Shown here: positions 1 to 64,000 of the stretch, piece after piece
Layout of the letters: every line of letters begins with the position of its first letter
Numbering within the stretch: position 1 is the first letter of the stretch
From: Thermovirga lienii DSM 17291
GTDB taxonomy: Bacteria; Synergistota; Synergistia; Synergistales; Thermovirgaceae
Direction: 5' to 3'
NCBI GenBank assembly: GCA_000233775.1
Contig: CP003096.1
Coordinates: 620,001 to 684,000 of the forward strand
Length of the DNA: 64,000 bases
Program-made: the position numbers and the translations under genes
The notes under the pieces: model-generated
Told to the model about the DNA's origin: nothing
What the model saw: the letters and a program-made list of their open reading frames with translations, nothing else
Database searches by the model: none

Positions 1-143
1 TGGATGCTGCACTCGCGGGAGCGGACATAGCCACGGTTCCTTTTGGTGTGTTGGAGAAATGTTTCAAGCATCCCCTTACGGACAGTGGCATAGAACGATT
101 CCTTGCAGATTGGGAGGGAGCAGTAAGAGGCAATGGACGATAA
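1..143 (+). CDS. Transaldolase (TalC/fructose-6-phosphate-aldolase-like), C-terminal end only
   Basis: This is the last 46 codons of a gene that begins before the window, read in frame from base 3 to the TAA at 141-143. The visible sequence contains [19 protein letters not shown] followed by an ending of the type [13 protein letters not shown]. This is characteristic of the short, about 215-residue transaldolases of the TalC/MipB group, which interconvert sugar phosphates in the non-oxidative pentose phosphate pathway through a Schiff-base lysine. That lysine lies upstream and cannot be checked. The stop lies 11 bases inside the following rho gene, so the two are probably co-transcribed and translationally coupled. 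Whether the enzyme acts as a transaldolase or as a fructose-6-phosphate aldolase cannot be told from this fragment. Confidence 0.85.
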
Positions 144-1581
144 CTTAGAAAAAAAGGTGCAAGAGCCCCAGGAAGCGGCCGCCGAAGAAGAAAAAGCAGC
201 AAATACGAAACCTCAGGAGGAAGCTAATCAGGAAACCAAGGAAGAAGCCCCTGTTGTTTCTGCTTCCAACGGCAACAAGCACGATAACAACGGAACCAAT
301 GGCAACGGGGAATCCAAGAAGGTTCCCAAACCCAAGTACACCTTCAGCGAGTTGGAAAGAAAGAACATAACCGACCTCAGGAAGCTCGCGAAGAAGATGA
401 AAGTTCAAGGTTTCTCAACCCTTCGCAAGGACGACCTCATAATTGCCATCTTGGCCAAGCAGTCAGAGGAAATGGGTTTTCGCTTTGGCGGGGGCACCTT
501 GGAAATACTGTCCGACGGCTACGGCTTTTTGAGGCCCCGGGGGCTTCTGCCCAGCGATCATGACATATACATGTCGGCATCACAAATACGCAGGTTCGGC
601 CTTCGAAATGGAGACGTAGTCTGGGGATTCATAAGGCCCCCCAAGGAACAGGAACATTACGAGGCCCTTTTGAGGGTAGAGGTGGTCAACTTCTCAGATC
701 CAGAAGCGGCAAGAAGAAGGCCTCAGTTCGAGAAGCTGACGCCTATTTTCCCCAACGAGAGGTTGCACCTGGAGACGACCAAGGAAGAACTTACCACCAG
801 ACTAATAGACCTTTTTGCCCCCATAGGCAAAGGCCAAAGGGCACTGATAGTTTCCCCGCCCAAGGCCGGCAAGACCACAGTTTTGAAAAAGATAGCCAAT
901 GCTGTGACTGCAAATCACCCTGAGGTCATTCTGATGGTGCTTCTCATAGATGAACGCCCTGAAGAGGTAACCGACATGGAGCGGTCCGTGGATGGAGAGG
1001 TTGTGGCGTCCACTTTCGATCGTCCGGCGGAAGAACACCTGAGGGTGGCCAATTTGACCTTGGAGAAGGCCAAGCGCCTAGTGGAAGTGGGAAGGGATGT
1101 GGTGCTCCTCTTGGACTCCATAACCCGACTTGCAAGGGCGTCCAACCTTGTGGAGCCTCCCTCGGGTAGAACCCTTTCTGGAGGTATGGATCCTGCTGCG
1201 CTGTACTTCCCCAAGCGCTTCTTTGGTGCTGCGCGCAACATAGAGGAGGGCGGAAGCCTCACGATAATTGGCACGGCATTGGTGGATACGGGCAGTAGAA
1301 TGGACGAAGTAATATACGAAGAGTTCAAGGGCACGGGCAACATGGAGGTCCACCTTTCTAGGAAGCTGTCCGAGCAGCGCATCTTCCCTGCCATAGACAT
1401 AACCCGCTCGGGCACCCGGCGAGAGGAGCTCTTGATGGACCCTGATGAGCTTCAGAGGGTATGGCTCCTTAGAAGGAGGATTGCCAACGTCGACGAGGCG
1501 GAAGTTCTGAACTTGATAATGAGCAAACTCAAGGCCACGTCGAGCAATGAAGAATTTCTTGCAACAATTAAGATAAATTGA
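133..1581 (+). CDS. rho: Transcription termination factor Rho
   Basis: Rho is the hexameric RNA-dependent ATPase that ends transcription of untranslated RNA. In order the protein has a Glu/Lys/Asn-rich, low-complexity tail (residues 1-68), a Rho_N helical domain (71-112), a cold-shock RNA-binding domain (about 119-186), and a RecA-like ATPase with Walker A PPKAGKTT at 242-249 and Walker B VVLLLD at 323-328. At 482 residues it is longer than the E. coli protein (419); the excess is the charged N-terminal tail, a common variable feature of Rho. The ATG at 133 is preceded by GGGAGGG about 13 bases upstream and overlaps the end of the transaldolase gene. All catalytic elements are present. Confidence 0.97.
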
Positions 1582-1620
1582 TAAGCTGAGCAAGGCCCAT
1601 ATTTTGAGAGGAGGAGCAAT

Positions 1621-3042
1621 ATGAGAGGCCAAAATTCCCGCAAGGCAAGTTTCCTATCTAGCAGGGTGGGTTTCTACCTGGTGATAACTACGATGTTGAG
1701 TATAACAGCGTTGGTTACCATCATAGCAGGACAGAGAGCACGAGTCGAAGTGCTACCCATCTTGGCCCAACCATCCTCCATCAGTGATAATTTAAGTCCA
1801 GAAACCTTCATCGTCTTAAACGTCTCCAGTGACGTTTCTGCGGGGTATGATTTGGCCTCATCAGAAGAAGATTCTTCATTCAAAGCTGCAGAGGGAATAG
1901 GACCTCTTCCTGCGTCTCCATCCATTTTTGACGATAATGTGAAGCTCGAGGAGGTTCAGCCTGAGGAGCTAGAACAAAAAGCAGCAGAAAAGCCCCAAAG
2001 TGTTGCCTCTCAGGAAGAGGTGATACTCGAGGAGGTAAAACCCTCTGAAGACAGCCTGCCGGCTGAGGAAGAGGAGAAAAGGTGGATAGAGTACTACGTG
2101 AGCCCTGGAGATACCCTTTATGACCTGGGTAAGAGGTATTCCATATCTCCAGACCTCATAGCCAAAGCCAATGACCTGAAAAATCCAGATAGGCTTTCAG
2201 AGGGACAGGAGCTTTTGATTCCCCTGAGCCCTGATGACGTGGAGGCCACAAAAGAGGAAGTTAAGGCCAGAAAGGAAAAAGATTCAAAGACCGAGGCAAG
2301 GAAGGTAGAGGTAACATCCTATACCGTGAGGGAAGGAGACAGCCTCTGGTCCATAGCGAACAAGTTCAATTTGGACATAAACACCCTCTTCGGATGCAAC
2401 GAAATGAAAAACCCCAACTACCTCAGAGTGGGTATGACCCTCAGGATTCCCAACCAGGACGGTATCTTCTATAAGGTTAAGGATGGAGATACTCTTGCCA
2501 AGATAGCGAGCAAATACGGAACCACGGTAGCATTGATACAGCAGGCCAATGGCTTCGAGGGGGCCAACATAGCCAAGGGTGTTGAGATCTTCATTCCCGG
2601 AGCCAAGCCAGTGGTTTCGGTTTATTCCGCCGCTAAGTCATCCGTGTCCAGTTCGAGAACCCTCTTTACATGGCCTCTTAGGGGCAGGATAACCAGCTCC
2701 TTTGGGTGGAGAAGGCACCCCATAACCAAGCGGAGGGATTTCCACACCGGTATTGACATCGCGAGACCCTACGGTACCATCATTCGCGCTGCCGCAGCCG
2801 GAAGGGTCGTTTATGCCGGATGGATGGGAGGATATGGCCGAGTTGTGGTCATAGATCATGGTAAAGGGTACTCCACTTTGTACGCTCATTGCAGCAGGTT
2901 GTTGGTCCGCAAAGGACAACGAGTTTCCTCTGGCCAGGCGATAGGCAAGGTGGGTGCAAGCGGAAGGGCCACAGGTTCGCACCTCCATTTCGAGGTTCGC
3001 TACAAAAACAAGCCCATAAATCCCATGAAGGTGTTAAGATAG
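1621..3042 (+). CDS. LysM-domain M23 metallopeptidase (murein hydrolase or its activator)
   Basis: This is a membrane-anchored envelope protein of 473 residues. A hydrophobic segment at about 18-37 should act as an uncleaved signal anchor. An acidic linker follows, then three LysM peptidoglycan-binding repeats (about 156-200, 236-281 and 287-330), and a C-terminal LytM/M23 domain from about 350. The zinc-site motifs are complete: HTGID (HxxxD type) and SHLHFEV (HxH type). It is therefore probably an active D,D-endopeptidase and not a degenerate EnvC/NlpD-type activator, although which cross-link it cuts is not visible. The start is well supported by GAGGAGGAGC 3 bases before the ATG. It follows rho by 39 bases and is probably co-transcribed with it; a hairpin after the stop separates it from pyrG. 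Confidence 0.9.
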   Translation: MRGQNSRKASFLSSRVGFYLVITTMLSITALVTIIAGQRARVEVLPILAQPSSISDNLSPETFIVLNVSSDVSAGYDLASSEEDSSFKAAEGIGPLPASPSIFDDNVKLEEVQPEELEQKAAEKPQSVASQEEVILEEVKPSEDSLPAEEEEKRWIEYYVSPGDTLYDLGKRYSISPDLIAKANDLKNPDRLSEGQELLIPLSPDDVEATKEEVKARKEKDSKTEARKVEVTSYTVREGDSLWSIANKFNLDINTLFGCNEMKNPNYLRVGMTLRIPNQDGIFYKVKDGDTLAKIASKYGTTVALIQQANGFEGANIAKGVEIFIPGAKPVVSVYSAAKSSVSSSRTLFTWPLRGRITSSFGWRRHPITKRRDFHTGIDIARPYGTIIRAAAAGRVVYAGWMGGYGRVVVIDHGKGYSTLYAHCSRLLVRKGQRVSSGQAIGKVGASGRATGSHLHFEVRYKNKPINPMKVLR

Positions 3043-3093
3043 GACGGGACAATTGTTTTTATTGCATCTTTGAACTATAGGGCGTTGGGTGTG

Positions 3094-3126
3094 CTGGGCC
3101 AGATGTTATTCTGGTCCAGTTTTGAT
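3094..3126 (+). terminator. Hairpin with short T tract between the M23 gene and pyrG
   Basis: A 9-bp stem (3094-3102 with 3111-3119, one G-U pair) closes an 8-base loop and is followed by TTTTGAT. It reads as a modest intrinsic terminator for the rho-M23 unit. A possible promoter just upstream (TTGTTT at 3053-3058, 17 bases, TATAGG at 3076-3081) would place the hairpin in the pyrG leader, where it could act as an attenuator. The sequence does not decide between these roles. Confidence 0.55.
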
Positions 3127-3135
3127 ATAAGATAA

Positions 3136-4758
<1,623 letters not shown>

Positions 4759-4771
4759 GGAGGGGTAGAAG

Positions 4772-5812
4772 ATGATGAAGAAGGTTTTTATGCTGATTTG
4801 CTTGATTTTTGTCCTTGTCATTGCCCAGGCGGCGATGGCGGAAGAGGAGGCCCCGCTGCCCCTCAAGGCGCAGGAGAGAATGGAGATGGTCCTATACGGT
4901 GAGCCCATGACTGGAGGATTGATCGAGAGATTGGGCAAGGTGGAGAAGGACCTTTTCGGCCGCGAGCTTCCCGGGAGCATTTCCGAGAGGCAGAGCGGAC
5001 TTTTGAACTTCATAGAGAACGGTACCTTGGGAAATCCCTCCATGCTTTTCAAGCTTTCCGTCGCTGAGTGGTCGGTAAACCACAAAGTGAACCCAGAAAG
5101 CCCCGTAAGCACAAGGATAGATGCCCTGGAGACTTTGCTTGAGGGAAAACCACAAGTCGATAAACCTCTGGCCATGAGGCTTGAGAGGATGTTATCTTTG
5201 CTCTTCCCTGATACCCTTACCTGGACAGAGGTGGAGCTTCCGGCCAATACGGTCTTCAAGGCCGCCTTTACCCAGACTATAAGCCCGGCAGTCGCAAAGA
5301 AGGGTGATCAGGTCAAACTGGCCTTGGCCCAGGACTTGGTGGTAGACGGAAACTTGGTAGCACCAAGGGGAAGCCTGGTGTTTGCCGAGATAGACAACGT
5401 AAAGCCTCCTAGGAGTTTTGGTAGGCCTTCTGAAATAACCTTTGCCTTCAAGCATCTAGTTCCCTTGGGGCCCGAGGTGGTTCCTGTGTTCATGGGAGAC
5501 AAGGCCATATCCGTCAACAAGGACAACAAGACCATGGCAATAGCTGCTGGAACCAGCGTAGTGGGACTTGTAGCCCTTGGTCCCGTAGGGCTTGCTGGAG
5601 GGTTTTTCGTCAAGGGGGATGCCAAGGAGATCCCCGCTGGCACTAATATCTACCTTGAGACCTCCCAGGTGGTTACAGTCCACGCTTGGCCAGTACCTCC
5701 AGGACTTCAGGGTATGATAAAAGAAGCAGAAGATATGCCTGTTCCGAGCGATTCAGCTACTAGCGAAGAGACGCTTTCAGAGGGGGAAAATGCAGATGAA
5801 GCGAAAGATTAA
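4772..5812 (+). CDS. Exported protein of unknown function with short N-terminal repeats
   Basis: I do not recognise a named family. The 346-residue product has a signal peptide ending near AMA-EEE (residues 1-23). Three imperfect units of about 23 residues follow, with the pattern R-[MLI]-x-x-V/L-E-x-x-L-x-G-x-x-x-x-G/D-x-[LIP]-x-x-R (about residues 36-60, 53-77 and 112-137). Next comes a beta-rich region (about 155-240) with the phrase LVAPRGSLVFAEIDNV, then a glycine-rich hydrophobic stretch (about 255-275) and KEIPAGTNIYLET. The C-terminus is acidic. AGGAGGGG precedes the double ATG start. It lies between pyrG and a second exported protein that overlaps it by 23 bases, and just upstream of lptC/lptD-like genes, so an envelope role is likely but unproven. 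Confidence 0.75.
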   Translation: MMKKVFMLICLIFVLVIAQAAMAEEEAPLPLKAQERMEMVLYGEPMTGGLIERLGKVEKDLFGRELPGSISERQSGLLNFIENGTLGNPSMLFKLSVAEWSVNHKVNPESPVSTRIDALETLLEGKPQVDKPLAMRLERMLSLLFPDTLTWTEVELPANTVFKAAFTQTISPAVAKKGDQVKLALAQDLVVDGNLVAPRGSLVFAEIDNVKPPRSFGRPSEITFAFKHLVPLGPEVVPVFMGDKAISVNKDNKTMAIAAGTSVVGLVALGPVGLAGGFFVKGDAKEIPAGTNIYLETSQVVTVHAWPVPPGLQGMIKEAEDMPVPSDSATSEETLSEGENADEAKD

Positions 5813-6227
5813 AAAGATCGTAGCAGTATGCGGCCTTTTCCTGGCCTTGATATCTGGAGTCGCCTCGGCCGTAGATTTAAAGGATCTGATTGGGGTCGTA
5901 GGTGGTGGACTCATTGTCAGTGCCCTGGGGAGCCAGCTGAACGACTTCATCAACACCATAACCTTCAACAAGGGAGTGGGGACCAACGAGGAGACCAAGG
6001 TGGTACCCATAGTGTCGGTGGGCAGTGGAGTTGCCATTGGTGCCGCCCAGGTGGCTGGTCCCAAGGACGCTGTTGCTAAGGTCCAGGCCGTGGCCCAGCT
6101 TGAGGTTACCTTTCAGGACAGGATAAGAATAAAGGTATTGATACCCATAGACTCCAAAAATCCTCTGGAGCGCTTCAGAAGGGTCCAGCAGGTAGGGGTA
6201 TCGGCCATCATCGACTACAAGCTATAA
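5790..6227 (+). CDS. Small exported protein of unknown function
   Basis: This 145-residue protein has a basic N-terminus (MQMKRKIKK) and a hydrophobic signal segment that should be cut near SAVDL (about residue 28). The mature part is about 117 residues, glycine- and valine-rich at first (GVVGGGLIVSALGSQL), then contains VSVGSGVAIGAAQVAGP and a conserved-looking end, VQQVGVSAIIDYKL. No catalytic motif is visible. It starts inside the end of the preceding exported-protein gene (23-base overlap, AGGGGG about 5 bases upstream), which implies tight co-expression. A second in-frame ATG two codons later is also possible. The alternation of glycine and hydrophobic residues could reflect a lipid-associated or beta-structured envelope protein, but this is speculation. 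Confidence 0.72.
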   Translation: MQMKRKIKKIVAVCGLFLALISGVASAVDLKDLIGVVGGGLIVSALGSQLNDFINTITFNKGVGTNEETKVVPIVSVGSGVAIGAAQVAGPKDAVAKVQAVAQLEVTFQDRIRIKVLIPIDSKNPLERFRRVQQVGVSAIIDYKL

Positions 6228-6248
6228 GGTACTGGCAGTCGTTCTGAC

Positions 6249-6785
6249 ATGAACTGGAAGAAAGCCTTACCGCTGGTTGTGCTAGCCCTTTCTGTCCTAT
6301 GGGCCGTTATGCTCTACAGGGACCTCAATGTTACGCCAGGGGAACGAAAGGACAAAGAGGTTCCAGACGTGACCTTGGAGGATGTGGAGGTCCAGAGGGA
6401 TATATCGGGGGACCTTTGGACCCTCCATGCGGAGAGGGCCCAACGCTTCGGGGACAAGAACAACCTTGAGTTGATAAAGGTAAAATCGGTCACGAAAGAT
6501 GGCGCTCTGTGGTTCATGGACGCTCCCAGGGGCACGGTCACCGATGATGGCAAGGTGGCTGAACTTTGGAATGTGAAGGGACGGGCAGAAAAGTTCAATC
6601 CTCCCTTCAGCTGGAAGGGCAAGAAAGCCCAGTGGAACCAGGAGGGAAACTGTTGGCTTTTTCCCGAGGGGCTGTCCATTGAGGGCAGGGACTTTTTCGC
6701 GGAAGGATCTTTGGGTGTAGTAGAGATGAGTGGGAAGGTAACCTTGGAAGGTGGGGCGTACGCGAGATGGGAAGACCAGCGATGA
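6249..6785 (+). CDS. LptC-like bitopic protein of the LPS export bridge
   Basis: The 178-residue product has a single N-terminal membrane segment (about residues 7-23) and a periplasmic beta-rich domain with the typical LptC/OstA alternation (WTLHAERAQRF, LWFMDAPRGTV, FFAEGSLGVVEMSG). LptC links the LptB2FG transporter in the inner membrane to the periplasmic LptA bridge. Sequence conservation in this family is weak, so the call rests on topology, size and position directly before an lptD-like gene, whose probable ATG overlaps its TGA (ATGA at 6782-6785). The Shine-Dalgarno sequence is weak; translation may be coupled to the upstream exported protein, which ends 21 bases before the start. Confidence 0.75.
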   Translation: MNWKKALPLVVLALSVLWAVMLYRDLNVTPGERKDKEVPDVTLEDVEVQRDISGDLWTLHAERAQRFGDKNNLELIKVKSVTKDGALWFMDAPRGTVTDDGKVAELWNVKGRAEKFNPPFSWKGKKAQWNQEGNCWLFPEGLSIEGRDFFAEGSLGVVEMSGKVTLEGGAYARWEDQR

Positions 6786-8425
6786 AGATTTTTTTGAGCT
6801 TTATCCTTGTGGCGGCTGTGATGCTTGTTCCGACTGTTGTGATGGCTTCTCCTAACGGTGAAGTGGTGCTTGAGGGAGACTCGGTCACGTACGAACAGGA
6901 ATCAGGCTTAGCTTATGCTGAAGGAAACGTAAAGATAAGGTACTCTGACATACGAGTTTGGGCCGTCAAGGCATCATACGACACTCGGTCGAGCAAGGTT
7001 GAGGCTTTGGGAACCAAAGAAAGTCCCATCGTCATAATCCAGGGCGCCCAGCGCCTGGAGGGTCAAACCCTCAAACTGGACCTTACCACTGGCGAGGGAA
7101 CCCTCACCGAAGCCCATGGAAGTTACCCTGCAGAAAGGGGCAACGTCTACGCCAAAGGTGGAGTGGTTGCCACCATAAAGACCAAATCCCTGGCGGAAGC
7201 TGGATGGGTGAATAAGGTCCCTCCTATTTCCAAGATAAAGAGTGACAGGGTCTACAAGTGGGAAAGGACTACCTTGACTACCTGTCCGGAGCCCGTTCCT
7301 CACTACAGTCTCAAGACAAAGAAGATCATAGTGTTCCCTGGCTACAGGGCTGTGGCCACAAAGCCCAGGGTGTACATCAAGGAGCATTTCCTCTTTACTT
7401 ATCCTTTTGACTATATAGTTCCCCTAACAGAGAAAGAGGAAGCTTCTCCTCTTATGCCTACCTTTGTGTACGACTCTGACAAGGGCGTAGGTCTTTCCAT
7501 AGGAAGCGTCTACAAGGCAGGGGATGTATACGGCAGATGGAAGGCTTACTACTGGTCGAAGAAAGATTTCGAGGGGGCACTGCAGGCCTATTGGGCAGCG
7601 ACCAGTAATTTGAAGCTTTTCGCCGAAGGAGATTATAGTTGGGACTCCGACAGGGATGAAAAGCGATTCAGGCCCAAGTGGGGGGCCGTATACGACGACG
7701 GCAGTTGGTACGCAAGGCTTTGGTGGTCCCAGGCCGAGAATGTCACGGTCGAGAAGGCCCTGGGGGACACCTTCAAGGGAACGTTATGGAGGAAACCGGA
7801 GTTTGAGGTGCGAAGCCCTAGTTACGAGCTTGAGAGCATAAAGAGCAAGGTGACGTTGCGCGGCCTTTGGGGGGAGTATGAGACCTCTGCGTACGACGGA
7901 AGCGATGAAGTGTCCATAAAGCGCACAGCCTTGGGTGCGTCCCTTTCGGGAGGGACATCCCTTGGGGACGTAAGGCCTTATTGGTACGCCAGTCAGTGGC
8001 ATTACGACTACAGTGGAGCTGGTGACACTCAGGACGTGACCTATGTCAGGGCTGGCGTGGCCTGGAGTTTAGGCAAGGTGGATTTCGCCAGTACTTGGGC
8101 GAGAAGGTGGGTATGGGGCGATTCTCCCATGTCCTGGGATGACTATTCAGATTCAGAGGCCTTCTACCAGAAGGTGTCCTTCCCCTTGAGTGAAACCTGG
8201 AGAGCTACGGTGCGTTGGGGGTATAACCTTAGGTCCGAGGATCTAGAGGAAATGTACTATCGCCTGGGATATTCCAACAACTGCTGCTACAGGTTCAGCG
8301 TGGAATACAGGGATGACCTGACCAACGAAAACGACGACTGGGCAGGATTTGTCTTCGTCCTGGACGCTTTCCCCAGCAATCCCTTCTTTTTCAACACTCG
8401 AACTATCCAGGAGTTCGATAAGTGA
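6782..8425 (+). CDS. LptD/OstA-like outer-membrane LPS assembly protein
   Basis: I place the start at ATG 6782, overlapping the lptC-like stop and giving a clean signal peptide (MKIFLSFILVAAVML, cut near VMAS). A longer frame from ATG 6767 adds five residues and lacks a good ribosome site. The 547-residue product has an OstA/LptA-like N-terminal region (about 28-130: GDSVTYEQESGLAYAEGNVKI), then a long region rich in aromatic, alternating beta-strand segments ending in a terminal Phe-rich strand, consistent with a beta-barrel. LptD forms the outer-membrane pore that inserts LPS. It is shorter than the roughly 780-residue E. coli LptD. No lptE is visible in the window. Confidence 0.8.
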   Translation: MKIFLSFILVAAVMLVPTVVMASPNGEVVLEGDSVTYEQESGLAYAEGNVKIRYSDIRVWAVKASYDTRSSKVEALGTKESPIVIIQGAQRLEGQTLKLDLTTGEGTLTEAHGSYPAERGNVYAKGGVVATIKTKSLAEAGWVNKVPPISKIKSDRVYKWERTTLTTCPEPVPHYSLKTKKIIVFPGYRAVATKPRVYIKEHFLFTYPFDYIVPLTEKEEASPLMPTFVYDSDKGVGLSIGSVYKAGDVYGRWKAYYWSKKDFEGALQAYWAATSNLKLFAEGDYSWDSDRDEKRFRPKWGAVYDDGSWYARLWWSQAENVTVEKALGDTFKGTLWRKPEFEVRSPSYELESIKSKVTLRGLWGEYETSAYDGSDEVSIKRTALGASLSGGTSLGDVRPYWYASQWHYDYSGAGDTQDVTYVRAGVAWSLGKVDFASTWARRWVWGDSPMSWDDYSDSEAFYQKVSFPLSETWRATVRWGYNLRSEDLEEMYYRLGYSNNCCYRFSVEYRDDLTNENDDWAGFVFVLDAFPSNPFFFNTRTIQEFDK

Positions 8426-9384
8426 TGGAGATGCTTAAAAACGTGAAAATAGGGGTTATATACGGAGGGGATAGCCCAGAACGTGAAGTTTCCCTCGCAA
8501 GTGGTACGGCGGTACTTAAGGCGTTGGAGGAGCTTGATTTGAAAGTGGAGCCTCTTTTGGTTTCCTCTGCGCTTGATGCCGTGTCTAAAGTTCAGTCTTC
8601 AAGATGTGACGTTTTCTTTGTCGCCCTTCATGGCAGCTGGGGAGAGGACGGAAGGCTTCAGGGAGCCTTGGATCTTTTGGGCAAAAAATATACAGGGTCA
8701 GGACACGAAAGCTGCGCCCTCGCCATGGATAAAAGGGTGAGCAAGGCCATATTTGAAAGCTGCAAAATCCCAACAGCACCTTATGTCGTCCTCCAAAGGG
8801 ACAAATTCCTGGGGAATCTGAACCAAAAGCTTGAGGAGCTTTTGTGCCTTTGGCAGGCAGTGGTTGTTAAGCCCTCGGGGTGTGGCAGCACGGTGGGTGT
8901 TACCATTGCCCGCGACGTTGAAACTATATGTAAGGGGATACGTGAGGCCAGCCAGTACGATCAGGTGCTTTTGGTTGAAAAATACATCCCCGGCAGGGAG
9001 ATAACCGTGACAGTGTGGGAAGAGGAAGGGAAGGTAGAAGCCCTTCCGATCGTGGAGATCATACCGAAGGAAGGATTTTACGATTATAGGGCCAAGTACA
9101 CTTCTGGGATCACTAGATATCAGTGTCCAGCGGATCTTCCTGATGAAGTGGGGGCTCGCGTAAAGGAAGTGGCTGTTGCATCCCACCTTGCACTGGGGTG
9201 TCGAGTTTACAGCAGGGTAGACATCCGGCTTTCGGAAGATGGAACACCTTACGTTCTGGAAGTGAACACTGCCCCCGGCATGACCGCCACCAGCTTGGTG
9301 CCTAAAGCAGCTAGTGCCATGGGGTGGTCCTTCCCTGAACTTGTAGCAAGAATAGTGATAAATTCCCTTAGAAAATATAAGTGA
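8425..9384 (+). CDS. ddl: D-alanine--D-alanine ligase
   Basis: Ddl joins two D-alanines using ATP for the peptidoglycan stem peptide. The protein is an ATP-grasp enzyme of about 319 residues with the family start KIGVIYGGDSPEREVSLASG, the HGSWGEDG loop, the grasp-domain signature VVKPSGCGSTVGV, and the C-terminal YVLEVNTAPGMT metal-binding segment. Several starts are possible (GTG 8422, ATG 8425, ATG 8431). ATG 8425 overlaps the lptD-like stop as TGATG and has CAGGAG about 10 bases upstream. The stop codon lies inside the first arm of a strong bidirectional terminator, ending the pyrG-to-ddl unit. Confidence 0.95.
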   Translation: MEMLKNVKIGVIYGGDSPEREVSLASGTAVLKALEELDLKVEPLLVSSALDAVSKVQSSRCDVFFVALHGSWGEDGRLQGALDLLGKKYTGSGHESCALAMDKRVSKAIFESCKIPTAPYVVLQRDKFLGNLNQKLEELLCLWQAVVVKPSGCGSTVGVTIARDVETICKGIREASQYDQVLLVEKYIPGREITVTVWEEEGKVEALPIVEIIPKEGFYDYRAKYTSGITRYQCPADLPDEVGARVKEVAVASHLALGCRVYSRVDIRLSEDGTPYVLEVNTAPGMTATSLVPKAASAMGWSFPELVARIVINSLRKYK

Positions 9385-9410
9385 GGGGTAGATTTTCCTA
9401 CCCCTCACTT
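9379..9410. terminator. Bidirectional intrinsic terminator between ddl and greA
   Basis: A perfect 13-bp stem (9379-9391 with 9398-9410) encloses a 6-base loop. The two genes converge on it. Reading the - strand, the stem is followed by a U-rich run (TATATTTTC). On the + strand the run after the stem is weaker. The ddl TGA lies inside the 5' arm. Confidence 0.85.
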
Positions 9411-9420
9411 GTGCCTAATT

Positions 9421-9909
9421 TTAGACTTTTATGTCCTTGATCATGAGTTTTCTGATTCCCTTGGGGACTTTGACCTCCACCTTTTCGCCTGGAGCTTTAC
9501 CTATTATGGCCTGTCCTACGGGGCTTGCGACGGAAATCTTGCCCGCCTTGGGGTCAGCCTCCTCCGAGCCTACGATGGTGTACTTAAGTTCCTTTGACGT
9601 GTCCAGGTCCAGGAGGGTGACAGTGGTTCCCAAGCTCACCTTGCTTGCGTCAATGTCTGCTTCGTCGACTATCCTCGCCTTGCCTAGCTGATATTCCAGC
9701 CACTGGATTCTGCTTTCAAGTTTTGCCTGGGCGTCCTTTGCAGCGTGGTACTCGGCGTTTTCACTGAGGTCCCCGAAACTGCGGGCCTCTTCCAGCATCT
9801 TGGATATTTCCTGCCTGCCCTCGCTTCTAAGTCTTACTAGCTCCGCCTTTAGTTTTTCATACCCTTCCCTGGTTAGGACTATGTAATCGGCAAGAGTCTG
9901 TTCAGTCAT
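9421..9909 (-). CDS. greA: Transcription elongation factor GreA
   Basis: GreA rescues backtracked RNA polymerase by stimulating its transcript-cleavage activity. The 162-residue protein has an N-terminal coiled coil (about residues 10-80: LTREGYEKLKAELVRL, ENAEYHAAKDAQ) with the acidic tip DLSENAEY, and a C-terminal FKBP-like domain with the signature VSVASPVGQAIIGKAPGEKVEVKVPKG in two parts. The reading frame extends 28 codons further upstream, but ATG 9909 is preceded by GAGGGGAG at 8 bases and gives the normal GreA length, so it is preferred. The gene is monocistronic, converges on ddl and has its own well-formed promoter. Confidence 0.96.
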   Translation of the reverse strand: MTEQTLADYIVLTREGYEKLKAELVRLRSEGRQEISKMLEEARSFGDLSENAEYHAAKDAQAKLESRIQWLEYQLGKARIVDEADIDASKVSLGTTVTLLDLDTSKELKYTIVGSEEADPKAGKISVASPVGQAIIGKAPGEKVEVKVPKGIRKLMIKDIKV

Positions 9910-9952
9910 ATAACCAACTCCCCTCAAGAGGCTAATCCCATTTGGTGGAGGT

Positions 9953-9981
9953 ATTTTATCAGACAATTTCGCAAACAGCAA
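9953..9981 (-). promoter_or_regulatory. Sigma-70 promoter of greA
   Basis: On the - strand TTGCTG (-35, at 9976-9981) is separated by 17 bases from TAAAAT (-10, at 9953-9958), and the -10 is extended by TGA directly before it. Transcription should start about 40 bases before the greA ATG. No other gene lies between. Confidence 0.7.
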
Positions 9982-10086
9982 GAAAAGTTTCAATTTATGT
10001 GTTGCAGGGGAGTGGTATCGCCCCCGTGAGTAAGGGATGACATTTCTTTTCCATCGTTCGACATAGGATATTTTGTATAGTGGGGG

Positions 10087-10115
10087 TTGACAGGTCCAAA
10101 GGGTGGGGGTATAAA
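10087..10115 (+). promoter_or_regulatory. Promoter of the threonine operon
   Basis: A consensus -35 TTGACA (10087-10092) and TATAAA (10110-10115) are separated by exactly 17 bases. It lies about 40 bases before the first conserved base of the T-box leader. The gene-free stretch 9910-10427 is explained by the greA promoter, this promoter and the T-box; nothing recognisable was seen in 9982-10086. Confidence 0.85.
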
Positions 10116-10140
10116 TTCATTTAAAATAAAAATTCATGTG

Positions 10141-10394
10141 CCAAAGGCGATGAAGGGGACGAGTACCTGAAATCGAGCGGCCAGAGAGGGAAACCAAAAG
10201 CTGAGAGGTTTCCTCCGCAACGAGCAGGGAAAACCACCCTGGAGCTGGGTCCGAAGCCCACCTAAAGGGATAAGGATACCGGGGTTCGCCCCTTACAGCG
10301 AGAAAGAGAGCCGGTCCTACTTTTGGGGCCGGAACTGGAGTGGAACCGCGGAAGTCTTTTCCGTCTCCTAGGAGGCGGAAAAGACTTTTTTATA
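10141..10394 (+). ncRNA. T-box riboswitch (tRNA-Thr sensing) in the thrC leader
   Basis: The leader has the hallmarks of a T-box, in which uncharged tRNA stabilises an antiterminator. Stem I contains the AGTA loop-E element (10162-10165), the AGAGAG element (10183-10188) and the apical GCTGAGAGG. The pairs CCTG/CAGG (10166-10169 with 10225-10228) and GGGG/CCCT bracket the specifier loop GAAAACCA (10229-10236). The specifier reads ACC (10233-10235), a Thr codon followed by A. The T-box sequence TGGAGTGGAACCGCGG ends at 10351. Its TGGA bulge complements a tRNA 3' end UCCA. A long terminator hairpin follows. The downstream gene is thrC, which agrees with the specifier. Confidence 0.93.
10352..10391 (+). 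terminator. T-box-controlled terminator before thrC
   Basis: A near-perfect hairpin (arms starting at 10352 and ending at 10387, with a CTAG apex and one G-U pair) is followed by a run of T residues. It overlaps the 3' side of the T-box antiterminator region, so the two folds exclude each other. Charged tRNA-Thr should favour this fold and stop transcription before thrC. Confidence 0.88.
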
Positions 10395-10427
10395 TATAGG
10401 CTGCGGCAAGGAGGGAGGAAAAAGAAA

Positions 10428-11471
10428 ATGGCTGGACTGCTCGAAAGGTACAGAAAATACTTTCCTATAACCGATGATACGCCTATCGAGACCTTGGGGG
10501 AGGGAGAAACGCCCCTAGTGAAACTCAATAAAATAGGCTCAGAGTTGGGAGTGGAGCTCTACGGGAAATATGAGGGCGCCAATCCTACAGGCTCCTTCAA
10601 GGATCGGGGCATGGTTTTGGCCATGGCCAAGGCAGCAGAAGGTGGGGCTAAGGCCGTGATATGTGCATCGACGGGGAACACTTCTGCCTCTGCTGCAGCC
10701 TATGCCGCAAGGTTTGGCCTTAAATGTTATGTTTTACTGCCCGCAGGCAAGGTTGCCTTGGGAAAGCTGTCCCAAGCTTTGGTGTATGGGGCTAAGGTCA
10801 TAGCCATAAGGGGTAATTTCGACCGTGCGTTGGAACTGGCCAGGAAAGCCTCCAGCGAGATGGGGCTTGCCATAGTCAACTCGGTAAATCCATACAGGCT
10901 TTGGGGTCAGCGCAGCGGTGCTTGGGAGGTATGCGATGAACTTGGTGTTTCTCCAGATTGGATGGTGCTTCCCGTAGGGAACGCTGGAAACATAACGGCC
11001 TATTGGACTGGTTTCGTGCAGTACAAAAATGAGGGCAAGATAAAAAAGGTTCCCCAAATGGTGGGCATCCAGGCCCAGGGAGCCTCGCCCCTTGTTTCGG
11101 GTGAAAGTTTTCCGAATCCTGAGACCGTGGCAACTGCAATACGCATAGGGCATCCGGTGAACGGCAAGAAAGCTGCCTGGGCAGTCAGGATGTCCGGTGG
11201 GTTCTTTTCCGCCGTCTCCGATGAGGAGATACTCCTTGCCCAGAAAGAGCTGGCCTCAAAGGAGGGAGTTTTCGCAGAACCTGCTTCCTGCGCTCCCCTT
11301 GCAGGGCTCAAGAAGGCAAAGAGGGAGGGCAAACTTCCCGAGGGTATAAAGGTGGTTATGGTGTTGACTGGGAACGGCCTCAAAGATCCTCAGGTGATCC
11401 TTTCAGGTCAGGAGGAAATTTGTGAGATAGACGGTGACGAATCCCAGTTGAGGGAGGTGCTGAGCCAATGA
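10428..11471 (+). CDS. thrC: Threonine synthase
   Basis: ThrC makes threonine from O-phosphohomoserine with pyridoxal phosphate. The PLP lysine is K58 in GSFKDRGM. Other fold-type II signatures are STGNTSASAAAYAARFG and the glycine-rich PVGNAGN loop. The frame runs upstream into the T-box terminator, but ATG 10428 follows GGAGGGAGG at about 9 bases and gives a normal 347-residue enzyme of the short (non-plant) type. It is the first gene of the T-box operon and overlaps thrB by ATGA. Threonine synthase and related PLP lyases look alike, but the thrB neighbour and Thr specifier make the call firm. Confidence 0.96.
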   Translation: MAGLLERYRKYFPITDDTPIETLGEGETPLVKLNKIGSELGVELYGKYEGANPTGSFKDRGMVLAMAKAAEGGAKAVICASTGNTSASAAAYAARFGLKCYVLLPAGKVALGKLSQALVYGAKVIAIRGNFDRALELARKASSEMGLAIVNSVNPYRLWGQRSGAWEVCDELGVSPDWMVLPVGNAGNITAYWTGFVQYKNEGKIKKVPQMVGIQAQGASPLVSGESFPNPETVATAIRIGHPVNGKKAAWAVRMSGGFFSAVSDEEILLAQKELASKEGVFAEPASCAPLAGLKKAKREGKLPEGIKVVMVLTGNGLKDPQVILSGQEEICEIDGDESQLREVLSQ

Positions 11472-12415
11472 TGGAACCTATCTTCAGGGTGAAAGTTCCA
11501 GCCACTTCGGCCAATCTCGGTTCAGGTTTCGACACCATGGGCCTTGCTCTGAGTTTGTACAACTTCTACGACGTTCTGGCCCTTGATGAACCTGGAGCCT
11601 ACAAGGTGGAGGTTTATGGAGAAGGGGCAGCTGAACTGGAGAAAGCAGACGTGAACCTGATAATAAAAAGCTACGAACAGGCCTGCAGCGAATGGGGCAT
11701 GGAAAGCCCTGGGTTGACCATAAGATGCCTGAACGCTATCCCCTTCTATCGAGGGCTCGGAAGCAGCGCAAGCGCAATAGCCGGAGGGGTAATGATAGCC
11801 AACGCCCTCAGGGAGGATCCCTTGAGCGTTGAGGAGCTCCTTCCTCTCATGGTCAGGATGGAGGGGCATCCGGACAACATAGTTCCGTGCTGCCTTGGAG
11901 GCATGGTGGTAAGCTGCATGAACGGCACCCAGCTGCGCTATGTGAGGTTGCCGTCACCTCCAAAGGAGATAAGCGCGGTAGTTGCAGTCCCTGAAGTGCA
12001 TGTGAGTACAAAGGACGCAAGGCAGGCCCTTCCCGCGCAGATAAGCCACGAGGACGCCGTCTTTTCCCTCAATAGGGCAGCCCTTCTTGCTGCTTCCTGG
12101 GCCGTAGGTAAGTGGGAAAACCTGACCTGGGCCATGGACGACAGGCTCCATCAGCCTTTCAGGGCCAAGCTCTTTCCAGGAGGCGAGGAGATACTGGAGG
12201 AGGTAAAGAAGGTCAGAGGGTGCCTTGGGGTAGCTATAAGCGGCTCTGGCCCCAGCATGCTTGCTCTCACTCACGGTTCGCCCCGGGAGGTAGCCGAGGC
12301 CATGTGCAGGCTTTTCACCAAGAACAACTTGCGGTCTCGTTTCTTTGTTTTATCTGTTGACGAAGATGGGGCCACCATAGAGAAGGTCGCAGAAGAGGAG
12401 GAGGTTGTGGCATGA
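11468..12415 (+). CDS. thrB: Homoserine kinase (GHMP family)
   Basis: ThrB phosphorylates homoserine, giving the substrate of ThrC. The 315-residue protein begins FRVKVPATSANLGSGFDT, typical of ThrB, has the GHMP ATP-binding loop GLGSSASAIAGG (about residues 97-108), and a C-terminal SGSGPSMLAL motif. The ATG overlaps the thrC TGA and its own TGA overlaps the lysC ATG, so the three are translated as a coupled set. Confidence 0.96.
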   Translation: MMEPIFRVKVPATSANLGSGFDTMGLALSLYNFYDVLALDEPGAYKVEVYGEGAAELEKADVNLIIKSYEQACSEWGMESPGLTIRCLNAIPFYRGLGSSASAIAGGVMIANALREDPLSVEELLPLMVRMEGHPDNIVPCCLGGMVVSCMNGTQLRYVRLPSPPKEISAVVAVPEVHVSTKDARQALPAQISHEDAVFSLNRAALLAASWAVGKWENLTWAMDDRLHQPFRAKLFPGGEEILEEVKKVRGCLGVAISGSGPSMLALTHGSPREVAEAMCRLFTKNNLRSRFFVLSVDEDGATIEKVAEEEEVVA

Positions 12416-13626
12416 GGCTTCAGGTGATGAAGTTCGGAGGGTCCTCCGTAGCGACGCCAGAGAGGATGGCGCTGGTCGCATCGAAGATAAAAAAGTTTCA
12501 TCAGGAAGTGGGTCGCACTGTAGTGGTAGTATCGGCGATGGGGGACACCACCGACAGACTGCTTCAACTTGCCAGAGAGTTCTGCACTGCATCCAGGCAT
12601 AGGGAGATAGATCAGTTGGTAGCCACTGGAGAACAGCAGAGTACAGCCCTTTTGGCAATGGCCTTGGAAAGGGAGGGGTTAAAGGCTCAATCTCTCTCGG
12701 GGGCTTTAGTGGGTATAAAGGCCAGAGGTCCCTATACGGATGGCAGGATAAATGGTATAGATCCTAAAAACGTAATAAACATACTCGAAGATGGAGCGAT
12801 TCCGGTCGTAGCAGGTTTTCAGGCTGTCAACGAAAAGGGAGACATCGTGACGTTGGGGAGGGGTGGATCGGACCTGTCTGCGGTAGCCTTGGCGGCGGCG
12901 CTGGATGCTGAAAAGTGCTGCATATTTACCGATGTAGCAGGGATTTACACCGCCGATCCGAGGATGGTGCCCGCTGCGAGGAAGTTGGAAAAAATATCTT
13001 ACGAGGAGTGCATGGAGATGGCCTCCATGGGGGCCAAGGTGATGCAGGCAAGAAGTGTAGAACTAGCTGAAAGGTATGATGTGCCAGTCTACGTGGCTTC
13101 TAGCTTCAGTGAAGAGAGGGGGACATGGATCGTGCGAGAGGACGTAAAGGAAAACTTCTTGGTGAAAGCTGTAGCCAGCGATACTAACGTTGCCAAGGTG
13201 GCCCTTCTGGGCGTTCCTGATGTGCCGGGTATGGCGGCGGAGGTGTTTCAGGCCTTATCCTCCGGTGGGGTGAGTGCCGAAATGATCATACAGAGCGTGA
13301 TGAGGGGGCAGATAAACGACATTGCTTTTTTGGTCAAAAAGGAAAGCCTTGGAGATGCCATAGATATCTGCCGAGATATAGCCAGAAAGATAAAAGCCCA
13401 AGGGGTGGCTTTCGACACGGAAATAGGCAAGGTCTCCATCATAGGAGCGGGCATAACGAGCCATCCCGAGGTGCCAGCACGGATGTTTGCTGCTCTTGCG
13501 TCCGAGGGGATAAACCTGGACATGATATCTTCAACGGCCTTGTCCATAACCTGTGTGGTGGGAGCCAAGGACGTGGAAAAAGCGGCCAAGACGCTCCACA
13601 AGGTCTTCATAGAGGAGGGTAAATAG
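12412..13626 (+). CDS. lysC: Aspartate kinase (monofunctional, two ACT domains)
   Basis: Aspartokinase makes aspartyl-4-phosphate, the first step to Lys, Met, Thr and diaminopimelate. The 404-residue enzyme has the N-terminal KFGGSSV (residues 7-13), GRGGSDLSAVALAAAL, FTDVAGIYTADPR, and two C-terminal ACT domains (from about 265 and 345) of the kind that bind end-product amino acids. It is not fused to homoserine dehydrogenase. Placing it under a threonine T-box means DAP and lysine precursor supply is tied to tRNA-Thr charging unless a second aspartokinase exists elsewhere. Possible inhibitors (Lys, Thr or both) cannot be read from the sequence by eye. Confidence 0.96.
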   Translation: MRLQVMKFGGSSVATPERMALVASKIKKFHQEVGRTVVVVSAMGDTTDRLLQLAREFCTASRHREIDQLVATGEQQSTALLAMALEREGLKAQSLSGALVGIKARGPYTDGRINGIDPKNVINILEDGAIPVVAGFQAVNEKGDIVTLGRGGSDLSAVALAAALDAEKCCIFTDVAGIYTADPRMVPAARKLEKISYEECMEMASMGAKVMQARSVELAERYDVPVYVASSFSEERGTWIVREDVKENFLVKAVASDTNVAKVALLGVPDVPGMAAEVFQALSSGGVSAEMIIQSVMRGQINDIAFLVKKESLGDAIDICRDIARKIKAQGVAFDTEIGKVSIIGAGITSHPEVPARMFAALASEGINLDMISSTALSITCVVGAKDVEKAAKTLHKVFIEEGK

Positions 13627-13628
13627 CC

Positions 13629-14630
13629 ATGAGGGTAGCGGTACTTGGGGCGACAGGTCTGGTAGGTTCGGAAATGATAAAGGTCCTCGAAGAGAGGGCT
13701 TTCCCGGTGGACGAACTGGTACCCTTGGCATCGGAGCGATCAGCGGGGAAAGAAGTATTTTTTAAGGGTAAGCCCTATGAAGTGAGGGCCGTGGAAGAAG
13801 GGGCTTTTGAAGGGGTAGACCTTGCTCTATTCTCCGCAGGGTCTGGCCCATCCCGGAAATGGGCTCCCGTAGCGGTCTCTAAGGGTGCCGTTGTGGTGGA
13901 TAACAGTTCCGCATGGAGGATGGAGGAAGATATCCCCCTGGTGGTCCCTGAGGTGAACCCTCATGCCTTGGAGGGGCACAAAGGCATCATTGCCAATCCA
14001 AATTGTGCTACCATACAGGCCGTTGTGGCTTTGAAACCTCTCCATGATTTCTTTGGACTGGAAAAGGTGCAGGTGGTCACCTTCCAGTCGGTCTCCGGTA
14101 CGGGGCTTGAAGCCCTTGACGAGCTCAAGGAAGGAAGCTTGGCGGTCCTTGAAGGCTCCTCTCCAAAAAACTTCCTCTACCCCAAACCGATAGCTTTTAA
14201 CGTCCTGCCTCATATAGGCAAGATAGATGAGAGGGGAATAAGTGAGGAAGAATACAAGATGATGAACGAGTCAAAGAAGATAATGGAGCTTCCAGAACTT
14301 GTGGTCAGCTGCACCGCCGTAAGGGTTCCGGTCTTCAGGGGGCATTCTGAGGCCATAGTGGCTACCTTCAAAGAGGAACCTTCGTTGCAGGATGCCTTCA
14401 AGGCCCTCTCAGAGGCTCCGGGAGTTTCCCTTATGGATGACCCGGGGTGCTCCTACAGCGTGCCAAGTGAGGCGGCGGGAACGGACCCCGTCTTCGTTGG
14501 TAGGGTAAGGAAGGAACCCCTTTGTGAAAGGTCCCTGTCCCTGTGGGTGGTGGCGGACAACATAAGGAAAGGGGCGGCGCTTAACGCAGTCCAGATAGCA
14601 GAGGAACTCATAAGGAAAGGACTTATATAG
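13629..14630 (+). CDS. asd: Aspartate-semialdehyde dehydrogenase
   Basis: Asd reduces aspartyl phosphate to aspartate semialdehyde with NADPH. The protein has 333 residues, the nucleotide-binding start VAVLGATGLVGSEMI, the catalytic cysteine C126 in NPNCATIQ, and the region FRGHSEAI near the phosphate-binding site. It starts 2 bases after the lysC stop, with GAGGAGG just upstream inside the lysC end. It is the last gene of the T-box operon; the homoserine dehydrogenase needed to complete the route to threonine is not in this window. Confidence 0.96.
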   Translation: MRVAVLGATGLVGSEMIKVLEERAFPVDELVPLASERSAGKEVFFKGKPYEVRAVEEGAFEGVDLALFSAGSGPSRKWAPVAVSKGAVVVDNSSAWRMEEDIPLVVPEVNPHALEGHKGIIANPNCATIQAVVALKPLHDFFGLEKVQVVTFQSVSGTGLEALDELKEGSLAVLEGSSPKNFLYPKPIAFNVLPHIGKIDERGISEEEYKMMNESKKIMELPELVVSCTAVRVPVFRGHSEAIVATFKEEPSLQDAFKALSEAPGVSLMDDPGCSYSVPSEAAGTDPVFVGRVRKEPLCERSLSLWVVADNIRKGAALNAVQIAEELIRKGLI

Positions 14631-14646
14631 TAGTTGTGTGGTGCCT

Positions 14647-14674
14647 TTGGGCTTCTCATAAGGTAAAATAAAAT
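14647..14674 (+). promoter_or_regulatory. Possible promoter of the lptA-lptB unit
   Basis: TTGGGC (14647-14652) and TAAAAT (14669-14674) are 16 bases apart in the 93-base gap after asd. The -35 match is partial. No terminator hairpin with a T tract was found after asd, so readthrough from the Thr operon cannot be excluded. Confidence 0.35.
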
Positions 14675-14723
14675 AGATCCTCAGGAGAGGTGGATAATCT
14701 TTAAAGAAGGGTGAGCATGTCCT

Positions 14724-15383
14724 ATGCGTAAAAGTCTTGTTTTGTTGATAGCGTTCGTTTTGGTGTTTTTTTCTGCGGTCGTTTCCCTTGCGGGAGCCAT
14801 GGAGCTATTTGCTGACAAGTTGGTTTACGATCCCGATGACGGTACGATAACTGCAGAAGGAAATGTAAACGTGAAAGGAGTGGACATGTTCGCCGAGGCT
14901 GTGAAGGGGAAGGCCTCCGCTGATGGAAGCAAGATGGAACTTCAAGAAAAGGTGAGGATCCGCTCCATCAAGGACCCCATGCTCATAGAGTGCGCCAAGG
15001 CTCAAGCGATTTTGACCGAGCATGGGCGGAAAGTGACCTGCTGGGAAGTTCAAAGGTTCGTTCATGAAGCAAGAGGGGTCACCATGAGTGCAGAAAAGGT
15101 GGTGGGGCTTCTGAAGGACGGAGCCTTTGAGAACATAAAGGCCACGGGGAACGTAAAGGCCCAGATGAAGGACAAAAACAAGAAAACCGTGACAGTGACC
15201 TCGAAGAGTGCCTATTACGGCAGCAAGAAGGGGACGGTTCTTTTTCAGGGCGAGGCTTTTGCTGTGACTGAGGACAGGACCGTTGAAGCTGATAAGTTCA
15301 CCTACTATCTTGCCGATGGAAAAATAAAGGCTGAGGGCTCCACCAAAACGGTCTTCATCCTTAAAGATCAGGAGAAAGAGTAA
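14724..15383 (+). CDS. LptA-like periplasmic OstA-domain protein
   Basis: The 219-residue protein has a signal peptide (residues 1-25, cut near LAGAM). Repeated OstA-type beta segments follow, such as [22 protein letters not shown] in two parts, [17 protein letters not shown] and a final [13 protein letters not shown]. LptA monomers stack to form the bridge that carries LPS from LptC to LptD. The stop overlaps the lptB ATG as TAATG, and lptA-lptB is the usual gene pair, which supports the assignment more than the weakly conserved sequence does. The initiation region GAAGGGTGAG lies about 9 bases before the ATG. Confidence 0.85.
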
Positions 15384-16111
15384 TGGCTGAGAAGTATCTA
15401 TGGGCCCGGGGGCTTTCCAAGTCGTACAAGGGCCGGAAGGTGGTTTCCTCCGTGGATATCACAGTGAGGCAGGGTGAGATAGTTGGCCTTTTGGGCCCCA
15501 ACGGAGCAGGAAAGACCACTACTTTCTACATGGTTCTGGGACTTGTCAAACCTGATGGTGGCAGGGTTCTCATAAACAACGAGGACATAACGGACCTTCC
15601 CATGTACAGGAGGGCAAGATGCGGCATAGGTTATCTGCCTCAGGAAGCCTCCATCTTCAGGAACCTCACTGTGAAGGAAAACCTTGAGCTGGTCCTGGAG
15701 GAGAGGGGCATCACTGGCAAGGAAAAAGAAAAAGAGGTAGACAGGTTGATAGAAGAGTTCAGCTTGGGGCATGTAGCCCACATCCCAGGATATGCCTTAA
15801 GCGGGGGAGAAAGGCGCAGGGTGGAGATAGCCAGGACTTTGGCCATTGAGCCTGCCTTCATACTTCTTGATGAGCCCTTCAGTGGTATCGATCCCATAGC
15901 GGTTTACGACATACAGCAGATAATATTGGAGATACGCACCAAGGGGTACGGCATACTTCTGACGGACCACAGCGTTAGGGAGACCTTGGCCATAACCGAC
16001 CGAACGTACCTTATCCACCAGGGCAAGATCCTGATAGAGGGTACTCCGTCGGAGGTCGCTGAGAGCGAAGTTGCAAGGAAGTTTTATTTGGGCGAGCGCT
16101 TCTCCTGGTGA
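15383..16111 (+). CDS. lptB: LPS export ABC transporter ATP-binding protein LptB
   Basis: LptB is the ATPase of the LptB2FG complex that extracts LPS from the inner membrane. The 242-residue protein has Walker [10 protein letters not shown] (38-46), the Q-loop region [15 protein letters not shown], the signature [14 protein letters not shown], Walker [14 protein letters not shown] and the H-loop LTDHSVRET. The combination [12 protein letters not shown] and [10 protein letters not shown] is characteristic of LptB among ABC proteins. lptF and lptG are not in the window. The last 28 bases overlap the 3' end of an antisense gene. Confidence 0.95.
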
Positions 16112-16560
16112 AGCCATGGGATGGTGTGCCAGGCCTTTTGGCGGATCTTCTTTTCTATCATGTCCACAGCCTCTGCCACTGGCTCTGATAGGCCTTGGCC
16201 TAATGCAAGGCTGTAAGGTTGTATGGCTATCAGAACTATCTCCACGAGGTTTCTGTATGGCTCAAGCATTAACCCCAGCGGCAGGCCGTGGGAAGAGAAG
16301 TTTACCGATTCTTCTTCGTCCAGTGACAACAAGAAGGTGGAGCCTGGCTCTGCTCCAAGGTCGGCAGCGTCAACCACAAGAAGAGTCTTGGTGGTTTGCG
16401 GATCTATGGTTTTCAAGAAGTTTTCTGGGGTTAGGCCACACTCGTAGGCGGTGCAAAAAGGTGGAGGGTCTTGCTGTATCTTTCTTGCCAGCACTACTCC
16501 GGCTGCATCGTCGCCGAGAAGTTCATTGCCAAGTCCCCAGATGAGTGTATTATTTCTCAT
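16084..16560 (-). CDS. Hydrogenase maturation protease (HycI/HyaD, peptidase M52 type)
   Basis: M52 proteases clip the C-terminus of the NiFe-hydrogenase large subunit after nickel insertion. The 158-residue protein begins [21 protein letters not shown], matching the family GxGNxLxxDDgxG signature, with VVDAADLG and a SSHGLPL histidine at the expected metal-ligand positions. The usual DDG appears here as DDA. ATG 16560 has GAAAGGA about 11 bases upstream. The gene is alone on the - strand between lptB, whose 3' end it overlaps by 28 bases, and the divergent murJ, 46 bases away. No hydrogenase structural gene is nearby. Other members of the family, such as GPR-like or coenzyme F420-hydrogenase proteases, cannot be excluded. 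Confidence 0.82.
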
Positions 16561-16606
16561 GTTGCTATCAATCCTTTCTTCGTCAAGTTTAAGAGGAGGT
16601 TCTTAA

Positions 16607-18169
16607 ATGTCTTCCCGAAGTTCCAGCATGGTTCGCCACTCCATAAAGATGATGGCCGGAACCTTTGTGAGCAGGATATTGGGCCTTTTGAGGGAGGTCT
16701 TGATAGCCTCTCTCTTTGGGGCCACTGGGAAACTGGATGCTTTCCTGGTGGCCTATACCCTGGCAAACCTTACCAGGCGCCTTTTGGCTGAGGGGGCCCT
16801 TTCTGCCGCGTTCGTGCCGGTTTTCTCTCAGTTGCTCAAAAAAGAAGGCAAAGGCCGTGCTTTCTCTTTGGCCTCTCAGATATTAACCGTATTGCTGGTT
16901 GTAACTATTCCTTTGATAATTCTAGGAGCCATCCTTGCACCGAAGCTGGTGTCTATCTTGGCGCCAGGCTTTGGCTCTTTTTACTCTGAGCTGGCTAGTC
17001 AGCTTACCGTTCTGATGCTTCCTTTTCTTCTGTTCATATCTGTCGCAGCTTTGGCCATGGGCATACTGAACTCCCTCGGGTGTTTTTTCGTGCCCGCCGT
17101 GGCTCCTGCGCTCAGCAACGTGGTATTCATAGTCCTTGTTGTAATTTTAGCACCAAAGATGGAAATTTACAGTTTGGCATGGGCCGTGTTGGCTGGAGGG
17201 TTCGCTCAATGCGCTCTCCAATGGTTCTGGATAAGGCGTTGGAATTTCACTCTCTTGCCCGCAGTGCCTGACAGAAAGGATGAATCTCTTAAAAAGACGT
17301 TGCGCCTGTTCTTGCCCTATGCCGCGGGGCTTTCTATAACCCAACTGATTCCCGTTTTCAGCAGGATCTTGGGCTCTTTCCTTCAGGAAGGGTCCATCTC
17401 CGTGTTGAATTATGCCGACAGAGTGCTTCAACTTCCCTTGGGGCTTTTCATCATAGCCATTTCTCAAGCAGTGTTGCCTCTTTTCGCCCATCTTGCCATG
17501 GAGGACGAAGATTCCTTTAGAAAAGGACTGGAGGAGGCTTTGCAGTTTGCCCTTTTCATAGTAGCCCCAGTGGTAGTGGGAATGGTGTTGCTCAGTGAGG
17601 AAATTGTACATTTTCTGTTCTTCCGGGGTGCCTTCGGTACGTGGGCGTGGAAGGGCACCTCGTGGGCGCTTTTGTTGTTCGTGCTGGGACTGCCGGGCAC
17701 CTCTTGCCTTACCGTGCTTTTGAGGGCCTTCTACGCCAAGGGGTGCTCCAGGGAACCTGTAATAATATCGGTTTTCAGCGTTGTACTTTACGTAGCTTTC
17801 GGTTTTCTGCTCATGAAGCCCTACTCCTATGGAGGATTGGCTGCAGCGTCTTCTATATCCTTTACCCTCACAGCCGTTCTGGGAGGCGCTCTCCTTGCCA
17901 AAAGGGGTATAAAGGTGAACCCCTTCAATGTTTCTTGGCTTGCGAAAATTTCTCCGGGGCTTGTCTTGATGGGCGCTACGGTGTATTTTCTCAAAGTACT
18001 TTGGGTTTACCCCTTAAATGGCAGCCTTCTCGGAAAAGGGCTTTGGATGGTGGCTGCTACTGCTTCAGGGGCCCTCTCTTATGGAGTTGTGACATGGATT
18101 GCAAGGTGCAGGGAGTGGGAGTGGATCCTTGGAGCTTTAGGTAAAACCTCAAAGAATAAGGGCGAATAA
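16607..18169 (+). CDS. murJ: Lipid II flippase MurJ (MviN)
   Basis: MurJ moves lipid II across the inner membrane for peptidoglycan synthesis. The 520-residue protein has about 14 membrane segments of the MOP exporter superfamily and the MurJ start SIKMMAGTFVSRILGLLREVLIA in two parts, followed by FLVAYTLANLTRRLLAEGALSAAFVPVF. The charged residues typical of the central cavity (for example R in SRILG and in LTRRL) are present. AAGAGGAGG lies 8 bases before the ATG. Its promoter must lie in the short divergent gap or within the antisense protease gene. Confidence 0.95.
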   Translation: MSSRSSSMVRHSIKMMAGTFVSRILGLLREVLIASLFGATGKLDAFLVAYTLANLTRRLLAEGALSAAFVPVFSQLLKKEGKGRAFSLASQILTVLLVVTIPLIILGAILAPKLVSILAPGFGSFYSELASQLTVLMLPFLLFISVAALAMGILNSLGCFFVPAVAPALSNVVFIVLVVILAPKMEIYSLAWAVLAGGFAQCALQWFWIRRWNFTLLPAVPDRKDESLKKTLRLFLPYAAGLSITQLIPVFSRILGSFLQEGSISVLNYADRVLQLPLGLFIIAISQAVLPLFAHLAMEDEDSFRKGLEEALQFALFIVAPVVVGMVLLSEEIVHFLFFRGAFGTWAWKGTSWALLLFVLGLPGTSCLTVLLRAFYAKGCSREPVIISVFSVVLYVAFGFLLMKPYSYGGLAAASSISFTLTAVLGGALLAKRGIKVNPFNVSWLAKISPGLVLMGATVYFLKVLWVYPLNGSLLGKGLWMVAATASGALSYGVVTWIARCREWEWILGALGKTSKNKGE

Positions 18170-18193
18170 ACGACGAAAAGGAGGCAGCATGCT

Positions 18194-18736
18194 GTGATAA
18201 GAAAGGCGGCGTTACCTTTTTTGATGTTCTTGATTCTGTTTGGCATGTTTTCCTCAGGTGCCTTTGCGGTGCAGGAGGATTTGGAGAGGTTGCTGGAGGA
18301 AAGAACAGCGGTACTGTATGTTGAGGGCCAGAAGCTGGGGAACTTGATAATAGGTGCCCGGGCCAAGCTGGAGTTCATATACGTCGACGCTCCTCTGGTG
18401 AGGGCTGTGAAGGAGAGCGACAGGGCCCCCTCTTGGTTGGAATGGCACGTCAACAAATACGGTTCAGATGAAGCCAAGGGCAAGAGCCTTTTTATCTTGA
18501 GGGTGGAAACTTTCAAGCCCTTTACTTTGGTACCGGAGATGATAACCATAAACGATCTAAAGCTCAGCGATGAAAACGTCCTGACTAGAAAGGAGTTCGC
18601 TCCCCTAGGGGAGCTTCCAAGCTCCTTCAGTGGTGCTTTGGTGTTGGCGATTCCAAGGGAACTCGTGAGGCCTGGCCAAGAGGTCAAGTTCAGTTGCGGA
18701 GGTGGCGAGGTAACATGGGTTGCACCAAAGAAGTAA
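18194..18736 (+). CDS. Exported protein of unknown function
   Basis: No family is recognised. Start is GTG 18194, preceded by AAAGGAGG at 8 bases. A signal peptide (residues 1-24, cut near AFAVQ) leads into a mature domain of about 155 residues. It has LYVEGQKLGNLIIGARAKL, a tryptophan pair in SWLEWHVNKYG and a beta-rich end (SGALVLAIPRELVRPGQEVKF, GGGEVTWVAP). The pattern of alternating hydrophobic strands suggests an immunoglobulin-like or similar beta fold, but that is only an impression. The downstream zinc-ribbon gene starts inside its last 22 bases, and tsaD follows at once, so the three form one unit after murJ. Confidence 0.72.
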   Translation: MIRKAALPFLMFLILFGMFSSGAFAVQEDLERLLEERTAVLYVEGQKLGNLIIGARAKLEFIYVDAPLVRAVKESDRAPSWLEWHVNKYGSDEAKGKSLFILRVETFKPFTLVPEMITINDLKLSDENVLTRKEFAPLGELPSSFSGALVLAIPRELVRPGQEVKFSCGGGEVTWVAPKK

Positions 18737-18912
18737 AACTGACTCACGTTTACAGGTGCCCTTCCTGTGGTAACAGGTTCTCTTCATCGAGCCCAACTTT
18801 TCGGTGTCCCAAGTGCAGGAGCAAGTTTCTGATCCACGAGGAAGGACCCCCTCTCAAGAGGGCGAAAAACTGCAGGGGCTCCTGTTCTGGATGCAGTGGA
18901 TGCGGAGGTTAA
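18715..18912 (+). CDS. Small zinc-ribbon protein with Cys-rich tail (FmdB-like)
   Basis: This 65-residue protein has two CPxC knuckles (YRCPSCGNRF and FRCPKCRSKF), which together should bind one zinc ion, as in FmdB-type regulatory ribbons. The C-terminal tail NCRGSCSGCSGCGG adds four more cysteines in Ser/Gly spacing. A longer frame from a TTG at 18694 exists. ATG 18715 is preferred because GGAGGTGGCGAGG lies just upstream and the ribbon is then close to the N-terminus. It overlaps the upstream exported-protein gene by 22 bases and ends 7 bases before the tsaD ATG. Its function is unknown; FmdB homologues are usually annotated only as putative regulators. Confidence 0.7.
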   Translation: MGCTKEVKLTHVYRCPSCGNRFSSSSPTFRCPKCRSKFLIHEEGPPLKRAKNCRGSCSGCSGCGG

Positions 18913-18919
18913 GATTCAG

Positions 18920-19918
18920 ATGATTACCTTAGGTATAGAGACTAGCTGTGACGACACGGGCCTGGCTCTGCTTGAAGGGCCCCGGAGGGTGCTGGCTGAC
19001 GTCTTGCACAGCCAGGTGGAGGTCCATGCCCCCTTTGGAGGGGTCGTTCCGGAGGTGGCTTCCAGGCTGCATCAAGATGCCTTTCTGCCTCTTTTGATGA
19101 GGCTGTTGGAGTCCGCTCAGATCAAGGACCCCAAAAAGGAAATAGATCTTATAGCGGTGACCGTGGGGCCAGGCCTTATGGGGTCTCTTTTGGTGGGAGT
19201 GATGTCAGCAAAAGGGCTTGCTCAGGCGTGGGGTGTGCCCATAGTGGGAGTCAACCATCTGGAAGGCCATATCTTCGCCAACGTAATGGCCCATGGAGAA
19301 TTGGTCCCTCCCTTTTTAAGCTTGGTGGTTTCTGGCGGCCACACGGAAATATACGAAGTACTGGACTACGGAAACTACAACCTCCTGGGCAGGACGAGGG
19401 ATGATGCAGCCGGAGAGTGCTTCGACAAGGTGGCTAAGTTGTTGGACCTTCCTTATCCTGGAGGCCCCATAATAGACAAGCTGGCCCAAAAAGGAGAATC
19501 TACGACCTTTGATTTCCCTGTGCCCCTATCGAACTCAGGGGAGGTTGAGTTCAGCTTCAGTGGTCTTAAGACGGCGGTCCTATGGGCGATAAAGAAGCTG
19601 AAAGCGAAAGGTCAAGCTATACCCGTGGAAGATATCTGCGCTTCCTTTCAACGTGCCGTAGTTGAGTCCCTAGTGGGAAAAGTCAGGCTGGCGGTAAAGA
19701 AAACTGGCATAAGGAAGGTTGCTATATCGGGTGGTGTTGCGGCGAATTCAGCCCTAAGGGAGGCCCTGAGAAAGGAAAGAGACATAGAGGCCTTTATTCC
19801 CCCGGTGAAGATGTGTACCGATAATGGCATAATGATCGCAGCTGCTGGCTACAACAGGTACATGAGGGGACACGTGGACGACCTTCGCATAAACCCCAAT
19901 CCTTCCATGAGTTTATAA
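18920..19918 (+). CDS. tsaD: tRNA N6-adenosine threonylcarbamoyltransferase TsaD
   Basis: TsaD (YgjD/Gcp) transfers the threonylcarbamoyl group to A37 of ANN-decoding tRNAs, giving t6A. The 332-residue protein starts ITLGIETSCDDTGLAL and has the metal-binding histidines H113 and H117 in NHLEGHIFAN, the ASKHA phosphate loops (VSGGHTEIYEV, SGGVAANSALR) and CTDNGIMIAAAG. The frame extends 8 codons upstream, but ATG 18920 after GGAGGT at 11 bases gives the conserved start. Its partner TsaC/Sua5 is encoded at the far end of the window; TsaB and TsaE are not seen. Confidence 0.96.
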   Translation: MITLGIETSCDDTGLALLEGPRRVLADVLHSQVEVHAPFGGVVPEVASRLHQDAFLPLLMRLLESAQIKDPKKEIDLIAVTVGPGLMGSLLVGVMSAKGLAQAWGVPIVGVNHLEGHIFANVMAHGELVPPFLSLVVSGGHTEIYEVLDYGNYNLLGRTRDDAAGECFDKVAKLLDLPYPGGPIIDKLAQKGESTTFDFPVPLSNSGEVEFSFSGLKTAVLWAIKKLKAKGQAIPVEDICASFQRAVVESLVGKVRLAVKKTGIRKVAISGGVAANSALREALRKERDIEAFIPPVKMCTDNGIMIAAAGYNRYMRGHVDDLRINPNPSMSL

Positions 19919-20007
19919 AAACAAGCAAAACAAAGAGAAAAAAAGCATAATAAAAAGAAATATTGGCTACGCGGGGAATAATCGACTTTATTTCCCGTTT
20001 AACACTC

Positions 20008-20036
20008 TTGAGTAGCCGCTTCCTTGCATGTACTAT
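20008..20036 (+). promoter_or_regulatory. Promoter of groS-groL
   Basis: TTGAGT (20008-20013) and TACTAT (20031-20036) are 17 bases apart and directly precede the CIRCE operator, so the predicted start falls about 8 bases before it. This is the usual arrangement for HrcA control. Confidence 0.55.
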
Positions 20037-20050
20037 CATTCGCGGTCAGG

Positions 20051-20077
20051 TTAGCACTCACAGCTAGCGAGTGCTAA
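20051..20077 (+). promoter_or_regulatory. CIRCE operator (HrcA binding site)
   Basis: The perfect consensus TTAGCACTC, 9 bases, GAGTGCTAA is present at 20051-20059 and 20069-20077, 58 bases before groS. It is the well-known HrcA repressor site of heat-shock operons. hrcA itself is not in the window. Confidence 0.98.
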
Positions 20078-20135
20078 TATAGAAAGAAGATCCGTAGAAA
20101 CATTAAAGAATACAAGATAAGGAGGGAATAGCGAA

Positions 20136-20426
20136 ATGAAGCTTAAGCCACTTGGTGACAGGATAGTTGTAAAGGTTGTAACTCAAGAAGAGAAGACTAA
20201 AGGTGGAATAGTCCTTCCCGATACCGCAAAGGAGAAGCCTCAGGAAGGCGAGGTAATCGCTGTAGGTACCGGCAGGGTGCTTGATAACGGTCAGAGATTG
20301 CCTCTCGAGGTAAAAGTTGGAGATCGCGTGATCTTCAGCAAGTACGGCGGTACTGAAGTTAAGGTAGAAGGTGACGAGTACCTCATCTTGAGTGAAAGGG
20401 ATATATTGGCCATCCTTGAGAAATAA
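20136..20426 (+). CDS. groS: Co-chaperonin GroES
   Basis: GroES caps the GroEL folding chamber. The 96-residue protein begins [15 protein letters not shown], contains the mobile-loop segment [21 protein letters not shown] and ends DILAILEK, all typical. ATAAGGAGGG lies 8 bases before the ATG. It is the first gene under the CIRCE operator, 45 bases before groL. Confidence 0.98.
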
Positions 20427-20441
20427 TCTGCTTGGGGATAA

Positions 20442-22091
<1,650 letters not shown>

Positions 22092-22109
22092 TAAAGTAAA
22101 AAGACCTAG

Positions 22110-22143
22110 AAGGGGCCTTCCTCGGAAGGTCCCTTTTCTTTTT
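22110..22143 (+). terminator. Intrinsic terminator of groS-groL
   Basis: A stem of about 11-12 bp (22110-22121 with 22124-22135, one G-U pair, apex CTCG) is followed by TTCTTTTT. Confidence 0.9.
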
Positions 22144-22204
22144 ATGGGGGTTTTCTGATAAACTTTACATGATGCAATATTTCGATCAGGAGGATAGAGC
22201 CACA

Positions 22205-23761
22205 ATGGGAAATTCAACTTCGGCAATTGAGGAAAAGGTTATAGTTCTAGACTGCGGTTCTCAGTACACTCAGCTCATAGCCAGGAGGATAAGGGAGCTT
22301 GGCGTTTACAGTGAAATACTTCCTTGGGATACCCCTTACGAGGAAATAGCGCAACAATCCCCTAAGGGTATAGTGATTTCAGGAGGTCCCTCCTCCGTTA
22401 GAGAGGAGGATTCCCCGACGGTCCCAGAGGACGTATTGAGTGGTAAAGTTCCCGTACTTGGAATATGTTACGGCATGCAGCTTATTGCTCACATGTTGGG
22501 TGGAGTGGTCAAGAAAGGGCCCTTCGCCGAGTACGGTAAGGCCACGGTTAATGTGACCGATCCAAATGCCGACATTTTCTATGGAGTTTCCTCCCCCCTT
22601 CAGGTATGGATGAGCCACTGGGACTACGTGGAACAGCCCCCCAAAGGTTTCAAAGTGGCAGCCAGGAGCGAATCGGGAATGATAGCGTCCATATATAACG
22701 ATGACCTGAATGTATGGGCTCTTCAATTTCATCCCGAGGTGTGGCACACCCAGCAGGGCAGCAAAATATTGGAAAACTTCCTTTTTAAGATATGTAAATG
22801 CAAGGGGCTTTGGGACCTAGAGGGCTGGATAGACATGATGACAAAACAAATAAAAGAGACCGTAGGGCAAGACAAGGTCATATGTGGCCTTTCTGGCGGA
22901 GTGGACTCCACAGTGGCTGCAGTTTTGACCCACAAGGCCATAGGGGACAACCTTGAATGTATTTTCGTAGACAACGGTCTCTTGAGGATGAACGAGGCCC
23001 AGGAAGTGTTGAAAGTCTACGAGGATCTGCATCTGAAGGTCCATGCCGTAGATGCCAGAGAGGAGTTCCTTAGCGCCCTGAAAGGTGTAACGGATCCAGA
23101 AAGAAAGAGGAAGATTATCGGTGAAATATTCATAAGGGTCTTCGAGAAAAAAGCCAACGAGATAGGTGGCGCCAAGTGGCTGCTTCAGGGTACGGTGTAC
23201 CCCGATGTGATAGAAAGCGGGAAGAAAGGTAAGGACGCTGCCGTCATAAAGAGCCACCACAACGTGGGGGGCTTGCCGGAGGAGATGGATTTAAAGGTCT
23301 TAGAACCCCTTAGAGATCTCTTCAAGGACGAGGTCAGAAGAATAGGGGCCATGCTGGATGTGCCCGAGGTCATTTTGAAACGGCACCCATTCCCAGGGCC
23401 TGGACTAGCGGTTAGATGTTTGGGTGAGATCACTCCTGAACGCCTTGATACGCTGAGGAAGGCTGACAAAATCTTCTTGGAAGAAATAAGAAAAGAGGGG
23501 CTTTACGACGAGATCTGGCAGGCTTTCTGTGTTCTGCTGCCAGTAAAGACCGTGGGCGTTATGGGAGACGTAAGAACCTACGCAGAGATAGTGGGTCTGA
23601 GGGCAGTGAGTTCTCAGGATGGCATGACCGCTGATTGGGTCAAGCTCCCCATGGAACTTTTGGACAGGGTCTCTCGGCGCATCTGCAATGAGGTCCCTGG
23701 CGCGAACAGGGTGGTCTACGATGTCACCAGCAAGCCGCCTTCCACGATAGAGTGGGAGTAG
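22205..23761 (+). CDS. guaA: GMP synthase (glutamine hydrolysing)
   Basis: GuaA converts XMP to GMP. The protein has an N-terminal class I glutamine amidotransferase with catalytic C88 in GICYGMQ and FHPEV, an ATP-pyrophosphatase domain with the PP-loop GLSGGVDST (about residue 220), and the C-terminal dimerisation domain ending KPPSTIEWE. The open frame continues 12 codons further upstream to an ATG at 22169. The ATG at 22205 is preferred because AGGAGG lies 11 bases before it and family proteins start near this point. Length is then 518 residues, as usual. Confidence 0.96.
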   Translation: MGNSTSAIEEKVIVLDCGSQYTQLIARRIRELGVYSEILPWDTPYEEIAQQSPKGIVISGGPSSVREEDSPTVPEDVLSGKVPVLGICYGMQLIAHMLGGVVKKGPFAEYGKATVNVTDPNADIFYGVSSPLQVWMSHWDYVEQPPKGFKVAARSESGMIASIYNDDLNVWALQFHPEVWHTQQGSKILENFLFKICKCKGLWDLEGWIDMMTKQIKETVGQDKVICGLSGGVDSTVAAVLTHKAIGDNLECIFVDNGLLRMNEAQEVLKVYEDLHLKVHAVDAREEFLSALKGVTDPERKRKIIGEIFIRVFEKKANEIGGAKWLLQGTVYPDVIESGKKGKDAAVIKSHHNVGGLPEEMDLKVLEPLRDLFKDEVRRIGAMLDVPEVILKRHPFPGPGLAVRCLGEITPERLDTLRKADKIFLEEIRKEGLYDEIWQAFCVLLPVKTVGVMGDVRTYAEIVGLRAVSSQDGMTADWVKLPMELLDRVSRRICNEVPGANRVVYDVTSKPPSTIEWE

Positions 23762-23804
23762 TTAGTTTTTGCTCATTCAAAGCTAGGGGGGAGACAGAAC
23801 CAAA

Positions 23805-24926
23805 ATGACCAAAGACACAACCTTACAGAAGGGGAAAAGCATACGAAGAAGCTACGTGCCTTTCATCGTGGCGTTCTCTTTGATGGCCCTTTTGACGTAC
23901 AAGGTTGCCTTTCCTTTATTTCGCCCTCTGGCTTGGTCGGCGCTATTGGCTTTTTTTGCGTATCCGGTATATAGATGGTTGCACCATGGCCTCATGAAAG
24001 GAAGACATGAAAACGTGGCAGCGGCCCTAACCACCGCTCTTATAGTGCTTCTTTTAGTGGTGCCTGCGGGGTTTTTGGCCACCCTTCTGGCCAAAGAGGG
24101 AATAAAAGTCTACGGCCAGATAGTAGACCTCTTATCTGGGAGCAAGGCTGTGGATTTCGCCTCCATATCCGAGAGGTTACCTCAGTGGTTGGAGACCAAG
24201 GGCATAAACATCAGTGCTCACTTAAGTTTTCTGGGAGATATACTCAAGCAGGCAGGAAGGTTTTTGGCAACCCAGATAGCTTCCTTGTCAAGGAATCTTT
24301 TGGGCAACACTTTAAGGATGATCTATCAGCTTATTGCCATCACCGTGGCTACTTTCTTCTTTCTGAGGGACGGTCATATTGTACTGGATTTCATCGAAGA
24401 TATATTGCCCCTCTCCGAAGAGGAGAAGGTCTCGTTGTTTACGCGGGCCAAGAGGTTGCTTCAGGCGGTGGTGTACGGGATCACCTTTACTGCGGGTATT
24501 CAGGCTACCTTGGGTGGTTTGGCCTGGTGGAAAGCAGGTCTTGAAGCTCCAGTGATTTTCGGGGCCATAATGTTTGTTCTGGCAATGATTCCTTTCGTGG
24601 GTACCCCCCTGGTGCTTTTGCCAGGGGCAGCTTACCTTGCCTTGACCGGTAGCTGGAAGGAGGCCATATATCTTGCCATATGGGCCCTAGCGGTGGTGAG
24701 TACAGTAGATAACTTCATCCGTCCCATATTCATTTCCGAAGGAAGCAGCATTCATATACTCATAGTGTTCATAGGTGTAGTTGGGGGCCTTGCTGCATGG
24801 GGGTTCATAGGTTTGTTCCTTGGCCCCCTGATAATAAGCCTCTTCATTTTCTTCCTTGATAGTTACAGGAAGCTCTGGCAGGTGAGCGCCTCAAGTTCGA
24901 AGGGACCTTCGAAAGAAAAACCTTAA
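23805..24926 (+). CDS. AI-2E family transporter (YdiK/PerM-type permease)
   Basis: The 373-residue integral membrane protein has the family layout: two or three N-terminal helices (about 20-60), a helix near 70-95, a soluble stretch (about 95-150), and a cluster of helices in the C-terminal half with the signatures FFFLRDG, LVAYGI-type (AVVYGITFTAGIQATLGGLAWW), PFVGTPLVLLPG and WGFIGLFLGPLI. AI-2E proteins include quorum-signal exporters and Na+/H+ antiporters, so the substrate cannot be named. GGGGGGAGA precedes the ATG. It follows guaA by 43 bases and is followed at once by mobB. Confidence 0.88.
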   Translation: MTKDTTLQKGKSIRRSYVPFIVAFSLMALLTYKVAFPLFRPLAWSALLAFFAYPVYRWLHHGLMKGRHENVAAALTTALIVLLLVVPAGFLATLLAKEGIKVYGQIVDLLSGSKAVDFASISERLPQWLETKGINISAHLSFLGDILKQAGRFLATQIASLSRNLLGNTLRMIYQLIAITVATFFFLRDGHIVLDFIEDILPLSEEEKVSLFTRAKRLLQAVVYGITFTAGIQATLGGLAWWKAGLEAPVIFGAIMFVLAMIPFVGTPLVLLPGAAYLALTGSWKEAIYLAIWALAVVSTVDNFIRPIFISEGSSIHILIVFIGVVGGLAAWGFIGLFLGPLIISLFIFFLDSYRKLWQVSASSSKGPSKEKP

Positions 24927-24939
24927 AGGGGGAGTGTTC

Positions 24940-25566
24940 TTGCCTTTCTTGATAGGGGTAAGCGGCTGGAAGGATTCTGGTAAGACTACCTTGTGTAAGA
25001 AGCTCGTGGAACTTTTGCTCGCGAGGGGATGGAAAGTTGGTTTTATAAAGCATACGGAAAAGGAAGTATGTCCAACAAGTCGAAGTGATTCGCAGATCCT
25101 CTCTGACGCCCTGGGTGAATCCGTCCTGTGGGGGAAAGATGGAGTCGTACATGTTCAAAAAGATAAGGAGGTTAGCCTTGGCAAGATAGTTTCCCGCCTG
25201 TACCCGGGTTACGACATAGTACTACTGGAGGGAGGCAAGGCTATGTCCCTGCCCAAAATATGGGTTAAATCTTCCAGACCCCCTGAGGATGTACCAGGGA
25301 TAGTGGCGTGTTATGGCGAGGGCCTCTACGAGGGGGCAGCTCCCAGCTTCTCCTTCGGCCAAGAAGAGGAACTGGCCGAGTTCATTGAGGGCATTTTGCG
25401 CAAGAACGTCCAAAGGTTGGAAATTTACGCAGAAAGCAGAAAGATTCCGCTAAAGAAGTTTGTTGGGGATTTCATAGAGGGAGCCATTCGCGGTATGCTC
25501 TCATCTTTGAAACAAAAACCAGAAGATAGGGAAAATATAAACATTTTTATTAAGGCGAAAAAATGA
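24940..25566 (+). CDS. mobB: Molybdopterin-guanine dinucleotide biosynthesis protein B (MobB)
   Basis: MobB is a P-loop GTPase that assists attachment of GMP to molybdopterin by MobA. The 208-residue protein has the Walker A loop GWKDSGKTTLCKKLV, the usual KHTEKE segment, a Walker B-like YDIVLLEGGKAM, and VPGIVACYGEG. A C-terminal tail of about 50 residues contains RKIPLKKFVGDFIEGAIRGM, a short helix-rich module. I chose TTG 24940 as the start because AGGGGGA ends 6 bases before it; GTG 24934 is too close. No mobA, moaA or molybdoenzyme gene is in the window, so the context does not explain it. Confidence 0.85.
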   Translation: MPFLIGVSGWKDSGKTTLCKKLVELLLARGWKVGFIKHTEKEVCPTSRSDSQILSDALGESVLWGKDGVVHVQKDKEVSLGKIVSRLYPGYDIVLLEGGKAMSLPKIWVKSSRPPEDVPGIVACYGEGLYEGAAPSFSFGQEEELAEFIEGILRKNVQRLEIYAESRKIPLKKFVGDFIEGAIRGMLSSLKQKPEDRENINIFIKAKK

Positions 25567-25598
25567 AGTAAAATATATGTTCGAAGCGTGATTTCTAC

Positions 25599-25627
25599 TT
25601 GTGCACCAAAGCCTTGAAAGTTATAAT
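25599..25627 (+). promoter_or_regulatory. Promoter of hppA
   Basis: TTGTGC (25599-25604) and a consensus TATAAT (25622-25627) are separated by 17 bases. The predicted leader is about 80 bases long and contains a hairpin (25642-25660). Confidence 0.78.
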
Positions 25628-25641
25628 GAAGTTCGCTCTAA

Positions 25642-25670
25642 TGCCTGCCTTAGGCGGGCAGCCCTTTTGT
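25642..25670 (+). terminator. Terminator-like hairpin in the hppA leader
   Basis: An 8-bp GC-rich stem (25642-25649 with 25653-25660, one G-U pair, loop TTA) is followed by GCCCTTTTGT. It may end transcripts from mobB. Because it lies after the hppA promoter it would also be transcribed as part of the hppA leader and could attenuate it. Confidence 0.5.
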
Positions 25671-25716
25671 TATGGAGACTTTATGAAAATAGATACGTAA
25701 GGGAGGTACATGTAGG

Positions 25717-27675
25717 ATGGAAACGCAGGTTATTCTAATAAGTGGCGTGGCGGGCATCATAGCTTTGCTTTACGCCGTTGTGGCTACGGGCAAGATCAAG
25801 GCCTTTGAGGTTACAAACGAGAAAGTGCTTGAGCTTTCCAGCATAATTCAAAGAGGTGCCATGGCTTTCTTGTCCAGAGAGTACAAGGCCCTTGTCCCCT
25901 TTGTAGTGGTCGTAGCAGCTATTTTGGGGTACAAGATAGGCTTTGCCTCGGCAGTTTCTTTCTTATTGGGGGCCTTGTGCAGCGCTCTGGCAGGTTTCAT
26001 AGGAATGAGGGTCGCAACAGGTGCCAACGGAAAGACAGCTTTTGCTGCTTCCAAGGGCGTTAACCCTGCACTCAGGATAGCCTTCATGGGTGGAACCGTT
26101 ATGGGTATGTCTGTGGTGGGCATAGGAATCATAGGTATCCTGGTTTGTTACTATCTTTATGGTGATCCTGCAGTTATAACGGGATTCGGTTTCGGTGCTA
26201 GCTCCATAGCTCTCTTTGCCCGTGTGGGCGGTGGTATCTACACCAAGGCTGCGGACGTAGGTGCTGATTTGGTTGGTAAGGTAGAAGCAGGTATCCCTGA
26301 AGACGACCCTCGCAACCCTGCTGTCATAGCTGACAATGTGGGCGACAACGTGGGCGACATTGCAGGAATGGGTGCCGACCTCTTTGAGTCCTATGTAAAC
26401 TCTATAATAGCTGCTATGGCTATAGGTATCGCTACTTTTGGCAGCTTGGGAGTTGCCTATCCTCTTCTTTTGGCTGCTTTGGGGATAGTTTCCGCAGTGA
26501 TAGGGACCTTTTTCGTAAGGGTCAAGGAAGGAGGAGATCCTCAGGTTGCCCTCAGGAAGGGAACCCTTGTTACTGGGATATTGATAATAGCTGGTTCCTA
26601 TTTCCTTACTCAGAAGATGTTCGATGATATAACCTTGTTTTGGGCGGTTACTGCTGGTGTCGCTGTCGGTGTAATTATTGGTCTTGTGACTGAGATTTAC
26701 ACTTCTTCGTCTTTCAACCCCGTAAAGCAGATAGCAGCTTCTTCCGAGACTGGTACAGCTACCAACATACTGGCTGGGTTGGGCGTTGGCATGAAGTCAA
26801 CTGCTTTGCCGGTTCTGCTCATATGTGGAGCCATACTGGTGGGAGTCAAGTTCGGTGGCCTTTTCGGCATCGCCTGTGCCGCTGTCGGAATGCTTTCCAT
26901 TACAGGTATGACCCTCAGCGTCGACGCTTATGGTCCTATTTCCGACAACGCGGGCGGTATAGCCGAGATGAGCCACATGCCTCCTGAGGTTAGAAAAATA
27001 ACGGACCGCTTGGATGCCGTTGGTAACACCACAGCGGCCATAGGAAAAGGTTTGGCTATAGGAAGTGCGGCCCTTACGGCTCTGGCTCTCTTTGCAGCCT
27101 ACGCAACCGCTGTAGGACTTGAGTCTATCGATCTCAACGATCCCAAGGTCATGGTGGGTCTATTTATAGGCGGTATGCTGCCCTTCCTGTTCAGTGCCAT
27201 GACCATCCAAGCGGTGGGTCGTGCTGCTTCTAAGATGATCGATGAGGTAAGAAGACAGTTCAGGGAAGTTCCTGGGATACTTGAGGGTACCGGTCAGCCG
27301 GAGTACGAAAAGTGCATAGATATCTCTACTGCGGCCTCTCTGAAGGAAATGATCGTACCTGGCCTTTTGGCGGTCATCTGCCCTGTAGTTGTAGGAATGG
27401 TCCTTGGTGCAGAGGCCCTTGGAGGTCTTTTGGGTGGCGCCATAGTCACGGGAGTAATGATGGCCATATTTATGTCCAATGCCGGTGGCGCGTGGGACAA
27501 TGCCAAAAAGTTCATTGAAGAAGGCCATCATGGCGGCAAGGGTTCTGGCGCCCATGCAGCTGCGGTCGTAGGAGATACGGTGGGCGACCCCTTCAAGGAC
27601 ACTGCAGGTCCGAGCTTGAACATTTTGATAAAATTGATGTCTGTGGTAGCCTTAGTATTGGCACCGCTGTTTTAA
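25717..27675 (+). CDS. hppA: Membrane-bound ion-pumping pyrophosphatase (K+-dependent type)
   Basis: This enzyme couples PPi hydrolysis to H+ or Na+ pumping. The 652-residue protein has about 16 membrane helices and the catalytic loops [57 protein letters not shown] and [17 protein letters not shown]. In the diagnostic motif [10 protein letters not shown] (residues 436-445) the first variable position, A440, is alanine; lysine there marks K+-independent pumps. So K+ dependence is inferred from established family knowledge. H+ or Na+ preference cannot be decided by eye. GGGAGG lies about 12 bases before the ATG. It has its own promoter and a terminator. Confidence 0.96.
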
Positions 27676-27740
27676 AGAGCTCCGCTAATCAATTTAGGCT
27701 TACAGCGAGGGGAGAGCTGCGGAGCTCTCCCCTTTGCTTT
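27676..27740 (+). terminator. hppA terminator with a competing alternative stem
   Basis: A perfect 11-bp hairpin (27708-27718 with 27723-27733, loop GCGG) followed by TTGCTTT should end hppA transcription. The ten bases directly after the hppA stop (27676-27685, AGAGCTCCGC) are perfectly complementary to 27719-27728, which covers the loop and half of the 3' arm. The two folds exclude each other, as in attenuators. It lies 20 bases before dnaG. Confidence 0.75.
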
Positions 27741-27753
27741 GAGAGGTGGTCAG

Positions 27754-29532
27754 ATGGCACGGGACCAGGTAGCTGAGATCAAGGAGAGATTGGATATCCT
27801 GGACGTAATTGGTGATTACGTTCCCCTCAAGAAAGTAGGCAAGAACTACAGGGGATTGTGCCCCTTTCACACCGAGAAGACTCCTTCGTTCTACGTTTCT
27901 CCAGAAAGGCAAACTTACCATTGTTTTGGCTGTGGTAGGGGAGGCGACGTGTTTTCTTTTATCATGGAAAAGGAAGGACTTACCTTCCCTGAGGCAATGC
28001 GCTTCCTCGCAGAGCGAGCTGGCGTGAAGCTTGATGAAGGAACTGACTACAAGAAAGCTCAAGGGATGAGTATTTTTGACATTATGGAAGAAGCAGCAAG
28101 TTTTTTCAAGGAGCAGCTTTGGTCCAATGCAGGGAAAGCAGCGTTCAAGTACCTCTCAAGGAGAGGATTAAGTGAGAAAGATCTTCGAGAATTCGAGATT
28201 GGATGGGCGCCCGAAAGTTGGGATAGCCTGAGACGTCACTTAGAGAGGAAAAATGGTCAGAAGGCTGTGTCATTGGCCTTGGAGGCGGGCATTCTAATAA
28301 GAGGCCCCAAGGGTATATATGATAGATTCAGAGGAAGAGTAATTTTTCCCATAAGGGATGTTAGAGGGAAGCTTATAGGCTTTGGGGGCCGGATAATATC
28401 GGGAGACGGAGCCAAATACATAAACAGTCCTGAAAGTCCAATATTCACGAAGGGAATGTCTCTTTTTCTTTTACATAGGGCAAAAAATCCTATAAGGGAA
28501 AGAAAAAGGGCCATCCTAGTGGAAGGCTACATGGATGCCTTGAAACTCCACATCAAAGGATTTCCAGAATCCGTTGCTACCTTGGGAACCGCCGTCACAG
28601 AAGAGCAGGCTAACCTGCTTAGGAGGTTTACTGAGAGGGTCTTTCTATGTTACGACGCCGACTTGGCGGGTCAGGAAGCCAACCTAAGGGGTATGTATGT
28701 GCTTCAGCGTATGGGACTTGACGTAAGGGTTGTGCCCCTTCCAGCCGGTAAGGATCCGGATGACCTCCTTTCAGAGGAAGGCGGGCAGGAGAGCTTCAAG
28801 AAGCTTCTCGATAAAGCCTTACCCCTGCCTCTTTACCACGTCAAGTTGAAGGAAGAAGAATTGAAGGATGAATTGCTGAGAACCAAAGCAAGAAGACAAG
28901 TCCTGGAAGGGCTTGCTTCTTTGCCGCCTTTAGAGGCAAATAGTTACCTACCCGAAGTGGCGCGAGGGTTGGGGATGGTGCTATCAGAGGTGGTAAGGAG
29001 CTTAGAGGAGATAAGAAAAGGGATGAAAAACGAATCTGGGAGAAAAGGGTTTTATGACACTTCAAACGTAAATATAAATGAGAGATCTCACAGTGAGGAA
29101 AGTAGAAGGCCAGATATAAATCCATTAGATGCTCTATTATGCTATATCCTATGGACAGATGAGAAAATAAGGGGGCAGGAATCTCCCGAAAGGCTTTTGC
29201 CCCTTTTGGAGCTGGAGGAGGCAAAGGCCATAGTTTTGGCGTTATTACATGGAGAAGATCCTGAAGAATTGAGAGAAAGATGGCTCAGTGTCGGGGATAC
29301 TCGTCCTTTGGCTCTTTTGGCAGCAGGTGGAGCCCACATAGAAGAGTATCCTAAGGATAAAGTTTACGAAATTGTAATAGAAGCCTTGGAGCGAAGGGCT
29401 AAGATGAAGAGGTTTGAGGTCCTAAAAAACAAAAAGGCCAGAGGAGAAGCGACAGTTGAGGAGATTATGGAGTTTTCTAGACTGGCAAAATTTTTAAAGG
29501 GAGGGCTAGGTGGACATGAGCCAAGGAGATAG
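27754..29532 (+). CDS. dnaG: DNA primase
   Basis: DnaG makes RNA primers for replication. The 592-residue protein has the CHC2 zinc-binding domain with C36, H39, C57 and C60, the primase core with the TOPRIM acidic motif [10 protein letters not shown] and [13 protein letters not shown], and a C-terminal helicase-binding region of low conservation. A TTG at 27739 would lengthen it by five codons. ATG 27754 after GAGAGGTGG is preferred and gives the usual MARDQV-type start. The gene overlaps rpoD, as in the classical macromolecular synthesis operon; rpsU is not present here. Confidence 0.96.
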
Positions 29533-30652
29533 AGAACATGAAAAACAGGGGACAGAAATGACCAGCAAGGATGTGATGCAGTACATCGATAGCTTTAAAG
29601 ATCTTTTCCATATGGGACGAGAGAAGGGTTTTTTAACTTATGAGGATATAGAGAAGAACCTGCCCCCTGAGGTTATAAACGCCGAGACCCTTGATAATCT
29701 TTACTTTAATCTGATGGAGCTAGGGATCGATTTAGTGGAGGAAGAAAAGGGCAAAGAAGGAGAAGGTGCCGCTGGGACCCAGCCGTCGGAGCTGGTCGAT
29801 GACCTAGGAGAACTTGAGGATCTTCCTCTCTCCGACCCGGTAAGAATGTACTTGAGAGAGATAGGGAAAATTCCTTTGTTGACACCTGAAGAGGAAGTTG
29901 AATTGGCAAAGCGAGTTGAGGAAGGTGATCCCGAAGCCAAAGCCAAGCTAATAGAGGCCAACTTGAGGCTCGTGGTAAGTATAGCCAAGAAGTACATAGG
30001 AAGAGGGATGTTGTTCTTGGATCTGATTCAAGAAGGCAACCTGGGCCTAATAAGGGCTGTGGAGAAGTTTGATTACCGCAAAGGGTTCAAGTTCAGTACC
30101 TACGCCACGTGGTGGATACGTCAGGCCATAACTAGGGCCATCGCGGATCAGGCTAGGACGATACGCATACCTGTTCACATGGTGGAGACCATAAACAAGC
30201 TTATAAGGGTCTCTCGTCAACTGGTCCAGCAGCTAGGGAGAGAACCCACTGCTGAGGAAATTGCTGCGGAGATGGGAATCGCGCCGGAGAAAGTGGAAGA
30301 AATACACAGGATAGCCCAGGAACCGGTCTCCTTAGAAACCCCAATAGGTGAAGAGGAAGACAGCGAATTGGGTGACTTTCTTGAGGACAAGGACATTCCT
30401 AGCCCCGAGGAGGCCGCAGCTCAGCAGCTTTTGAGGGAGCAACTGGAAGAGATGCTGGAAGAGCTTACCGACAGAGAAAGGGAAGTTTTAAGGCTTCGCT
30501 TCGGACTGGAGGACGGCCACCCCTACACACTGGAGGAGGTAGGTCGCCGTTTCGGAGTCACCAGGGAACGCATAAGGCAGATAGAGGCAAAGGCATTGAG
30601 GAAACTCAGGCATCCGAGCCGAAGCAAGAAGTTGCGAGATTATCTCGATTGA
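29516..30652 (+). CDS. rpoD: Primary sigma factor RpoD (SigA)
   Basis: This is the housekeeping sigma-70. The 378-residue protein has a short region 1.1 ([15 protein letters not shown]), region 1.2 ([21 protein letters not shown]), region 2 ([39 protein letters not shown]), region 3, and region 4 with the helix-turn-helix [29 protein letters not shown] in two parts. Length resembles Firmicute SigA and lacks the long non-conserved insert of E. coli sigma-70. ATG 29516 is 10 bases after AAGGGAGGG and overlaps dnaG by 17 bases; GTG 29510 and ATG 29558 are less likely alternatives. A strong terminator follows. Confidence 0.97.
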
Positions 30653-30680
30653 TCCTGTGTGATAAACGGAGTAATCCGAA

Positions 30681-30707
30681 AAAGGGGCCTCAGAGGGGCC
30701 CTTTTTT
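30681..30707 (+). terminator. Intrinsic terminator of dnaG-rpoD
   Basis: An 11-bp stem (30681-30691 with 30695-30705, two wobble pairs, loop AGA) runs into a stretch of six T residues. Confidence 0.9.
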
Positions 30708-30752
30708 CGTGCAAAATTTTTCAAAGTAAACCGTAGTACATTTGAGTTAATT

Positions 30753-30761
30753 TGATATAAT
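30753..30761 (+). promoter_or_regulatory. Extended -10 promoter before the S4-domain gene
   Basis: TGATATAAT at 30753-30761 is a full extended -10 element (TGnTATAAT). No good -35 is visible, which is usual for extended -10 promoters. It lies about 25 bases before the gene. Confidence 0.65.
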
Positions 30762-30786
30762 CAATCTTGTTCACGGAGGCACAAAG

Positions 30787-31065
30787 ATGAGGATAGATAA
30801 ATTTCTTAAGCTGGCAAGGGTAATAAAAAGACGAACCCTGGCTCAGGAGATGATAGAGATCGGAGCCGTTCGTGTAAACGGAAAGGTCGTCAAGGCGTCG
30901 AAGGAAATACAGCCAGGCGACGTGGTGGAAGTGGCCTTTCCTTCGAGGGTTGTGAGCTTCAAGGTTCTGCCCTTTGAGGAGAAGGAGCTTAAAAGAGGGG
31001 CCAGGCCTTTTGATGTATTGGAGGAGCGGAAGGTCAATCCTGACGAAAAACCGTGGAACGACTAG
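30787..31065 (+). CDS. S4-domain RNA-binding protein (RqcP/YabO or Hsp15-like)
   Basis: This 92-residue protein is little more than one S4 RNA-binding domain (MRIDKFLKLARVIKRRTLAQEMIEIGAVRVNGK in its first 33 residues), followed by a beta segment and a charged tail. The size and the start MRIDKFLKLARVIKRR match RqcP (YabO), which acts with RqcH on stalled 50S subunits to add C-terminal alanine tails. The related Hsp15 binds the same ribosomal site. Which role applies depends on whether rqcH exists elsewhere. CGGAGGC lies 6 bases before the ATG. It has its own promoter and lies 51 bases before enolase. Confidence 0.85.
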   Translation: MRIDKFLKLARVIKRRTLAQEMIEIGAVRVNGKVVKASKEIQPGDVVEVAFPSRVVSFKVLPFEEKELKRGARPFDVLEERKVNPDEKPWND

Positions 31066-31086
31066 TGGTAATGAAAACATGAATAA

Positions 31087-32439
<1,353 letters not shown>

Positions 32440-32459
32440 CGAAGGAAGGAGGAAGGTTG

Positions 32460-33092
32460 ATGAAGGTTGCGGAGCCGACTATAGAGCGATTGGTACAGTA
32501 CTATCGCCTTCTATCACAGTTGAAAGAGGAAGGCCGTAGGGTCGTTTCCTCTCAGGAGATTGGTGAGATGCTGGGTTTGAAAGCCAGCCAGGTTAGAAAG
32601 GACCTCTCCTATTTTGGAGAAATAGGCAAACGAGGTGTTGGATATCATGTAGATCGCTTACACCAACACGTGAGCCAGATTTTATCCCACCCAAATGTAT
32701 GGAAGATTGGTCTGGTTGGTGTAGGTAGGCTTGGGGAAGCCTTGTTGGGGCACAAGTCACTGAGAAGCGAAAAATTTGGGATAGAAGCGGCCTTTGATGT
32801 CGATCCTGAAAAGGTAGGAAAGACCATAGAGGGAGTCCCTTGTTACCATGTCGATGAGATGCCAGAGGTTTTGAAGGAAAAGAACATAGAGATAATAATA
32901 CTGACGGTTCCTGCGGGGGCAGCTCAGCACGCGGCGGACAAAGCAGTAGCGTCAGGTGTGGTAAAGGGCATACTCTCCTTTGCTACTGCTCCTATTGCTG
33001 TGCCTCCTGGTGTTTTGGTCTATAACGTGGACATAGCTGCGGAGCTTGAGAAACTTCTTTTCTACTTAAAAAGTCCAGCAAAGGAGCACTAA
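32460..33092 (+). CDS. rex: Redox-sensing transcriptional repressor Rex
   Basis: Rex senses the NADH/NAD+ ratio and represses fermentation and respiration genes when NAD+ is high. The 210-residue protein has an N-terminal winged helix (TIERLVQYYRLLSQL, SSQEIGEMLGLKASQVRKDLSYFG in two parts) and a Rossmann NADH domain with GVGRLGEALLGH. The C-terminal helix (VDIAAELEKLLFYL) fits the domain-swapped dimer. The frame runs upstream to a TTG inside the eno end. ATG 32460 with AAGGAGG 7 bases before is preferred. I saw no convincing Rex operator in the nearby gaps, so autoregulation is not supported here. Confidence 0.95.
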   Translation: MKVAEPTIERLVQYYRLLSQLKEEGRRVVSSQEIGEMLGLKASQVRKDLSYFGEIGKRGVGYHVDRLHQHVSQILSHPNVWKIGLVGVGRLGEALLGHKSLRSEKFGIEAAFDVDPEKVGKTIEGVPCYHVDEMPEVLKEKNIEIIILTVPAGAAQHAADKAVASGVVKGILSFATAPIAVPPGVLVYNVDIAAELEKLLFYLKSPAKEH

Positions 33093-33116
33093 AGAGTTTC
33101 AATAGTTGGGTTGTCG

Positions 33117-33125
33117 TGGTAGAAT
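33117..33125 (+). promoter_or_regulatory. Extended -10 promoter before yajC
   Basis: TGGTAGAAT (33117-33125) fits an extended -10 (TGnTAnaaT). A weak -35-like TTTCAA lies 17 bases further up, at 33097-33102. It is 47 bases before the yajC TTG. Confidence 0.5.
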
Positions 33126-33172
33126 GTGCATTGCGCAAATAATGAATATAGATGAGTAAGGAGGCGTCTTGA

Positions 33173-33529
33173 TTGCAGCAAGGTGGACTAGTAGGCATGT
33201 TATTACCCTTAGCAGTGTTCGTGGTTATCTTCTATTTCCTGATAGTGAGGCCCCAGAAGAAAAGGCAAAGGCAGCACGAGGAGATGTTGGCCTCTATCAG
33301 GAAAGGTGATGTAGTAATCACCGCTGGAGGGTTCTGGGGAACCGTCAGAGAGATCAAAGACGATAGCTTCATCATCGAGATAGCAGATGGAGTGAAGGTT
33401 AGAATACTTAAGTCATCCATTCAAATGAAGCGTTCCGCCGTGGATGCAGAGGCTTCCCCTAAGCCCAAGAAATCTGAGAAGGCCGTCGAAGAGAAACCTG
33501 TCGAAGAAGAAACTAAAAAAGAGAATTAG
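33173..33529 (+). CDS. yajC: Preprotein translocase subunit YajC
   Basis: YajC associates with SecDF in the inner membrane. The 118-residue protein has one N-terminal membrane helix (about residues 8-24), then RPQKKRQRQHEEMLASIRKGD, the family hallmark, the VVITAGGFWGTV barrel segment, and a Lys/Glu-rich tail longer than in most homologues. The start is TTG 33173, with AAGGAGG 8 bases before it. Unlike many genomes where yajC-secD-secF form one run, a terminator separates it from secD here. Confidence 0.92.
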   Translation: MQQGGLVGMLLPLAVFVVIFYFLIVRPQKKRQRQHEEMLASIRKGDVVITAGGFWGTVREIKDDSFIIEIADGVKVRILKSSIQMKRSAVDAEASPKPKKSEKAVEEKPVEEETKKEN

Positions 33530-33552
33530 TGCTCGTGTAGCTCTGCGTATGG

Positions 33553-33585
33553 GGAGTGGATGCCACACATCCGCTCCATTTTTTA
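33553..33585 (+). terminator. Intrinsic terminator between yajC and secD
   Basis: A 10-bp stem (33553-33562 with 33568-33577, one wobble pair, loop CCACA) is followed by ATTTTTTAT. It would end yajC transcription; secD must then use its own promoter, for which nothing convincing is visible in the A/T-rich 60 bases that follow. Confidence 0.85.
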
Positions 33586-33647
33586 TGAAATAAATATGTT
33601 TTTCTTTTCTTTTTCCATTTTTGAAGTTTGATAAAAGGAGGACAACG

Positions 33648-35036
33648 ATGATGCTGAGAAGCGATAAGTGGCGGCTGATGATTGTGGTTTTGGTCATCCT
33701 GGCTGCTGCTTTCACCATTTACCCAATAGATGGGAAGATAAAGTTAGGGTTGGACCTAAAAGGAGGAGCCCACATACTGCTCAAGGCCAAGGGCACTCCC
33801 GAGAATCCTGTTACCAACGATAGCATAGACAGACTCATAGCAGTTTTGAGAAACCGCGTAGACCAGTACGGAGTCACTGAGCCGGTCATTCAGAGAGAAG
33901 GGCAGGATAGGGTCATTGTGGATTTGCCGGGTGTTTCCGACCCTGAAGCTGCTTTGGAACTCATAGGTAAGACTGCCCAACTTGAGTTCAGAGAGGTCCT
34001 TGGCGCTCAACCTCCACTGCCGCCAGGTCCCCAAAGACAGAATTACGACAGTCAGGAAGAATACGAGGAGGCCCTTTCCAGGTGGAATGCCTTGAAAGAG
34101 GAGCGCGATGCCTTTATCTCTCAACTTAAGGATGAGGTAAAAGGAAAGGCAGGTCTTGCCATATCCACTGATGACGAGGGAGCTGTGTATTTGCTCGGCA
34201 AGGTATATGTTACTGGTAAGTCCCTGGTGGATGCCAAGGCCACATACGACAATATAGGCAGGCCTGTGGTGTCCCTGGAGTTCGATAAGGAAGGAAGCAA
34301 GCTTTTTGAAGAGGCAACAGCTGCAAATGTAGGTAAGCAGATAGCCATAGTTTTGGACGGAAAGGTTATTTCAGCCCCTGTGGTCCAGGAGAGGATAAGC
34401 GGTGGAAGGGCCCAAATTTCGGGAAGGTTTACAGCAAAAGCAGCACAGAGGTTAGCTATAATGCTCAGGGCTGGCGCTCTGCCTGTACCAGTGGAGATAC
34501 TGGAGAATCGATCCGTTGGTCCCACGTTGGGAGCTGACTCCATTCGTTCGGGGTTGAAGGCTGGCCTCATAGGTGCCATACTGGTTGTGGTTTTCATGTT
34601 CATCTATTATCGTTGGCTCGGAGTCGTAGCGAATATCGCCCTCTTTACGGCCATGCTTCTTCTGTTCGCTGGTTTGATTAGCCTGAAGGCCACTTTGACC
34701 TTGCCGGGTATAGCGGGAATCGTGCTCAGTATAGGTATGGCCGTGGATGGCAACATCTTGATATATGAACGCATCAAGGAGGAGCTGCGTTCTGGAAAGA
34801 CTTACTATGCTTCCGTTGATGCCGGGTTCCGCAAAGCCTTTACAACCATAGTGGATGCCAACCTTACCACCCTTTTGGCGGCGGGAGTTCTGTTTTATTT
34901 CGGCAGTGGCCCAATAAAGGGCTTTGCAGTGACCTTGAGCATAGGTATCCTGGCTAGCGTCTTCAGCGCAGTGGTGGTAACGAGGGCTCTGTTGCAGACC
35001 TTTTACAGATTACATCGGGCTAAGTCCGTAAGGTAG
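33648..35036 (+). CDS. secD: Protein translocase subunit SecD
   Basis: SecD uses the proton or sodium gradient to pull exported proteins across the membrane with SecF. The 462-residue protein has a first membrane helix (about 9-27), the D1 motif LGLDLKGGAHILLKA, a periplasmic P1 domain (about 45-290) and five C-terminal helices with VGPTLGADSIRSG and GIAGIVLSIGMAVDGNILIYERI in two parts, the latter holding the conserved Asp of the ion path. A TTG at 33621 opens the frame, but ATG 33648 after AAGGAGG is the likely start. Confidence 0.96.
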   Translation: MMLRSDKWRLMIVVLVILAAAFTIYPIDGKIKLGLDLKGGAHILLKAKGTPENPVTNDSIDRLIAVLRNRVDQYGVTEPVIQREGQDRVIVDLPGVSDPEAALELIGKTAQLEFREVLGAQPPLPPGPQRQNYDSQEEYEEALSRWNALKEERDAFISQLKDEVKGKAGLAISTDDEGAVYLLGKVYVTGKSLVDAKATYDNIGRPVVSLEFDKEGSKLFEEATAANVGKQIAIVLDGKVISAPVVQERISGGRAQISGRFTAKAAQRLAIMLRAGALPVPVEILENRSVGPTLGADSIRSGLKAGLIGAILVVVFMFIYYRWLGVVANIALFTAMLLLFAGLISLKATLTLPGIAGIVLSIGMAVDGNILIYERIKEELRSGKTYYASVDAGFRKAFTTIVDANLTTLLAAGVLFYFGSGPIKGFAVTLSIGILASVFSAVVVTRALLQTFYRLHRAKSVR

Positions 35037-35057
35037 AAGCGGGGGAGGAGTATGATC

Positions 35058-35933
35058 ATGACAAGGGGAAATTTTTCAATCAATTTCATGAAAATCAGGA
35101 GAATAGCCCTGCTTCTGAGTGCTGTCTTGATACTAGGAAGCATATCACTTTTGATGTTCCGTGGTTTGAACTTGGGGATAGATTTTAAGGGGGGCAATCT
35201 CCTTCAAATTGAGTTGCCTGAGCCAACGAATGTTTCCGAGGTGCGAAACGCAATGAGCGAGGCTAAAGCGGAGCAGGCAGTGATTCAGGCCTACAGCGAT
35301 CGGGGCTTCATAATAAGGTTGAAGACCGATAGCGATGAGGAGGTTAACAAAGTAATTTCAGTTATGAAGTCCAAATACCCTGGCATGGAGCTTTTGCGTC
35401 TGGAGAAGGTTGGTCCGGTGGTCGGACAAGCTCTAAGAAAGCAGGCGCTGATTGCGGTGTGCGTGGCCTTGCTGGGAATCCTTGCATATATAACTTTCAG
35501 GTTTAGATTCCGCTTCGCGGTCGTGAGCGTCCTGGCGTTGATTCATGACTCCCTGATAACTTTAGGAGTTTTCAGTCTGACGGGTAGGGAGATATCTCTG
35601 CCATTCATAGCAGCCATACTAACTATTGTAGGTTACTCCCTTAATGATACTATAGTTGTGTTGGATAGGATAAGAGAGAACTGGAAGCATGTGAGCAAAG
35701 AGGGGATCATCAACGTACTTAATATGTCCATAAATCAGACCTTGTCCAGGACAATAAACACCTCTTTGACGACCTTCTTGCCCGTTACGGCACTGTTCAT
35801 ATGGGGAGGTCCTGTTATTGCCAATTTCGCATTCGCTATAATGGTGGGGATCATAGTGGGTACGTACAGCTCCATTTATATAGCAAGTGCCCTTTTGGCG
35901 GAGTGGTACAAAGCGTCGCCGGAGAAAAGGTAG
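35058..35933 (+). CDS. secF: Protein translocase subunit SecF
   Basis: SecF pairs with SecD. The 291-residue protein has the first helix at about 13-32, the D2-like motif LNLGIDFKGGNLLQIELP, a small periplasmic domain and five helices with GYSLNDTIVVLDRIREN and SRTINTSLTTFLPV. Three in-frame ATGs occur (35052, 35055, 35058). 35058 has the best spacing (7 bases) to GGGAGGAG. It follows secD by 21 bases and is certainly co-expressed. SecD and SecF are separate proteins here, not fused. Confidence 0.96.
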   Translation: MTRGNFSINFMKIRRIALLLSAVLILGSISLLMFRGLNLGIDFKGGNLLQIELPEPTNVSEVRNAMSEAKAEQAVIQAYSDRGFIIRLKTDSDEEVNKVISVMKSKYPGMELLRLEKVGPVVGQALRKQALIAVCVALLGILAYITFRFRFRFAVVSVLALIHDSLITLGVFSLTGREISLPFIAAILTIVGYSLNDTIVVLDRIRENWKHVSKEGIINVLNMSINQTLSRTINTSLTTFLPVTALFIWGGPVIANFAFAIMVGIIVGTYSSIYIASALLAEWYKASPEKR

Positions 35934-35967
35934 CTTGAAATAATTACACTGAAAGGAGTGTGCCGGG

Positions 35968-37401
35968 ATGTCCATGTCAGCTTTTGACAAATTGAAAGGG
36001 ATGGTATCGACCACTCTCGTAGAGAGAATAGTGAGGACGGTAGAGAGTGGGGACGAGAGGAAGCTGGCCAATTTGTTCGACCTCTTGTCCAAGTTGGCCC
36101 CTGCAAGATACTTTAGGGAAGGTTTTGCACAGTTAGCTCAGATGGCCAGAGAGAACCACCCTTTCGTGGGGGTTTTCAGAAGGGTCTTTACTGAACTCAA
36201 CGAAAGCTGTAGGAAAAAGGCCATTCTGAACTTTATGGTCAACTTCATAATCCTGGGAAGAGCCATAAGAGAGAGAAAAGAGCAGGAGCTTGGAATCCAC
36301 ATACCAAACTTCATGGTAATAAGTCCTACCATGCGATGCAACCTTCACTGTAAGGGCTGTTATGCTTCGGCTTATTCCAAGGAAGATGACCTTCCCTTAG
36401 AGGTCGTTGATCGAGTCATCCGTGAGGGTAAGGAGCTGGGTATGTATTTTTATACTTTCTCTGGTGGAGAATGTTTCGTTAGGCCAGAACTCCTTGACCT
36501 CTGGGAGAAGCATGATGACTGTTATTTTCAGGTTTACACCAACGGGACCTTGTTGGACGAAGCTTTGACGGATAGATTGGCCAGAATGGGCAACGTAGCT
36601 CCTATGGTTTCGGTTGAAGGCTCGAAGGAAGAGACGGACTACCGACGGGGGCCGGGCACCTATGAGAAGGTTATGGAGGTTTTCGACCGTCTGAGGAGAA
36701 AAGGAATTTTATACGGGTTTAGTGCCACCTTTACCAAAAGCAGTGCCCAAAGCATTCTCAAGGATGAGTTCATTGAGCGGATGCTGGATAAAGGTTGCAA
36801 GGTAGGCTGGTTTTTCCAGTACATCCCGACGGGCAACAAGCCAGACCTCGACTACATGGCTACCCCTGAGCAGAGAGCAGCACTTCATGAAAAGGTGGAG
36901 GAGTGGAGGAACAAGTATCCCATATTTCTGGGAGATTTTTGGAACGATGGACCATACGTAGATGGATGTATGGCTGGAGGACAGCGGTATCTACACATCA
37001 TCTCATCGGGAGACGTGGAGCCCTGTGTCTTTGTTCACTTTGCGGTGGACAACATAAAGGAGAAATCTTTAGTGGATGTGCTTCAAAGCGACTTTTTCAA
37101 GGCTATAAGGGAAGCACAGCCGTACGAGGACGACAATCTCCTATGCCCGTGTCTGATAATAGACCATCCCCAAGTACTGAGGGAACTAGTTGAACGCTAC
37201 GGAGCCAGGCCGACCCACCCTGGTTCAGAAGCGCTGTTGAAGGATTTAGCCCCAGGACTTGACAGGTACAGTGAACGCATAAAGTCAATTTACGGCCCCC
37301 TATGGGAGAAAGAGGGCAGGGAGAAATACCTCAAGAGCTTTGAAAAAGAAGACGACAAAAGAGTCTGGGAGAGAGCTAGGAAGCATGCTAAAGTAAAATA
37401 G
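35968..37401 (+). CDS. Radical SAM enzyme of unknown substrate with an auxiliary Cys cluster
   Basis: The 477-residue protein has a helical N-terminal domain (1-110), a radical SAM core with the [4Fe-4S] motif C124-x3-C128-x2-C131 (CNLHCKGC), SAM-binding GGE in SGGECF, and a C-terminal region with four further cysteines: C334, C353, C393 and C395. These could hold one auxiliary cluster of the SPASM/Twitch kind. The C-terminus is a charged helix-rich tail. The overall order resembles peptide- or protein-modifying radical SAM enzymes, but no small precursor peptide gene is next to it. It follows secF by 34 bases (AAAGGAG, ATG 35968) and precedes a lapA-like gene. I do not know its function. Confidence 0.82.
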   Translation: MSMSAFDKLKGMVSTTLVERIVRTVESGDERKLANLFDLLSKLAPARYFREGFAQLAQMARENHPFVGVFRRVFTELNESCRKKAILNFMVNFIILGRAIRERKEQELGIHIPNFMVISPTMRCNLHCKGCYASAYSKEDDLPLEVVDRVIREGKELGMYFYTFSGGECFVRPELLDLWEKHDDCYFQVYTNGTLLDEALTDRLARMGNVAPMVSVEGSKEETDYRRGPGTYEKVMEVFDRLRRKGILYGFSATFTKSSAQSILKDEFIERMLDKGCKVGWFFQYIPTGNKPDLDYMATPEQRAALHEKVEEWRNKYPIFLGDFWNDGPYVDGCMAGGQRYLHIISSGDVEPCVFVHFAVDNIKEKSLVDVLQSDFFKAIREAQPYEDDNLLCPCLIIDHPQVLRELVERYGARPTHPGSEALLKDLAPGLDRYSERIKSIYGPLWEKEGREKYLKSFEKEDDKRVWERARKHAKVK

Positions 37402-37434
37402 GTCGTTTTTGCTTTGAGAGGGAAGGTGGTAAAG

Positions 37435-37827
37435 GTGAGAAGTTATGCTCTAGCGATAGCGGTGGCCATGCTGGTTTCTGCGCTCTATGCTTTTCAGAAC
37501 TCCCAGGAGGTACTTGTGAAGTTCTTTAGCTGGGAAAGAACTTTGCCGCAGGGCGTCTGGGAGGTTTTGATTTTTGCAGCTGGGGGAGTCTTGATGTGGC
37601 TAGTCTCCTTGTTTGCCCTTATGGAGAGCCGGGCCAAGCTGGTAAAGCAACTCAAAGAAAAGGATAAAAGGATAAAGGAATTGGAAACAGAAAAGGAATC
37701 CCTTATAAGGGCGATAGGGGAGACTAAGAAGACATATGGCCTTGGGGAGGAACCCTCTTCAAAGGTTGATCCTGCGGCCAAAGACGAGACACAGCAGGTT
37801 GAGAACGAGATCAAGAAGGAGGAATAG
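37435..37827 (+). CDS. LapA-domain small membrane protein (DUF1049 type)
   Basis: The product of about 130 residues has two membrane helices (about 5-22 and 39-58) separated by NSQEVLVKFFSWERTLPQG, the LapA/YciS pattern. A cytoplasmic coiled coil follows (about 62-95, KQLKEKDKRIKELETEKES), then an acidic tail. In E. coli LapA works with LapB in controlling LPS synthesis through LpxC. No lapB is seen here, and the role in other phyla is unclear. Starts at TTG 37414, GTG 37426 and GTG 37435 are all possible; 37435 gives the shortest leader before the helix and has AGGTGG 6 bases upstream. It is followed 9 bases later by recJ. Confidence 0.78.
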   Translation: MRSYALAIAVAMLVSALYAFQNSQEVLVKFFSWERTLPQGVWEVLIFAAGGVLMWLVSLFALMESRAKLVKQLKEKDKRIKELETEKESLIRAIGETKKTYGLGEEPSSKVDPAAKDETQQVENEIKKEE

Positions 37828-37836
37828 TAGGGCGTT

Positions 37837-39486
37837 TTGAACGTTTGTCAATTAGAGAGACTTTCATTCAAATCCGTGGAACCCCAGGACCTGGAGCTGG
37901 CCGCCAGTTGTTCTTGCTCACCAGTGGTGGCAGCCCTTTTGAGGATAAAATACGGCTTCGACAAGAGCAACGTTTCCAAGGCTCGGGAGTGGCTTGACCC
38001 GAGCCTAAAAAACGTCGTGGACTCCCTGGAATTTACCGAAGAAGAGAAGCTTGCTGCGAAAGTATGGGAGAGGAACAAGGGAGCCAGGCGGGTAGTAGTT
38101 TATGGCGACTACGACGTAGATGGCGTCTCCTCTACGACCCTGGCAGTGGAGCTAGCCCTTAAAAGCTTCACGAACGTGCGCTATTTCATCCCCCACAGAC
38201 ATGAGCAGGGATACGGAGTCCACAAAAGTGTAATTAGAAATTTGATTAACAACCAATGCGACCTTCTGATAGTAGTAGATTGTGGAACTAAAGACATAGA
38301 GGCTTTATCGGATGCAGCGAAAGCAGGCATGGACGTGTTGGTGTTTGACCACCATGTTCCAGGGGATGTCTTGCCTGAGGGTGCAATAGTGGTAAACCCT
38401 CACGTGAGGGGAAGTACAGAGAGCCAAACTCTCTGTGCTACAGGGGTTTTATGGAAATGGGCCTCAAAAAGTGGCCTTTTCGACCCTGACTGGTTGAAAT
38501 CCAAGCTGGATTTGGTCGCCCTTGCAACTATTGCTGATTCTATGCCGCTGGGCCTGTTGAACAGGGCATTGGTTAAGGAAGGAATGGAAGTTCTTCGAAA
38601 GCAGACCAGAAGCGGTCTTGGGACGCTGGCGAGCGAGATGGGCCTTATGGTGAGACTCATTGATGAGGATGACCTTGCAATGAAGGTTATACCTGCTCTC
38701 AATGCCGCAGGAAGATTGGATTTGGCGGAACTTTCGGTGAAGGTCCTTTTAGGGCAAGACGACGTCAGACTTTGCGTCCAAAAGTTGATATCGCTGAATA
38801 GGAAGAGACAGTATCTTTCCAGCAACCTGCTGGAGCAGTTGTGGCCTTTAATAGAACAGGGGGAGCACGTAGTATGTGACAAGAGATGGCCCGCAGGGGT
38901 TCTAAGCGGTGTTGCAAGTCGGTTGTGCAGTGAGACCGGCAAGGCCATAGCTTTGGCTGCCCCCGTTGGGGAAACCATCAGAGGAACGTTGAGGGTACCT
39001 AAAGGCTCAGATGCTCTTCAGGTTCTTACGGAGGTGGCTCCCTATCTGGAGGCATGGGGTGGACACAAGTTTGCCGCTGGATTTTCCGTTGATGCCAAGT
39101 ACTGGGATAAGCTTAAAGACATCATGACCGGCATATTGAAGGACATAGAGCCAGTCTCCGAGGAGCTGGAGGTGCTGGAACTTTCCCCTTCATCGCTCAC
39201 GCTGGATGAAGTTCGGCAGATAAAAAAACTTGGTCCCTTTGGGGTGACAAACCCTGCTCCTCTGTTCTTCGCGAAGAGGGAAGAACCTTTAACTCTCTTT
39301 CCTCTTGGCCGAGAGGGTAAACATTTCAGGATAAAATCAGGAAGGGATAGTTATATAGCCTTTAACGGAGCGCCATATAAGGATATAATAATAAATTCAT
39401 ACGGATGGATTTATAAGCCGAAGATAAATTATTGGCAGGGTAACGTGAAATTAGATATGCTGCTGGAGCATGTGGTGCAGCGGTAG
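37837..39486 (+). CDS. recJ: Single-stranded-DNA exonuclease RecJ
   Basis: RecJ is a 5'-3' exonuclease used in recombination and mismatch repair. The 549-residue protein has the DHH motifs VVVYGDYDVDGVSSTTLAVE, LLIVVDCGT, VLVFDHHVPGD and NAAGRLD, the DHHA1 motif GGHKFAAGFSV near residue 410, and a C-terminal OB-like domain. All metal ligands expected by eye are present. Length is close to the E. coli protein (577). The TTG start has no ideal ribosome site, so the first residues are uncertain. Confidence 0.93.
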   Translation: MNVCQLERLSFKSVEPQDLELAASCSCSPVVAALLRIKYGFDKSNVSKAREWLDPSLKNVVDSLEFTEEEKLAAKVWERNKGARRVVVYGDYDVDGVSSTTLAVELALKSFTNVRYFIPHRHEQGYGVHKSVIRNLINNQCDLLIVVDCGTKDIEALSDAAKAGMDVLVFDHHVPGDVLPEGAIVVNPHVRGSTESQTLCATGVLWKWASKSGLFDPDWLKSKLDLVALATIADSMPLGLLNRALVKEGMEVLRKQTRSGLGTLASEMGLMVRLIDEDDLAMKVIPALNAAGRLDLAELSVKVLLGQDDVRLCVQKLISLNRKRQYLSSNLLEQLWPLIEQGEHVVCDKRWPAGVLSGVASRLCSETGKAIALAAPVGETIRGTLRVPKGSDALQVLTEVAPYLEAWGGHKFAAGFSVDAKYWDKLKDIMTGILKDIEPVSEELEVLELSPSSLTLDEVRQIKKLGPFGVTNPAPLFFAKREEPLTLFPLGREGKHFRIKSGRDSYIAFNGAPYKDIIINSYGWIYKPKINYWQGNVKLDMLLEHVVQR

Positions 39487-39497
39487 GGATATGTAGT

Positions 39498-41825
39498 ATG
39501 GATGAAAAAAAAGAAAGATCCAAACATGATGAAGTTGAAAAAATGGACAACAAGCCCAAGGAGCCCCTTTTGACCAGGGATCGAAAATCACTGCGTCTTC
39601 TGAGGGATAGTTTTGTTGGGCGTATTCCTCAGGATCAGAGGGATATGTCTGTGAAGATGGCGTGGCAGGAGTTTTGGGCCAGGGCATCTAGTTATTTGTC
39701 CAAGGAAGACCTGATAAAGTGCGGTGAGGCGTTTGTTTTTGCCGCCTTGGCTCACGATGGTCAATTTAGGCTTTCCAAGGAGCCTTACGTGGTTCACCCA
39801 ATCAGGGTAGCGGCCATCTTGGCCGAGATGGAGTTGGACGTAAACACTTTGGAAGCTGCTTTACTCCATGATGTGTTGGAGGATACGTCGGTCACTCCAG
39901 AGGAACTTTCCAATAAGTTTGGAAGGGATGTCCTTCTCTTAGTGGACGGGGTTACCAAACTTGGTAAGATCACCTTTAAATCCTTTGAAGATTATCAGGC
40001 AGAAAACCTGAGAAAGATGTTTTTGGTGATGGCAAAGGATGTAAGGGTGGTGCTTATCAAGCTTGCCGACCGCCTCCACAACATGAAGACCATACAATAT
40101 CTGAGGATGGACAAGCAAATAAGGATAGCGAAGGAAACCCTCGAGATCTATGCTCCTTTGGCTCATAGGTTGGGCATTTACCAAATAAAGAGAGAACTGG
40201 AAGATGCAGCTTTTAAGATCGCCGATCCAGAGGCATATTATGACATCAGGCGCAGGGTCAAAAAGAAGCTTCCGGAACGGGAAGAGATAATAAAGCAGGC
40301 CATGACCATCCTGGAGAAGAAGCTGAATGAGATGGGCATAAAAGCCCATATAACTGGCAGGGCAAAGCACTTTTACAGCATATACGAGAAAATGCGCAGA
40401 AAAAATTTATCGTTGGAGGAGCTTTTTGATCTTCTGGCGTTGCGCGTCATAGTTGACGATGTAGCCACTTGTTATACCGTGCTGGGTGTGGTTCACACGA
40501 TTTGGAAGCCCTTGCCTGGGCAGTTTGACGATTACATAGCCAATCCCAAGAGCAACATGTATCAATCACTGCACACAGCGGTCATAGGTCCCAGTGGTGA
40601 GCCTCTTGAGGTCCAAATAAGAACGTGGGACATGCACTGGTTGGCCGAGTATGGCGTAGCATCCCATTGGCGGTACAAGGAAGGCAAGCAGAAACTTGAC
40701 GAGCTGGATCAAAAGCTGTCTTGGATAAGACAGGCATTGGAGACTCAGGCTGAGACCTCTGAGCCTTCGGAGTTCTTGGAACATCTGAAGGCTGACGTTC
40801 TGTCATCTGAAGTTTTCGTCTTCACTCCAAAGGGTGACGTCATCTCCTTGCCGGCAGGCTCCACGCCATTGGATTTTGCCTATACCATTCACACTGAGGT
40901 GGGCAACAAGTTCATCGGTGCGATGGTGAACAACAGGATAGTTCCCATAGATTACGAACTTCAAAACGGCGATATAGTGAAGATCCTTACATCTCCTCAC
41001 GGAAAACCTTCTAGAGATTGGCTTAACATCGCCAAAAGCAGTAGGGCCAAAAGTAAGATAAGGTCCTATTTTAGGCAGTTAGAGAAGAGCGATCGAGAAG
41101 AGAAGCTAGCCAAAGGAAAGGAATACCTCGTAAGGGAGATAAAGAAAAGGTTAAGCAAGGAAAAAGATGAAGATAAAGATAAAGAGGTGGTCCTATCAAC
41201 AGCCGTCTTGAACAAAGTGGCCAAAGATGCGGGGTACTCCAACGCGGAGGACTTGCTGGTTGCTATAGGGTCCGGAGAGATGGGATCATCCCAAGTGGCT
41301 TCGAAGTATCTAGGGTTGGAGACTTCAAAAGCAATAAAAGAAGAACCCCCCTTAGATACGGCGAAGGAGAGAGAGGAAAGCAAAACCTATGACACTGAAA
41401 TAGTGGTTCAGGGCATAGAAGGTCTTCTTGTCAGCAGGGCAAACTGCTGTAAGCCCATTCCAGGAGATCCAATAATAGGAGTGGTAACGAAGCGAAGAGG
41501 AGTAACGGTCCACAATCGAGGTTGTCCCAATGTAGAGAAGGTCCCTGAAGAGAGATTAGTTGAGGTGGAGTGGGGGCACAAAAGGTCAGATCGCTACAGC
41601 ACCAGACTACGAATAGATGGAACCGACCGGCCAGGCTTGTTTGCTGACGTGGCTCATACAATCAACACATGTGATGGGACGATCCTACAGGTAAGGGCCT
41701 CCGTCACAGGCACGGGACGAGCAAGAATACTTGTGGATTTGAAGGTAAGAGATATAGAGCATCTCTATCAGATAATAGCTAAAATAAACGCTGTAAAGGG
41801 TGTAATAGAGGTAATACGGGGGTGA
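39498..41825 (+). CDS. rel: Bifunctional (p)ppGpp synthetase/hydrolase (Rel/SpoT)
   Basis: This is a full-length Rel-family stringent-response enzyme of 775 residues. In order it has the HD hydrolase domain with H100 and H124-D125 (LLHDVLEDT) and KLADRLHNM, the synthetase domain (GRAKHFYSIYEKM, PKSNMYQSLHTAVIG, EVQIRT), a TGS domain (VFVFTPKGDVISLPAGSTPLDFAY in two parts), a helical region, a CC/zinc-finger-like NCCKPIPGD and a C-terminal ACT domain (RPGLFADVAHTINTC). Both active sites look intact, so it should make and degrade (p)ppGpp. It starts 12 bases after recJ. Confidence 0.96.
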   Translation: MDEKKERSKHDEVEKMDNKPKEPLLTRDRKSLRLLRDSFVGRIPQDQRDMSVKMAWQEFWARASSYLSKEDLIKCGEAFVFAALAHDGQFRLSKEPYVVHPIRVAAILAEMELDVNTLEAALLHDVLEDTSVTPEELSNKFGRDVLLLVDGVTKLGKITFKSFEDYQAENLRKMFLVMAKDVRVVLIKLADRLHNMKTIQYLRMDKQIRIAKETLEIYAPLAHRLGIYQIKRELEDAAFKIADPEAYYDIRRRVKKKLPEREEIIKQAMTILEKKLNEMGIKAHITGRAKHFYSIYEKMRRKNLSLEELFDLLALRVIVDDVATCYTVLGVVHTIWKPLPGQFDDYIANPKSNMYQSLHTAVIGPSGEPLEVQIRTWDMHWLAEYGVASHWRYKEGKQKLDELDQKLSWIRQALETQAETSEPSEFLEHLKADVLSSEVFVFTPKGDVISLPAGSTPLDFAYTIHTEVGNKFIGAMVNNRIVPIDYELQNGDIVKILTSPHGKPSRDWLNIAKSSRAKSKIRSYFRQLEKSDREEKLAKGKEYLVREIKKRLSKEKDEDKDKEVVLSTAVLNKVAKDAGYSNAEDLLVAIGSGEMGSSQVASKYLGLETSKAIKEEPPLDTAKEREESKTYDTEIVVQGIEGLLVSRANCCKPIPGDPIIGVVTKRRGVTVHNRGCPNVEKVPEERLVEVEWGHKRSDRYSTRLRIDGTDRPGLFADVAHTINTCDGTILQVRASVTGTGRARILVDLKVRDIEHLYQIIAKINAVKGVIEVIRG

Positions 41826-41831
41826 ACGTTT

Positions 41832-42287
41832 TTGCGAGCGGTAGTTCAAAGGGTTGATTGGGCAAGGGTTGTGGTTGAGAATGATACTGTTGGAGCCATA
41901 GATAAAGGACTTTTGGTCCTTCTTGGCGTAACGGGTGACGATTCCGATAGGGACGTTAGCTGGATGGCGGAGAAAATCGTCAACTTAAGGATCTTTGAGG
42001 ATGAAAACGGCAAAATGAACCTTTCCCTCAGGGACGTCGGAGGCAAAGCCTTGGTGGTCTCCCAGTTCACCTTGTATGGTGATTGCCGCAAGGGGAGAAG
42101 GCCATCCTTCGTCAAGGCTGCAGAACCTGCAATGGCTGAAAGATTATATGAATCATTCATGGATGCCGTAAAAGATCTTGGTGTTGCAGTAGAAAGGGGA
42201 AAGTTTGGGGCTCACATGAAGGTGGAGCTTTGTAACGATGGACCGGTCACTCTTATAGTGGATAGCAAGGAGGTCCTAGGACAATGA
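41832..42287 (+). CDS. dtd: D-aminoacyl-tRNA deacylase
   Basis: Dtd removes D-amino acids, and glycine from tRNA-Ala, from mischarged tRNAs. The 151-residue protein has the family start MRAVVQRV, the catalytic-pocket motif SQFTL (77-81) and the Gly-cis-Pro motif in NDGPVT (135-140, GP at 137-138). The start codon is TTG 41832 with GGGGG upstream. It lies 6 bases after rel, a common pairing, and overlaps the next gene by ATGA. Confidence 0.96.
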
Positions 42288-42919
42288 ACATTAAGAGATT
42301 TCCCTTAGGAGATTTGTGGACCAATGGCTATCTGGTTTGGGATTCAAGGGGAATAGGTTTCTTTGTGGATCCTGGCGGGCCCGTGGATGAAGTTATAGAA
42401 TTTATAGGGAACAACCAAATCCAACTGGAAATGGTGCTTTTGACTCATGGCCATTCTGACCACATTTGTGGTGTAGAAGGCATAAGGCCTTTAGCGAAAA
42501 AAGGAGTAGGAATACATGAGTTTGACGCCCCAATGTTGGAAAAGCCAGAGCTTAATCTCTCCTTATTCCTGAGCAAGCCCTGTGCTGCTGCTCCAGCGGA
42601 GATGATGCTGAAGGACGGACAAGTTTTGGAAATGGGTTCTTTGAGGATTGAGGTCATCCATACGCCCGGGCACACCAAGGGTAGTTGCTGTTTCTTGGTT
42701 AAGGACCAAGAAGAAAATATTCTTTTGTCAGGGGATACCCTTTTTGCCCGGAGTGTGGGAAGGACGGACTTACCTGGCGGAGACCCAAGAGCCCTGGAAG
42801 TCTCTCTTAGGAAACTGGCCCAGATGCCCGATGAACTCAAGGTGTTTCCAGGCCATGGCCCCGAAACGGTCATAGGTGCCGAGAGAGTGAATAACCCCTT
42901 TTGGCCTACAGAGAATTAA
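42284..42919 (+). CDS. Metallo-beta-lactamase-fold hydrolase (glyoxalase II-like)
   Basis: The 211-residue protein has the zinc-binding motif THGHSDH (54-60), a later [27 protein letters not shown] and [11 protein letters not shown]. The phrase [12 protein letters not shown]-type is typical of the YcbL/GloB-like branch, which contains glyoxalase II enzymes and many hydrolases of unknown substrate. No second large domain is present. The rel-dtd-MBL order is common in bacteria. The precise substrate is unknown; hydroxyacylglutathione itself is doubtful in an anaerobe. Confidence 0.85.
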
Positions 42920-42945
42920 AGGCCTTCATAGAATTTTATTGAAAG

Positions 42946-44013
42946 ATGGTGAAAGGGATGTTTGGTTCATTGGCTGGGATTTTTGGCAAGGACATAGGCA
43001 TAGATTTGGGAACTTCCAATATAGTGGTGTACGTGAAAGGCAAAGGAATAGTGATAGACGAACCTTCAGTAATAGCTTACCGAAGGGCTAATCGGAAGAG
43101 TACAAAGGAGATAATCGCCTTCGGGCGGGAAGCCAGAGCAATGGAAGGCAAGACACCCAAAGGTGTTGAGGCTGTAAGGCCATTGCAGAATGGTGTGATA
43201 GCCGATTTTGAGATGACTGGAGCGCTGATAAGCCATGTATTGGATAAGGCCAGCGGAGGAGTGGGCTTTTTGAGCCACCCAAAGGTGGTTATCTGTGCTC
43301 CAGTGTACGTTACCGAGGTGGAGAGGAAAGCCTTCATAGACGTAACGTTGGATGGCGGAGCCAGGGAGGTATACGTAATAGAGGAGCCATTGGCAGCAGC
43401 CTTGGGGGTTGGATTGCCGATAAACGAGCCGAGGGGAAGCATGATACTCGATATTGGCGGAGGGACAAGCGAGATAGCGGTGCTTTCTCTAGGGGGGGTC
43501 GTTGTAAGTAATTCCCTTCGGATGGCAGGTAACGACATGGACGAGAGCATAATAAACATGGTAAGGCAAAAGTATACCCTCGTCATAGGACCTTCCACCG
43601 CAGAGGAGATCAAGAACTCCCTTGGCTCGGCGTTGCCCATGGACAACGAGAAAATAATGGAGATAAGGGGTAGAAACCTAAAGGATGGACTGCCCAAGTC
43701 CATATGTATCTCCAGCTCGGAGGTCCGAGAGGCTATCGATCCCGTCATAGTCAAGATAATAGAGATGGTTAGGGAGACATTGGAGGAGACCCCTCCGGAA
43801 CTAGCAAGGGATATAGCTGATCAGGGGCTGGTGCTCACCGGAGGTGTAGCTATGCTTGAAGGTCTTGACCGGAGGCTTTCGGAGGAACTCAACGCTCCGG
43901 TTATAAGGGCAGAAGAGCCCAGATACTCCGTGGCCAAGGGATTGGGTAAGCTGTTGGATAATTTGGACTCCATGAGGAAAGTGATAATTTCCGTGGGGCA
44001 CGGTATGCGCTGA
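42946..44013 (+). CDS. mreB: Rod-shape-determining actin homologue MreB
   Basis: MreB polymerises under the inner membrane and guides sidewall peptidoglycan synthesis. The 355-residue protein has the phosphate-1 motif DIGIDLGTSNIVVYVKGKG, phosphate-2 MILDIGGGTSEIAVLSL, the adenosine motif VLTGGVAMLEGLDRRL and RPLQNGVIADFE, all diagnostic. ATG 42946, GTG 42949 and ATG 42958 are possible starts. It begins a shape cluster with mreC, mreD and mrdA, then minCDE and rodA. Confidence 0.97.
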   Translation: MVKGMFGSLAGIFGKDIGIDLGTSNIVVYVKGKGIVIDEPSVIAYRRANRKSTKEIIAFGREARAMEGKTPKGVEAVRPLQNGVIADFEMTGALISHVLDKASGGVGFLSHPKVVICAPVYVTEVERKAFIDVTLDGGAREVYVIEEPLAAALGVGLPINEPRGSMILDIGGGTSEIAVLSLGGVVVSNSLRMAGNDMDESIINMVRQKYTLVIGPSTAEEIKNSLGSALPMDNEKIMEIRGRNLKDGLPKSICISSSEVREAIDPVIVKIIEMVRETLEETPPELARDIADQGLVLTGGVAMLEGLDRRLSEELNAPVIRAEEPRYSVAKGLGKLLDNLDSMRKVIISVGHGMR

Positions 44014-44046
44014 TAGAGAAAAAGCCTTTAAAAGCAGGTGAGTTAG

Positions 44047-44826
44047 TTGCTGAGACAGGTCAATTCGGCGATAATGCATGGAACTTTTGCGATTCTGCTG
44101 GGGGTAACGTTGCTTCTGGCATCTGCGAATAATCCCGGCGTCCATAGGATTTTCGACCTGTCGGAGAGAGTCCTGCGAATTCCGGAGTTTCCTGCCTTTG
44201 TTGCCAGGAGGTTTGTTGCCAAAGCGGTGTTCTGGTTTGATCAAGGTTTTGTCCTTAAGAAAGAGCTGGAGGCGTTAAGGGATGAGAACACAAGGCTCAA
44301 AGTTCTTCTTGCCTCCAAGGAAAAGAAAAAAGGACAAAGGGCTAAATCAAATATCCTGACTGCGGATGTAACTCTTCGTAGACCTGAGGAATGGTGGGTA
44401 AGCTTTAGGATAAACAAAGGAAGCCGCGATGGAATAAGGCCTGGATATGCAGTTTTAAGCAACGGCTTTCTGGTTGGTCGAATCTACAGAGTCGATGCTG
44501 ACCAATCCTGGGTTAAGCTTCTGACAGGATCAGAAATGCTTGTGCCGGCCGTTGTGGCCGAGACCAGGGACTTGGGGGTTGTAGCCGGCGACGGTAAAGG
44601 CAATTTGCGGCTCCTTTATATCCCGTCGGAAAGCCCGGTTAAGGCGGGGATGAACGTTGAGACGGCCCTGGTCAACGAGTACCTGCCAGCGGGGCTTGCC
44701 ATTGGCACCGTCGGGGCCCTTTTGGAGTCCAAGGACGGGTATAATACCTTTTCCGTCAAGAGTAAGGCCAGTTTTTCTCGGTTATATGAGGTCCAGGTAT
44801 ACATACCTGGTGGTGATGCGAAATGA
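44047..44826 (+). CDS. mreC: Rod-shape-determining protein MreC
   Basis: MreC is a periplasmic scaffold linking MreB to PBP2. The 259-residue protein has an N-terminal membrane helix (about 10-28), a coiled coil (about 74-98, LKKELEALRDENTRLKVLLASKE) and two beta-barrel domains with VSFRINKGSRDGIRPGYAVLSNGFLVG in two parts, the family hallmark. The start is TTG 44047 after AGGTGAG. The TGA overlaps the mreD ATG. Confidence 0.94.
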   Translation: MLRQVNSAIMHGTFAILLGVTLLLASANNPGVHRIFDLSERVLRIPEFPAFVARRFVAKAVFWFDQGFVLKKELEALRDENTRLKVLLASKEKKKGQRAKSNILTADVTLRRPEEWWVSFRINKGSRDGIRPGYAVLSNGFLVGRIYRVDADQSWVKLLTGSEMLVPAVVAETRDLGVVAGDGKGNLRLLYIPSESPVKAGMNVETALVNEYLPAGLAIGTVGALLESKDGYNTFSVKSKASFSRLYEVQVYIPGGDAK

Positions 44827-45290
44827 TGGTTACAGCCCTTTTAATGTGGTTTTTCCAGAATCTGCTTCAGGTTTTTTTTATGGGGTGGGTCCTGATGCCC
44901 GACCTCTTTTTCATGTATATGTTTTACCAAACTACAGCCTTGGGTCGCAAACTTCCAGGAGCCATATGGGTGGCCTTTCTGGGAGGCCTTTTGTGGGATC
45001 TGAGGTGGTCTAGCCTTCTTGGCCTCAATGCCATAGCTTACGTTGGGGCGCTAATGCTTGCCTTCTGGCTCTGGAACCTGATGCCCAAGAGCGGCCGTAC
45101 TCCCCTCATTTTTGCCTCAATAATGTTTATGGGGCATTTGTGTGTGGCTGTTTTTCGCCTAGTGGTTTTGGGTGTCACATCCCAGCACATGCTACATCAG
45201 GTCGTTCTACAGCAGGCCTATGCCGTGGTGTTATCTTTTATCTTCGGCTTTGTGTTTTTTAAGCGAGGGGAGAAGAGCAATGCCTCATAG
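44823..45290 (+). CDS. mreD: Rod-shape-determining protein MreD
   Basis: MreD is a small integral membrane partner of MreC. The 155-residue protein has five predicted membrane helices and the weak family pattern of hydrophobic segments with a central WDLRWSSLLGLNAI. Identification rests on size, topology and its place between mreC (ATGA overlap) and mrdA (11-base overlap), which is the standard order. Confidence 0.88.
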   Translation: MMVTALLMWFFQNLLQVFFMGWVLMPDLFFMYMFYQTTALGRKLPGAIWVAFLGGLLWDLRWSSLLGLNAIAYVGALMLAFWLWNLMPKSGRTPLIFASIMFMGHLCVAVFRLVVLGVTSQHMLHQVVLQQAYAVVLSFIFGFVFFKRGEKSNAS

Positions 45291-47010
45291 GCTTGACCCT
45301 GGTGAGAAAAGAATCCAGGCACTTGCGTGGTTGGTGCTTTTTTCCGTATTCTTGCTGGTCTTGGCGCTTTTCAGGTTTCAGATTCTTCAATCGGACAAAT
45401 ACATAAACTTGGCAGCCCAGAACAGGTTGCGATTCATACGTCTTCCTCCATCAAGGGGAGACATTGTGGATGCCAACGGAGCCATTTTGGCTACCAGCAT
45501 GAAAGTGTTCGATTTGATAGGGTATCCGCAGGACTTGCTTAAGGACGAAAGTATAAACATCCTTGAAAGAGTGTTTTTGAGGCACGGAATTCCTTTCACG
45601 AAGGACAAGATAAAAGCGACGATAAAAAAGCAATACAGTGTTCCTTACAATGCTGTCACTGTCCTTTCCAACCTCACGATTGCGCAGGTTTCGGACCTGG
45701 TAAGCGATCCCGAGTATCCCGAGTTCCTCTATCCTTTGCCGGTAATGAGAAGGGTCTATCCTACGGGGAACCTGCTACCCCATGTTTTGGGATACGTGGG
45801 GGAAATTACCAAGGAAGAGCTCGAAAGCTTGGGAGGGAAAGGATATAGAGGGGGAGACATAATAGGAAAGGCCGGAGTAGAACTGATTTACGAGGATCAA
45901 CTTAGAGGAGAATACGGAGAAGAGGCCATAGAGGTAGATGCCAGGGGAAGAAGAGTTAGGGTAGTGGATCGAAAGGAGCCCGTGCCGGGAGATAGGATAG
46001 CCTTAACCATAGACCTCAACGCGCAAAGCTATGCAGCTTCCCTTCTAGGCGACAGAAAAGGCGTGGTGTTTGCCATGGACGTGAGAAATGGAGATGTGAA
46101 AGTTTTGTATAGCTACCCTGGATATGACCCCAATGCCCTTGCTTGGGGATTATCAAGTAAGGAATGGGCCCTAATGCTTAAGGACAAGGACAAGCCCATG
46201 ATGAATAGGACTATAAGTGGCACATATCCTCCGGCATCTACTTACAAGCTGTTGACGGCTTATGCGGCCTTAGCGGAGAAGAAGATTACCCCTAGTACGA
46301 CTTACTACTGTCCGGGAGCCTTCAAGTTGGGCAACAGGACGTTTAGGTGCTGGAAAACTACCGGACATGGGACTGTGAACCTGGAGAAGGCGATCAGGGA
46401 GTCCTGTGACGTGTATTTCTATCAAGTGGGCCTTAAGACAGGTATAGATGCAATAACCTTTTGGAGCAGAAAGTTTGGATTGGGAAGCCCCACAGGCATA
46501 GATCTTCCTGGAGAAGCATCAGGTCTTGTGGCTGATCCTGTATGGAAAAAACGGGTATTTAATGAAAGTTGGTATCCAGGGGACACGGTAAATTATTCTA
46601 TAGGGCAAGGGTTTTTGCTAACCACTCCTATACAGATGGCCAGGGTCTTTGCTGCCATAGCAAACGGAGGCAAGTTGGTGAGGCCCAGGCTGCATGCAGG
46701 GCGCGCAGTTGAAGTAGATGATTTGGGTTTATCTGATAGATTTTTGAAGATTTTAAGGAATGCCTTATATCAAGTGGTCAAGTCGGGAACCGGTAGGCTT
46801 GCAGGAGGTTATGGAGTTGAGGTTTCAGGTAAGACTGGAACGGCTCAAAATCCCCATGGAGAAGATCACGCGTGGTTTGTGGGGTACGCTCCCTCTAAGA
46901 AACCTGAATATGTGGCTGTGGCCTTAGTTGAGGGTGGAGGTCATGGAAGCAGCGCTGCGGCTCCCATTGTGGGGCAGGTACTCAGTTTTCTTTGTCGCGG
47001 TCCCAGATGA
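45280..47010 (+). CDS. mrdA: Penicillin-binding protein 2 (peptidoglycan D,D-transpeptidase)
   Basis: PBP2 cross-links sidewall peptidoglycan together with RodA. The 576-residue protein has an N-terminal membrane anchor (about 14-36), a pedestal domain starting RLPPSRGDIVDANG, and a transpeptidase domain with active-site S320 in STYK (320-323), S375-C-D377 as the second motif and KTG (518-520) as the third. SxD as the second motif is usual for this class. The open frame extends 36 codons upstream across mreD, but ATG 45280 has GAGGGGAGAAG before it and gives the correct domain start. Confidence 0.96.
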   Translation: MPHRLDPGEKRIQALAWLVLFSVFLLVLALFRFQILQSDKYINLAAQNRLRFIRLPPSRGDIVDANGAILATSMKVFDLIGYPQDLLKDESINILERVFLRHGIPFTKDKIKATIKKQYSVPYNAVTVLSNLTIAQVSDLVSDPEYPEFLYPLPVMRRVYPTGNLLPHVLGYVGEITKEELESLGGKGYRGGDIIGKAGVELIYEDQLRGEYGEEAIEVDARGRRVRVVDRKEPVPGDRIALTIDLNAQSYAASLLGDRKGVVFAMDVRNGDVKVLYSYPGYDPNALAWGLSSKEWALMLKDKDKPMMNRTISGTYPPASTYKLLTAYAALAEKKITPSTTYYCPGAFKLGNRTFRCWKTTGHGTVNLEKAIRESCDVYFYQVGLKTGIDAITFWSRKFGLGSPTGIDLPGEASGLVADPVWKKRVFNESWYPGDTVNYSIGQGFLLTTPIQMARVFAAIANGGKLVRPRLHAGRAVEVDDLGLSDRFLKILRNALYQVVKSGTGRLAGGYGVEVSGKTGTAQNPHGEDHAWFVGYAPSKKPEYVAVALVEGGGHGSSAAAPIVGQVLSFLCRGPR

Positions 47011-47021
47011 TGTGGTTATAT

Positions 47022-47049
47022 GTAAAAAATGTGACATAATATTTATAAT
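47022..47049 (+). promoter_or_regulatory. A/T-rich gap with candidate promoter for minC
   Basis: The 80-base gap after mrdA is strongly A/T-rich and contains TATAAT at 47044-47049 and CATAAT at 47035-47040. No clear -35 is present (TGTAAA 17 bases upstream matches three of six). This may start a min-rodA transcript. Confidence 0.35.
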
Positions 47050-47090
47050 AAAATAACTGGCTGGCAAAATACTTGGGAAAGGTGACACGC

Positions 47091-47741
47091 ATGGATTACT
47101 CTAGAAAAGTACAATTCAAAGGTGAAGGTGAAGGTATCCGATTGCTGATATCGGAGGACATCCCTATGGACTGTCTGCATGATGCCGTAAATACTGCCCT
47201 GGATAAGGCAGAAAAGCTAGCGATAGGGGTCCCGCTTATATTGGATTTCAAAATGCGACCCCTGACCCAGAAGGATGTTGTCAGTTTTTTGTCCAACGTG
47301 GTGATGAAAAGGCCATTGAAGATAAAAGAATGGAGGGTCTTGGATAGGGGGGGCAAAGAGGTCCTTGATCGCATGGGATTCAAAACCCAAGAAGGGCAGA
47401 GAACCTATCAAGGTAAAGGGACCCTTTTCGTTCAGAGGTCGCTGAGGTCTGGGAATACCATAGAGCATGATGGCGATGTTATAGTGTTAGGCAACGTCAA
47501 CGAAGGTGCGGAAATATATGCTACAGGTTCCGTTTGTGTGTGGGGCAAGCTGTGTGGTTTGGCCCATGCAGGATGTGAAGGTGACGATGATGTTTTCATA
47601 ATAGCGGGCTCCTTTGAAGCAAACCAGGTAAGGATAAGCGATAAGATATCCTATGTTCAACCTGATACTTTCTGGACGGGCAAACCTGTAAAGGTTTATG
47701 TTGATCAAGGTAAGATAGTGGTCTCGGAGCTTTCTGGGTAG
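47091..47741 (+). CDS. minC: Septum site-determining protein MinC
   Basis: MinC inhibits FtsZ assembly away from mid-cell. The 216-residue protein has a variable N-terminal domain (1-100) and the conserved right-handed beta-helix C-terminal domain (about 105-205) with RSGNTIEHDGDVIVLGNVN, GAEIYATGSVCVWGKLCGLAHAG and the MinD-contact loop region. TTG 47073 would add six codons; ATG 47091 after AAAGGTG is preferred. minD follows after a short A/T-rich gap. Confidence 0.94.
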   Translation: MDYSRKVQFKGEGEGIRLLISEDIPMDCLHDAVNTALDKAEKLAIGVPLILDFKMRPLTQKDVVSFLSNVVMKRPLKIKEWRVLDRGGKEVLDRMGFKTQEGQRTYQGKGTLFVQRSLRSGNTIEHDGDVIVLGNVNEGAEIYATGSVCVWGKLCGLAHAGCEGDDDVFIIAGSFEANQVRISDKISYVQPDTFWTGKPVKVYVDQGKIVVSELSG

Positions 47742-47816
47742 GAAGGTTATCAAGACTATATAAGATCTTATTATTAGAGTACAGCAAAACCACCTAAAAG
47801 CATGGAGGGATATTCC

Positions 47817-48617
47817 TTGGATACTAGGATAATAGTTGTCACATCGGGAAAAGGAGGCGTAGGGAAAACCACCGTCACAGCCAACATATCTGCGGCCTTG
47901 GCGAAGGAAGGCTACTCCGTAGTTGCGATTGATGCCGACATAGGGCTCAGAAATTTGGATGTAGTTATGGGGCTTGAGAACCGCATAGTTTACAATTTGG
48001 TGGATGTAGTGGAGAAAAGCTGCCGTTTGGAACAGGCCTTGGTACGGGATAAGCGAGTCAACAATTTGTACCTTTTGCCCGCTGCTCAGACCAGGACGAA
48101 GGACGCTGTTTCCCCGGAACAGATGCTTGAGCTTTGTGAATCATTGAGAGGGTCTTACGATTTCGTTATCATTGACAGCCCCGCAGGCATAGAGGGAGGT
48201 TTTAGGAATGCCGCGGTAGCTGCCGACGAGGCATTGGTGGTAGCCACTCCTGAGGTGTCCTCAGTCAGGGACGCAGACAGGATAATTGGCCTTTTGGAGT
48301 CTGATGGTAAAAGGAGCATAAATCTCATTGTGAACAGGTATCGCCCTCAGATGGTGAAAAAGGGCAATATGTTGGATGTTAGCGATGTGAGCGAGATATT
48401 AGCTGTCAAGCTATTGGGAGTTGTCCCTGAGGATGAGGAGGTAGTGGTATCCACCAATAAAGGGGAGCCTTTGTCGTTGGGACACAATTCTCCTGCGGCC
48501 AGGGCGTTTAGGAACATTTGTCACCGCCTCCTGGGGAAGGATATTCCCCTCCAGTATCCTAACGAGAATGAGGGCAAGGGTTTTTGGGAAGGAATAAAAA
48601 GTCTGTTCAGGCTATAA
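47817..48617 (+). CDS. minD: Septum site-determining ATPase MinD
   Basis: MinD recruits MinC to the membrane in an ATP-dependent way. The protein has the deviant Walker A KGGVGKTT (residues 12-19 in the start used here), VVAIDADIGLRNLD, VIIDSPAGIEGGF and a C-terminal amphipathic membrane-targeting helix (FWEGIKSLFRL). An ATG at 47802 is in frame, but its own bases ATGGAGGG form the only good Shine-Dalgarno sequence, 7 bases before TTG 47817. The TTG start gives the usual short leader before the P-loop. This start choice is an inference. Confidence 0.95.
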   Translation: MDTRIIVVTSGKGGVGKTTVTANISAALAKEGYSVVAIDADIGLRNLDVVMGLENRIVYNLVDVVEKSCRLEQALVRDKRVNNLYLLPAAQTRTKDAVSPEQMLELCESLRGSYDFVIIDSPAGIEGGFRNAAVAADEALVVATPEVSSVRDADRIIGLLESDGKRSINLIVNRYRPQMVKKGNMLDVSDVSEILAVKLLGVVPEDEEVVVSTNKGEPLSLGHNSPAARAFRNICHRLLGKDIPLQYPNENEGKGFWEGIKSLFRL

Positions 48618-48635
48618 AGGAAAAGGAGTGAAGTC

Positions 48636-48926
48636 ATGGGTTTCCTTTCTCGTTTCTTTAAACTCGGAGATTCTAAAAAACAGGCCAAGGAGAGGCTCCA
48701 GCTTGTTCTTATCCATGATAGGGCAGACATCTCTGCCGGTATGATGGAGATGCTTAGAAAGGACATCATAGAGGTTATAAGCCGTTATATGGAGATAGAT
48801 GAGAACCAAATAGAGCTTGAACTGGAGAAGGAGAACAAATCTGTGGCATTAGTCGCCAATATCCCGATAGTGAGGGTCAAGAGAAATTGCCGCGATGTTA
48901 AGGTAGGCTCAGATAAGGCGAAGTAA
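48636..48926 (+). CDS. minE: Cell division topological specificity factor MinE
   Basis: MinE stimulates MinD ATPase and drives Min oscillation. The 96-residue protein has an N-terminal amphipathic helix (MGFLSRFF), the MinD-contact segment KERLQLVLIHDRADIS, and the dimerisation domain (MLRKDIIEVISRYMEID, ALVANIPIVRVKR). AAAGGAG lies 9 bases before the ATG, 18 bases after minD. Confidence 0.95.
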   Translation: MGFLSRFFKLGDSKKQAKERLQLVLIHDRADISAGMMEMLRKDIIEVISRYMEIDENQIELELEKENKSVALVANIPIVRVKRNCRDVKVGSDKAK

Positions 48927-48940
48927 AAGACGGGAGGGTT

Positions 48941-50089
48941 ATGAGAAAATTTTTAAGGTCTATGTTGGAGAGATTTTCTGCTCTCCGAAATATGGATTTT
49001 TGGGCGCTCGCTACAGTGTTGTTGCTCTTTATGGTGGGCCTTATGAGCATATACAGCGCCACAGCGTCAAGAGGCTATATAGCAAGATATTTCGTTTATC
49101 GACAGATTATATGGGGCCTTATATCGTCAGGAGCATTTTTATTGGTCTTTTGCGTGGGGTACCAAAGGCTTTTGAAATGGTCTGCCATTATATATGCAAT
49201 TGTGCTTCTTCTAATGGCCTTTGTTTTAGTAGCGGGGACCATATCGAGGGGCTCTCAAAGCTGGATAGACATAGGAAGGCTTCTTCATCTAGGCCAGGTG
49301 AGAATACAACCATCTGAGCTGGGTAAGGTCTCTTTGGCTTTGGTGCTATCTTCTTGGCTTTCCAGGTTCCCTCCCAGCAGGTTTAAAAATTTCCTGGGTG
49401 CTTTAATTATCGCAGGTTTAAGCGGTATGTTGGTGTTGTTACAGCCTGATCTTGGAACAGCGGCAGTGTACGCCTGTGTGACCCTGGGGATCTTGTTTGC
49501 TGCAGGGGCTCCTAAAAAATACATTGGTACCCTGATGGCGATCGCATTGATCTGTTTGCCTGTGGGATGGCATTTTTTAAAGGAGTATCAAAAACTGAGG
49601 TTGTTGGTGTTTATAAATCCTTATCTCGACCCCCTGGGAGCAGGCTATAATGTGATCCAGTCTCGAATAGCAGTAGGGGCGGGCGGCCTTTGGGGTAAAG
49701 GATTTTTGAAGGGGACCCAGAGCAAGCTGTATTTTCTTCCTGAGCCTCATACTGATTTCATATTCAGTGTTTTTGCAGAGGAATTTGGCTTTGTAGGTGC
49801 TGTGTCGATCGTAGCGTTGTTTGGGTTTCTGCTTTATAGACTATTGAGAACGGCAAAGCTCACCAAGGATAAGAGAGCGAAGATGTACATAGTAGGAATT
49901 TCAGCGTGGATATGGTTTCAGGTTGTGGAATCCATCGCTATGAGTATGGGATTAGCCCCGGTAACGGGACTGCCCTTACCTCTTCTTTCGTACGGAGGTA
50001 GTTCTTTGGTCTCTATAAGCGTGGCCTTTGCTATTGTACAGAGCATTTATGCCTCTACGAAGAAGCAATATAAGCTGACATCAGATTAA
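48941..50089 (+). CDS. rodA: SEDS peptidoglycan glycosyltransferase RodA
   Basis: RodA polymerises lipid II into glycan strands with PBP2. The 382-residue protein has about 10 membrane helices with the SEDS motifs SRGSQSWIDIGRLLHLG, RIQPSELGKVSLALVLS, LQPDLGTA, the catalytic-loop region GLWGKGFLKGTQSKLYFLPEPHTDFIFSVFAEEFGF in parts, and GLPLPLLSYGGSSL. RodA and not FtsW is chosen because mreBCD-mrdA lie just upstream. GGGAGG precedes the ATG. Confidence 0.93.
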   Translation: MRKFLRSMLERFSALRNMDFWALATVLLLFMVGLMSIYSATASRGYIARYFVYRQIIWGLISSGAFLLVFCVGYQRLLKWSAIIYAIVLLLMAFVLVAGTISRGSQSWIDIGRLLHLGQVRIQPSELGKVSLALVLSSWLSRFPPSRFKNFLGALIIAGLSGMLVLLQPDLGTAAVYACVTLGILFAAGAPKKYIGTLMAIALICLPVGWHFLKEYQKLRLLVFINPYLDPLGAGYNVIQSRIAVGAGGLWGKGFLKGTQSKLYFLPEPHTDFIFSVFAEEFGFVGAVSIVALFGFLLYRLLRTAKLTKDKRAKMYIVGISAWIWFQVVESIAMSMGLAPVTGLPLPLLSYGGSSLVSISVAFAIVQSIYASTKKQYKLTSD

Positions 50090-50111
50090 ATTAGGAGGAG
50101 CGTTTTTTGGG

Positions 50112-51923
50112 ATGGATTTTCCAGAGAGGTTTGATCGCCGCAAACACATATTGAGCAAAGTAAAAAAGCCCTGTCGCTATATTGGTGGCGAGTGGGGGAT
50201 AGATTTGTCTGTAGACTGGGAAGACCCCAAAAAAGTAAAGCTTTGTCTTGCCTTCCCTGACACATACGAAGTAGGGATGAGTTACTTAGGCTTCCAGATC
50301 CTGTTTGACCAGGCAAGGCGCATTCCTCACGTTTCTGTAGATAGGTGCTACTGTCCCTGGCTTGACATGGAGCAGGAGCTCAGAAGGGCCAACCTTCCTC
50401 TTACAGGTATAAATTCCGAAAAGCCTTTGTGTGAGTTTGATGTGGTGGGGTTTACTCTCCAGTATGAGCTAACCTACACCAACATACTGACCATGCTGGA
50501 GTTGGGCGGTATTCCGCTGAAAAGCTGCGACAGGAGCAATAGTGATCCGCTGGTAATAGCTGGAGGGCCGGGAGCTCTTTGTCCTGAACCCCTTGGGGAT
50601 TTCTTTGACGTGTTTTGCCTTGGGGATGGAGAGATCCTTCTGCCTGAACTGTTGGATGTAGTAAAAGAGACAAAAAACGACAGGCTTGCTGCGATGGAAG
50701 AGTTGAGAAAGCGGCAAGGTTTTTACGTCCCCTTGCTTGAGGAAGCCCCTTTTGAGGAAGGGATCACATACAAAAGACGCGTGGTGCCCAATTTGGATGA
50801 GGCGTTTACCCCTACTTCAATGCTGGTCCCTCTTTCAGGTATAGTTCACGACCGGGCGGCCGTAGAAGTCTTCAGGGGCTGCACTCGGGGGTGCCGTTTC
50901 TGCCAAGCAGGAATGATATATAGGCCTTTAAGGGAGCGCTCTCCCAAGAACGTGGTAGAAATTGCAAAGAAGATACTGAAAGCCACTGGGTGGGAGGAGC
51001 TTGGTCTAGTGTCTTTGGCCTCCTGTGATTACTCGGGACTGAACGAAGTAATAGATGCTATTTCGCCTTTCCTGGAGGAAAAGAACGTTACACTTAGCTT
51101 GCCTAGCTTGAGGATGGATGCCTTTTCAATAGAGCTGGCCCAAAACCTAAAGGCCGTCTCAAGGAGCGGTTTGACCTTTGCTCCTGAGGCCGGTACTCAG
51201 CGGTTGAGGGATGTAATAAACAAAGGCGTTACCGAGGAGGACATCAAGAAGACCTTCGAAGAGGTAGCAAGAAGAGGTTGGGAAGGTGTGAAACTTTACT
51301 TCATGATGGGGCTTCCAACGGAAAAAGAGGAGGATTTGGAGGGCATAATAGAGGTGGCCAAGGAGGCCATGAATAGAGGCAAAGGCTTCAAGAAAAGGTT
51401 AAAAGTAAACGTCTCAGTAGCGGGATTCGTTCCCAAGCCTCATACTCCCTTTCAATGGGAACCCCAGGCATCCATGGAGTACCTGAATCAGGCGGGGAGA
51501 TGGCTTAAGGGGCAGGCTAAAAAGGGAGGCTTCAAACTTAGCTATCACGATCCTGAGCAGACTTTCTTGGAGGGAGTTGTTGCCAGGGGAGACAGGAGCG
51601 TCGGAGCTGCCATAGAGGAGGCGTGGAAAATGGGTGCCCGGTTCGATGGGTGGTCTGAATGTTTTGATTTGGGCACCTGGATGAAAGCTTTTGAGGCCGT
51701 AGGAGTAGATCCTTACCAGTATGCGAACAGGGCAAGAGACATGGAGGAGGTCCTTCCATGGGATCACATAGACGTAGGAATATCCAAGGACTTTTTGCGG
51801 AGAGAAAGAGCTAAAGCTCTGGCCGGTAAACTTACAGTGGATTGCCGGGGTGGTAAATGTAATGCATGCGGTTGGGAGACCCGAGGGTGTCCGGTAGTAG
51901 AAAGGGTAAGTGACAGATCATGA
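50112..51923 (+). CDS. B12-binding-type radical SAM protein (TIGR03960 family), function unknown
   Basis: The 603-residue protein has an N-terminal domain with a cobalamin-binding-like alpha/beta layout (about 35-200: LAFPDTYEVGMSYLGFQIL, FDVVGFTLQYELTYTNIL, VIAGGPGALCPEPL), a radical SAM core with C257-x3-C261-x2-C264 (CTRGCRFCQ), and a C-terminal extension ending in a four-Cys segment CRGGKCNACGWETRGC. A histidine ligand for cobalamin (DxHxxG) is not seen. The family sits beside the DUF2344 partner and rng in many genomes, as here. A role in RNA or ribosome modification has been guessed from that context only. The ATG overlaps nothing; AGGAGG is 13 bases upstream. Confidence 0.88.
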   Translation: MDFPERFDRRKHILSKVKKPCRYIGGEWGIDLSVDWEDPKKVKLCLAFPDTYEVGMSYLGFQILFDQARRIPHVSVDRCYCPWLDMEQELRRANLPLTGINSEKPLCEFDVVGFTLQYELTYTNILTMLELGGIPLKSCDRSNSDPLVIAGGPGALCPEPLGDFFDVFCLGDGEILLPELLDVVKETKNDRLAAMEELRKRQGFYVPLLEEAPFEEGITYKRRVVPNLDEAFTPTSMLVPLSGIVHDRAAVEVFRGCTRGCRFCQAGMIYRPLRERSPKNVVEIAKKILKATGWEELGLVSLASCDYSGLNEVIDAISPFLEEKNVTLSLPSLRMDAFSIELAQNLKAVSRSGLTFAPEAGTQRLRDVINKGVTEEDIKKTFEEVARRGWEGVKLYFMMGLPTEKEEDLEGIIEVAKEAMNRGKGFKKRLKVNVSVAGFVPKPHTPFQWEPQASMEYLNQAGRWLKGQAKKGGFKLSYHDPEQTFLEGVVARGDRSVGAAIEEAWKMGARFDGWSECFDLGTWMKAFEAVGVDPYQYANRARDMEEVLPWDHIDVGISKDFLRRERAKALAGKLTVDCRGGKCNACGWETRGCPVVERVSDRS

Positions 51924-52543
51924 TGAGGTTGAGATTCATCTATGAAAAAAGGGGACTTTTAAGTTTTGTTCCTCACGTAGAGTTGCCACCACTTATATGC
52001 AGAGCCATGCGTCGTGCAGGATACTCCATAGCCCGCACGATGGGGTTTTCCCCCAGAGACAAAATAAGCTTGGGTCCTGCCTTGCCAATAGGAGTTATAG
52101 GATTGGCTGAGCCTGCGGAGATATGGTTGGAAAAGCAAGATGTTCCCCAGGTCGAGCAGATCAATAGATACATGCCCGAGGGGCTGAGATTCCATTGTAT
52201 AAAAGAAGTTGATGCAAGGGTGCCAAGTTTGAACAAACTCTGCACTGCGGCGCACTACAGGGTATACTTCAACGTCGAGAATGCCTTGGATAAGCTAAGG
52301 TCCTTTTCTGTAGAGGAATGGGACGCTTTGGGTAAGATTGAGCATCTAGTTTTTGGCAACGACTACATCGAATATGTTCAGCTTGATCCCGCAAGGGCAG
52401 GGCTTACCAAATTGGTTTCTGTGTTAAAAGAAAAAGGTGCAGTAAAAGGATGGGAGGACCTTTTCATGGTTCGACTCGCAGTTGGTGTTCTGAAGGGAGG
52501 AGAGGTGTGCCCCCCAATGGGGCCTGCGGAATTAGATGGTTAG
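51920..52543 (+). CDS. Radical SAM-linked protein (DUF2344/TIGR03936)
   Basis: The 207-residue protein begins MRLRFIYEKRGLLSFVPHVELPPLICRAMRRAG (in two parts), the DUF2344 pattern in which KRG...LSFxxHxxL is conserved. It follows with FSPRDKISLGPALPIGV. The family always occurs next to, or fused to, the TIGR03960 radical SAM protein; here the ATG overlaps its TGA. No enzyme activity is known, and an RNA-binding role is only a suggestion. It ends 8 bases inside rng. Confidence 0.88.
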   Translation: MMRLRFIYEKRGLLSFVPHVELPPLICRAMRRAGYSIARTMGFSPRDKISLGPALPIGVIGLAEPAEIWLEKQDVPQVEQINRYMPEGLRFHCIKEVDARVPSLNKLCTAAHYRVYFNVENALDKLRSFSVEEWDALGKIEHLVFGNDYIEYVQLDPARAGLTKLVSVLKEKGAVKGWEDLFMVRLAVGVLKGGEVCPPMGPAELDG

Positions 52544-54041
52544 CGAGCCAGTGGATAAGAAGATTTTTGCTAATTGCATAGATCCTGAGGAGATGAGGGT
52601 TGCTATAGTAGAGGATGGCAAACTGGTCGAATTGTTTGTGGATCGCCTCTGGGACAGCCAGAGGACAGGTGACATATACAAAGCGAGGGTTGACAGCGTT
52701 TTGCCCGGTATGAATGCCGCTTTCGTCGATTTGGGGCAGGGGAGAAACGCTTTCTTGTACCTCGCCGAGGCAAAAGGTTTGAAGATAGAGAAAAATCAAG
52801 AATTAGTGGTACAGATATCGAGGGCGGCCAGGAAAGGAAAGGGTGCCAGAGTTACCACAAGAATATCTCTGCCGGGCAGATATCTGGTTTTGGTTCCTGG
52901 CGGAACAGATGTGGGGGTATCAAGAAAGGTCCCTTCCGAGGAAAGGGAACGTTTAAGGGTTTTAGGCAGGAAGATACGTCCGGAAGGTTTTGGTTTGATC
53001 GTCAGGACGGCAGCGGTTGGGACCGATGAAGAATTTCTTTTGAAGGACGTTTCCGAACTGCTCTCTACGTGGAGAGAGATTGAGCATGAGGCCTCCATGC
53101 AGAACGCTCCATGCCTTCTGTACCAGGATATGGGCCTTTTGGGCAAGGTCATAAGGGACGAGTTGGACGAGTCCGTTACGGAGATAATAACCGATTCGGA
53201 AGAAGAGTTCCAAGCAGCGCTGAATTACGTTGAACGTTTTTGCGCCAAAGGAAACCAGCCAAAGGTCTTTTTGCATAGGGGCAAGATGCCTCTTTTCGAA
53301 ATGTATGGAATCGAAAAGGAAATCGCCACGGCCTTGGATAGAAAGGTATGGCTCCACTCCGGAGCGTACCTGGTAATAGATCAGACTGAGGCCTTGACCG
53401 TCATAGACGTAAACACAGGGAAATACGTGGGAGACAAAGACCTCAGAAAGACAGTCCTCACGACGAACATGGAAGCAGCAGAGGAGATAGCCAGGCAGCT
53501 CAGGCTCAGAGCCATAGGGGGCATAGTCGTCATCGACTTCATAGATATGGAGAGCGAGGACGATCAGAAGGCTCTGCTCGAGCGCCTGGAGGATGTTTTC
53601 AGAAGCGACCGCTGTAAAGCCAAGGTTTTTGGATTGACTAGATTGGGGCTTGTTGAACTGACCCGCAAGAGAGCGAGGTCCGATATGAGAAGTACCTTTA
53701 CCAGAGGGTGTCCCTTCTGTGGAGGGACGGGTCAAGTCCTTAGAGAGGAGAGTATATCAGCTGCCATAAAGCGTTTTTTGAGGAAAGTAGTCAAGTCCAG
53801 TGCCCCAGAAGCCATACTTATAGAAACTAGCAATGCCATAGCGGACTTTATACATGGGAGCATTCAAAGGCAGTGGGAAGAACAGCTGGGGATAAAACTC
53901 TTCATAATGGCCAACGATAAGATGGCGTGGGACAAATACAGAATAGAATATCAGGGGAAGCTAGAGCAGGTGCTCCATAGAGTAAACCTGCTCAAGGAGA
54001 GGGAGGCAGGATGCGTTGTTTATAGAACGGATCCTGCTTAG
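52536..54041 (+). CDS. rng: Ribonuclease G (RNase E/G family)
   Basis: RNase G/E endonucleases mature rRNA and start mRNA decay. The 501-residue protein has an S1 RNA-binding domain (about 40-110), the DNase I-like catalytic domain with D291 in DVNTGKYVG and D334 in DFIDME, and the zinc-link cysteines C392 and C395 (CPFCGGTG). It lacks the long C-terminal scaffold of E. coli RNase E, so it is the G-type. The start overlaps the DUF2344 gene and the end overlaps smc by 26 bases. Confidence 0.95.
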   Translation: MVSEPVDKKIFANCIDPEEMRVAIVEDGKLVELFVDRLWDSQRTGDIYKARVDSVLPGMNAAFVDLGQGRNAFLYLAEAKGLKIEKNQELVVQISRAARKGKGARVTTRISLPGRYLVLVPGGTDVGVSRKVPSEERERLRVLGRKIRPEGFGLIVRTAAVGTDEEFLLKDVSELLSTWREIEHEASMQNAPCLLYQDMGLLGKVIRDELDESVTEIITDSEEEFQAALNYVERFCAKGNQPKVFLHRGKMPLFEMYGIEKEIATALDRKVWLHSGAYLVIDQTEALTVIDVNTGKYVGDKDLRKTVLTTNMEAAEEIARQLRLRAIGGIVVIDFIDMESEDDQKALLERLEDVFRSDRCKAKVFGLTRLGLVELTRKRARSDMRSTFTRGCPFCGGTGQVLREESISAAIKRFLRKVVKSSAPEAILIETSNAIADFIHGSIQRQWEEQLGIKLFIMANDKMAWDKYRIEYQGKLEQVLHRVNLLKEREAGCVVYRTDPA

Positions 54042-57000
54042 AGGTTTTAAAAGTTTCGGAGGGTTTCACCGATTGGATCTTTCGCCTGGTTTTACGGCGG
54101 TGGTGGGCCCTAACGGCAGCGGGAAAAGCAATATCCTCGATGCGTTGAAGTGGGCTTTGGGAGACTCTAATCCCGGAAGGCTCAGGATCCAGAGGCAGCA
54201 AGACCTTGTTTTCCAGGGAAGTGTGACTAAACCGCCGGCCAAGTTTGCGGAAGTGACCTTGTTACTCAAGGATGAAGGCAGTTTTTGCGAGATAAAAAGG
54301 CGATGGTCGCCCTCTGAGGGGGGGACTGTGCTGGTAGATGGAGAGAAGGTCAGGCTCACCGACCTGGATGAGGTCAAAAGAAAATGGAAACTGGGTGTCG
54401 ACCGCTTTGCCTTTATAGGGCAGGGCGAGATAGCAGAGGTAATACAACAAGGACCATCTCAAAGGCGGGAGCATTTTGAGGCCCTTTTCGGCATTGATGT
54501 ATACAGAGCACAGAGGGAAGGTGCTTTAGCGAGGCTAAAAGAGGCGAAAGACGAACTGGTCAGGTTGGAAACCCTGGCAGCGGAGCTAAGAAACAGGAAG
54601 GAATCTATTGCTCCAGAGGTATCCAGGGCTCTTAAGGCAAAGGAACTCTTGGACCGCCTCGATGAACTTAAGAGATGCTACTACTTTATCAAGAAAAACA
54701 ATGCAGAAAAGATCATCTTGGAGGTTACCGAGAAGATCAGGTTGTTAGAACGAAACCACGGGGTTGCGGCTCTATGGCCCCGCCTTTGGGGGGTAGGGCT
54801 GGAGTACGGCGAATCCAAGAGACAAGAGCTTCAGGGACGGGTTAAGAAACTTTGGGATGAAAGCCAAAAGAAATCCATGTCCTTGGAAAACATGAAAAAA
54901 GAGATGTTTGGACATGGAACTACAATCAAAGATTTTTTGGGGCACGAGGAAGGAATTTTAAAGGATCTAGATAAAGACAGGGTCTTTCTGGAGAATTTGT
55001 TGAAAGAGAAAAGCGAGGCAGAAAAGAGCGTCGCAGAAGCTCAGGAACGCCTGCTGCACAAAGAGGATCTCCTCAAGGCCATCAGGGAAAGACGGAAGCT
55101 AATCGATGAGGAAATACAGGAGAGAGAAAGAAAAAGGAATGGGTTGCTCAAGAGGAAGGAACATCTTGAGAGAAACCTTGAACTTTTGCGCTCCGATTTA
55201 TCCAAGACAGGAAAGATTTGTTTTGATTTTGGCAAGGAGAGGGACGAGCTTCAGATTGAAATAACAGATCTTCAGGGAAAAATATCAGCCCTGACTGAGG
55301 ATGAGAGGAAAGCTCAAAAGGACCTAGAGGAAGCTTTGGCGAAGCATGGAGGCTTCTTTTCAAAGCTTCAGGGTGCGGCCTCCCGTCTTCAAAAATTGAG
55401 AAAAGAGATAACCAAAACAGCTTCTTTTGTGGAAGACATAGAAGACACCATATATGGACAAAATTACCCAAAGCCTGTAAGGCATTTGCTTTCAGCTTCT
55501 AGATTGGGCAGGTTGGGAGTGAAGCTGTCAGTCGTAGCGGAGACCATTGAGGGACCTCAGAAGATACTTTCGGCAATAGAAGCTTTCCTTGGGGGACGCC
55601 AGTATTGGGTGCTTGTAGAGGATTTGGACGCTGCCGGTCAATGTATCAAGAGCTTGAGAGATAGCACTGCAGGTAGGGCTACCTTTTTGCCTTTGGAGAA
55701 GGCAAGACCGCGCACTCCATCAGCCGAATCTCTTATTGAGGGATTGGATGGGGTTATATCCTGGGCTTGTGACCTCATAAAGATAGACGAAAAATGGGAG
55801 ACGGCCATCAGACATTTGATGGGTGATCTGTTGATCGTGAAGGACTACGACACGGCGAAAGAATTGTCGAGGAGGGGTTTTTCCTGTCCCATTGTCACAT
55901 TGGAAGGAGACGTGCTCAATCCGTCAGGGACCGTCGTAGGAGGCTCCAAGGACAGAAAGACGGGGGCTATCACTTCTAGGGCCCATTTGTTGGAGAAGAA
56001 AACACACCTTGAACAGCTTGAAAGGGAGAAAGAATCTCTTCAGAGGGAAATAGAGCTTTTGGAGAAAGAAGAACATTCTTGGTCTTTAAGGAAACAATCA
56101 GCTCTACGTGATGCCGATTTGGTGAAAAGCGCCTTGGAGGAGACACGAAAGAGGCTTTCTAGGCTTGAGCAAAGAAAAGAAGATGTCGAGTGCCTTAGGC
56201 AAAAGGCGTTAAAGAAGTTGAAAGAACTGGGAAGAGGTTATTTAAATGTTTTGCAGGAATTGGAGCAACTAAAGGAAGATCTCCTTGTCGAGGAGGAAAA
56301 GCATTTATCCATAGGGGAACTCAAAAGGGAAGAGGAACAGGCCAAGGTAGCGGTAGAGATCGAGGCAGAGAAGTTGAAGGCTGCGCAGGATATCTTGAAC
56401 AGGATCGCTTCCGAGGAAGAGCGCCTCAAAAAGAGCATCTCCTCCAGAGAGGAATCTGCCAGGCTGTCTGGACAGAGGAGAAAGTTCGCTTTGGAGGCGC
56501 TTAAGGCCCTAGGACAGCAGTATTTATCCGAGTGGAATGCTCGCAACGAGTTGATTGGTCGTATCCATGAGATTGAGAAGGAAATTGGATTGTGGGAGAA
56601 CAGATTGTCTCACTTAAAAAAGAAAAAGGCCATGGCAGACATGAGATCCAAGGAAAGGACATTGGAGATAGAGGAGTTGAAACTGAAAAAAGCATCGGCT
56701 GAGACGGAGCTGGCAGAGTTGGCGGAGATGTGGGACGGGCAGGCAATAGGACCGTCACCATTGGAGGAGACAGAAAGAAGGCCAGAGGAAATAAAGAAGA
56801 AGATAAGACAGCTGGAAAGAACACTAAAAGAGATGGGAAACGTCCAAATGGGTGTCCTTTCCGAAGATGAATCCCTGCAGAAAAGGTTGGAATATCTAGG
56901 GGAGCAGCTAAGGGATGTAAGTTCCGGGATAGAGGAACTGGAGAGACTGATATCCAAGGCCGATGAACACGCAAGCCGGATTTTCAAAGATGCATTGAGG

Positions 57001-57435
57001 AATATAAACTCGCGTTTCAGCGAGCTGTTTAAAAACCTCTTTGGAGGAGGAGAAGCACAATTGAGGATGGCCGAGGGCGGAGATCTTTGGGAGTCTGGAG
57101 TTGAAGTCATTGCCTGTCCTCCAGGAAAGAGGCCCCAGCACATTGGCCAGCTATCTGGAGGAGAGCAGTCCCTTGCTGCCATTTCCTTGCTCTTTGCAGC
57201 CATGGAGGTTGCAGAAGTTCCTATAGCAGTTTTGGATGAAGTGGATGCTGCGTTGGACGAATCCAACCTGAGACGATTTGCCGCCCTTGCCGAGGAGTAT
57301 GGGAAGAGGATACAGCTGCTTTGTATGACCCACAGGCGTGCAACAATGGAGCATGCGGATATCATGTACGGAGTCACCTTGTCTGAGCCGGGTTTGTCTC
57401 AGATTGTGGGGGTGCGCTTGGAGGATTGGGATTGA
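54016..57435 (+). CDS. smc: Chromosome segregation protein SMC
   Basis: SMC dimers organise and segregate the chromosome with ScpA and ScpB. The 1139-residue protein has Walker A GPNGSGKS (31-38), two long coiled coils (about 150-480 and 650-1000), a hinge (about 490-650, with FLGGRQYWVLVEDLDAAG and NPSGTVVGGSKDRK), the ABC signature LSGGEQSLAA, and Walker B AVLDEVDAALDE. The start is TTG 54016 with GGGAGG 9 bases before it; an ATG at 54011 is out of frame. scpA/scpB are not in the window. Confidence 0.96.
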   Translation: MFIERILLRGFKSFGGFHRLDLSPGFTAVVGPNGSGKSNILDALKWALGDSNPGRLRIQRQQDLVFQGSVTKPPAKFAEVTLLLKDEGSFCEIKRRWSPSEGGTVLVDGEKVRLTDLDEVKRKWKLGVDRFAFIGQGEIAEVIQQGPSQRREHFEALFGIDVYRAQREGALARLKEAKDELVRLETLAAELRNRKESIAPEVSRALKAKELLDRLDELKRCYYFIKKNNAEKIILEVTEKIRLLERNHGVAALWPRLWGVGLEYGESKRQELQGRVKKLWDESQKKSMSLENMKKEMFGHGTTIKDFLGHEEGILKDLDKDRVFLENLLKEKSEAEKSVAEAQERLLHKEDLLKAIRERRKLIDEEIQERERKRNGLLKRKEHLERNLELLRSDLSKTGKICFDFGKERDELQIEITDLQGKISALTEDERKAQKDLEEALAKHGGFFSKLQGAASRLQKLRKEITKTASFVEDIEDTIYGQNYPKPVRHLLSASRLGRLGVKLSVVAETIEGPQKILSAIEAFLGGRQYWVLVEDLDAAGQCIKSLRDSTAGRATFLPLEKARPRTPSAESLIEGLDGVISWACDLIKIDEKWETAIRHLMGDLLIVKDYDTAKELSRRGFSCPIVTLEGDVLNPSGTVVGGSKDRKTGAITSRAHLLEKKTHLEQLEREKESLQREIELLEKEEHSWSLRKQSALRDADLVKSALEETRKRLSRLEQRKEDVECLRQKALKKLKELGRGYLNVLQELEQLKEDLLVEEEKHLSIGELKREEEQAKVAVEIEAEKLKAAQDILNRIASEEERLKKSISSREESARLSGQRRKFALEALKALGQQYLSEWNARNELIGRIHEIEKEIGLWENRLSHLKKKKAMADMRSKERTLEIEELKLKKASAETELAELAEMWDGQAIGPSPLEETERRPEEIKKKIRQLERTLKEMGNVQMGVLSEDESLQKRLEYLGEQLRDVSSGIEELERLISKADEHASRIFKDALRNINSRFSELFKNLFGGGEAQLRMAEGGDLWESGVEVIACPPGKRPQHIGQLSGGEQSLAAISLLFAAMEVAEVPIAVLDEVDAALDESNLRRFAALAEEYGKRIQLLCMTHRRATMEHADIMYGVTLSEPGLSQIVGVRLEDWD

Positions 57436-58175
57436 TGGATATAACCCGTGACGATATTTTGTACGGAGAACTGGTACTGAAACAGCCAGTGGATGGCCCT
57501 AGGGTAAACGTGGATACCGTGCTTCTGGCTGCCTATTGTAGAGTGAGGCGTGGTGAGAGGGTTTTGGAGTTGGGGGCTGCTCATGGTGCAGTAGCTTTGC
57601 TTTTGGCCAAAAGGTACCCCCATGCCTCGAGCATAGAGGGTCTTGAGGTCCAAAATGATCTATGGGAACTATCAAAGCAGAACGCTGAGGAGAACGGCCT
57701 TTCCGATAAGGTGACGTTCAGACAGGGGGATCTCAGGGAGGTAAGACGGCTTTACAAAAGCCAGTCCTTCGATGTGGTAGTAGTTAACCCTCCATATGAC
57801 GAAATAGATAGGAGCAGACCTAGCCCTAATTTTAGAGAGGCCACTGCCAGGCACGGGGTGGCTTGTACTTTCGAAGATGTTGCGGCTGCAGTCAAGTTCC
57901 TCCTGCGGAACAAAGGCAGGCTCTATCTGGTAATGAGAGCCAAGAGGCTTGCCGAGGTGTGCAGCAAGTTGACCCAGAAGGGGCTTCAACCTAGACGTTT
58001 GAGGTTAGTCCATCCGAAGCCAGAAAGCGACGCTTCAGTTTTTTTGATGGAAGCTACCAGGTCCGACGGAATTGGCATGCTTGTGGAGCCTCCTTTGTTT
58101 ATTCACGGAAGCGATGGCTCTTACACGGAGGAACTATTGAGAGCCTACAGGATAGGTGATAACCTTTGCCGTTAG
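57435..58175 (+). CDS. SAM-dependent adenine-N6 methyltransferase (TrmN6/YfiC-like)
   Basis: The protein of about 246 residues has a Rossmann methyltransferase fold with motif I VLELGAAHGAVALLLA and the amino-methylase motif NPPY (in VVVNPPYDEIDRS). The family includes YfiC, which makes m6A37 in tRNA1-Val, and other small N-methylases. The start region KQPVDGPRVNVDTVLLA fits YfiC-type proteins. ATG 57435 overlaps the smc TGA as TGATG and has GGAGGA about 10 bases upstream. It overlaps rsmI by 10 bases, and the methyltransferase-rsmI pair is frequent in bacteria. Confidence 0.86.
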   Translation: MDITRDDILYGELVLKQPVDGPRVNVDTVLLAAYCRVRRGERVLELGAAHGAVALLLAKRYPHASSIEGLEVQNDLWELSKQNAEENGLSDKVTFRQGDLREVRRLYKSQSFDVVVVNPPYDEIDRSRPSPNFREATARHGVACTFEDVAAAVKFLLRNKGRLYLVMRAKRLAEVCSKLTQKGLQPRRLRLVHPKPESDASVFLMEATRSDGIGMLVEPPLFIHGSDGSYTEELLRAYRIGDNLCR

Positions 58176-59011
58176 TGATAGTCCCTACTCCCATAGGAAA
58201 CATGGAAGATATCACTCTACGAGCTTTGAGGGCTCTGCGCCAGGCAGACATCGTGGCTTGTGAAGATACAAGAAGGACCAGGAAAATACTTGAGCGATTC
58301 AACATCAAGGCAAAGCTCGTCTCGTACCATGAGCATAACGAAAGGCAGAGGACTCAGTGGCTCCTGGGGATCCTGAGAGAAGGAAAGGTGGTGGCCCTTG
58401 TATCCGATGCAGGAACTCCGGGTATATCGGATCCAGGAGCAGTGGTTATAAAAGAGGCAATAAAAGAGGGGATAAAGATAGAGGCATTGCCAGGACCTAC
58501 GGCTCTTATACCGGCTTTACTGCTGTCAGGTTTTCCGTTGGAGTTTTTTTCGTTTTTCGGTTTTCTGCCACGGAAGAGAAAGGAGAGAAAAGCTTACTTT
58601 GAAAGAATAACTAAAGCCCCGCCCCCTGTGGCTCTATATGTATCTCCCCATAGAATAAAAACCGACATCTCAGATTTATTGGAAGCCTTGGGTCCCGTAG
58701 AGGGTGCAGTGATCAGGGAATGTACCAAGGTCCATGAGGAAGTGGTGCGAGGGCCCTTGAACGTGCTGTTGGAGTGGGCAGAAGAAAATGAGCCGAGGGG
58801 TGAGATGGTGTTGGTTCTATATCCTTCTTGCCATGAGGAAGATAAGGAAAGGCAAGTAGATGGGAATGGTTGGTTATGCAAAGCCAAGGAACTCATAGAT
58901 AAAGGCGAAAAGGTAAAAGATGTTGCAAAAAGGATACAAGAGGAGTATGGTATACCGAAAAATAAAGTAAAAAAAGAGCTACTCCATATGAATACTGAAG
59001 AAAGGAGATGA
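58166..59011 (+). CDS. rsmI: 16S rRNA (cytidine(1402)-2'-O)-methyltransferase
   Basis: RsmI 2'-O-methylates C1402 in the ribosomal decoding centre. The 281-residue protein begins MPLVIVPTPIGNMEDITLRALRAL and has ACEDTRRTRKIL, LVSDAGTPGISDPG, FLPRKRKERKAYF and VIRECTKVHEEVVRG, all family signatures. The start is TTG 58166 after AGGTGA. The C-terminal region is a helix-rich basic extension (KAKELIDKGEKVKDVAKRI) common in this family. Confidence 0.95.
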   Translation: MPLVIVPTPIGNMEDITLRALRALRQADIVACEDTRRTRKILERFNIKAKLVSYHEHNERQRTQWLLGILREGKVVALVSDAGTPGISDPGAVVIKEAIKEGIKIEALPGPTALIPALLLSGFPLEFFSFFGFLPRKRKERKAYFERITKAPPPVALYVSPHRIKTDISDLLEALGPVEGAVIRECTKVHEEVVRGPLNVLLEWAEENEPRGEMVLVLYPSCHEEDKERQVDGNGWLCKAKELIDKGEKVKDVAKRIQEEYGIPKNKVKKELLHMNTEERR

Positions 59012-59016
59012 GAACT

Positions 59017-60948
59017 GTGGGACAGAAGGCTTTTTATATTACCACGCCTGTATATTATGTTAACGATGTTCCCCATATAGGTCATGCCTACACCACGATA
59101 GCTGCGGATGTCATGGCCCGGTACAAAAGGATGAGAGGTTACGATGTGATGTTTGCCACGGGGACCGATGAGCACGGCCAGAAGATTCAGCAGGCTGCGC
59201 AGGCCAAAGGCCTTACCCCTCAAGAGCTGGTAGATCAAGTGGTGGTGAATTTCAAGAAGCTGTGGGAAAGGCTTGGAATAACCCACACAGATTTCATAAG
59301 GACCACTGAAGAAAGACATATCCGGGTAGTAAGGTATATTTTCGAGAAATTGCTCAAACAAGGGGATATTTACAAGGGTACCTACGAAGGGTGGTATTGT
59401 GTACCTTGCGAGACCTATTTTACTGAGAGCCAGCTTGGTGAAGACAAGCTGTGCCCCGATTGCAAAAGACCCCTTCAGAGGATGACTGAAGAAAGTTATT
59501 TCTTCAGGATGTCCAAGTATGAAAAACCCCTTTTGGATTACTATGAGAAAAACCCCGATGCTATTCTCCCCAAGACTAGATACAACGAGATAGTGAGCTT
59601 CATAAAAGGGGGGTTGAAGGATCAATCCATCTCCAGGACTACCATTTCATGGGGGGTTCCTCTGCCTGGAGATGAAAAGCACGTCATATACGTGTGGTTT
59701 GACGCCTTGATCAACTACCTGACGGTATGTGGTTATCCTGACAATGAAGAAATGGTAAGGAAGTTCTGGCCTACTGTGAACCATATAATGGCCAAGGACA
59801 TAATAAGGTTTCACTGCATAGTGTGGCCTGCCATGCTTCTTGCCTTGGGGCTTGAACCGCCAGCAAGGGTATTTTCCCACGGTTGGTGGACTGTAGAGGG
59901 CGAGAAGATGTCCAAATCCAAGGGCAATGTAGTTGACCCCTTTGAAATGGTGGATCTCTACGGAGTGGATCCCTTCAGATACTTCCTCCTTCGTGAGGTT
60001 CCCTTCGGCCTAGATGGTGATTTCTCGGAGAGAGCCCTTGTTGGCAGGATAAACTCCGATTTGGCGAACGACTTGGGCAACCTCTTAAACAGGACGATGC
60101 AGATGATCAACAAGTTCGCTGAAGGCCAAATACCCAAGCCTGCAACGTTGGAGGATGTGGATTTGGAGGTAAAGGGCTTGGCTGAGGAAACAGTGGAGAC
60201 TTACACAAGTCACATGGATGTCTATGCTTTTGACGAGGCCCTTAAAGCATTGTGGACATTAGTTAGGAGGGGCAACAAGTATATAGATGAGACCATGCCT
60301 TGGAAGCTTGGTAGGGAAAAGGAAACGGAGCGTTTGGGTACGGTGCTTTACACCCTGGAGGAAGTTTTGAGGTTGGTAGGTCTACTGGTGGCTCCATTCA
60401 TGCCTGATACGGGTAGGAGAATATGGAGCCAACTTGGGATAGACGAAGATCCTTATAAGTGCAATATAGACGACTTCCGCTGGGGAGAAAGAGAAAGCGG
60501 CTCAAAAGTGGGACAGAAAGAAGTGCTTTTCCCAAGGATAGATATGGAGGAATGGGAAAAAGAGAAGGCAAAAAGAGAAATGGCCAAAAACCTGGCTCCA
60601 GATCCTGGAGAGCACGAGGAGCAGATAACCATAGATGACTTTAGGAAGGTGGAGCTTAGGGTTGCCAAGATAATATCTGTGGAGCCTGTACCCAAGGCTG
60701 ATAAGTTATATAAGTTGGATTTGGATCTGGGTTATGAGAGGCGCACCATAGTGTCGGGCATCAGGGAGTTCTATACTGAGGAAGAGCTTTTGGGCAAGAA
60801 GATAATAGTGATATGCAATTTGAAGCCCGCAAAACTCAGGGGAGTGGAGAGCAACGGCATGCTGTTGGCCGCGGAGACCCCTGATGGAAAGGAAATAGCT
60901 CTTTTGACGGTGGATGGCGACATAAGGTTGGGGGCGAGGGTTCACTAG
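59017..60948 (+). CDS. metG: Methionyl-tRNA synthetase
   Basis: MetG charges tRNA-Met. Using GTG 59017 as start (AAAGGAG 9 bases before it; ATG 59008 would sit directly against the ribosome site), the protein has 643 residues: the class I HIGH motif at 20-23, a zinc knuckle with four cysteines (CVPCETYF and CPDCKRP), KMSKS in GEKMSKSKGN, an anticodon-binding helical domain, and a C-terminal tRNA-binding OB domain (about 540-643: ITIDDFRKVELRVAKIISVE). The fused OB domain is the usual dimerising module. Confidence 0.96.
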   Translation: MGQKAFYITTPVYYVNDVPHIGHAYTTIAADVMARYKRMRGYDVMFATGTDEHGQKIQQAAQAKGLTPQELVDQVVVNFKKLWERLGITHTDFIRTTEERHIRVVRYIFEKLLKQGDIYKGTYEGWYCVPCETYFTESQLGEDKLCPDCKRPLQRMTEESYFFRMSKYEKPLLDYYEKNPDAILPKTRYNEIVSFIKGGLKDQSISRTTISWGVPLPGDEKHVIYVWFDALINYLTVCGYPDNEEMVRKFWPTVNHIMAKDIIRFHCIVWPAMLLALGLEPPARVFSHGWWTVEGEKMSKSKGNVVDPFEMVDLYGVDPFRYFLLREVPFGLDGDFSERALVGRINSDLANDLGNLLNRTMQMINKFAEGQIPKPATLEDVDLEVKGLAEETVETYTSHMDVYAFDEALKALWTLVRRGNKYIDETMPWKLGREKETERLGTVLYTLEEVLRLVGLLVAPFMPDTGRRIWSQLGIDEDPYKCNIDDFRWGERESGSKVGQKEVLFPRIDMEEWEKEKAKREMAKNLAPDPGEHEEQITIDDFRKVELRVAKIISVEPVPKADKLYKLDLDLGYERRTIVSGIREFYTEEELLGKKIIVICNLKPAKLRGVESNGMLLAAETPDGKEIALLTVDGDIRLGARVH

Positions 60949-60949
60949 T

Positions 60950-61741
60950 ATGGAAGGTGTACCAAAATTTGTTGATACCCACTGCCATCTCGCAATGACA
61001 GAGCTGAGCGAGGATCTATGCCAAGTCCTCGAAAGAGCGCAAGCCCAAAATGTTACGGGGGTTTTGGCCGTTGGCTCCGACGAAGAGAGCAGTTTGATCT
61101 CCGTAGATATTGCAAATAATCATGCAGGGTTAGTTTTCGGTGCCGCGGTGGGTATACACCCTCATGAAGCTCAACAATTTTCTGGGAAGATGCCTTTTGG
61201 CCTCAGGGAGCAGGCCAAAAGGCATCCTGTCGTTGCAGTAGGCGAAACGGGTTTAGATTACTATTACGACAATTCCCCTAGAGACCTTCAGCAGCAGCTT
61301 TTCGTTGCCCACATTGAGTTGGCAAGGCGGGTTGATAAACCTCTAATCATGCATGTAAGAGACGCCTTTGATGATGCTTTCAGTATTCTGCGAGCGGAGG
61401 GAGTTCCTCCCAAAGGCGGAGTGATACACTGTTTTTCGGGGACGTATCAGGATGCCCGAATGGCCCTAGACATGGGCCTTTATATTTCCTTTTCAGGTAT
61501 CCTGACCTTTCCTAAAGCAGAAGGGTTGCGGGAAGTAGCTAAAATGGTACCCTTAGACAGACTGCTTTGCGAGACCGATGCCCCGTATCTTGCGCCCGTT
61601 CCCAAAAGGGGAAAAGTAAACGAGCCTTCGTTTGTAAGGTATGTTTATGAGGTTTTGGCTTCCGTTAGAGGTATGGAGGTCGAGAAGTTGTCAGAAAAGA
61701 TTTATCTTAACGTCAAGACTTTGTTCGGTGGAGTAGAGTGA
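60950..61741 (+). CDS. tatD: TatD-family metal-dependent hydrolase/DNase
   Basis: The 263-residue TIM-barrel protein has DTHCHL (9-14), AVGIHPHEA, AVGETGLDYYYDNS, PLIMHVRDA, GVIHCFSGT and LLCETDAPYLAP, the full metal-ligand set of TatD enzymes, which act as 3'-5' exonucleases on DNA and RNA. It lies between metG (1 base gap) and tgt (1 base gap), a position often seen for tatD. Confidence 0.93.
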   Translation: MEGVPKFVDTHCHLAMTELSEDLCQVLERAQAQNVTGVLAVGSDEESSLISVDIANNHAGLVFGAAVGIHPHEAQQFSGKMPFGLREQAKRHPVVAVGETGLDYYYDNSPRDLQQQLFVAHIELARRVDKPLIMHVRDAFDDAFSILRAEGVPPKGGVIHCFSGTYQDARMALDMGLYISFSGILTFPKAEGLREVAKMVPLDRLLCETDAPYLAPVPKRGKVNEPSFVRYVYEVLASVRGMEVEKLSEKIYLNVKTLFGGVE

Positions 61742-61742
61742 A

Positions 61743-62864
61743 ATGTTGAAATTCAAACTAGAAGCCACATGTAATAAGACCAAAGCACGGGCGGGAGTCA
61801 TAGAGACCCCTCATGGCAAGATTGAAACCCCGGTTTTTATGCCAGTTGGCACTAGGGCTACAGTTAAGGCAATGGCGCCTTTTGAGCTCAAGGCCATTGG
61901 TGCCCAGATAATACTAAGCAATACTTACCATCTTTATTTGAGGCCTGGAGCGGATGTGGTGGCAGAAGCAGGGGGGCTGCACAACTTTATGGGATGGGAC
62001 AGACCCATTCTCACAGACAGCGGAGGCTTCCAGGTTTTTTCCCTGTCCACTCTGAGAGAGATAACCGACGATGGGGTTTTGTTTCAGTCCCACTTGGATG
62101 GCACTCGTCATTTCATGACGCCGGAGAAGGCCACGTTGGTTCAAGAGCAGCTCGGAAGCGATATAGCCATGTGTTTTGACGAGTGCGTGCCCTATCCTTG
62201 CAGCCCTGAGAATTCCTATAAGGCCGTTGAGCGGACCATAGCTTGGGCAGAGCGATGCAAAAAGGCTCACAAAAGGTCAGATCAATCCTTGTTCGGTATT
62301 GTACAAGGTTCGGTGTATCCGGAGCAGAGGATCTACTGCGCCTCCGAGCTTAAAAAGATGGATTTTCCGGGGTATGCAATCGGAGGATTGTCCGTGGGTG
62401 AACCTCATGAAAAGATGTATCAAATGTTGGATGTGCTTTCTGAAGAACTTCCTCACGAAAAGCCCAGATACTTGATGGGAGTAGGTTATCCCCTTAACCT
62501 GCTAGAGGGAGTAGCAAGAGGAGTGGATATGTTCGATTGCGTTTTACCTACGAGGAACGGACGAAATGGAACGGTATTTACTTACAGCGGCAGGATCAAC
62601 CTCAAGAATAAAGCTTACGAGAGGGACTTTTCGCCTATAGATCCCAATTGCAACTGTTATGCCTGCAGAAACTTTTCTAAAGCCTATATAAGGCACCTGT
62701 ACAGAAGCGGCGAGATATTGGCTTCCAGGCTGTGTACTTGGCACAACCTCCATTTTCTTGTCGATTTGATGTCCAAGGCTAGGATCGCCATATTGGAGGG
62801 CTCCTTCGAGGACTTCAAGAGACGTTTTGAGGATAACTTTAACGACGAAGGCGGAAGGCGATGA
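61743..62864 (+). CDS. tgt: tRNA-guanine transglycosylase (queuine family)
   Basis: Tgt exchanges guanine-34 for preQ1 in GUN-decoding tRNAs. The 373-residue protein has the nucleophile-containing MPVGTRATVKAM start, D92 in LTDSGGFQVFSL, DVVAEAGGLH, GGLSVGEP, CVLPTRNGRNGTVFT with its aspartate nearby (FDCVLP), and a zinc site in CNCYACRNFSKAYIRHL. The TGA overlaps the next ATG. Confidence 0.96.
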   Translation: MLKFKLEATCNKTKARAGVIETPHGKIETPVFMPVGTRATVKAMAPFELKAIGAQIILSNTYHLYLRPGADVVAEAGGLHNFMGWDRPILTDSGGFQVFSLSTLREITDDGVLFQSHLDGTRHFMTPEKATLVQEQLGSDIAMCFDECVPYPCSPENSYKAVERTIAWAERCKKAHKRSDQSLFGIVQGSVYPEQRIYCASELKKMDFPGYAIGGLSVGEPHEKMYQMLDVLSEELPHEKPRYLMGVGYPLNLLEGVARGVDMFDCVLPTRNGRNGTVFTYSGRINLKNKAYERDFSPIDPNCNCYACRNFSKAYIRHLYRSGEILASRLCTWHNLHFLVDLMSKARIAILEGSFEDFKRRFEDNFNDEGGRR

Positions 62865-63844
62865 AAACAAGGCTTTTGAAGGTGGATAAGTGGAATCCCC
62901 AAGAGAGCTTATTGGAAGAAGCTGCAGAAGTGATAAGAAAGGGAGGGTTGGTGGCCTTTCCCACGGAGACCGTTTACGGGCTAGGTGCCAACGCTCTGGA
63001 TGAAAAGGCCGTTTTGTCCATCTTCAGGGCCAAGAACCGACCGGCTGATAACCCTCTAATAGTGCATGTTTCGCGGACAGAAGACGTCGATCAGCTTGCC
63101 CATTTAAACCATATAGCCTTGCGGCTCATGGAAAGGTTTTGGCCGGGCCCTTTAACCTTGGTGTTGCCTGCCAAGGGAAGGGTCCCCAAGGTTACAACGG
63201 GTGGGTTGGATACTGTAGCGGTCAGAATGCCGGACCATCCGGTTGCTTTGGGGCTGATAGAGAAGTCTCAAGTTCCCATAGCAGCTCCGAGCGCAAATTT
63301 AAGCGGGAGGCCCAGTCCTACTGACGCCGAATCGGTCATGGAGGATATGGAAGGGCGTGTTGAGGTCGTCTTAGATTCAGGTCCTACCGAGGTCGGTGTC
63401 GAATCTACTGTCCTGTACGTGAAAGACAAGGAAACGGTGTTGCTTCGTCCTGGAGGCTGTCCGCTGGAGGCCTTGGAGGAGATTGTTCCAGTTTTGGTCC
63501 CTTCTGAAAAAGATTTCTCCACAAAGCATTCTCCCGGAACGAGATACAGGCACTATGCGCCCTCCGTGCCTGTAGTGATAATGGACGAATTGGGCACATG
63601 GAGAGAACACCCGGCATATTTGGGAAGTTGCTCAAATGTGGGGTTCGTAGGCTTACATAATCCCCCTTTCAACGTTGAAAGAGAAATAATATTTGATTCA
63701 GTGCTCCACTATGGAAGGGGCCTTTTCGCTGCCCTCAGGGCCATGGAGAGGTGGAAAGTAGGTGTGATTCTGGTAGAACTGCCTCCGGAAGAGGGAATAG
63801 GGAAAGCTGTAAGAGATCGACTTATCAGGGCGGCTTCGGGATAA
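62861..63844 (+). CDS. tsaC: L-threonylcarbamoyladenylate synthase (Sua5/YwlC type)
   Basis: This enzyme makes threonylcarbamoyl-AMP for t6A synthesis. The 327-residue protein has a YrdC domain (GLVAFPTETVYGLGANA, IFRAKNRPADNPLIVHV, VPIAAPSANLSGRPSPT) and a C-terminal Sua5 domain (from about 215, HSPGTRYRHYAPSVPVVI), so it is the long Sua5 type and not the short TsaC. It completes a pathway with tsaD in this window. ATG 62861 overlaps the tgt stop. Confidence 0.95.
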   Translation: MKTRLLKVDKWNPQESLLEEAAEVIRKGGLVAFPTETVYGLGANALDEKAVLSIFRAKNRPADNPLIVHVSRTEDVDQLAHLNHIALRLMERFWPGPLTLVLPAKGRVPKVTTGGLDTVAVRMPDHPVALGLIEKSQVPIAAPSANLSGRPSPTDAESVMEDMEGRVEVVLDSGPTEVGVESTVLYVKDKETVLLRPGGCPLEALEEIVPVLVPSEKDFSTKHSPGTRYRHYAPSVPVVIMDELGTWREHPAYLGSCSNVGFVGLHNPPFNVEREIIFDSVLHYGRGLFAALRAMERWKVGVILVELPPEEGIGKAVRDRLIRAASG

Positions 63845-63857
63845 GGTGATATAGCAC

Positions 63858-63886
63858 TTGCAAAAAAGTCTACACATTGCTACAAT
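63858..63886 (+). promoter_or_regulatory. Promoter of the tRNA-Leu gene
   Basis: TTGCAA (63858-63863) and TACAAT (63881-63886) are 17 bases apart; transcription would start about 8 bases before the tRNA. Confidence 0.75.
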
Positions 63887-63900
63887 CATCGCCGTTGGAA

Positions 63901-63987
63901 GGGGAAGTGGCGGAATGGTAGACGCGCTGGCCTCAGGAGCCAGTGTCCTTTACGGATGTGGGGGTTCGAATCCCCCCTTCCCCACCA
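63901..63987 (+). tRNA. tRNA-Leu (anticodon CAG)
   Basis: The cloverleaf is complete: acceptor GGGGAAG (63901-63907) pairs with CTTCCCC (63977-63983), A73 is followed by an encoded CCA (63985-63987). The anticodon stem CTGGC/GCCAG frames the loop CTCAGGA, giving anticodon CAG at 63934-63936. A long class II variable arm (TCC/GGA stem) and the T-loop TTCGAAT are present. It reads CUG leucine codons. Confidence 0.97.
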
Positions 63988-64000
63988 CTATGTCAGGTGG

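Follow-up and report, generated by a model that had tools for sequence, protein, structure and literature searches.

A radical SAM protein and a TruA-like partner without the catalytic aspartate as a candidate two-subunit RNA-modifying enzyme in Thermovirga lienii

The B12-type radical SAM protein TIGR03960 and its neighbour TIGR03936/DUF2344 are read here, with better than even confidence, as a two-subunit RNA-modifying radical SAM enzyme, in which DUF2344, a predicted TruA fold that appears to have lost pseudouridine-synthase activity, would act as the adaptor. This reading is drawn from the domains and predicted folds of both proteins, the loss of the aspartate in DUF2344, the retention of the two genes together, their natural fusion and the ribosomal and RNA-related genes around them. 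In the literature searched, no functional paper on TIGR03960 or DUF2344 was found.

The gene pair and its distribution

The window, that is, the whole stretch of 64,000 nucleotides analysed, carries the pair among the following genes:

48941..50089, + strand: rodA, directly upstream of the pair
50112..51923, + strand: TIGR03960 B12-type radical SAM protein, 603 aa (scoring 701.2 bits across residues 12-590, curated cut-off 462.3 bits; Radical_SAM_N2 and Radical_SAM Pfam domains)
51920..52543, + strand: TIGR03936/DUF2344, 207 aa, predicted TruA fold and presumed RNA-binding subunit (TIGR03936 91.7 bits, cut-off 71.9; PF10105 84.4 bits, cut-off 23.8; AF2; hhalign)
52536..54041, + strand: rng, RNase E/G family, a frequent but non-obligate neighbour (Rne/Rng 446 bits)
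54016..57435, + strand: smc, a neighbour only in the Synergistota loci found (SMC 622 bits)

Upstream of 50112 is AGGAGG, a Shine-Dalgarno-like sequence, and both overlaps given in the preliminary description are present, as bases 51920-51923 read ATGA between the radical SAM and DUF2344 genes and the 8 bases shared by DUF2344 and rng fall at 52536-52543. Among 80 homologous loci, the two genes are adjacent in 72 and fused in 6, and therefore their arrangement is not due to chance; they are separated by 691 bases in one locus, and in another the contig ends at the radical SAM gene.

Among the genomes sampled, DUF2344 occurs in 224 of 249 from the Clostridia phylum and in 56 of 59 from Desulfobacterota, and both families exceed their cut-offs in the control genomes of Synechococcus elongatus and Thermotoga maritima. 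In the Clostridia phylum, TIGR03960 is missing in 19 of 20 DUF2344-negative genomes and present in 20 of 20 positive ones. Meanwhile, 27 Chloroflexota genomes hold both genes (clearly unlinked in 15, with one more unclear), 4 hold only DUF2344, 0 only the radical SAM gene and 30 neither, so that the two genes are retained together even where they are not linked. Natural fusions of the two proteins are found in Desulfobacterota, and a fused relative, L073, is modelled at pTM 0.92 over 824 residues, a value that speaks for a defined arrangement of the halves relative to each other and from which their predicted docking is deduced.

The pairing had been called obligate, which is nearly right: the exceptions are four of the 31 DUF2344-positive Chloroflexota genomes (G326, G339, G349 and G358), where a divergent DUF2344 is kept without TIGR03960, a Synergistota genome with DUF2344 only (G048) and a genome in which TIGR03960 stands close to the start of a contig and DUF2344 is missing (G179). 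The four Chloroflexota genomes suggest that a solo role is possible for DUF2344, and such lone copies count against the RNA reading. Regarding the sampling, the 'Armatimonadetes' MAG set shared its genome pool with the Clostridia set and adds no phylum, and the matches in 'phages' records, which consist largely of short gut contigs lacking annotation together with a single record that carries bacterial metabolic genes, are not good evidence of phage carriage.

The radical SAM protein

Four features of TIGR03960 are relevant to its chemistry, with conservation counted over 81 sequences:

50259..50276, + strand: D50-x-Y52-E-x-G55, after Rossmann strand 1, at the usual place of DxHxxG (D-x-Y in 81/81)
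50289..50732, + strand: Rossmann/B12-binding-like domain (Pfam match to Radical_SAM_N2, residues 60-207)
50880..50903, + strand: radical SAM cluster motif C257-x3-C261-x2-C264 (81/81)
51843..51890, + strand: C-terminal candidate metal-site motif C578-R-x3-C583-x2-C586 ... C593 (three Cys in 81/81)

The protein belongs to the radical SAM superfamily, as seen by the invariant C257, C261 and C264, a PF04055 match of 78 bits and the barrel fold in the fused relative; the fold comparison was made on the model of L073 and not on the window's own protein. The closest solved structure to the radical SAM half of L073 is MgmA (9ccb; Z 24.1, rmsd 3.1, 372 aligned), with further cobalamin radical SAM matches to TsrM (Z 18.8), OxsB (Z 18.0) and CysS, and RimO is also among the nearest structures. 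These matches indicate a Rossmann-type cobalamin-binding domain ahead of the radical SAM domain, and in TIGR03960 the loops GG151-152 and G-x-G-E171-174 of that domain are preserved, with G151, G152, G171 and E174 each found in 81/81.

The DxHxxG motif, earlier described as not evident in the B12-type domain, is indeed missing: D50-x-Y52 occupies that place in all 81 sequences, 77 of which have the full D-x-Y-[ED]-x-G, a placement deduced from the sequence and the predicted secondary structure of a relative. DxHxxG is the His-on motif and is not required of cobalamin-dependent radical SAM enzymes; because MgmA holds its cobalamin in the Rossmann domain (PMC11796369) and Mmp10 does without the motif (PMC8828468), as stated in the available parts of both sources, its absence is no argument against cobalamin. 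The genome has 3 cobalamin riboswitches, an indirect indication. TIGR03960 probably performs cobalamin-assisted radical chemistry; cobalamin binding may be lacking in some of the radical SAM proteins that share the Rossmann domain, a point against this part of the reading. The four-Cys C-terminal segment noticed earlier also held up, as C578, C583 and C586 are invariant (81/81) and a fourth Cys lies at most 30 residues away in 81/81, with varying spacing, making it a candidate site for a second Fe-S cluster or zinc.

Both MgmA and RimO modify proteins, which counts against the RNA reading and would fit a pair whose substrate is a protein of the ribosome or associated with it, in which case the radical SAM subunit would C-methylate a residue and the dead TruA fold would dock the enzyme on rRNA; the genes of L21, L27 or L19 that follow the pair in several lineages agree with it. 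This explanation is nevertheless improbable: handling RNA is what a whole pseudouridine-synthase fold does, the closest structures also include MiaB with RNA, and no dedicated protein substrate was seen travelling with the pair. Somewhat less probable again is that the product of the radical SAM protein is a small molecule or cofactor, with DUF2344 as scaffold or regulator: many B12-type radical SAM enzymes, such as TsrM, OxsB and CysS, do use small molecules, but the loci examined have no conserved biosynthetic neighbours, and the fusion and co-retention with a pseudouridine-synthase fold speak against it.

The predicted TruA-like fold of DUF2344

The AlphaFold model of the window's DUF2344 (pLDDT 95, pTM 0.89) matches PUS3 (9enc) at Z 12.9 over 181 residues and TruA (1vs3) at Z 12.6 with 177 of 206 residues aligned, predicting a TruA fold overall. 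Profile-profile comparison (hhalign) relates DUF2344 to TruA at 93.9% (E 1.5e-7), the similarity falling just past the catalytic motif, and the controls reached at most 0.3% for 8 unrelated families and at most 1.0% for 30 column shuffles. Moreover, TruA is the best match when the PDB is searched with DUF2344 by hmmsearch (E 0.0024), and the TIGR03936 model weakly matches TruA ORFs in Synergistota. Both families were already catalogued and a Pfam clan had placed DUF2344 near the pseudouridine synthases; the full-length TruA fold, as predicted by AlphaFold and profile comparison, is new. Three codons are relevant to its activity:

52085..52087, + strand: Pro codon aligned to the catalytic Asp of TruA (hhalign column)
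52256..52258, + strand: Tyr112 in the 206-aa numbering, probably matching the conserved active-site Tyr of pseudouridine synthases (Tyr in 65/67)
52472..52474, + strand: Arg184, near-invariant basic residue (R in 63 and K in 4 of 67)

The known pseudouridine-synthase families use an aspartate for catalysis. At the TruA catalytic column this Asp is found in 12/12 TruA and 0/67 DUF2344 sequences (P24, A20, S17, G5, Q1), and DUF2344 does not carry the RTDxGVHA motif. Its absence from all 67 suggests that DUF2344 is a dead pseudouridine-synthase fold, presumed, most simply, to be an RNA-binding subunit. The correspondence of Tyr112 was derived from an extended hhalign alignment that is weak there and offset by a gap. 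The charge of DUF2344 is mild, with a pI of 7.7 in the window and a median of 8.5 among the 67 (9.3 in the TruA set), and this mildly basic character counts against the RNA reading. The genome encodes a separate true TruA, and therefore DUF2344 is no substitute for it. The complete fold and the largely kept Tyr and Arg could also belong to an active pseudouridine synthase working through another residue, whose product the radical SAM protein modifies, but the loss of the catalytic Asp in all 67 sequences makes this very unlikely.

Gene neighbourhood, proposed function and known systems

The coupling of the pair to rng and smc, claimed in the preliminary description, was followed by a survey across phyla: rng comes after the pair in 41 of the 50 loci whose downstream sequence reaches 8 kb or more and in 24 of the 30 Desulfobacterota loci, yet it is the next gene downstream in none of 30 from Chloroflexota; the Collinsella pair is followed directly by rplU-rpmA-obgE, and loci in which smc was found behind rng all come from Synergistota (L002-L007, L211 and L212). 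The link to rng is thus common without being universal, that to smc was seen in one phylum only, and the pair by itself, rather than together with rng and smc, makes up the functional unit. A DUF2344-rng fusion, suspected from frames above 1100 aa, turned out to consist of radical SAM-DUF2344 fusions and read-through frames. A pair working as part of an RNase G/SMC system, as the overlapping genes in the window and the frequency of rng might suggest, is highly improbable, given that rng does not directly follow it in the 30 Chloroflexota loci or in Collinsella, that smc was found in Synergistota alone and that the 10 loci retrieved on account of their long frames show no fusion with rng, and as an obligate system it is refuted.

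The theme of the neighbourhood is ribosomal and tRNA-modification genes. The order rodA-pair-rng-rplU-rpmA-obg is common to Clostridia and an actinomycete, rodA being upstream in many Clostridia and two Actinomycetota loci, and a relocated copy in Ruminococcus albus lies in an rplS-ylqF context; a Monoglobus copy has no ribosomal neighbour, which counts against the RNA reading. In 18 wide Chloroflexota loci, DUF2344 adjoins MnmE in 4 (L222, L223, L225 and L226) and TilS in 1 (L221), both tRNA wobble-base modification genes, and all 5 come from genomes where DUF2344 lies apart from TIGR03960. RNase Z-like proteins adjoin TIGR03960 in L243, L251 and L252. The split Chloroflexota genes also have mixed neighbours (CorC-like, M48 protease, phosphotransferase, aconitase, transketolase and succinyl-CoA ligase); the CorC-like and M48 proteins beside some unlinked copies have no RNA role, which counts against the RNA reading.

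The joint action on RNA first proposed from the obligate pairing and the placement before RNase G keeps its RNA or ribosome link, supported more strongly by the predicted TruA fold without Asp than by gene order, and loses the rng/smc unit. A radical enzyme joined to a dead RNA-modifying fold suggests that the pair probably marks tRNA or ribosomal RNA, tRNA being about an even chance and rRNA a more tentative one. In the proposed two-subunit enzyme, DUF2344, having lost the Asp and kept the scaffold, probably with the base-stacking Tyr and the conserved Arg, would bind an RNA of defined structure, either tRNA or a helix of rRNA in ribosome assembly, and present a nucleotide. TIGR03960 would dock onto it and cleave SAM at the [4Fe-4S] cluster of C257/C261/C264, most likely transferring a methyl group, via cobalamin in the Rossmann domain, to a nucleotide carbon beyond ordinary methyltransferases. 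The C-terminal Cys motif, near in sequence to the join of the two parts, may carry the second Fe-S cluster or zinc.

Two products were considered and rejected. N-330, an unidentified cytidine at 16S C1404 of Haloferax volcanii and T. maritima according to the available part of PMC2584109, fits T. maritima, but the H. volcanii control genome has no TIGR03960 or TIGR03936 match, and therefore the pair is not its sole maker. 5-Methyldihydrouridine, as a radical C-methylation product, has no link to the pair in the available part of PMC7694415. If the RNA reading is true, a translation-linked RNA modification across much of the bacterial tree is still undescribed, and radical SAM RNA enzymes would gain a design in which an inactivated modification enzyme is reused as an RNA adaptor. 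The dead-TruA identity narrows 'unknown function' to a directly testable RNA-modification question.

Compared with known systems, DUF2344 resembles the tRNA pseudouridine synthases TruA/Pus1/PUS3 in whole fold and profile but differs in lacking the Asp and RTDxGVHA and in its association, by co-retention or fusion, with a radical SAM protein, exceptions aside. TIGR03960 shares the Rossmann domain and radical SAM barrel of MgmA, a cobalamin-dependent glutamine C-methylase of methyl-coenzyme M reductase, but at 19% identity, and it differs in its C-terminal Cys motif and in having a partner that is nearly always present, whereas the substrate of MgmA is a protein. The methylthiotransferases MiaB/MtaB/RimO act on tRNA or the ribosome, and MiaB solved with RNA matches L073 at Z 18.6-19.5; however, TIGR03960 falls below the cut-offs of TIGR00089 (17.7 vs 251 bits), TIGR01579 and TIGR01125. 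RaSEA and ArcS, of archaeosine synthesis, likewise team a radical SAM enzyme with a relative of an RNA-modifying enzyme (TGT) and are an analogue in mode of working, with different families and folds, neither being among the NCBIfam or Pfam matches here. Finally, TruA-like proteins in mitoribosome small-subunit complexes (6sga, from trypanosome, and 9hny), for which we know of no radical SAM partner, match the DUF2344 fold at Z 11.4-11.5 and likewise have a pseudouridine-synthase fold, there in ribosome assembly.

Locus and gene order

In the window, the pair stands in a contiguous series without large gaps, mreB-mreC-(mreD)-mrdA-minC-minD-minE-rodA-TIGR03960-TIGR03936-rng-smc, for which family scans covered minC, rodA, TIGR03960, TIGR03936, rng and smc, and the remaining gene names were judged from sequence. 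Along 42946-57435, the cell-shape and division genes mreBC-mrdA-minCDE-rodA lead directly into the pair and on to rng and smc.

48941-50089, + strand, rodA
50112-51923, + strand, radical SAM gene (TIGR03960; rSAM)
51920-52543, + strand, DUF2344 gene (TIGR03936)
52536-54041, + strand, rng
54016-57435, + strand, smc

The overlaps reported in the preliminary description, ATGA between the paired genes and 8 bases between DUF2344 and rng, are exact at the base level. The closest relative found for the radical SAM protein belongs to a Thermovirga MAG (78% identity). In the window's genome (2.0 Mb, 2 contigs), the sole TIGR03936 match of the profile search is the window's copy, and a second, shorter TIGR03960-like protein is encoded at L256:2271-3755 (G000:C1, about 1043770-1045254), its gene adjoining a SPOR-domain gene. 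This protein scores 171 bits, under the cut-off of 462, and combines a B12-binding domain with Radical_SAM_N2 and Radical_SAM.

Predicted fold and conserved residues of the two proteins

The DUF2344 protein of the window, modelled from a 67-sequence alignment (mean pLDDT 95, pTM 0.89), has TruA, Pus1 and PUS3 as its top PDB matches in Foldseek. Using VIA-align, it superposes on PUS3 with Z 12.9 (181 residues, 3.2 Å) and on TruA with Z 12.6 (177 residues, 3.0 Å), both alignments spanning almost the entire model, and TruD, Cbf5, TruB and RluB rank lower. Independently of structure, hhalign matched the DUF2344 profile to 12 Synergistota TruA sequences at 93.9% (E 1.5e-7, 57 columns), and the controls gave at most 0.3% for eight unrelated neighbour families, at most 1.0% for 30 column shuffles and 0.1% for the reversed alignment. 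Moreover, the TIGR03936 model itself weakly matches TruA ORFs, and the best PDB sequence match for DUF2344 is TruA (E 0.0024). The kinship with pseudouridine synthases is not new, because DUF2344 is already grouped with PseudoU_synth_1 in the published clan analysis PMC7955657; what it means for the radical SAM pair is new. A literature search outside most subscription journals yielded no functional study of TIGR03960, TIGR03936 or DUF2344, an absence that is weak evidence given this coverage.

The catalytic aspartate, invariant in 12/12 Synergistota TruA, was found in 0/67 DUF2344 sequences, the residue in the aligned hhalign column being P, A, S, G or Q. A tyrosine conserved in 65/67 and an arginine in 63/67 (lysine in the other four) are the probable counterparts of the Tyr and Arg in the active site of pseudouridine synthases. 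Judged from the model and the alignments, DUF2344 is predicted to be a dead TruA that has lost its catalytic residue, and a separate true TruA gene is present elsewhere in the window's genome.

Regarding the radical SAM half, C257, C261 and C264 are conserved in 81/81 sequences (80 homologous loci and the window). A natural fusion of both proteins (L073, Desulfomonile MAG, 824 aa), modelled with 75 aligned rows (pLDDT 91, pTM 0.92), has MgmA as the best structural match of its first part (Z 24.1, 372 residues), followed in order by MtaB (an integrative model), CysS, MiaB with RNA, AprD4, TsrM, RimO and OxsB, and its second part matches PUS3 (Z 15.0) and TruA (Z 14.8). In MgmA, as described in PMC11796369, cobalamin is held in the Rossmann domain. 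In the TIGR03960 domain, the GG and G-x-G-E loops are conserved and, as previously described, an evident DxHxxG motif is lacking, D-x-Y taking its place in 81/81. In several radical SAM enzymes that depend on cobalamin, the cofactor is bound with no histidine below the cobalt (PMC13331322), Mmp10 being one of them (PMC8828468). Three cobalamin riboswitches are present in the window's genome. The C-terminal four-Cys segment also holds across the family as CR-x(2,3)-C-x2-C with three invariant cysteines, a further one always following at most 30 residues downstream. In L073, the motif begins at residue 566, near which the block mean confidence falls from 84 (561-570) to 62 (571-580), as can happen when a metal site is modelled unfilled.

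Pairing, fusion and co-retention

Among the 80 loci, the two genes are adjacent in 72, fused in six and 691 bases apart in one, and the contig of L046 stops at the radical SAM gene. The phylum samples are named after the record titles of their centre loci, L014 (Thermotalea), L059 (Chloroflexi MAG) and L073 (Desulfomonile MAG), a kind of label that proved misleading in one case. In Desulfobacterota, the pair is fused in 30/30 loci, and the DUF2344 frame has at least 767 aa in 55/56 matches of the sample. DUF2344 is present in 224/249 Clostridia-phylum genomes; TIGR03960 is absent from 19 of the 20 DUF2344-negative genomes covered (of 25) and present in 20/20 positives, chosen non-randomly from lower-scoring DUF2344 matches (Fisher p 3e-10, relatedness ignored). 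In the exception, G179, TIGR03960 is encoded on the minus strand at bases 114-1898 of its contig, and DUF2344 may therefore lie beyond the contig end.

Chloroflexota provide the strongest test of co-retention: with TIGR03960 presence set at E 1e-80 or better, 27 of the 61 genomes have both genes, four DUF2344 only, none TIGR03960 only and 30 neither (Fisher p 2e-13, relatedness ignored). The two genes lie within 3 kb in 11 of the 27; in the other 16 they are separated by 84 kb or more or sit on different contigs, one of these genomes being G331, where both are near contig ends and the separation is putative. Co-retention without linkage cannot be operon hitch-hiking, and TIGR03960 and DUF2344 probably form one functional unit. 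The four DUF2344-only genomes (G358, G339, G326 and G349; L232, L233, L234 and L235) carry divergent copies without a TIGR03960 match, located between rodA and rplU in G326, G339 and G358, which perhaps have a partner-free role or are remnants. In Synergistota at E 0.001, TIGR03960 is found in 60/61 genomes and TIGR03936 in 61/61 (59 and 55 over the cut-offs). The TIGR03936 match of G035 is its TruA, with TIGR03960 in fragments only; G048 has DUF2344 and lacks TIGR03960; and in G008, G013, G026, G054 and G059 the genes are on different contigs, by contig membership only, where assembly breaks are possible.

In one Chloroflexota locus (L219:3155-3904), a 250-aa ORF without a Pfam or NCBIfam match at E 1e-5 lies between the two genes. 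A TIGR03960-like gene also occurs beside mqnC and ispG in a record named as Microcystis phage MaAM05 (L257, MW495066.1), which looks like a bacterial contig.

Neighbours, candidate target and proposed mode of action

Immediately 3' of the pair, 79 homologous loci have rng in 54, other genes in 17, a contig end in seven and rplU in one. Among the best-scoring, non-random matches taken for each phylum, rng follows in 50 of 54 Clostridia-phylum loci (rplU two, other two) and in 24/30 Desulfobacterota, and in 0/30 Chloroflexota (rplU four, other genes 26). The placement before rng is thus common but dispensable. In the 50 homologous loci whose downstream sequence extends for 8 kb or more, rng occurs in 41, rplU/rpmA/obg in 23 and smc in six, using rplU, rpmA and obg profiles made from clusters named by eye, which recover the genes annotated as rplU, rpmA and obgE in Collinsella. 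These six are the Synergistota loci, the only ones found with the rng-smc order, and the coupling to smc proposed earlier was seen in that phylum alone.

Gene order around the pair in other records
Nonomuraea (actinomycete): rodA-rSAM-DUF2344-rng-rplU-rpmA-obg
Collinsella: rodA-x-rSAM-DUF2344-rplU-rpmA-obgE-nadD-yqeK-rsfS
Ruminococcus albus plasmid: pair, then rplS-lepB-lepB-ylqF
Monoglobus record: pair without a ribosomal neighbour

The plasmid, pRUMAL02 of Ruminococcus albus 7 (L260), typed as conjugative, bears TIGR03960-TIGR03936 with rplS, ylqF and a ribonuclease HII gene, and core ribosome genes are thus carried by a plasmid.

In 18 wide Chloroflexota loci, DUF2344 adjoins MnmE in four (L222, L223, L225 and L226) and is overlapped by TilS in one (L221), loci that may come from related genomes and all belong to genomes with TIGR03960 elsewhere; other separated copies have unrelated neighbours. 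MnmE and TilS are tRNA wobble-base modification enzymes. The RNA- or ribosome-linked theme anticipated for the pair is therefore supported, its recurrent neighbours being translation, ribosome and tRNA-modification genes. Both the closeness of the fold to TruA/PUS3 and the MnmE and TilS neighbours favour tRNA as the target; rRNA is still a likely one in view of rng, L21, L27, Obg and L19/YlqF.

The anatomy of the two proteins, together with their co-retention, is consistent with a radical SAM enzyme that takes its RNA specificity from a catalytically dead pseudouridine synthase subunit. DUF2344 would bind the RNA and expose a nucleotide, and a group would be transferred to an unreactive carbon; we infer cobalamin use and the product, which by analogy with MgmA would most simply be a methylated nucleotide.
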